Shown here: piece after piece, positions 1 through 24,675 of the stretch
Numbering within the stretch: position 1 is the first letter of the stretch
How the letters are laid out: each line of letters starts with the position of its first letter
NCBI GenBank assembly: GCA_017880705.1
Contig: JADGRS010000006.1
Location: 1 to 24,675, forward strand
Reading direction: 5' to 3'
Source of the DNA: Burkholderiales bacterium
GTDB taxonomy: Bacteria > Pseudomonadota > Gammaproteobacteria > Burkholderiales > Usitatibacteraceae
Length of the DNA: 24,675 nt
Translations under genes and position numbers: made by a program
The notes under the pieces: model-generated
The model's database searches: none
What the model was told of the DNA's origin: nothing
What the model saw: only the letters and a program-made list of their open reading frames with translations

Positions 1-729
1 GACGACCCGCACCGCGTCGTGGCCGCCGCCTCGCAGATCCTTTCCGACCTGACCCATTTCGCCGGAATCGTGGTCGCGCCCCGCCGGCGCGGAACGGCGC
101 TGCGCCACATCGAGTTCTTCGGGCTTTCTGAGAAGCGCGTGCTGCTCATCATCGTCGCCAGCGACGGCGAGGTGCAGAACCGCGTACTCGTCACCGATCG
201 CAGCTACACGCCTTCGCAGCTCGTCGAGGCCGGGAACTACATCAACCAGAACTACGCCGGGGTGGAATTCGACCAGCTGCGCCAGAAGGTGCGCAGCGAG
301 CTGATGGATCTGCACCGCGACATCTCGGGCCTCATGCAGGCCGCGATCCAGACGGGAAGCGACGCGATGCGCCCGATCGCCGGCGACGGTGTCGTCATCT
401 CCGGCGGCAGGAACCTGCTCGAAGTGAACGAGCTGTCCGGCGACATGCAGCGCCTGCGGCGCCTCTTCGACCTCTTCGAGTCGAAGACGCAGCTCCTCGA
501 CATCCTCGAGACGAGCGAGCGCGCCGAGGGCGTGAAGATCTTCATCGGCGGCGAGTCCCATCTGGTGCCGCTTGACGAGTGCTCGATCGTGACCGCGCCC
601 TACGAGGTCGATGGCGTGGTAGTGGGCACCGTAGGCGTGATCGGTCCGACGCGCATGGCCTACGAGCGCGTGATCCCTATCGTGGACGTGACCGCCCGGC
701 TCGTTTCCTCCGCGCTTTCGCAGCACTGA
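1..729 (+). CDS. hrcA: Heat-inducible transcription repressor HrcA (3' part; 5' end outside window)
   Basis: The reading frame is open from the first base to the TGA at 727-729, giving 242 residues of the C-terminal portion; whole HrcA proteins are about 340 residues, so the DNA-binding winged-helix N-terminus lies upstream. Visible family features are the HFAGIVVAPRR region near the start, the DRSYTP..LVEAGNYINQNYAG segment, the GGRNLL stretch, and the C-terminal IGPTRMAYERVIPIVD motif followed by a short helix. In the family, HrcA binds the CIRCE inverted repeat to repress chaperone genes and is stabilised by GroEL. It sits just upstream of hemH and the grpE-dnaK-dnaJ genes, the usual arrangement in betaproteobacteria. 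I see no CIRCE repeat in this window, so its targets are probably elsewhere (for example groESL); that is inference. Confidence 0.95.
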   Translation, partial: DDPHRVVAAASQILSDLTHFAGIVVAPRRRGTALRHIEFFGLSEKRVLLIIVASDGEVQNRVLVTDRSYTPSQLVEAGNYINQNYAGVEFDQLRQKVRSELMDLHRDISGLMQAAIQTGSDAMRPIAGDGVVISGGRNLLEVNELSGDMQRLRRLFDLFESKTQLLDILETSERAEGVKIFIGGESHLVPLDECSIVTAPYEVDGVVVGTVGVIGPTRMAYERVIPIVDVTARLVSSALSQH

Positions 730-1710
730 ATGAGCGAGGCTCGCGCGACGGGCGTGCTGCTCGTGAACCTTGGCACTCCCGACGCGCCCACGCCCGCGGC
801 CGTGCGCCGGTACCTGCGCGAATTCCTCTGGGACCCGCGCGTGGTGCAGATCCCGCGCCCGCTGTGGTGGCTCATCCTCAACTTCGCGATCCTGCCGTTT
901 CGCCCGGCGAAGGCGGCCCGGAAGTACGCGACCATCTGGCGGGAGGACGGCTCCCCGCTGCGGGTCTACCTCGGGCGGCAGGTGCAGCTCCTGCGCGGCT
1001 ACCTCGGCGAGCAACTCGGGAGGCCGGTGCCCGTCGCCGGGGCGATGCGCTACGGAAAGCCTTCGATCGCCACGGGCCTGGGGGAACTCGCGGCGCGCGA
1101 GTGTGTCCGGATCGTCGTGCTGCCGCTCTATCCGCAGTACGCGGGCAGCACGACCGGCAGCAGCAAGGACGCGGTGGCGCGCGCGCTGAACAAGATGCGC
1201 CCGGCACCGACGTTGAAGTGGGTCGAGGATTTCCACGCGCACCCCGCATACGTGAAGGCGATCGCGAAGAACGTGAACGAATACTGGATGAAGCACGGGC
1301 GCCCCGACCGCCTGGTGATGAGCTTCCACGGCTTGCCCCGCGCGGTAGTCGCGGCCGGCGACCCGTACGAGCGGCAATGCCGCGAGAGCGCGCGCCTCAT
1401 CGCGACGGAGCTCGGATGGAACGACGCCCGCACGATCGTGAGCTTCCAGTCGCGCTTCGGCGCCCAGGAGTGGCTGCAGCCCTATACCGCGCAGACCCTC
1501 GCGGCGCTGGGGCGGGACGGCACGGCGCGCGTGGACGTGATCTGCCCCGGCTTCGCGGCCGATTGCCTCGAGACGCTCGAGGAGATCGCGCAGGAAGGCC
1601 GGGACACGTTCCGGAAAGCGGGCGGCAAGGAGTTCCATTACATCCCTACCACGAACGACACCCCTTCCTGGATGACCGCGATCGCAACGATCGTCACGGA
1701 GAACCTATGA
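730..1710 (+). CDS. hemH: Ferrochelatase
   Basis: A 326-residue protein of normal bacterial length that inserts Fe2+ into protoporphyrin IX, the last step of protoheme synthesis. The N-terminus GVLLVNLGTPDAPTP is diagnostic, as is LPLYPQYAGSTTGS at about 131-144. The signature SFHGLP carries the catalytic histidine at about residue 200, and CLETLEEI at about 279-286 carries the conserved acidic residues. The ATG follows the hrcA stop directly (TGAATG), so translation is likely coupled to hrcA. The next gene begins within its stop codon. In betaproteobacteria hemH is often lodged between hrcA and the heat-shock genes. I see no promoter of its own. Confidence 0.97.
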   Translation: MSEARATGVLLVNLGTPDAPTPAAVRRYLREFLWDPRVVQIPRPLWWLILNFAILPFRPAKAARKYATIWREDGSPLRVYLGRQVQLLRGYLGEQLGRPVPVAGAMRYGKPSIATGLGELAARECVRIVVLPLYPQYAGSTTGSSKDAVARALNKMRPAPTLKWVEDFHAHPAYVKAIAKNVNEYWMKHGRPDRLVMSFHGLPRAVVAAGDPYERQCRESARLIATELGWNDARTIVSFQSRFGAQEWLQPYTAQTLAALGRDGTARVDVICPGFAADCLETLEEIAQEGRDTFRKAGGKEFHYIPTTNDTPSWMTAIATIVTENL

Positions 1711-2060
1711 TGCTGATGCTCCTCGCACGCTGGATCGTGAACGCCGCCGCGCTGGTGCTGGTGGCCTACATCTACCCCGGAGTCCATGTGGACAGCTTCA
1801 TGGCCGCGCTCTTCGCGGCCCTGGTCCTCGGGCTGGTGAACGCGGTGATCCGGCCGCTCCTCGTGATCCTCACGCTTCCCGTGACGCTCCTCACGCTGGG
1901 CCTCTTCCTCTTCGTCATCAACGCGCTGTGCTTCTGGCTCGTCGCCGAGATGGTCGGCGGCTTCACCGTCGGCGGATTCGGCGCGGCCCTCGTGGGATCG
2001 ATCCTCTATAGCCTCATCACGCTCGTCACGAGCTGGCTCCTGTTTCCCCGGCGAAAGTGA
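1707..2060 (+). CDS. Small phage-holin-family (DUF360/YvlD-like) integral membrane protein
   Basis: A 117-residue hydrophobic protein with about four membrane segments (roughly residues 3-22, 31-48, 56-80 and 88-112) and a positively charged end (LLFPRRK). The segment [18 protein letters not shown], followed by [19 protein letters not shown], is typical of the PF04020 phage-holin superfamily IV proteins found in many bacterial chromosomes. Their function is not established and the family name does not imply lysis here. The ATG overlaps the hemH stop (ATGA); ATGs at 1710 and 1716 are alternative starts. In many relatives an S4-domain RNA-binding gene occupies this position between hemH and grpE, so this gene is a local variation. 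Family assignment is by sequence resemblance. Confidence 0.85.
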
Positions 2061-2111
2061 GCGCGCCCGGCGAAAAAAACGGGCGGATCCAGGCGAAAGT
2101 GGGCGGGACCG

Positions 2112-2140
2112 CTTGAAATGCCCTGCGACGATCCCCATTT
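2112..2140 (+). promoter_or_regulatory. Sigma-32-type heat-shock promoter of grpE
   Basis: CTTGAAA at 2112-2118 is a perfect match to the sigma-32 -35 element. After a 14-nt spacer, CCCCATTT at 2133-2140 matches the -10 consensus CCCCATnT. Transcription would start near 2147, about 29 nt before the GTG start of grpE. A TTG at 2113 would place a start inside the promoter itself, so that extended reading frame is unlikely. The match to the known consensus is direct; activity is inferred. Confidence 0.88.
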
Positions 2141-2175
2141 TCGTCAAGCAGTTGTTTCCCAACGAGGATTTTCCC

Positions 2176-2733
2176 GTGACAAACGCTGATTTCGCAGGCT
2201 CCCCCGGCTCCGCGCCGGCCCAGCCCGTCGATGGCGACGGCGCCCCGCTCGAAGGAGCCGAGCTCCGCATCGCCGAGCTCGAGGCGAAGCTCGCGGCGGC
2301 CACGGCCGAAGGCGATCGCCAGCGCGAAGATTGGCTGCGCGCAAAGGCCGAGACCGACAACGTGCGCCGGCGTGGCCAGGAGGATGTGGCCAAGGCCCAT
2401 CGCTTCGGCCTCGAGAGCTTCGCGGGCGCCCTCCTCGCGGTGAAGGACAGCCTCGAAGCCGCCCTTGCCGTCGAGAACCCCTCGATCGAATCGCTGAAGG
2501 AAGGCGTGGAGCTCACGGCCCGCCAGCTCGATTCCGCGTTCGACAAGTTCGCGATCAGGGCCATCTCGCCGGTGGGCGAAAAGTTCGATCCCCACCGTCA
2601 CCAGGCGATCAGCCAGGTCGAGAGCGACGCCGAGCCCAATACCGTGGCCAACGTCCTGCAGAAGGGCTACCTGCTGAACGACCGGGTGCTGCGCCCCGCG
2701 CTCGTGATGGTCACCAAGCCGCGCTCGGGGTGA
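2176..2733 (+). CDS. grpE: Nucleotide exchange factor GrpE
   Basis: GrpE releases ADP from DnaK and so drives its substrate cycle; it acts as a cytoplasmic homodimer. From the GTG at 2176 the protein is 185 residues, normal for the family. A low-complexity acidic N-terminus is followed by a long coiled-coil helix (about 27-75, EAKLAAAT...ETDNVRRR), a four-helix-bundle region, and the C-terminal beta-domain with the signature [12 protein letters not shown] and [13 protein letters not shown] is chosen because GAGGA (2164-2168) lies 7 nt upstream and because the sigma-32 promoter lies between it and the earlier in-frame TTG at 2113. It forms the heat-shock group with dnaK (82 bp downstream) and dnaJ. 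Confidence 0.95.
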
Positions 2734-2746
2734 TTTCGCCCAGCCC

Positions 2747-2775
2747 CTTGAAGCCGCGCCCCATCCACCCAATTT
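2747..2775 (+). promoter_or_regulatory. Second sigma-32-like promoter, ahead of dnaK
   Basis: CTTGAAG at 2747-2753 (6 of 7 to the -35 element) and CCCAATTT at 2768-2775 (7 of 8 to CCCCATTT) are separated by 14 nt, the same spacing as the grpE promoter. Transcription would begin near 2782, leaving a leader of about 34 nt with GAAGGGA as ribosome-binding site. A CCCCAT at 2758-2763 is too close to the -35 to serve. Weaker than the grpE promoter but well placed. Confidence 0.68.
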
Positions 2776-2815
2776 TCCAATCAGGTCAAGAACACCCTCA
2801 CTGAAGGGAACGAAC

Positions 2816-4765
2816 ATGGCAAAAATCATCGGAATCGACCTCGGCACCACCAACTCCTGCGTCGCAGTGATGGAGGGCGGCAAGCCCAAGGTCATCGAAA
2901 ACAGCGAAGGCGCGCGCACCACGCCCTCGGTCGTCGCGTACACGGACAGCGGCGAGATTCTCGTCGGCGCGCCGGCCAAGCGCCAGGCGGTCACCAACGC
3001 GAAGAACACCATTTACGCGGTGAAGCGCCTCATCGGGCGCAAGTTCGAGGAGAAGGAAGTCCAGAAGGACATCGGGCTCATGCCGTACAAGATATCCAAG
3101 GCGGACAACGGCGACGCCTGGGTGGACGTGCGCGGCGAGAAGATCGCCCCGCAGCAGGTCTCCGCGGAAATCCTTCGCAAGATGAAGAAGACCGCCGAAG
3201 ACTACCTCGGCGAGCCGGTCACCGAAGCCGTCATCACGGTGCCCGCGTACTTCAACGATTCGCAGCGCCAGGCGACCAAGGACGCCGGGCGCATCGCGGG
3301 CCTCGAAGTGAAGCGCATCATCAACGAGCCCACCGCGGCCGCGCTCGCGTTCGGCCTCGACAAGAAGGAAGGCGACCGCAAGATCGCGGTCTACGACCTG
3401 GGCGGCGGCACCTTCGACATCTCGATCATCGAGATCGCGGCAGTCGAGGGCGAGCACCAGTTCGAGGTGCTCTCGACCAACGGGGACACGTTCCTCGGCG
3501 GCGAAGACTTCGACCAGCGCCTCATCGAGTACATCGTCGCCGAGTTCAAGAAGGACGCGGGCGTCGACCTCTCGAAGGACGTCCTCGCGCTGCAGCGCCT
3601 CAAGGAGTCGGCCGAGAAGGCGAAGATCGAGCTTTCCAGCTCGCAGGCGACCGACATCAACCTGCCCTACATCACGGCCGACGCCTCGGGGCCGAAGCAC
3701 CTCTCGATGAAGATCACGCGCGCGAAGTTCGAGTCGCTCGTCGACGACCTGATCGAGAAGACCATCAAGCCGTGCGAGATCGCGCTCAAGGACTCGGGCC
3801 TGAAGCTGTCCGACATCAGCGACGTGATCCTCGTCGGCGGCCAGACGCGCATGCCGAAGGTGCAGGACAAGGTGAAGGAGTTCTTCGGCAAGGAGCCGCG
3901 CAAGGACGTGAACCCCGACGAAGCTGTGGCGGTCGGCGCGGCCATCCAGGGCGGAGTGCTGCAAGGCGACGTGAAGGACGTGCTCCTCCTCGACGTCACG
4001 CCGCTCTCGCTGGGCATCGAGACCCTCGGCGGCGTCATGACGAAGCTCATCAAGAAGAACACGACCATCCCGACCAAGGCGCAGCAGGTGTTCTCGACGG
4101 CCGACGACAACCAGGGCGCGGTGACCATCCACGTGCTGCAGGGCGAGCGCGACGTGGCGGGCGGAAACAAGAGCCTCGGGCAGTTCAACCTCGAGGGCAT
4201 TCCTCCGGCGCCGCGCGGCATGCCGCAGATCGAGGTCACGTTCGACATCGACGCGAACGGCATCCTGCACGTGTCGGCCAAGGACAAGGCGACCGGCAAG
4301 GAGAACAAGATCACCATCAAGGCGAGCTCGGGCCTCACGGAGGCCGAGATCCAGCAGATGGTCAAGGATGCCGAGACGCACGCCGACGAGGACAAGAAGC
4401 TGCTCGAGCTGGTCACCGCGCGCAACCAGGCCGAGGCCCTCGCGCATTCGATCAAGAAATCCCTCACCGAGTACGGCGACAAGCTCGACGCGGGCGAGAA
4501 GGAGAAGATCGAAGCTGCGATCAAGGACCTCGAAGGCGTCATGAAGGGCGAAGACAAGGCGGCGATCGACGAGAAGTCGCAGCTCCTCGCCACGGCCTCG
4601 CAGAAGCTCGGCGAGAAGATCTACGCGGAGGCGCAGGCGAAGAGCGCGCAGGAAGCTTCGGCGCAGGCGCAACCCGGGGGCGCGGCCGATGCGGGCGCCG
4701 CCAAGGACGAAGGCAACGTGGTCGATGCCGAGTACACTGAAGTGAAGGACAAGAAGTCGGCCTAG
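2816..4765 (+). CDS. dnaK: Molecular chaperone DnaK (Hsp70)
   Basis: A full-length 649-residue Hsp70. The ATPase domain (about 1-385) shows [14 protein letters not shown] at the N-terminus, [11 protein letters not shown] at about 194-204 and [11 protein letters not shown] at about 337-347, the three nucleotide-binding motifs. The interdomain linker [13 protein letters not shown] starts at about 388, followed by the substrate-binding beta-sandwich and a helical lid. The tail ends in a Gly/Ala/Gln-rich stretch and [15 protein letters not shown], the C-terminal motif typical of proteobacterial DnaK. It folds and protects proteins with DnaJ and GrpE, both encoded alongside, and in proteobacteria also restrains sigma-32. 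The start has a good ribosome-binding site (GAAGGGA, 2803-2809). A hairpin follows the stop before dnaJ. Confidence 0.99.
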
Positions 4766-4785
4766 CCGGCTTCGGCAGCAAACCG

Positions 4786-4822
4786 CGGGGCCTCGCCGGG
4801 AGACGAGGCCCCGTATTTCGTT
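4786..4822 (+). terminator. Hairpin between dnaK and dnaJ (attenuating terminator)
   Basis: GGGGCCTCG (4787-4795) pairs perfectly with CGAGGCCCC (4804-4812) around an 8-nt loop, and C4786-G4813 adds a tenth pair. It is followed by an imperfect T-rich run (GTATTTCGTT). The tract is too poor for strong termination, so partial read-through into dnaJ, or protection of the dnaK mRNA 3' end, is the likely role. This would give more DnaK than DnaJ, as is usual; that function is inferred. Confidence 0.65.
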
Positions 4823-4845
4823 AGGCAAGGGGAACCGGAAACGCG

Positions 4846-5976
4846 ATGGCGACGAAGAAGCGCGACTACTACGAAGTGCTCGGCTTGAACAAGGACGCCC
4901 CCGAGGCGGAGATCAAGAAGGCGTACCGGAAGCTCGCGATGAAGCACCATCCGGATCGCAATCCTGACAGCAAGGACGGCGAGGAGAAGTTCAAGGAGGC
5001 GAAGGAAGCCTACGAGATCCTGACCGACCCGGAGAAGCGCCGCGCCTATGACGCCTACGGCCATGCGGGGGTGAACCCGCAGATGGGCGCGGGCCCTGGG
5101 CAGGAAGGATTCGGCGGATTCGCGGAGGCCTTCGGCGACATCTTCAGCGACATCTTCGGCGGCGGCCAGGGCCGCGGCCGCGCGTCGGTGTTTCGCGGCG
5201 CCGACCTGCGCTACAACCTCGAGGTCTCGCTCGAGCAGGCGGCGCGTGGCAGCGAGACCAAGATCCGCATCCCCACGATGGAAACGTGCGAGACCTGCAA
5301 GGGCTCGGGCGCGAAGCCGGGCACGCACCCCAAGACGTGCGACACCTGCCACGGCGCGGGCACGGTCCGCCTGTCGCAGGGCTTCTTCTCGATCCAGCAG
5401 ACGTGTCCCACGTGCCACGGCACCGGCAAGACGGTCACCGATCCCTGCGCCACATGCCGAGGCGCCGGACGACTCAAGAAGCACAAGACGCTCGCGGTGA
5501 AGATTCCCTCCGGCGTCGACGAGGGCGACCGCATCCGCCTGTCCGGCGAGGGCGAGGCCGGCGTGAACGGCGGCCCTGCGGGCGATCTCTACGTCGTGAT
5601 CCACCTGAAGGCCCACGGCGTCTTCCAGCGCGACGGCGACGACCTGCATTGCGAGATGCCGATCAGCTTCACCCAGGCGGCGCTCGGCGGCGAGATCGAC
5701 ATCCCCACGCTCGACGGCTCGGCCAAGATCAAGGTCCCTCCCGAAACCCAGACGGGGCAGGTCTTCCGGCTGCGCGGCAAGGGAATCAAGGGCGTGCGTT
5801 CGAGCTATCCGGGCGACCTCCTCTGCGAGGTCGTGGTGGAGACGCCGGTGCGTCTCACCGAGCGCCAGCGGGAGCTCCTCCGCGAGCTGGAGGACATCAA
5901 CACCAAGGACGCCAATCGCCACAATCCGCGCGCCAAGAGCTTCATGGACAAGGTGCGGGAGTTCTTCGCCGGGTGA
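4846..5976 (+). CDS. dnaJ: Co-chaperone DnaJ (Hsp40)
   Basis: A class I J-protein of 376 residues that stimulates DnaK ATPase and delivers unfolded clients. The J-domain covers residues 1-70 with the essential HPD at 35-37. A Gly/Phe-rich segment (about 75-115, including [12 protein letters not shown]) comes next. The zinc-finger region (about 148-210) carries four CxxCxGxG repeats starting [24 protein letters not shown] and CATCRGAG. Two C-terminal beta-domains and a dimerisation tail complete it. All eight zinc-ligand cysteines are present. It lies 80 bp after dnaK, past the hairpin, and has a GGGGAACC stretch upstream of the ATG. Nothing is missing or broken. Confidence 0.98.
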
Positions 5977-6033
5977 CGCTTGTAGTGAAACCTGTAACGG
6001 CGATCAGGCTGGCATATTAGAAATCCCTTAATG

Positions 6034-6080
6034 ACCGGAGTTATGATGTCCGGTACATATACCCGTAGCTAACGAACGGG
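6034..6080. promoter_or_regulatory. Two short inverted repeats in the leader of the binding-protein gene
   Basis: ACCGGA (6034-6039) and TCCGGT (6049-6054) form a perfect inverted repeat with a 9-nt gap. CCCGT (6062-6066) and ACGGG (6076-6080) form a second, also with a 9-nt gap, ending on the purine-rich ribosome-binding site (GGGAGGGGGA, 6078-6087). The surrounding stretch is clearly richer in A+T than its flanks. These could be operator half-sites or leader hairpins; I cannot name a regulator and found no convincing -35/-10 pair. Confidence 0.35.
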
Positions 6081-6090
6081 AGGGGGAAGC

Positions 6091-7209
6091 ATGATTCGCA
6101 CCATTCTGGCGGTGGCCGCGCTCGCCATCGCGGGCGCCGCCACGGCGCAGGGCGTCAACGAATCCCAGATCCTGCTTGGCCAATCCGTCGCCCTCTCGGG
6201 GCCGGCCCAGGACCTCGGCAAGGACATGCAGCTCGGCGCCACGCTCTACTTCAACCAGGTCAATGCGAAAGGCGGCGTCAACGGCCGCAGGATCGTCCTG
6301 AAGACGCTCGACGACGGTTATGAGCCAGCGCGCGCGGCCGAGAACACGAAGAAGCTGATCAACGACGACAAGGTGTTCGCGTTGTTCGGATACGTGGGAA
6401 CGCCCACGTCGGCGGCGTCACTGCCCATATTCACCGAGGCGCATGTGCCCTTCGTCGGGCCCTTCACGGGCGCGGAGCTCCTGCGCAATCCCGTGAACCC
6501 GCTCATCTTCAACGTGCGCGCGAGCTACTTCGACGAGACCGAGGCGATCGTGCAGCACCTCACCGCCATGAGCGTGAACAAGATCGCCGTGTTCTACCAG
6601 AACGACGCCTACGGACTGGCGGGGCTCGCCGGAGTCGAGCGGGCGCTGAAGAAGCGCAACCTCGAGGTGGTGGCCAAGGCCACTGTCGAGCGCAACACGG
6701 TCGAGGTGAAGAAGGCGATCGCGGACATCAACAAGGCCGGCCCCCAGGCCGTCGTGATGATCAGCGCGTACAAGAGCTGCGCCGCCTTCATCCGCGAGAT
6801 GAAGAAGGCCGGCGCCAACCCCACGTTCTGGAATGTCTCCTTCGTCGGCAGCTCGGCGCTCGCCAAGGAGCTCGACCAGGAAGGGCGCGGCGTGCAGATC
6901 TCGCAGGTTGTTCCCTTTCCCTGGGACGGTTCGGTGCCCGTAGTAAGGGAATACCAGAGGGCGATGGCCGAAGCCAAGGCGCAACCCGGGTTCGGCACAC
7001 TCGAAGGCTTCATCGCCGCGAAGGTGATGGTCGAAGGCCTGCGCCGCGCGGGCAAGAAGCTCGACCGCGAGGGCTTCATCAGGGCGATGGAATCGATCCA
7101 GGACGTCGACTTCGGCGGCTTCAAGGTGAGTTATGGCCCGGGCAGGCGCAGCGGCTCCCAGTTCGTCGACCTGACGATCATCTCGAAGGACCAGAAGTTC
7201 GTGCGGTAG
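6091..7209 (+). CDS. Periplasmic ABC-transporter substrate-binding protein (Leu/Ile/Val-binding family)
   Basis: A 372-residue secreted protein with an N-terminal signal peptide (MIRTILAVAALAIAGAATA, likely cleaved before Q20). A type I periplasmic binding fold follows: ILLGQSVALSGPAQDLGKDMQLGATLYFNQVNAKGGVNGRR is the canonical first strand and helix of the branched-chain amino acid receptor family. Later segments such as FGYVGTPTSAASLPIFTEAHVPFVGPFTGAELLR and NKIAVFYQNDAYGLAGLAGVERAL also fit. Ligands of this family range from amino acids to amides and aromatic acids, so the substrate is not predictable here. No permease or ATPase genes are adjacent, so it is an orphan receptor in this window. 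It has a strong ribosome-binding site (GGGAGGGGGA) and a terminator just downstream, so it is probably a single-gene transcript. Confidence 0.9.
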   Translation: MIRTILAVAALAIAGAATAQGVNESQILLGQSVALSGPAQDLGKDMQLGATLYFNQVNAKGGVNGRRIVLKTLDDGYEPARAAENTKKLINDDKVFALFGYVGTPTSAASLPIFTEAHVPFVGPFTGAELLRNPVNPLIFNVRASYFDETEAIVQHLTAMSVNKIAVFYQNDAYGLAGLAGVERALKKRNLEVVAKATVERNTVEVKKAIADINKAGPQAVVMISAYKSCAAFIREMKKAGANPTFWNVSFVGSSALAKELDQEGRGVQISQVVPFPWDGSVPVVREYQRAMAEAKAQPGFGTLEGFIAAKVMVEGLRRAGKKLDREGFIRAMESIQDVDFGGFKVSYGPGRRSGSQFVDLTIISKDQKFVR

Positions 7210-7222
7210 GCGCGAGGAAAGG

Positions 7223-7246
7223 AGCCCGGGATCACCCGGGCTTTTT
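7223..7246 (+). terminator. Rho-independent terminator after the binding-protein gene
   Basis: AGCCCGGG (7223-7230) and CCCGGGCT (7235-7242) form a perfect 8-bp stem around the tetraloop ATCA, followed immediately by a T-run (7242-7246). It ends exactly where the convergent cysS stop codon begins. The opposite strand has only a weak CCTTTCC after the stem, so termination of cysS here is possible but less certain. Confidence 0.9.
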
Positions 7247-8622
7247 CACTTCTTGCGCCACTCCGTGATGCCGTCGGGCTTGTCCTCGAGGAGGATTTCC
7301 TTCGATTCGAGATGCTTGCGGATCTCGTCGGCGCGCGCAAAATTCCTCGCCTTTTTCGCCGCATTGCGCTCGTCGATGAGCGCCCGCACGTCGAGCTCGA
7401 TGCCCCCCTGAAGGAATCTCTCCGGATCCTGCTGCAGGAGTCCGATGGTTCCGCCCAGGGCCTTGAGCAATCCGGCGAGAGCCGTGGATCTCGTGCGATT
7501 CACTTCGCCGCGCAGGTCGTGCAGCACCGAGAACGCGATCGGCGTATCGAAGTCGTCGTTCATCGCGTCGCGGAACCGGGCGGCGTAGGGATCGCTCCAA
7601 TCGATCGCGGCGATCTCGCCGGGCGCGACCTCGCGAAGCGTCGTGTAGAAGCTCCCCAGGGTGTTGCCCGCGTCCGCCAGGGATTCCTGCGTGTAGTTCA
7701 CCTCGTTGCGGTAGTGGCCGCGGACGAAGAAGAAGCGCAGCTGCTCGCCTCCCTGCACCGGGTCGAGCCTGTCGAGAACATCGCGCGCCGTGAAGAAATT
7801 GCCGAGCGATTTCGACATCTTCTCGTGATCCATGTTGAGAAACGCCGCGTGCATCCAATAGTTCACGAAGCGCGTGCCGAGTGCGCCCTCGCTCTGCGCG
7901 ATCTCGTTCTCGTGGTGGGGGAACTGCAGGTCCCAACCGCCGCCATGGATGTCGATCGGGGCGCCGAGCTCGCGGCACGACATGGCGGAGCATTCGATGT
8001 GCCATCCCGGCCTTCCATCGCCAAACACGGAGCTCCACCTCGGCTCGCCGGGCTTGGCGGCCTTCCACAGCGCGAAGTCGAGCGGATCGCGCTTCGCCGC
8101 ATCCACGGCGACGCGATCGCCGGCGCGAAGCTCGTCGAGGTTGCGCCGCGACAGCTTGCCGTACTCGGGAAAGCTGCGCACCGAGTAGTACACGTCGCCG
8201 TTCGCGCCGCGATATGCGAGACCCTTCGTTTCGAGCGTCTCGATCATCTCGAGCATCGGGCCGATGTAGCGCGTGGCGCGCGGCTCCACGTCGGGCTTCA
8301 ACAGGTTCAAGCGCGCGCAATCCACCTCGAAGGCCTGCACCATGCGCTCGGTGAGGGCCTCGATGGGCTCGCCGTTCTCGCGCGCGCGGTCCATGATCTT
8401 GTCGTCGATGTCGGTGATGTTTCGGACATACTTCACCTCGTAGCCCAGGGTGCCCAACCATCTGACGACGAGATCGAAAACGGTGAACGTGCGAGCGTTT
8501 CCGATGTGAAAATAGTCGTACACGGTAGGACCGCAGACGTAGAGGCTGGCCTTTCCGGGTGCGCGGGGCACGAAAGGCTCTTTTTTTCGGGTTAAGGTGT
8601 TGTGGATGTGCAGCGCAGACAT
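7246..8622 (-). CDS. cysS: Cysteinyl-tRNA synthetase
   Basis: A class I aminoacyl-tRNA synthetase that charges tRNA-Cys. From the ATG at 8622 it is 458 residues, close to the 461 of E. coli. Visible are [20 protein letters not shown] with zinc-ligand C30 and the HIGH-type motif HIGN at 39-42, the [10 protein letters not shown] and [21 protein letters not shown] segments that complete the zinc site, and KMSKS at 268-272. A longer reading frame exists up to 8712, but family members begin at the equivalent of [14 protein letters not shown], so the shorter start is preferred even though its ribosome-binding site is weak. It diverges from the TPR/L,D-transpeptidase/cyclophilin/lpxH cluster; cysS close to ppiB and lpxH is a common proteobacterial neighbourhood. 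Confidence 0.97.
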
Positions 8623-8659
8623 TTCAATCGCCGGACGCGGGGTCGGCGGGGCTTGCCGA

Positions 8660-8712
8660 TTGTGAAGCCCCGCGAAGCCGGGTAGAATATTGTTTCTTAT
8701 TAAATTCAACAA
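8660..8712. promoter_or_regulatory. Overlapping divergent sigma-70-like promoters (cysS / TPR gene)
   Basis: On the plus strand, TTGTGA (8660-8665) and TAGAAT (8683-8688) are 17 nt apart. On the minus strand, TTGTTG (8712-8707) and TATTCT (8689-8684) are also 17 nt apart, so the two -10 elements lie on top of each other. A minus-strand TATAAT (8718-8713) is an alternative -10 without a clear -35. The stretch 8683-8720 is strikingly A+T rich against its surroundings. The plus promoter is the better match. Confidence 0.5.
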
Positions 8713-8723
8713 ATTATAACACG

Positions 8724-9809
8724 ATGCTGCAGCGAATTCGCCACCGGGTCTCCATGCCGCGCCGCCTCATTGCGGCGCTCTTTACAGTCGCGCTCAGCGC
8801 GGTGGCGGTGGCGTGGGCAGCGCCGCCGGACGACCTCAAGGAAGCCCAGAAGCTCTACGGCCAGCAGAAGTTGCAGCCGGCGCTCGACAAGATCGAGATC
8901 TACCTGAAGGCGATGCCGCGCGATCCGCAGGGTCGCTTCCTGAAGGGACTCATCCTCACCGAGCAGAAGCGTGTGCAGGACGCGATCCAGGTGTTCACCG
9001 GCCTCACCGAGGATTTTCCCGAGCTGCCGGAGCCGTACAACAACCTCGCGGTGCTCTATGCGTCGCAGGGCAACTACGACAAGGCGAAATCGGCGCTCGA
9101 GCTCGCGATCCACACTCACCCGAGCTACGCGACCGCGCACGAGAACCTGGGCGACATCTACGCGCAGCTTGCGAGCCGCGCCTACGACCGCGCGCTGCAA
9201 CTCGACAAGACCAACACCACCGCGCAGCTGAAGCTCGCCATGGTGAAGGACCTCTTCAGCTCCCAGAAGCTTGCCGCAGCCGGCGCGCCGCGCGCCGAAG
9301 CGGCGAAGACACCGCCCTCCCCGGTCCCTTCCGCGAAGACGGAGGTGCCGAAGGCGGAGCCGCCGAAGCCTTCGCCACCGGTGGTCGCGCCGGTGGAAGT
9401 GAAGCCCGCGCCCGCCGCCACTGCAACGCCCGCCGCCGTGCCCGCGGCCGGCGCGTCGAATGGCGACGCCAACAAGGCCCAGGCCATCGCCTCGGTGGAG
9501 GGCTGGGCCAAGGCGTGGAGCGCCAAGGACGTGAAGGGCTATCTCGCGCATTACGCATTCGATTTCGAGGTGCCCGGCGGAATGACGCGAGCCGCTTGGG
9601 AGAAGGAGCGCGCCGAGCGAATCGAGCGGCCGAAGAGCATCGAGGTCACGGTGAAGGTGCTCAGCGCGCAGGCGAGCGATAGCGAGGCGACGGTGACCTT
9701 TCGCCAGTCGTACAGGTCGGACTCGCTGAAGAGCAGCAATACCAAGACACTGAAGCTCGTGCGCCAGGGCGAGCGCTGGCTCATCAAGCAGGAGCATGCG
9801 GGCGGGTGA
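8724..9809 (+). CDS. Exported TPR protein with C-terminal NTF2-like (Cds6-type) domain
   Basis: A 361-residue secreted protein. A basic start and hydrophobic stretch (about 14-33, [18 protein letters not shown]) form a signal peptide. Residues about 35-165 contain several tetratricopeptide repeats, clearest in [49 protein letters not shown] Pro/Ala/Lys-rich linker (about 185-245) leads to a C-terminal domain (about 250-361, [24 protein letters not shown] to [10 protein letters not shown]) resembling the NTF2-like domain appended to some L,D-transpeptidases. The next gene carries the same domain, and the two overlap by 4 nt, so they probably act together in the envelope. ATG at 8754 is an alternative start with a tidier signal peptide; neither start has a strong ribosome-binding site. 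The molecular role is unknown. Confidence 0.82.
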
Positions 9810-11032
9810 TCGCCAGGCTCACTCTCCGCCACGGCGTTCGCTTCACGCAGCGCATCGCAGTCGTCTCTTTCGCCATGGCCGCCACGGCCCTGGCCGATGG
9901 CAGCGGCGGAGGCTCGCTGGGTGGCACGGCGTTCAGCAACGAGGTCGAAAGCGCGCTCGTGCGGGCGATCACGGGGCTGAGCGACCACGGCCTCAAGCAG
10001 GCGTTGATCGAAGTCGACAAGATGCTCGCGCGCAATCCGAACCATCGCCTCGCATACCTCATCAAGGGCGACCTGCTCATGGCGAGCGCCGGCCAGCCCG
10101 TTGCCTTCGCATCGAGCGCAGCCACGAGCGCGAGCGTCGCGCCCCTGCAGGACGAGGCCCGCATGCGCATGAAGCGCTACCTCGATGCGCCGCCCGTCGA
10201 TTACCTTCCCGCGCCGCTGCTGCAGCTCTCGCCCAAGCACGCCCACGCGCTCCTCGTCGACACGTCGCGCTCCCGTCTATTCGTCTACGCGAACGATCTC
10301 GGCCGCCCCCGCTACGTCACCGACTTCTACATCAGCCTGGGCAAGAACGGCGTCGACAAGTCGCGCGAGGGCGACCAGAAGACACCGATCGGCGTCTACA
10401 GTCTCCTGCCGCTGAAGGAAGGTCTGCCGGACTTCTACGGACCCGGTGCCTACCCGCTGAGCTATCCCAACGAATGGGACCGCGTGAACGGGCGCGACGG
10501 CCACGGCATCTGGCTGCACGGCACGCCCTCGGACACGTACAGCCGTGCGCCGTGGGCGACCGACGGCTGCGTCGTGCTCACCAACGAAGATCTCGCGCGC
10601 CTTTCGAAATATGTCGACGTGGACCGCACGCCGGTCGTGATCGGGCAATCGGTCGAGTGGCGTTCGCCGGACCAATGGGAAGCGGAACGGGACGGCTTCC
10701 TCGCCGCCTTCGCCAAGTGGAAGAGCGACTGGGAAAGCCTCGACGCGAACCGCTATCTCTCGCACTATTCCCGCAACTTCCGCTCCGAGCATCGCGATTT
10801 CGCGACGTGGAGCGCGCGCAAGCGTCAGGTGAACACCGGCAAGACGTGGATCAAGGTCGGCGTGAACGATGTCAGCGTCTTCGAATACCCCGGAACGCGG
10901 GACCTCATGATGATTTCCTTCGAGCAGGACTATCGCTCGAACAACCTTTCGAACCGCACCTTCAAGCGCCAGTTCTGGGCGCGCGAGGGCGGCCAATGGC
11001 GCATCGTCCACGAGGCGGTCGTCACCTCCTGA
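9806..11032 (+). CDS. L,D-transpeptidase (YkuD domain) with C-terminal NTF2-like domain
   Basis: A 408-residue exported enzyme of the family that forms 3-3 peptidoglycan crosslinks or attaches proteins to peptidoglycan by a catalytic cysteine. The N-terminus (about 1-32) is a signal peptide. The YkuD domain spans about 150-285, with [15 protein letters not shown] at its start, HGTPSDTY carrying H238, and TDGCVVL carrying the nucleophile C255; the spacing fits the HGT(P)..SDGCV signature, with T for S. A C-terminal domain (about 300-405, [17 protein letters not shown] to [12 protein letters not shown]) matches the C-terminus of the preceding TPR protein. Translation starts at GTG inside the TGA of that gene (GTGA), implying coupling; ATG at 9875 would destroy the signal peptide. 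Confidence 0.9.
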
Positions 11033-11060
11033 TTTCCTTCACGCACCGATGGACCTTCCC

Positions 11061-11681
11061 ATGCACAGCCTTCGACGCAATCTCCTAGCCGCGGCCGCCC
11101 TCGCCCTTTGCGCTCCGGTCGCGGCACTCGCCCAATCCATGTTTCCGGCGTGCGACTCCGCGCTGAGGTCGCCCGCGCCGAAAGTCCGGCTCACGACCTC
11201 CCTCGGCTCGATCGTGATCGAGCTCGACAAGGACAAGGCGCCGCTCTCCACCGAGAACTTCGTGAAATACGTCGACTCGGGCCACTACAATGGCACCGTC
11301 TTCCACCGCGTGATGGACACCTTCATGATCCAGGGCGGCGGCTTCTCGAAGGACATGCGCGAGAAGCCCACCCGCTCGCCGATCAAGAACGAGGCCTCCA
11401 ACGGACTCAAGAACGAGCCCTACACCGTCGCGATGGCGCGCACCAACGCATACGATTCGGCGACCTCGCAGTTCTTCATCAACACGGTGTCGAACGGCTT
11501 TCTCAACTACTCGGCGCCGGGCACGGGCTACGCGGTGTTCGGCAAGGTGGTCGAAGGCAAGGACGTGGTGGACAAGATCCGCAAGGTCGCGGTGAAGCCC
11601 AGCCCCTACTCGGAAGCGACGCCGCTGGAGCCCGTCGTGATCGAGAAGGCCGAATGCGTCGCCGTCGACGCGAAAAAGTGA
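11061..11681 (+). CDS. ppiA: Periplasmic peptidyl-prolyl cis-trans isomerase (cyclophilin)
   Basis: A 206-residue cyclophilin that catalyses prolyl cis-trans isomerisation during protein folding. A signal peptide ([24 protein letters not shown]) directs it to the periplasm. The cyclophilin domain has [15 protein letters not shown], the active-site arginine context, and [20 protein letters not shown] at 11061 is preferred because GGA lies 8 nt upstream and the n-region is then basic; ATG at 11049 would add MDLP. It is closely similar to the next gene over its whole catalytic domain, so the pair looks like a tandem duplication separated by localisation. PpiA is used for the exported member. Confidence 0.93.
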
Positions 11682-11691
11682 GGCAAGCGCG

Positions 11692-12180
11692 ATGAAAGTG
11701 AAGCTTACGACTTCCATGGGTGCGATCGTGATCGAGCTCGACGATGCGAAGGCTCCCATCTCCTCCGCAAATTTCATGAAGTACGTGGCGGCGGGTCACT
11801 ACGACGGCACCATCTTCCATCGCGTGATCCCCGACTTCATGATCCAGGGCGGCGGATTCTCCAAGGACATGCGCCAGAAGCCGGTGAACGCGCCGATCAA
11901 GAACGAGTCGACCAACGGCCTGAAGAACGACAACTACACCGTGGCGATGGCGCGCACCAACGTGCGCGATTCGGCGACCTCGCAGTTCTTCATCAACGTG
12001 AAGAACAACGACTTCCTGAACTATGCGGGGGAGTCCAACCCCGGGTACGCGGTATTCGGCAAGGTGGTCGAAGGCAAGGAAGTCGTCGACAAGATCAGGA
12101 AGGTCGCCACCGGCAGCGCGGGCGGCCACCAGAACGTCCCGAGCGAGCCCGTCGTCATCGAGAAGGCCGAGAGCGTCTGA
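11692..12180 (+). CDS. ppiB: Cytoplasmic peptidyl-prolyl cis-trans isomerase B (cyclophilin)
   Basis: A 162-residue cyclophilin without a signal peptide, matching the usual PpiB length. Active-site segments [33 protein letters not shown] and [18 protein letters not shown] are all present. It begins 10 nt after the exported paralogue, with GAGG overlapping that gene's stop and serving as ribosome-binding site. Its own TGA overlaps the apparent CTG start of lpxH. The ppiB-lpxH order is conserved in many proteobacteria. Confidence 0.97.
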
Positions 12181-12899
12181 CGCGCACGCTTTTCATCTCC
12201 GACCTCCATCTCGACGAATCGCGGCCGCAGGCCACCGCGCGGTTCGAACGATTTCTCGAGGGCGCGGCGCCGGGATCGGATGCGATCTACATCCTCGGCG
12301 ACCTGTTCGAGTACTGGGTGGGCGACGACGGCCTGGCGCTGCCCTTTCCCCATCGTGTCGCGTCGGTGCTGCGGCCGGTCGCGCGGCGCATGCCGGTTCG
12401 CTTCATGCACGGCAACCGCGACTTCCTCGTGGCGCAGGGTTTCGCGCGGGAGACCGGCGCGCAAATCATCGACGATCCCGCACGGGTCGATCTGTACGGC
12501 GTGAGCGCGCTTCTCATGCACGGTGACACGCTCTGCACGGACGATGCGGCGTATCAGTCGTTTCGCGCGCAGGTTAGGGATCCCGCGTGGCAACGCGTCG
12601 CGCTGGCGCGTCCCCTCGATGAGCGCATCGAGCTCGCGAAGACGATGCGCGTCCAGAGCGAAGGCGCAAAGCAGGGCAAGGCGATGGACATCATGGACGT
12701 GTCGGCAAGCGCCGTCGAGCGCGCCTTCGAGGAGTCGGGCTGCGATGTGCTGATCCACGGCCACACGCATCGGCCCGGGCGGCATTCGTACCAGGTCGGC
12801 GGGCGCGAGCGCATTCGCTGGGTGCTGCCCGATTGGTACGACGGCGGCGGCTACCTCGAAGCCTCGCCGGAAGGCATACGCGCCATCGAAGCGGTCTGA
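12177..12899 (+). CDS. lpxH: UDP-2,3-diacylglucosamine diphosphatase LpxH, apparent CTG start
   Basis: LpxH hydrolyses UDP-2,3-diacylglucosamine to lipid X and UMP, the fourth step of lipid A synthesis, at the inner membrane. Read from CTG at 12177 the protein is 240 residues, the same length as E. coli LpxH. It begins [16 protein letters not shown], exactly the family N-terminus. Metal-ligand motifs are D9/H11 (SDLHL), D42 (LGDLFEYW), N80 (HGNRDF), HGDTLCTDD and GHTHRP. There is no ATG, GTG or TTG in this frame between the ppiB region and an internal GTG at 12318, which would delete D9, H11 and D42. CTG at 12177 overlaps the ppiB TGA as CTGA, implying translational coupling. The 3' end overlaps the convergent patatin gene by 49 bp. 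Confidence 0.93.
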
Positions 12900-13786
12900 G
12901 GGGGCGGGGACGCGCGCGCGAGGGCCGCCCGAATCGCGGGAATCTTCTCGCGCGCGACGCGCTCGGCGATCGCGATCACCTGCCGCCGATACGGCTCGGT
13001 CATCCCCGCGTAGTAGCCGATGTTGGGATGGATCATGACATCGGCATCCTTGGCCTCCGCGGCGACCTGGCGCGCGCGCCGCTCGTCCTTCGCGATCCAT
13101 TCACGCGGCGCCGAATTCGGCGTGTCCTCGACGTAGGCCGACACGTCCACGGCGATCACCACCCTCGCGCCGAGCCTTCGCGCGGCTTCGATGGGCACCG
13201 GGCTCGACTCGTCGCCATCCACGTAGAGGTCATCGCCGATTCGCACCGGCTCGAACTGTCCCGGGCTTGCGCCCGATGCGCGCACCGCGAGCCCGGTGTC
13301 GCCGCGGTTGAAGAGCGCCATCTTGCCGTCGCTCATGCGCGTGGCCGCCGCGACGAACGGAACCTTCAGCTGCTCGATCGCGAGCCCGCCGACCTTGGTG
13401 TCGACGTAGTTCTGGATGGCGCCGCCGGTGGCCAGCCCCCCGCGCAGCAAGCGGAACTCGAAGAACTCGAGAACATTGATCTCGTAGGCGAGCCGCTCGA
13501 GATCGCGCGCGCTCATGCCCGATGCGTAGAGCGCGCCCACCATGGATCCCACGCTCGATCCTATGATGAGATCGGGCTTCACGCCCGCATCGTCGAGCGC
13601 CTTCAGCACGCCGATGTGCGCGAAACCGCGGGGTCCGCCGGAACCAAGCACCAGCGCAAGGCGCGGCGCGGGACCCGTGGGTTGCGCGAAGCGCGGCTCC
13701 TGCTCCTTCCCGACGTGCGCCGTGATATCGCAGCCGGCGAGCGCCAGGGCGAGGCAGGCGACGAACGCGCGCCGGAAGCTGCTCAT
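12851..13786 (-). CDS. Patatin-like phospholipase, predicted lipoprotein
   Basis: A 311-residue patatin-family hydrolase expected to cleave acyl esters of lipids. The N-terminus MSSFRRAFVACLALALAGC is a lipoprotein signal with lipobox LAGC, so the mature protein is probably lipid-anchored at C19. The patatin core has the oxyanion loop LGSGGPRG (47-54), nucleophile elbow GSSVG with S78, and DG motif VDGDESSPVP with catalytic D190. After about residue 290 the tail is low-complexity and lies in the 49-bp tail-to-tail overlap with lpxH. The ATG shares one base with the stop of the DUF4124 gene (TGATG), so it is probably the third gene of an amidinohydrolase-DUF4124-patatin transcript. Substrate unknown. 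A longer upstream frame exists but would abolish the lipoprotein signal. Confidence 0.92.
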   Translation of the reverse strand: MSSFRRAFVACLALALAGCDITAHVGKEQEPRFAQPTGPAPRLALVLGSGGPRGFAHIGVLKALDDAGVKPDLIIGSSVGSMVGALYASGMSARDLERLAYEINVLEFFEFRLLRGGLATGGAIQNYVDTKVGGLAIEQLKVPFVAAATRMSDGKMALFNRGDTGLAVRASGASPGQFEPVRIGDDLYVDGDESSPVPIEAARRLGARVVIAVDVSAYVEDTPNSAPREWIAKDERRARQVAAEAKDADVMIHPNIGYYAGMTEPYRRQVIAIAERVAREKIPAIRAALARASPPPQTASMARMPSGEASR

Positions 13787-14229
13787 CAGTCGCAGTATGT
13801 CTTCGCGCTCGCCTGCAATCCGGCGATCTCGCGTTCGCGCTGCGCGTCGTCGTAATACACCTTCTCGCCCTTTTCGTTCAGGTGGTACACGGCCGCGGGC
13901 CTCTGCATGATGTCCAACCGGCGCCGCGCCTCGAGGCATTTGTTGTACCGCGCCGCCGCCTGGTTATGCTCCTGCGCATCACGCTGCTGTTCCTTCTGCT
14001 CCTTCTGGATTCGCTGCTGCCGGGCATCGAGCTCCTTCTGCTTCCAGTCGGTCTCCGGCACCGGGGGCGGGGTTCCGGTCGACGGCTTGAGCTCGATCTT
14101 GGCCGCCTTGCCGTCCGGCGGCGGAGTCTCCGAGTAGTGGGCGACGCCCTTCTCGTCGACCCATTTGTACACCTGCGCGGCCGCGGGGAGCGACAGCGCG
14201 AACAACGCCAGCAGAGCGATCCGTCTCAT
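13786..14229 (-). CDS. DUF4124 domain-containing exported protein
   Basis: A 147-residue protein with signal peptide MRRIALLALFALSLPAAA. The DUF4124 motif QVYKWVDEKGVAHYSETPP follows (about 19-37), a small beta-rich domain common in exported proteins of beta- and gammaproteobacteria with unknown function. A Pro-rich stretch leads to a highly charged, Lys/Gln/Glu-rich helix (about 63-110) predicted as coiled coil, then YKW-like residues and a terminal cysteine (SAKTYCD); C98 and C146 could form a disulfide. The start overlaps the upstream amidinohydrolase stop (ATGA) and the stop overlaps the patatin start by one base, so the three are translationally linked. Confidence 0.85.
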   Translation of the reverse strand: MRRIALLALFALSLPAAAQVYKWVDEKGVAHYSETPPPDGKAAKIELKPSTGTPPPVPETDWKQKELDARQQRIQKEQKEQQRDAQEHNQAAARYNKCLEARRRLDIMQRPAAVYHLNEKGEKVYYDDAQREREIAGLQASAKTYCD

Positions 14230-15047
14230 GGCTCGTCCAGTCTCAAGGTCAGGCACTTGGCCGATCCGCCCGCCTTCATGAACTCGGAGAGCGGCGTTTG
14301 CACGACCTCGAACCCCCGCCGTGCCAGGGCCTTCACGAACCCGGTCGAAGCGCGATTCACCACCACCGTCGAATCGACGTTCACCGCGTTGCACGCGAAC
14401 TCGAGGGCATCCTTCTCCTCGACGGCAATGCGCCTGTCCGCGGCGACCCGCCTCTCGATCGATTCGCGCGAGACATCGTCGAACGCCGCGGGGTAGTACA
14501 TCACGTAGCCGCCCTCGAGCGGGCAGAAGCAGGTGTCGAGGTGATAGAAGCGCTGGTCCACCAGCTTCAGCACCACGACGTCGAGGCCGAGGCGCTCGGC
14601 GAGAATCTCGCGCGCCGCGGGAATGGATCGGTGGCCGTGCGCCATCCACACGCACCCGTCGCCACGATCGAAGAGCGCGTCTCCCGCGCCCTCGAAGGGC
14701 ACGTCGCGCGGCATCAGCGAGACGTCGTAGCCGCGATCCATGAACCAGTCGGCGAAGTAAGGCTCCTCGGCCTGGCGCTCCGGGTAGCGGAAGCGCGACA
14801 CGACGAAGCGCTTCGATTTCACCAGCCCCGCGTTGGCGGTGAACACCATGTCGGGAGAGCCGGGCTGCGGCAGCACAAGGCGAACGGTGGCATGGTCCGT
14901 GAGCATGTCGTAGAGCGAGCGCCACTGCTGCTTGGCGACCGCGTTGTCGATCTTGCGCAGGTTTCCGTGCATCCAGGGGTTGATGATGTACGCCACGTTG
15001 AAGTACTCGGGCGGGCACATGAGGAAGACGCGGGCGCTGCGGGCCAT
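14226..15047 (-). CDS. Amidinotransferase/dimethylarginase superfamily protein (arginine-modifying hydrolase)
   Basis: A 273-residue protein of the guanidino-group-modifying fold shared by arginine deiminase, dimethylarginine dimethylaminohydrolase (DDAH) and the arginine dihydrolases (ArgZ/AgrE type). MCPPEYFNVAYIINPWM at the N-terminus, FTANAGLV (about 69-76), FEGAGDALF (about 118-126), YHLDTCFCPL with H169, and GGSAKCLTL with C265 match the conserved positions including the catalytic His and Cys. The product could be citrulline or ornithine plus ammonia or an amine; I cannot separate the subfamilies from sequence by eye. It follows a 547-bp gap and lacks a strong ribosome-binding site (GGAG about 14 nt upstream), and it opens the amidinohydrolase-DUF4124-patatin group. 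Confidence 0.86.
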   Translation of the reverse strand: MARSARVFLMCPPEYFNVAYIINPWMHGNLRKIDNAVAKQQWRSLYDMLTDHATVRLVLPQPGSPDMVFTANAGLVKSKRFVVSRFRYPERQAEEPYFADWFMDRGYDVSLMPRDVPFEGAGDALFDRGDGCVWMAHGHRSIPAAREILAERLGLDVVVLKLVDQRFYHLDTCFCPLEGGYVMYYPAAFDDVSRESIERRVAADRRIAVEEKDALEFACNAVNVDSTVVVNRASTGFVKALARRGFEVVQTPLSEFMKAGGSAKCLTLRLDEP

Positions 15048-15091
15048 GTTCTAGCGCCCCGCTCCGCCATAAACAGAAGCTATTGCGAGCA

Positions 15092-15229
15092 GGCGATGCC
15101 GGGGCGGTTCCTCTCGACCCGGCGGGGCTGCCTCTCCGGGATGCGTGAGAAGGAAACCTTGATTTGGTCGTCGCGATGTCGGCCAACCACCCACGCGCCT
15201 CTCGAGAGGAACCGCAACCCGTCCTCGCC
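15092..15229 (+). repeat. Structured repeat element, copy A
   Basis: A 138-bp hairpin-forming element. The inner stem is a perfect 14-bp inverted repeat, GCGGTTCCTCTCGA (15104-15117) with TCGAGAGGAACCGC (15202-15215). After a 2-nt bulge an outer stem pairs GGCGATGCCGGG (15092-15103) with 15218-15229 at 10 of 12 positions. The core 15115-15204 is 90 nt and aligns without gaps to the minus strand of copy B at about two thirds identity (60 of 90 by hand count). Shared blocks are CGACCCGG, AACCTTGAT, AACCACC and CTCTCG. It lies 44 nt upstream of the amidinohydrolase start, in the opposite orientation to that gene. Confidence 0.8.
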
Positions 15230-15430
15230 CGTGGCAGTGCGGACCGTCCCCGATTCTTGAGATGTGACCGCTCTGATGCTCCTCGCATCGCCGCGTGCCC
15301 AGGGCACTTGCAGCCCACTGGCGCGGGCTGCGCATCGCAAACGCGTCGCGCATCGCCGTTCCTCTTGGCGCGTCAATCAAAACTGTGGGGACTACGGACA
15401 CTCCTTCAGAAGCGAAGTTGACGGTGCCGC

Positions 15431-15576
15431 GCAATCCGGGAGCCATCGGGTAAAGGTCGAGAGGGCGCAAGGTGGTTGTTCGAAACCGCGCCGCCAACAT
15501 CAAGGTTTCTCTCCTCCGCCTCTGGAAGAGATGCTCCGCCCGGGTCGCACCTTTACCCGATGGCCACCCGGATTGC
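15431..15576 (-). repeat. Structured repeat element, copy B (inverted relative to A)
   Basis: A 146-bp hairpin-forming element. The inner stem is a perfect 15-bp inverted repeat: CCATCGGGTAAAGGT (15443-15457) with ACCTTTACCCGATGG (15549-15563). A 2/3-nt internal loop separates it from a perfect 10-bp outer stem, GCAATCCGGG (15431-15440) with CCCGGATTGC (15567-15576). The enclosed 90-nt core (read on the minus strand) matches the core of copy A. Its stem sequence differs from that of A at 7 of the 11 base pairs nearest the core, yet pairs perfectly. It begins 18 nt after the metZ stop, so it would be transcribed in the metZ 3' region. Confidence 0.8.
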
Positions 15577-15594
15577 ACGGTTGCAAAGATCACC

Positions 15595-16770
15595 TCACCC
15601 CTCCAGGCCGCGCTCTAGGTCGGCGCGGACGTCGGAGGGATCCTCGAGGCCCACGCCGAGACGCACCAGCCCTTCGACGATTCCGGAAGCGTCGCGTTCG
15701 GCGGGCGGGATGCGCCCGTGGGTCGTCGTGGCGGGATGGCAGATGGTCGTCTTCACGTCGCCGAAATTGGCGGTGATGGAGACGAGCTTCGTCGCGTCGA
15801 TGACGCGCCATGCCGCTTCGCGCCCGCCCTTCACGACGAACGAGAGCACCGCGCCGCCGGCGGATTGCTGCCGCATGGCGAGCGCGTGCCGCGGATGCGA
15901 GTCGAGCCCGGGGTAATTGACGCGCTCCACCGCGGGCTGCGCCTCCAGCCAGCGCGCGAGCTCGAGCGCATTCGCCGATTGCGCGTTCATTCGCAGGCGC
16001 AGGGTCTCCATTCCCTTGAGGCAGATCCATGCGTTGAAGGGCGAGATGGCGGGACCTGCGGTGCGCACGAAATTGAACAGCGGCCCGGTGACGAGATCGG
16101 CGCGGCCCGCGATCGCTCCGGCCAGCACGCGCCCCTGGCCGTCGAGATACTTGGTCGCCGAATGCACGACGAGATCGGCGCCGAACTCGATCGGACGCTG
16201 CAAGGCCGGCGAACACATGCAGTTGTCCACCGCTAGGACCGCGGCCGCGCCATGCGCGATGTCCGCGAGCGCCGCGATGTCGGCCACTTCGCACGCGGGG
16301 TTCGACGGCGTCTCGATGAAAAGCAGGCGCGTTTCCCGGCGCACCGCGCGCTTCCACCCGTCGATGTCGGTGAGCGGGACCCAGGTGGTCGCTATGCCGA
16401 GTCGCGCCAGGATCTGGTCGAAGAGCGGCACGACCGTGCCGAACACGCCGCGCGCGGCGATGATGTGATCGCCGCTCTTCAGCAGTCCGAGCGCAAGCGT
16501 GGCGACTGCCGCCATGCCGGTCGCGGTCGCGACACAGGCCTCGGCGCCTTCGAGCGCCGCGAGCCGGTCTTGGAACATCTTCACCGTCGGGTTGGTGAAT
16601 CGCGAGTAGATGTTGCCCGGCTCTTCGTTGGCGAACTTGCGCGCGGCTTCCGCGGCGCTCTTGTAGACGAAGCTGGTCGTCAGCGCGAGCGCCTCCGAAT
16701 GCTCCTGGAAATCGCTGCGCAGTCCGCCTGCACGGACACCGAGGGTGTCGGGCTTGTACTCGTTGGACAT
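15595..16770 (-). CDS. metZ: O-succinylhomoserine sulfhydrylase
   Basis: A 391-residue PLP enzyme of the Cys/Met-metabolism family, expected to condense O-succinylhomoserine with sulfide to homocysteine in methionine synthesis. The N-terminus YKPDTLGVRAGGLRSDFQEHSEALALTTSFVYKSAAEAA is characteristic of MetZ. YSRFTNPTVKMFQDRLAALEGAE binds phosphate, and HSATKYLDGQG carries the Schiff-base lysine K207. A C-terminal segment ITANFGDVKTTICHPATTTHGRI is typical of the family. It starts 8 nt after purF ends, the conserved purF-metZ order of beta- and gammaproteobacteria, which favours MetZ over cystathionine gamma-synthase. No obvious ribosome-binding site precedes its ATG, so coupling to purF is likely. 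Confidence 0.95.
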   Translation of the reverse strand: MSNEYKPDTLGVRAGGLRSDFQEHSEALALTTSFVYKSAAEAARKFANEEPGNIYSRFTNPTVKMFQDRLAALEGAEACVATATGMAAVATLALGLLKSGDHIIAARGVFGTVVPLFDQILARLGIATTWVPLTDIDGWKRAVRRETRLLFIETPSNPACEVADIAALADIAHGAAAVLAVDNCMCSPALQRPIEFGADLVVHSATKYLDGQGRVLAGAIAGRADLVTGPLFNFVRTAGPAISPFNAWICLKGMETLRLRMNAQSANALELARWLEAQPAVERVNYPGLDSHPRHALAMRQQSAGGAVLSFVVKGGREAAWRVIDATKLVSITANFGDVKTTICHPATTTHGRIPPAERDASGIVEGLVRLGVGLEDPSDVRADLERGLEG

Positions 16771-16778
16771 GGGAGGTG

Positions 16779-18302
16779 CTAGTCGACCCTGGAAAGGCCC
16801 AGGTCGAGCTGGTAGCTTGAAAGGCGCGTATCGGTGGATTCGCCGTCGCGCCTTCCCGCCTCGACGCCGTCGAGATACTCCTGGGACACGTCGCCGGTCA
16901 CGTACACGCCATCGAAGCACGAGCAGTCGAAGCGCTTGATCGAAGGATTCAGCCGGCGAACGTCGTCGATGAGCGCGTCCAGGTCCTGGTAGATCACCGC
17001 GTCGGCGCCGATCAGGGTGGCGATCTCGTCCTCGGTGCGTCCCGTCGCGATCAGCTCGCCTCGCGTCGGCATGTCGATGCCGTACACGTTCGGAAACCGC
17101 ACCGGCGGCGCGGCCGAGGCGAAGAACACCTTGTTCGCGCCGCTCTCCCGCGCCATCTGCACGATCTCGCGGCTGGTGGTCCCGCGCACGATCGAGTCGT
17201 CGACGAGGAGCACGTTCTTGCCCCGGAACTCGTTCGCCATGGCGTTCAGCTTCTGGCGGACGCTCTTCTTGCGAAGCTCCTGCCCCGGCATTATGAACGT
17301 GCGGCCGATGTAGCGGTTCTTGATGAAGCCCTCGCGATAGGGCTTGCCGAGCTTGGTCGCGACCTCGAGCGCGCTGGGGCGGCTGGAGTCCGGAATGGGG
17401 ATCACCACTTCGATCTGGTCCTTCAGCCCCATCGCCTCGATCTTGTCCGCGAGGCTCACGCCCATGTTGCGGCGGCTCTCGTGAACCGAGATGCCGTCGA
17501 TCACCGAGTCGGGGCGCGCGAGGTAGACGAATTCGAAGATGCACGGATTGAGCTCGGGGTTCGGCGCGCACTGTCGGCTGTGGAAGTTGCCGCTCTCGTC
17601 GACGAGGATGGCCTCGCCCGGAGCCACGTCGCGCATCACCTTGAAGCCGAGGGTGTCGACCGTGACGCTCTCGGACGCGACCAGGAACTCGACCCCCTTC
17701 TCCGTATCGGCGCGGCCGATGATGAGCGGGCGTATGCCGTGCGGATCGCGAAAGGCGAGCATGCCGTGCCCCGCGACCATTGCGACCACGGCGTAGGCCC
17801 CTTTCACGCGCCGGTGCACGCCCGCGACCGCGGTGAAGATGATGTCGGGGTTCAGGCGCTCGCGCCCCGCGCTCGCGTCGTGGATCTCGTGAGCGAGCAC
17901 GTTCAGCAGGATCTCGGAATCCGAGTTCGTGTTGACGTGACGGCGATCGGCGACGAAGAGGTCGCGGCGCAGCTCCTCGGCATTGATGAGGTTGCCGTTG
18001 TGGCCGAGGACGATTCCGTAGGGGGAATTCACGTAGAACGGCTGCGCTTCCGCTTCCGATGCGGCGGAGCCCGCGGTTGGGTAGCGGCAGTGCGCGATGC
18101 CCATGTGACCGACGAGGTTGCGCATGTCGCGCGTTCGGAACACGTCGCGAACGAGGCCCTTGCCTTTGTGCATGTGGAAGCTGTGGCCCTCGGCCGTGAC
18201 GATGCCCGCGGCGTCCTGCCCGCGATGCTGCAGGACCGTCATCCCGTCATAGAGCAACTGGTTGACCGGGCTGCGCGCGACGACCCCTACGATTCCGCAC
18301 AT
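16779..18302 (-). CDS. purF: Amidophosphoribosyltransferase
   Basis: A 507-residue enzyme that converts PRPP and glutamine to phosphoribosylamine, the first committed step of purine synthesis. It begins [15 protein letters not shown], with Cys2 the N-terminal nucleophile exposed after Met removal and no propeptide. The glutaminase domain (about 1-230) includes [15 protein letters not shown] and [13 protein letters not shown]. The phosphoribosyltransferase domain carries the PRPP loop [17 protein letters not shown] at about 361-377. The ATG follows an AGAAGGAAG ribosome-binding site and a small hairpin, GCGGGC-GACG-GCCCGC (18321-18336). The gene normally follows cvpA, which is absent. Confidence 0.98.
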
Positions 18303-18420
18303 TGCTCGAGGCTTCCTTCTGCGGGCGACGGCCCGCGCATAGTGTATGCGGTTTGACCCTGCGCGTCGCTTCGAACCGAGTCCTTCAAATGGGGCCTCGC
18401 GCCGCCGTGTTCAATAGTCC
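18303..18420 (-). promoter_or_regulatory. Leader region of purF (118 bp) where cvpA would normally lie
   Basis: Read on the minus strand this contains CATACACTATG (a possible -10, TACACT, at 18346-18341), then the hairpin GCGGGC/GCCCGC (18336-18321) and the purF ribosome-binding site. I see no convincing -35 at 16-18 nt, and no PurR-type box. A purF-specific promoter here is plausible but weak. Confidence 0.3.
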
Positions 18421-18972
18421 TCACGGCAGCGGCACGACCTGGCCGTCGAGGGATGCCCCTCGCACCGCGGCGAGCGCCTTGTCCGCCGCGTCGCGGGTAG
18501 GGAATGGTCCCGCGCGAAGGCGCGTGAGCCCGCCCGATTGCGCGTCGCGCCGCTCGATGTAATGACGGATTCCGGCGGCGGCAAGCTTGTCGCGCGCCTG
18601 CTTGAGTTTTTCCTCGTCCTTGAACGCGCCCACCTGCACCGCGAAGCCCTCGAGCGTCGGACTCGCCTGTGCGACCGGCGCGGCCGGCGCCTGCTTGGCG
18701 GGGACGCTGGGAGCGGGTTGAGGCACCGCGGGGGGCGCCGACGGAAGCGTTGCCGCGGGCTTCGGCGGCGCCGGTGCCGGGAGCGAGGGAGCCTTGTCTT
18801 TCGGCGGGATCTCGAGCGCGGGCGCGGTGCGCGGTGCACGCGGTTCCGAATCGAGGATCATCGGAACGAAGACCACGAGGAGCACAGCGATCGCGATGGC
18901 GCCGATCAGCCTCTGGCGGCCACGCCGCCGGATCTCGCTCGCTTCTGGGGACGCAGGTGACGCCATGGCCAT
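18421..18972 (-). CDS. SPOR-domain (DedD-like) cell-division protein
   Basis: A 183-residue bitopic inner-membrane protein. A basic cytoplasmic N-terminus (RRRGRQR at about 15-21) precedes a single membrane helix (about 22-40, LIGAIAIAVLLVVFVPMIL). A long Pro/Ala-rich periplasmic linker and a C-terminal SPOR domain (about 105-183, FAVQVGAFKDEEKLKQARDKL to GPFPTRDAADKAL) follow. SPOR domains bind denuded septal glycan, and DedD-type proteins localise to the division site. The ATG directly abuts the folC TAA (TAAATG); ATG at 18966 is a possible alternative. The folC-dedD-like position is conserved, but here purF follows without cvpA. Confidence 0.93.
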   Translation of the reverse strand: MAMASPASPEASEIRRRGRQRLIGAIAIAVLLVVFVPMILDSEPRAPRTAPALEIPPKDKAPSLPAPAPPKPAATLPSAPPAVPQPAPSVPAKQAPAAPVAQASPTLEGFAVQVGAFKDEEKLKQARDKLAAAGIRHYIERRDAQSGGLTRLRAGPFPTRDAADKALAAVRGASLDGQVVPLP

Positions 18973-20232
18973 TTAGGGGGCGGACTGCAGCGCCTCCGCC
19001 ACGGTGTGGAACGATCCGAACACCACGATTCTATCATCCGGGCCCGCCTCGCGACGCGCCGCATCGAGCGCGGCGGGCACCGTCGCAAAGGTGCGAGTCG
19101 CGCCTTCGAGCCCGCGTTGCGCGAGGATCTCCGCGACCCTCTGCGCGGGGGCCGCGCGTTCGACGTTCGCCGCGGCGACGAACCATCGGTCGATTCGCCC
19201 GCGCATCGCGTCGACCACGCCGCCGATGTCCTTGTCGCCGAGCATCGCGAAGACCCCGAGCGTCTTCTTGAAAAAACCCATGTCGCCCAGCCCCTCCGCG
19301 AGAGCGCGGGCGGCGTGGGGATTGTGTCCCACGTCGAGTACGATGCTCGGCCTACCCGGGAGCGCCTGGAGGCGTCCCGGCAGGCGCACCAGCGTGAGGC
19401 CGCGCTTCACCTCGCCCAGCGAAACGGGCAGGCGCGCGGAGAGCTCGTCGAGCGCGGCGAGCGCGACTGCGGCGTTCTTCAGTTGCCAGCGTCCGCGCAA
19501 TGCGGGCATCGGAAGGGCGCGATGCGTGCCCTTGCGCCCGATGAAGTCCCATTGGCGGTCCTGCGCCTCGACGCGGAAATCGCGGCCGAGCAGGAGGAGA
19601 TCCGCGCCGATCGCCCGAGCATGCTCGACCAGGCGTTCCGGCGGATTCGAATCCCCGAAGATCGCGGGACGCGACGCCCGGAAGATGCCCGCCTTCTCGA
19701 AACCGATCGATTCGCGGTCCGGCCCGAGGTAGGCCTGGTGGTCGAGGTCCACGCTCACGACAGCCGCCACGTCGGCGTCGACGATGTTGACGGCGTCGAG
19801 GCGTCCTCCGAGGCCCACCTCGAGGATCGCCACCTCGACCTTCACGTCGTCGAAGGCATCGAGGGCCGCCAGCGTGCCGAATTCGAAATACGTGAGCGGC
19901 GTGGCGCCGCGCGCCGCCTCGACGCATTCGAACGCTCGCGTCAGCGCTTCATCGGTCGCCTCTTCGCCGTTCAGGCGAACGCGCTCGTTGTAGCGAAGCA
20001 GATGGGGCGATGTGTAGAGCCCGACGCGATAACCCGCCTCGAGGAGGATGCGCTCGACGATGGCGCAAGTGGATCCCTTGCCGTTGGTGCCTCCCACCGT
20101 GATCACGACGGGAGGGCTCGCGAAGCCCATGCGCGCGGCCACTTCGCGCACGCGATCGAGCCCGAGCGCGATCGCCGCGGGATGCTGCGCCGAGATGTAT
20201 TCCAGCCAGTCGTCGAGCGAGCGGCGGCTCAA
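18973..20232 (-). CDS. folC: Bifunctional folylpolyglutamate/dihydrofolate synthase
   Basis: A 419-residue Mur-ligase-fold enzyme that adds glutamate to dihydropteroate and to reduced folates. The start is TTG at 20232, giving (M)[17 protein letters not shown], the usual FolC N-terminus, and overlapping the accD TGA as TTGA. The P-loop GGTNGKGS is at about 47-54. Downstream are [17 protein letters not shown], the [12 protein letters not shown] segment, [11 protein letters not shown] and [14 protein letters not shown] much longer frame continues upstream inside accD but is only an out-of-frame extension. Coupling to accD and to the abutting SPOR gene suggests a single transcript. Confidence 0.95.
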
Positions 20233-21095
20233 GCTTCGGGGACGGGCTCGCGCTTCAGGAGCGTCACGAGGCGCGCGACCCTGTCGCGTAACTGCCGCCG
20301 GTCGACGATCATGTCGATGGCGCCCTTCTCGAGCAGGAACTCGGAGCGCTGGAATCCTTCGGGAAGGGTCTCCCGCACGGTCTGCTCGATGACGCGCGGT
20401 CCTGCGAATCCGATGAGCGCGCCGGGCTCGGCGATCACCACGTCGCCGATGAACGCGAAGCTCGCCGAGACCCCGCCCATGGTGGGATCGGTGAGGATCG
20501 AGATGAAGGGCTGGCGCGCGGCAGTGAGCTGGTGCAGCGCGGCGGTGGTCTTCGCCATCTGCATGAGCGACAGGAGTCCCTCCTGCATGCGCGCGCCGCC
20601 CGTGGCGGTGATGCAGACGAAAGGCAGTCCCTCGTCGCAGCAGGCCTGCACCGCGCGCACGAATCGCTCGCCCACAACCGAACCCATCGATCCGCCGAGG
20701 AAGCCGAACTCGAACGCGGCGGCGACGAGCGGAACGCCCTTGACGGAGCCCTGCATCACCACCAGCGCATCGGTCTCGCCGGTTTCCTTCTCCGCTTCGT
20801 CGAGCCGTTCGCTGTACTTGCGGCTGTCCTTGAACTTGAGGGGATCGAGCGGCACCACTTCGGATGCGAGCTCCGCGCGACCTTCGGAATCGAGGAACAG
20901 ATCGAGGCGTTGCCGTGCCGAGAGGCGATTGTGAAAGCCGCACTTCGGGCAGACGTGGAGGTTATTCTCGAGGTCGGTGAAATAGAGCACCGCCTCGCAC
21001 GATGGGCACTTGCTCCACAGGCCCTCGGGCACCGCTTTCTTCTGGGTGCCCTCGCGCTTGATCTTGGGCGGCAGGAGCTTGCGAAACCAGCTCAA
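20229..21095 (-). CDS. accD: Acetyl-CoA carboxylase carboxyltransferase subunit beta
   Basis: A 288-residue subunit that, with AccA, transfers the carboxyl from biotin to acetyl-CoA to form malonyl-CoA. The N-terminus (M)[12 protein letters not shown] is characteristic. It is followed by a four-cysteine zinc ribbon (C30, C33, C49, C52) and the crotonase-fold core, including [22 protein letters not shown] and [15 protein letters not shown]. Translation starts at TTG (21095), overlapping the trpA stop as TTGA; no nearby ATG would keep the conserved N-terminus. trpA-accD-folC is a common betaproteobacterial order. Confidence 0.97.
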
Positions 21096-21901
21096 GCGAT
21101 CGCCTCCGCAGCATCCATCGCAGCGCGGAATTCTCGCAGCACCGCCTCGGCGCGCGCCACGGCATCGTTCGGCGCGTCGCTCATCTCCTGCACGATTCGG
21201 CTGCCGATGACGACCGCGTCCGCGACACGGGCGACGTTCCGCGCGGTCTTGCCGTCGCGAATGCCGAAGCCCACGCCGACCGGCACCGCGCTGCGCGCGC
21301 GAATGCGTTTGACCATCGCCTCGACCTCGCGCGTGTCGATGTTCGCGGCGCCGGTCACTCCCTTCAACGAGACATAGTAGATGTAGCCGCGTGCCACCCG
21401 GGAAACGAGCTCGATGCGCGCTTCGCTCGAAGTGGGCGACAGGAGAAAGATCGGATCGATGCCCGAGCCGTCGAGCGCCGCGAGCCAGTCCGCGCTCTCC
21501 TCCGGAGGATAGTCGACGATGAGCACGCCATCGACGCCGGCATCGCGCGCCTGGGCGACGAACGCGGCGAGGCCCATGCGCTCGATCGGATTCGCGTAGC
21601 CCATCAGCACGACCGGGGTCTCGCCGTTCGCGCGGCGGAATTCGGCGACGCTCGCGAGCACGTCGCGCAATCCGACACCGTGCTTCAGCGCGCGCTCCGA
21701 GGAGCGCTGGATCACGGGACCGTCCGCCATCGGGTCCGAGAACGGCACGCCAAGCTCGATCACATCGGCTCCGCCCTTCACCAGAGCGTGCATCACCGGG
21801 ACCGTTTGCTGCGGGCTCGGATCGCCTGCGGTGACGAACGGAATGAGCGCGGCGCGCCGTTCGGTGCGTAGCCGGGCGAAGGTGGCGTCGATGCGGCTCA
21901 C
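21092..21901 (-). CDS. trpA: Tryptophan synthase alpha chain
   Basis: A 269-residue TIM-barrel enzyme that cleaves indole-3-glycerol phosphate to indole and glyceraldehyde 3-phosphate, passing indole to TrpB. From GTG at 21901 the protein reads (M)[27 protein letters not shown], the normal start. Catalytic E49 ([11 protein letters not shown]) and D60 (PMADGPVIQ) fall at the same numbers as in the E. coli enzyme. The phosphate-binding region GVTGAAN and [11 protein letters not shown] is intact. It lies 8 nt after trpB and overlaps accD by 4 nt. Confidence 0.97.
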
Positions 21902-21909
21902 GGGCGCTC

Positions 21910-23136
21910 TCAGAACGCGATCCCCGAGGCCTTGCCCACCGTGTGCATGTCCTTGTCGCCGCGGCCGGACAGGTTCACGAGCAGGATCTGGTCCTTGCGC
22001 ATCGTGGGCGCAAGCTTCAGCGCGTAGGCGATCGCGTGACTCGATTCGAGCGCCGGAATGATTCCCTCGAGGCGGCAGAGCGAATGGAATGCCGCGAGCG
22101 CCTCGTCGTCGGTGACCGAGACATACTTCGCGCGCCCCGAATCCTTGAGCCACGCGTGCTCGGGCCCCACGCCCGGGTAGTCGAGCCCCGCGGAGATCGA
22201 ATGCGTCTCCAGGATCTGGCCGTTCGCGTCCTGCAGGAGGTAGGTGCGATTTCCGTGCAACACACCGGGCACACCCGCCGAAAGCGAGGCCGCGTGCTTG
22301 CCGGTATCCAGGCCCAGCCCGGCCGCCTCGACGCCGATCAGCTTCACCTTCTCCTGGGGAATGTAGGCGTAGAAGATGCCCATCGCGTTCGAGCCCCCGC
22401 CGACGCAGGCGAGCACCGCGTCCGGCTGCCTGCCCGACATCGCCGGCATCTGCGCAACGCACTCCGTCCCGACCACCGAGTTGAAGTCGCGCACCATCAT
22501 CGGATACGGGTGAGGACCCGCGACGGTGCCGATGATGTAGAAAGTGTTCTCGACGTGAGTCACCCAATCGCGCATCGCTTCGTTCAGCGCGTCCTTGAGC
22601 GTGCGTGAGCCGCTCTCGACGGGAACCACGGATGCGCCCAGGAGCTTCATCCGATAGACGTTCTGCGCCTGGCGCTGCATGTCCTCGGAGCCCATATACA
22701 CCACGCATTCCATGCCGTAGCGCGCTGCCACCGTGGCCGTCGCGACGCCATGCTGGCCCGCTCCCGTCTCGGCGATCACGCGCGCCTTTCCCATCCGGCG
22801 CGCGAGCAACGCCTGTCCCACGGTGTTGTTCACCTTGTGGGCGCCGGTGTGGTTGAGGTCCTCGCGCTTCAGGTAGATCTGCGCGCCGCCCGCCTGCTCC
22901 GACAGGCGCCTGGCGTGATAGATCGGGCTCGGACGACCGACGAAATGCTCCAGATCCCATGCGAGCTCGCGCTGGAACTCGGGATCCTCGCGGCTCTCGG
23001 CGTAGGCGAGCGTGAGCTCGTCCAGCGCCGCGCGCAGCGTCTCGGCGACGAAGACGCCGCCATAGGGGCCGAAATGGCCGCGCGGGTCCGGCAGCGAGTA
23101 CTGCGCCCAGTCAGGCGGGTTGCCCTGCATCTTCAC
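21910..23136 (-). CDS. trpB: Tryptophan synthase beta chain
   Basis: A 408-residue PLP enzyme joining indole and serine to form tryptophan, in complex with TrpA. It shows [15 protein letters not shown] near the N-terminus and [16 protein letters not shown] with PLP lysine K101. The glycine-rich phosphate cradle [11 protein letters not shown] and the C-terminal [13 protein letters not shown] are also present. The start is either GTG at 23136 (GGAG 8 nt upstream) or ATG at 23130; the GTG is preferred for spacing. Either way the gene begins 20-26 nt inside the end of trpF, so the two are coupled. Confidence 0.98.
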
Positions 23137-23755
23137 GTCGCACGCTCCGAATGAATTCGATGATCTTGCCGGCGTCCTTGATTCCGCGGCCCGCCTCCAC
23201 GCCGCTCGACACGTCCACCGCCCAGGGCTGCGCCTCGCGGACCGCGCGACCGACGTTTTGCGCCGTCAGGCCGCCGGAAAGAATGAGGGGAAGCGGGAAA
23301 TCGCGGGGAAATCCCGCCCAGTCGAAAGTCTTGCCCGTGCCGCCCCTCTGGCCGGGTACGTGCGCATCGAGGAGCAGCGCCTTCGCCCGGGAAAAGCGAT
23401 CTGCGTATTCTAGCAAATCGGTACCCGCCGCCATGGGTACCGCGCGGACGAAGGGCCGCCCGAAGCTCTCGCAGAACTCGGGATCCTCGTCGCCCTGGAA
23501 CTGCAGCAGGTCGAGGGGCACGGCTTCGAGGATCGCCCTTACCCCGGCCGCGCTTTCGTTCACGAACAGGCCTACCGCCGAGACGTACGGAGGCAGGCTG
23601 GACGCGATGGCGGCAGCGTCCCCGGGCGCCACGTAGCGGGGGCTCTCGCGATAGAAATTGAGCCCGATCGCGTCGGCACCGGCATCGGCCGCCACTCGTG
23701 CGTGCGCCGCGTCGCGGATGCCGCAGATTTTCACGCGAGTGCGTTCGCGGCTCAT
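23111..23755 (-). CDS. trpF: Phosphoribosylanthranilate isomerase
   Basis: A 214-residue TIM-barrel enzyme for the third step of tryptophan synthesis from anthranilate. It has the catalytic cysteine in VKICGIRD (C11), [24 protein letters not shown], the aspartate loop [25 protein letters not shown] and VDVSSGVE. The length is normal. The ATG overlaps the truA stop (ATGA) and the tail overlaps the trpB start. The trp genes here are split from trpE/D/C, as usual in betaproteobacteria. Confidence 0.97.
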
Positions 23756-24537
23756 GGAAGGTCGAATAGCGGGTGAGTGCGAAAGCCGGGAAGGCCGAAC
23801 GCCGGATCATACTCGACCCCCGCCAGGTACAAGCCGTCGGGAGCGAAGGTCGGGGCCGCGAGGCGCCGATCGCGCGCGGCGATGAGCTCGCCCAGCCACG
23901 CGGGCGATTGCTTGCCCGCGCCCACGTAGACAAGGGATCCCACCACATTGCGCACCATGTGATGAAGGAAGGCATTGGCGCGGAAGGTGAACACGACCAG
24001 CCCGCGGCATCGCTCCACCCGCGCGTCCAGCATGTGCCGAACGGGCGACTTGGCCTGGCATTGGGCATCGCGAAACGACGTGAAGTCGCGCGCGCCGAGG
24101 AGAGCTTCGGCGCCCGCCTGCATCGCCTTCTCGTCGAGCGGGTGGTGATACCAGCCGACGCGGCCGCGAAGAATGGCCGGCGCGACCGGGGCATCGAGAA
24201 GCAGGTAGCGATAGGTTCGCGAGCGGGCGGCGTAGCGCGCATGGAAATCGGCCGCGACCTCGGTTGCCCACAACACGCGGGCGCTCTCATGAAGATGCGA
24301 GTTGGTGCCGCGTACCCACGAAGAGGGGTCGCGGCGAGCCTCGGAATCGAAGTGGGCCACCTGGGCCGATGCATGCACACCGGTGTCGGTACGGCCCGCC
24401 GCGGTGACCTGGACGGGCGCATTCGCGAGACTCGCCAGGGCCTTCTCGAGGTGATCCTGCACGCCACAGCCGCCGGGCTGCGTCTGCCAACCGCAGAACG
24501 CAGCGCCGTCGTATTCGAGTCCGAGGGCGATGCGCAT
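23752..24537 (-). CDS. truA: tRNA pseudouridine(38-40) synthase
   Basis: A 261-residue enzyme that isomerises uridines 38-40 in tRNA anticodon stems. MRIALGLEYDGAAFCGWQ is the standard start and AAGRTDTGVHA carries catalytic D51. Later segments include FRDAQCQAKSPVRHM, and FRANAFLHHMVRNVVG, which is strongly conserved. The ATG at 24537 has AGGA 6 nt upstream; an upstream extension of 14 codons to 24579 runs into the hairpin and is rejected. fimV-truA-trpF is a conserved order. Confidence 0.97.
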   Translation of the reverse strand: MRIALGLEYDGAAFCGWQTQPGGCGVQDHLEKALASLANAPVQVTAAGRTDTGVHASAQVAHFDSEARRDPSSWVRGTNSHLHESARVLWATEVAADFHARYAARSRTYRYLLLDAPVAPAILRGRVGWYHHPLDEKAMQAGAEALLGARDFTSFRDAQCQAKSPVRHMLDARVERCRGLVVFTFRANAFLHHMVRNVVGSLVYVGAGKQSPAWLGELIAARDRRLAAPTFAPDGLYLAGVEYDPAFGLPGFRTHPLFDLP

Positions 24538-24555
24538 GGAAGGTCCTGGAATGAA

Positions 24556-24580
24556 ATTGGCGGGGCAAGGCCCCGCCAAT
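24556..24580 (-). terminator. Hairpin between fimV and truA (probable terminator)
   Basis: ATTGGCGGGGC (24556-24566) and GCCCCGCCAAT (24570-24580) form a perfect 11-bp stem with a 3-nt loop. Read on the minus strand it is followed by TTTCATT, a short T-rich tract. It lies 20 bp past the fimV stop and 18 bp before the truA ATG, so it could terminate fimV or attenuate read-through into truA. The T tract is modest. Confidence 0.68.
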
Positions 24581-24600
24581 GTGGCTTGCGGCGAACGCGC

Positions 24601-24675
24601 TACAGCGAGGCGATGAGCTTGCTCGCCTCTTCCCGTTGAGCCGACGATCCCTCTTTCGCGACTTCCTTCAGGATC
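24601..24675 (-). CDS. fimV: FimV-type protein, C-terminal end (partial)
   Basis: The last 24 codons of a minus-strand gene ending at TAG (24603-24601) read ILKEVAKEGSSAQREEASKLIASL. This matches the conserved C-terminal TPR-like motif of FimV (LL.EV..EG...Q..EA..L...L), a peptidoglycan-linked inner-membrane protein needed for polar type IV pili and twitching in relatives. The position directly before truA supports the call, since fimV-truA is a conserved pair. The fragment is short, so identification rests on motif plus synteny. Confidence 0.75.

Follow-up and report, generated by a model that had tools for sequence, protein, structure and literature searches.

The stretch of Burkholderiales DNA analysed here (the window, 24,675 nt) carries an amidinohydrolase gene and a metZ gene, names taken over from a preliminary description of the same DNA, at a gene-to-gene spacing of 547 bp, the length which that description had given for a gene-free gap. 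Most of the spacing is occupied by a double-hairpin element at 15090..15582 (unstranded; limits approximate, with a left edge possibly near 15060), delineated by similar copies elsewhere in the genome and as extra sequence relative to five same-genus genomes. The element features two inverted hairpins on opposite strands, unit A at 15092-15229 (+) and unit B at 15427-15580 (-). In unit A, an imperfect outer 5' arm (15092..15103, plus strand, placed by fold and register) leads into a 14-bp inner 5' arm with TCGA at its end (15104..15117), which forms a perfect inverted repeat with the inner 3' arm (15202..15215) around a core, or loop, that starts with CCCGG and ends with CCTC (15118..15201). 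The 3' arm then continues through an AA bulge (15216..15217), found at the same place in 23 of 25 own-genome units, into the outer 3' arm (15218..15229, likewise placed by fold and register), and the outer stem comprises about 10 pairs with interruptions, including six of the eight pairs beside the bulge. In unit B, on the minus strand, the outer arm at 15427..15440, which by eye resembles that of copy L041, pairs at 13 of 14 positions with 15567..15580, a segment lying 14 bases away from where the metZ-like ORF ends (15595); the inner arm at 15442..15457 pairs perfectly over 16 bp with 15549..15564, and the core spans 15458..15548.

The preliminary description had proposed two diverged copies of one structure, A on the plus and B on the minus strand, and the perfect inner arms of both units bear this out. 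The cores align without gaps at 61 of 91 identical positions, close to its estimate of about 60 of 90, and outside TCGA the inner stems agree at 2 of 10 pairs while each stem is complete, as it had also noted. Its bipartite stems hold for both inner stems and for the outer stem of B, the outer stem of A being weaker. Folding of the 541-base stretch gave z = -4.8, with none of 100 shuffles folding equally well. The Rfam comparison that it suggested returned no family at gathering score in the window and none at E<=1 in 15040-15620.

A dispersed repeat of about half a kilobase

A genome search, also suggested in that description, identified A and B as the left and right ends of one many-copy repeat. 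Unit A gave 13 matches in its own genome (G000) and another copy at least 67 (40 of 80 candidates scored), and copies or parts of them lie on at least 34 contigs including that of the window, as counted from both match lists excluding flank-only and left-tip-only matches and a 39-base match on contig C375. Several contigs begin or finish within a copy. A full copy of about 0.5 kb consists of an A-type unit, a middle and an inverted B-type unit; L015, L040, L048, L108 and L110 are truncated derivatives, and in L110 the outer right arms are present without the inner arms and core, an arrangement read as a deletion. At L015:560-680 we observed a collapsed derivative, in which the first part of the core is followed by its own approximate reverse complement as one hairpin.

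The window copy is a mosaic relative to the stem types of these copies (T1A, T1B, T2 and T3), with T1-like hairpins (62-66% identity over 115-165 bases) and a T2/T3-like middle (79-81% over 123-129). The inner stem of unit A is like that of T1A at 9 of 10 pairs, the exception being one two-sided change, and that of unit B resembles T1B at 8 of 10. By DNA comparison, the middle segment (15264..15391, unstranded) shows about 80% identity to T2/T3 copy middles, namely 80.5% over 123 bases to L037, 81.3% over 123 to L044 and 79.1% over 129 to L050.

In G004, a complete genome of the same genus, the left hairpin is present at 11 places and the right one also at 9 of them, spanning about 500 bp, and besides the query copy seven copies match at 89-96% over 498-547 bp. 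While 87 pieces of this genome match one of its copies, for about 30 of them the match is confined to a different small repeat at the right end of the query. The flanks differ between copies, except at four that adjoin the same small repeat on the right: at L099, L102, L103 and L109 a small repeat containing AGGTCCTTCG lies directly right of the element, and it is present at about 30 other G004 places.

At the window site, the amidinohydrolase and metZ genes adjoin in all five other same-genus genomes searched, with matched gene parts 24-35 bases apart and, by extrapolation, 0-19 bases between the genes versus 547 here, so that a copy at this site is present in one of six genomes of the genus. 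Because the flanking genes nearly abut in those five relatives, the window copy is most simply interpreted as a probable insertion.

Outside these two genomes, a DNA search of six others with a G004 copy gave nothing in five and one 35-base match in G002 (E 3.6e-4), a silence that is weak evidence of absence, since G018, a genome of a second genus, has diverged copies yet no match to the G004 copy. Over 150 genomes, model R1 (22 candidates scored per genome out of hundreds to thousands) recovered at least 22 matches in G000, 20 in G004 and one weak match in G014, and missed the copies of the second genus. A loose pattern run over 300 genomes matched 13, G000 17 times and 12 others once each, compared with 10 matches in 9 genomes for a reversed-pattern control; 11 of the 12 single-match genomes were tested for pairing arms, one of which passed (G018, 10/10), and the twelfth, G004, is genuine. 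Loose-pattern matches in viral contigs (at least 120 stretches) were set aside as chance, with at most 6 of 10 flanking positions paired in the 121 scored, as was a single core-pattern match in the contig collection, on an Acidimicrobiales contig that shows no matching hairpin at that place. Plasmid and phage collections, searched with one copy each, gave no match.

A separate short palindromic repeat of the CGTCATTCCCGCGAAGGCGGGAATCCA type adjoins some copies (L024 at about 1998-2024; L036 at about 395-425) and by eye resembles published CGTC-tagged REPs. It accounts for most other-genome matches obtained when the query carried flank, and the resulting tally of 40 of 100 relatives was discarded as uninformative on the family, the match being to an unrelated widespread repeat (query about 8-34); from that search, only core matches in G004 count.

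Unit anatomy

Units of G000 and G004 are built in one order: a TCGA, exact or nearly so, precedes CCC and a G-rich helix, and beyond the loop a C-rich helix leads into TC and a second TCGA. They measure 110-132 bases including 10-base arms or 138-180 bp with full arms. Outside the core, an inner stem of about 10 bp is followed, in most own-genome units, by the AA bulge on the 3' arm and then by the outer stem. The two own-genome units in which AA does not directly follow the inner stem are W_B and L041, and neither of two G004 units has it. Pairing resumes best after skipping AA in T1A, T2 and T3 units except L044_2, the arm of which was cut one base short; in T1B units a simple bulge test gives 4-5 of 8 pairs and the predicted fold shows the bulge. 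The bulge is present with all four stem types although the pairs flanking it have changed.

The predicted minimum fold consists of two local hairpins in the window, L024 and L101 copies, and of one long left-right hairpin in three copies of the second genus and one T2/T3 copy. A supposed selection for differing left and right stems was abandoned, because within one element the T2 and T3 stems have 9 of 10 inner pairs in common. In unit cores such as L037:950-1030, a short minus-strand frame ending ...KKRKEFERKS-stop can be read by eye in some copies (alpha core); it may represent either the decayed 3' terminus of a gene or a chance occurrence.

Pairing is kept while stem sequence changes

To this comparison 26 units contributed, 24 from the own genome and 2 from G004, picked for recognisable arms on both sides, with L052_A (of 27 units; damaged 3' arm) and chimeric or cut units left out. 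Of 361 cells in 14 stem pairs, 95.6% are paired, a value on the high side because units were chosen with both arms recognisable, and 11 of the 14 pairs feature two-sided change. Changed cells comprise 73 two-sided and 2 one-sided (G.U) cases, with 16 further cells unpaired. Covariation amounts to 0.538, as opposed to 0.138 for shuffled and 0.102-0.212 for slid partners, and in 500 shuffles, which keep relatedness among units, four of five measures were reached by 0/500 and the number of further pair types by 5/500. Between stem types, arms cross-pair at 1-8 of 10 positions (the G4L entries being out of register by one), with the exceptions of T1A with W_A (9), T2 with T3 (9) and T1B with its variant (10). 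Together with the copies of the second genus described below, these data strongly support the earlier claim that pairing has been kept despite sequence change; the excess of two-sided change fits an RNA, a DNA structure or copying between arms alike and does not separate them.

Misregistration of W_B in alignment A1 accounts for its 5 failed or wobble cells; without this unit, the 348 remaining cells comprise 335 Watson-Crick pairs, 1 G.U, 8 A.C and 4 others. A larger stem table holds 31 A.C and 12 G.U over all rows, or 15 and 7 once the chimeric or mis-typed rows are removed (L003, L040, L041, L048, L051, L097). This paucity of G.U pairs favours pairing at the DNA level or copying between arms; if the element were an RNA, the A.C excess would weakly indicate the strand opposite unit A as the transcribed one.

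Related copies in a second genus

A copy from G018 (L083) matches 6 of 28 family genomes, all in the second genus, g3 (6 of its 8 genomes), and none in g2, and among 300 relatives the same six genomes are matched (two candidates scored per genome). G018 and G016 show two inverted hairpins, as does G010 less clearly, while G012 and G022 retain one unit and G020 has units with weak stems. Perfect runs in g3 stems reach 38 bp. As a DNA query the g3 copy finds no match in G000 or G004. A basal motif, TCGACCCGG/CCTCTCGA, is common to the two genera (window 15114-15122; L083:1500-1610), where loops and stems differ, and the CCC/TC basal loop recurs in some g3 units. Since both DNA searches and model R1 miss across genera, the probable homology of the elements of g3 and of the window's genus (g1) rests on this motif, architecture and size. 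Some g3 copies occupy orthologous places and are, for that reason, old. The middles of g3 copies at L273 (about 1640-2000) and L277 (about 190-480) contain an additional inverted repeat (GCGCCCTGTCGTGCCGCG...) as well as direct repeats.

Arms change together at an orthologous locus

One such locus is common to G018, G016, G012 and G022. The stem of its right unit is self-complementary at 38/38 positions in G018, 36/37 in G016 (2 gap columns) and 37/38 in G012. Between G018 and G016, the outer arms of this unit are identical at 15/24 (4 gap columns) and 13/26 positions, beside a loop at 73/83, a left flank at 45/45 and a next gene at 94.2%. The left unit of the same locus is closer between the two genomes (5' arm 27/28, 3' arm 30/36 identical) and features a one-base indel and one substitution, each mirrored in both arms; its other differences are one-sided, and the G016 left stem pairs at 33/37. 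Another orthologous 3' arm is 30/35 identical with 4 gap columns. As the left arms and this other arm stay similar, arm rewriting, if any, is episodic. Left and right loops within one element share variants (for example in G018_C201) and loops group uncleanly by locus, which makes conversion or exchange among units likely and a block replacement of the stem in the right unit possible.

Template switching can generate mirrored changes, as shown for RNA stems in the available text of PMC8794818, and the mirrored indel lends direct support to the arm-to-arm template switching that the preliminary description had offered as an alternative. Overall, stem evolution fits arm-to-arm copying combined with shape selection better than it fits a classical RNA gene. 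As a tentative and rather speculative extension, it is the folded shape rather than the sequence that might be inherited and propagated: arms would be rewritten both at once by arm copying, and could then diverge faster than loops, flanks and neighbour genes, with the bulge and basal loop motif held fixed because an enzyme or RNA reads the shape.

Gene context and search for a transposase

Genes were called at 38 loci (two being the same place) with an ad hoc caller trained on window genes. The 26 with a gene on both sides comprise 14 convergent, 10 tandem and 2 divergent arrangements (6, 3 and 1 in G004; 8, 7 and 1 in G000), as raw orientation counts without a background rate, and at 24 of these 26 at least one gene ends towards the copy. 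Both divergent copies (L110 and L052) are without an intact second unit.

No gene-bearing copy was met, including among the matches in the complete genome G004. The Y1 transposase family (PF01797), the sole transposase family sought, is present in 5 of 6 g1 genomes, including G001, G002 and G005, where no copy was found beyond the 35-base match in G002. Of the four matches in the two copy-bearing g1 genomes (1 in G000, 3 in G004), none lies beside a copy: the closest of those in G004 is some 3 kb away from L110, and the one in G000 is on contig C33, where the only trace of the element is a 35-base end fragment.

Interpretation

The element exists in many copies, represents extra sequence at the window site relative to five relatives, is frequently placed at gene 3' ends, keeps its pairing with changed sequence and shows one mirrored indel. 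We consider the window element to be probably a diverged copy of a dispersed, non-coding, non-autonomous repeat of mobile, REPIN/MITE-like type, about 0.5 kb long with hairpin ends; the non-autonomous element with long inverted ends, which the preliminary description had listed as an alternative, is thus the best fit to a dispersed repeat with a window copy that looks inserted. In such a model, a putative enzyme acting in trans would move the repeat by recognising the end hairpins, presumably in DNA that is single-stranded or extruded, in the way proposed for REPINs. Arm changes would each be copied onto the partner arm during replication, keeping the two complementary, and selection would maintain the shape, that is the bulge and the basal loop motif. 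Several points speak against the mobile-element reading, namely that no gene-bearing copy was met among the matches, that no Y1 gene is adjacent in G000 or G004, that no consistent target duplication was seen by eye, that some orthologous g3 copies are old, that the two units are inverted where IS200/IS605 end hairpins lie on one strand, and that the G016 left stem pairs at only 33/37.

It is rather unlikely that the element is a structured RNA or a 3'-UTR element, the hairpins of which would act in transcripts arriving from either side as a stabiliser or as a signal for processing or termination. Such a role would suit copies lying at gene 3' ends (24/26), and the inverted pair would present the same sense unit first to each of two convergent genes; the conservation of the loops, of the AA bulge and of the CCC/TC basal loop, as well as the very stable predicted folds, also agree with it. 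The pairing statistics point the other way, G.U being rare (1 versus 8 A.C without W_B, 12 versus 31 over all rows), no Rfam family matches, and the element is dispensable at the window junction, where five relatives do without it; by eye, intrinsic-terminator-like sequences adjoin some copies. The selection on a folded RNA or single-stranded DNA initially proposed is only partly supported: the persisting AA bulge suggests some selection on shape, but RNA-specific signs are absent from the wobble counts and from Rfam.

The stems could also be a pure mutational product, in which inverted repeats are homogenised by template switching or hairpin repair without function or pairing selection, and spread by ordinary transposition or recombination. 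The mirrored indel, the 73 two-sided against 2 one-sided cells (16 more being unpaired), the variants shared by left and right loops (as in G018_C201), which make conversion likely, and a mechanism published for RNA stems (in the available text of PMC8794818) are all in keeping with this explanation. We nevertheless judge it improbable, as the AA bulge survives in T1A, T1B, T2 and T3 while both flanking pairs have changed, and the CCC/TC loop recurs in some units of the other genus, where pure copying should tend to erase bulge and loop alike. Finally, it is highly improbable that the core is a small element inserting into the centre of existing palindromes, with stems that are target sequence: most stems are centred on TCGA, so that the arms plus one TCGA would read as a palindrome, but stem types (T1A, T2, T3, G004 copies) are common to many dispersed copies, which argues that the stem travels with the core.

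Comparison with known systems

Within the scope of our literature search, open-licence PMC papers, no description of this family was found. The dispersed hairpin-ended repeat nonetheless has features of several known systems. Template-switch hairpins, in the portion of Monttinen and Loytynoja (2022, PMC8794818) available to us, are similar in their perfect stems and in multi-base changes matched in both arms; the cases described there are RNA genes, whereas the present stems belong to a dispersed repeat and run perfectly for up to 38 bp in g3. Covariation is usually regarded as the best evidence of a functional RNA, and here it is strong in an apparent mobile DNA repeat. The mirrored indel and the few wobble intermediates make the family a natural test bed for pairing selection versus arm-to-arm copying, and orthologous copies in several genomes would make it possible to measure how fast, and over what tract lengths, arms are rewritten.

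Elements of the IS200/IS605 type carry short end hairpins on the same strand, with a bulge, and are not known to generate target duplications. The bulged hairpins near both ends are comparable, except that here they are long and inverted rather than same-strand. Bacterial MITEs are short, non-coding and multi-copy, with inverted ends, deletion derivatives and presence or absence between relatives. The element shares its non-coding nature, copy number, inverted ends, deletion derivatives and uneven presence among relatives with them, and differs in that both of its terminal repeats fold into hairpins of their own, with arms that covary. By eye, 8 G004 copies showed no target duplication, and neither the matches in the complete genome G004 nor the search for the Y1 family revealed a parent transposon.

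REPINs and REP-BIMEs (RAYT, TnpA-REP) are likewise intergenic, non-coding and multi-copy and consist of two inverted hairpin units with a spacer. REPs lie mostly between convergent and tandem genes, as does the element here (PMC3733652, in its available text), and dimers of REP units with different stems are reported in the accessible parts of PMC3733652 and PMC3116915. REPs measure about 20-60 bp, with the halves of GI REPINs 71 bp apart (PMC3116915, same parts), whereas our units with arms span 138-180 bp within an element of about 0.5 kb. Also unlike in REPINs, the ends carry no identified GTAG or CGTC tag, copies in G000 and G004 have no adjacent RAYT-type gene, and conservation does not reside in the stem sequence. 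The repeat adds a new family to a broad kind already known, the hairpin-bearing intergenic mobile repeats, distinguished by unusual arm evolution, and in its architecture it is a larger relative of REPINs.
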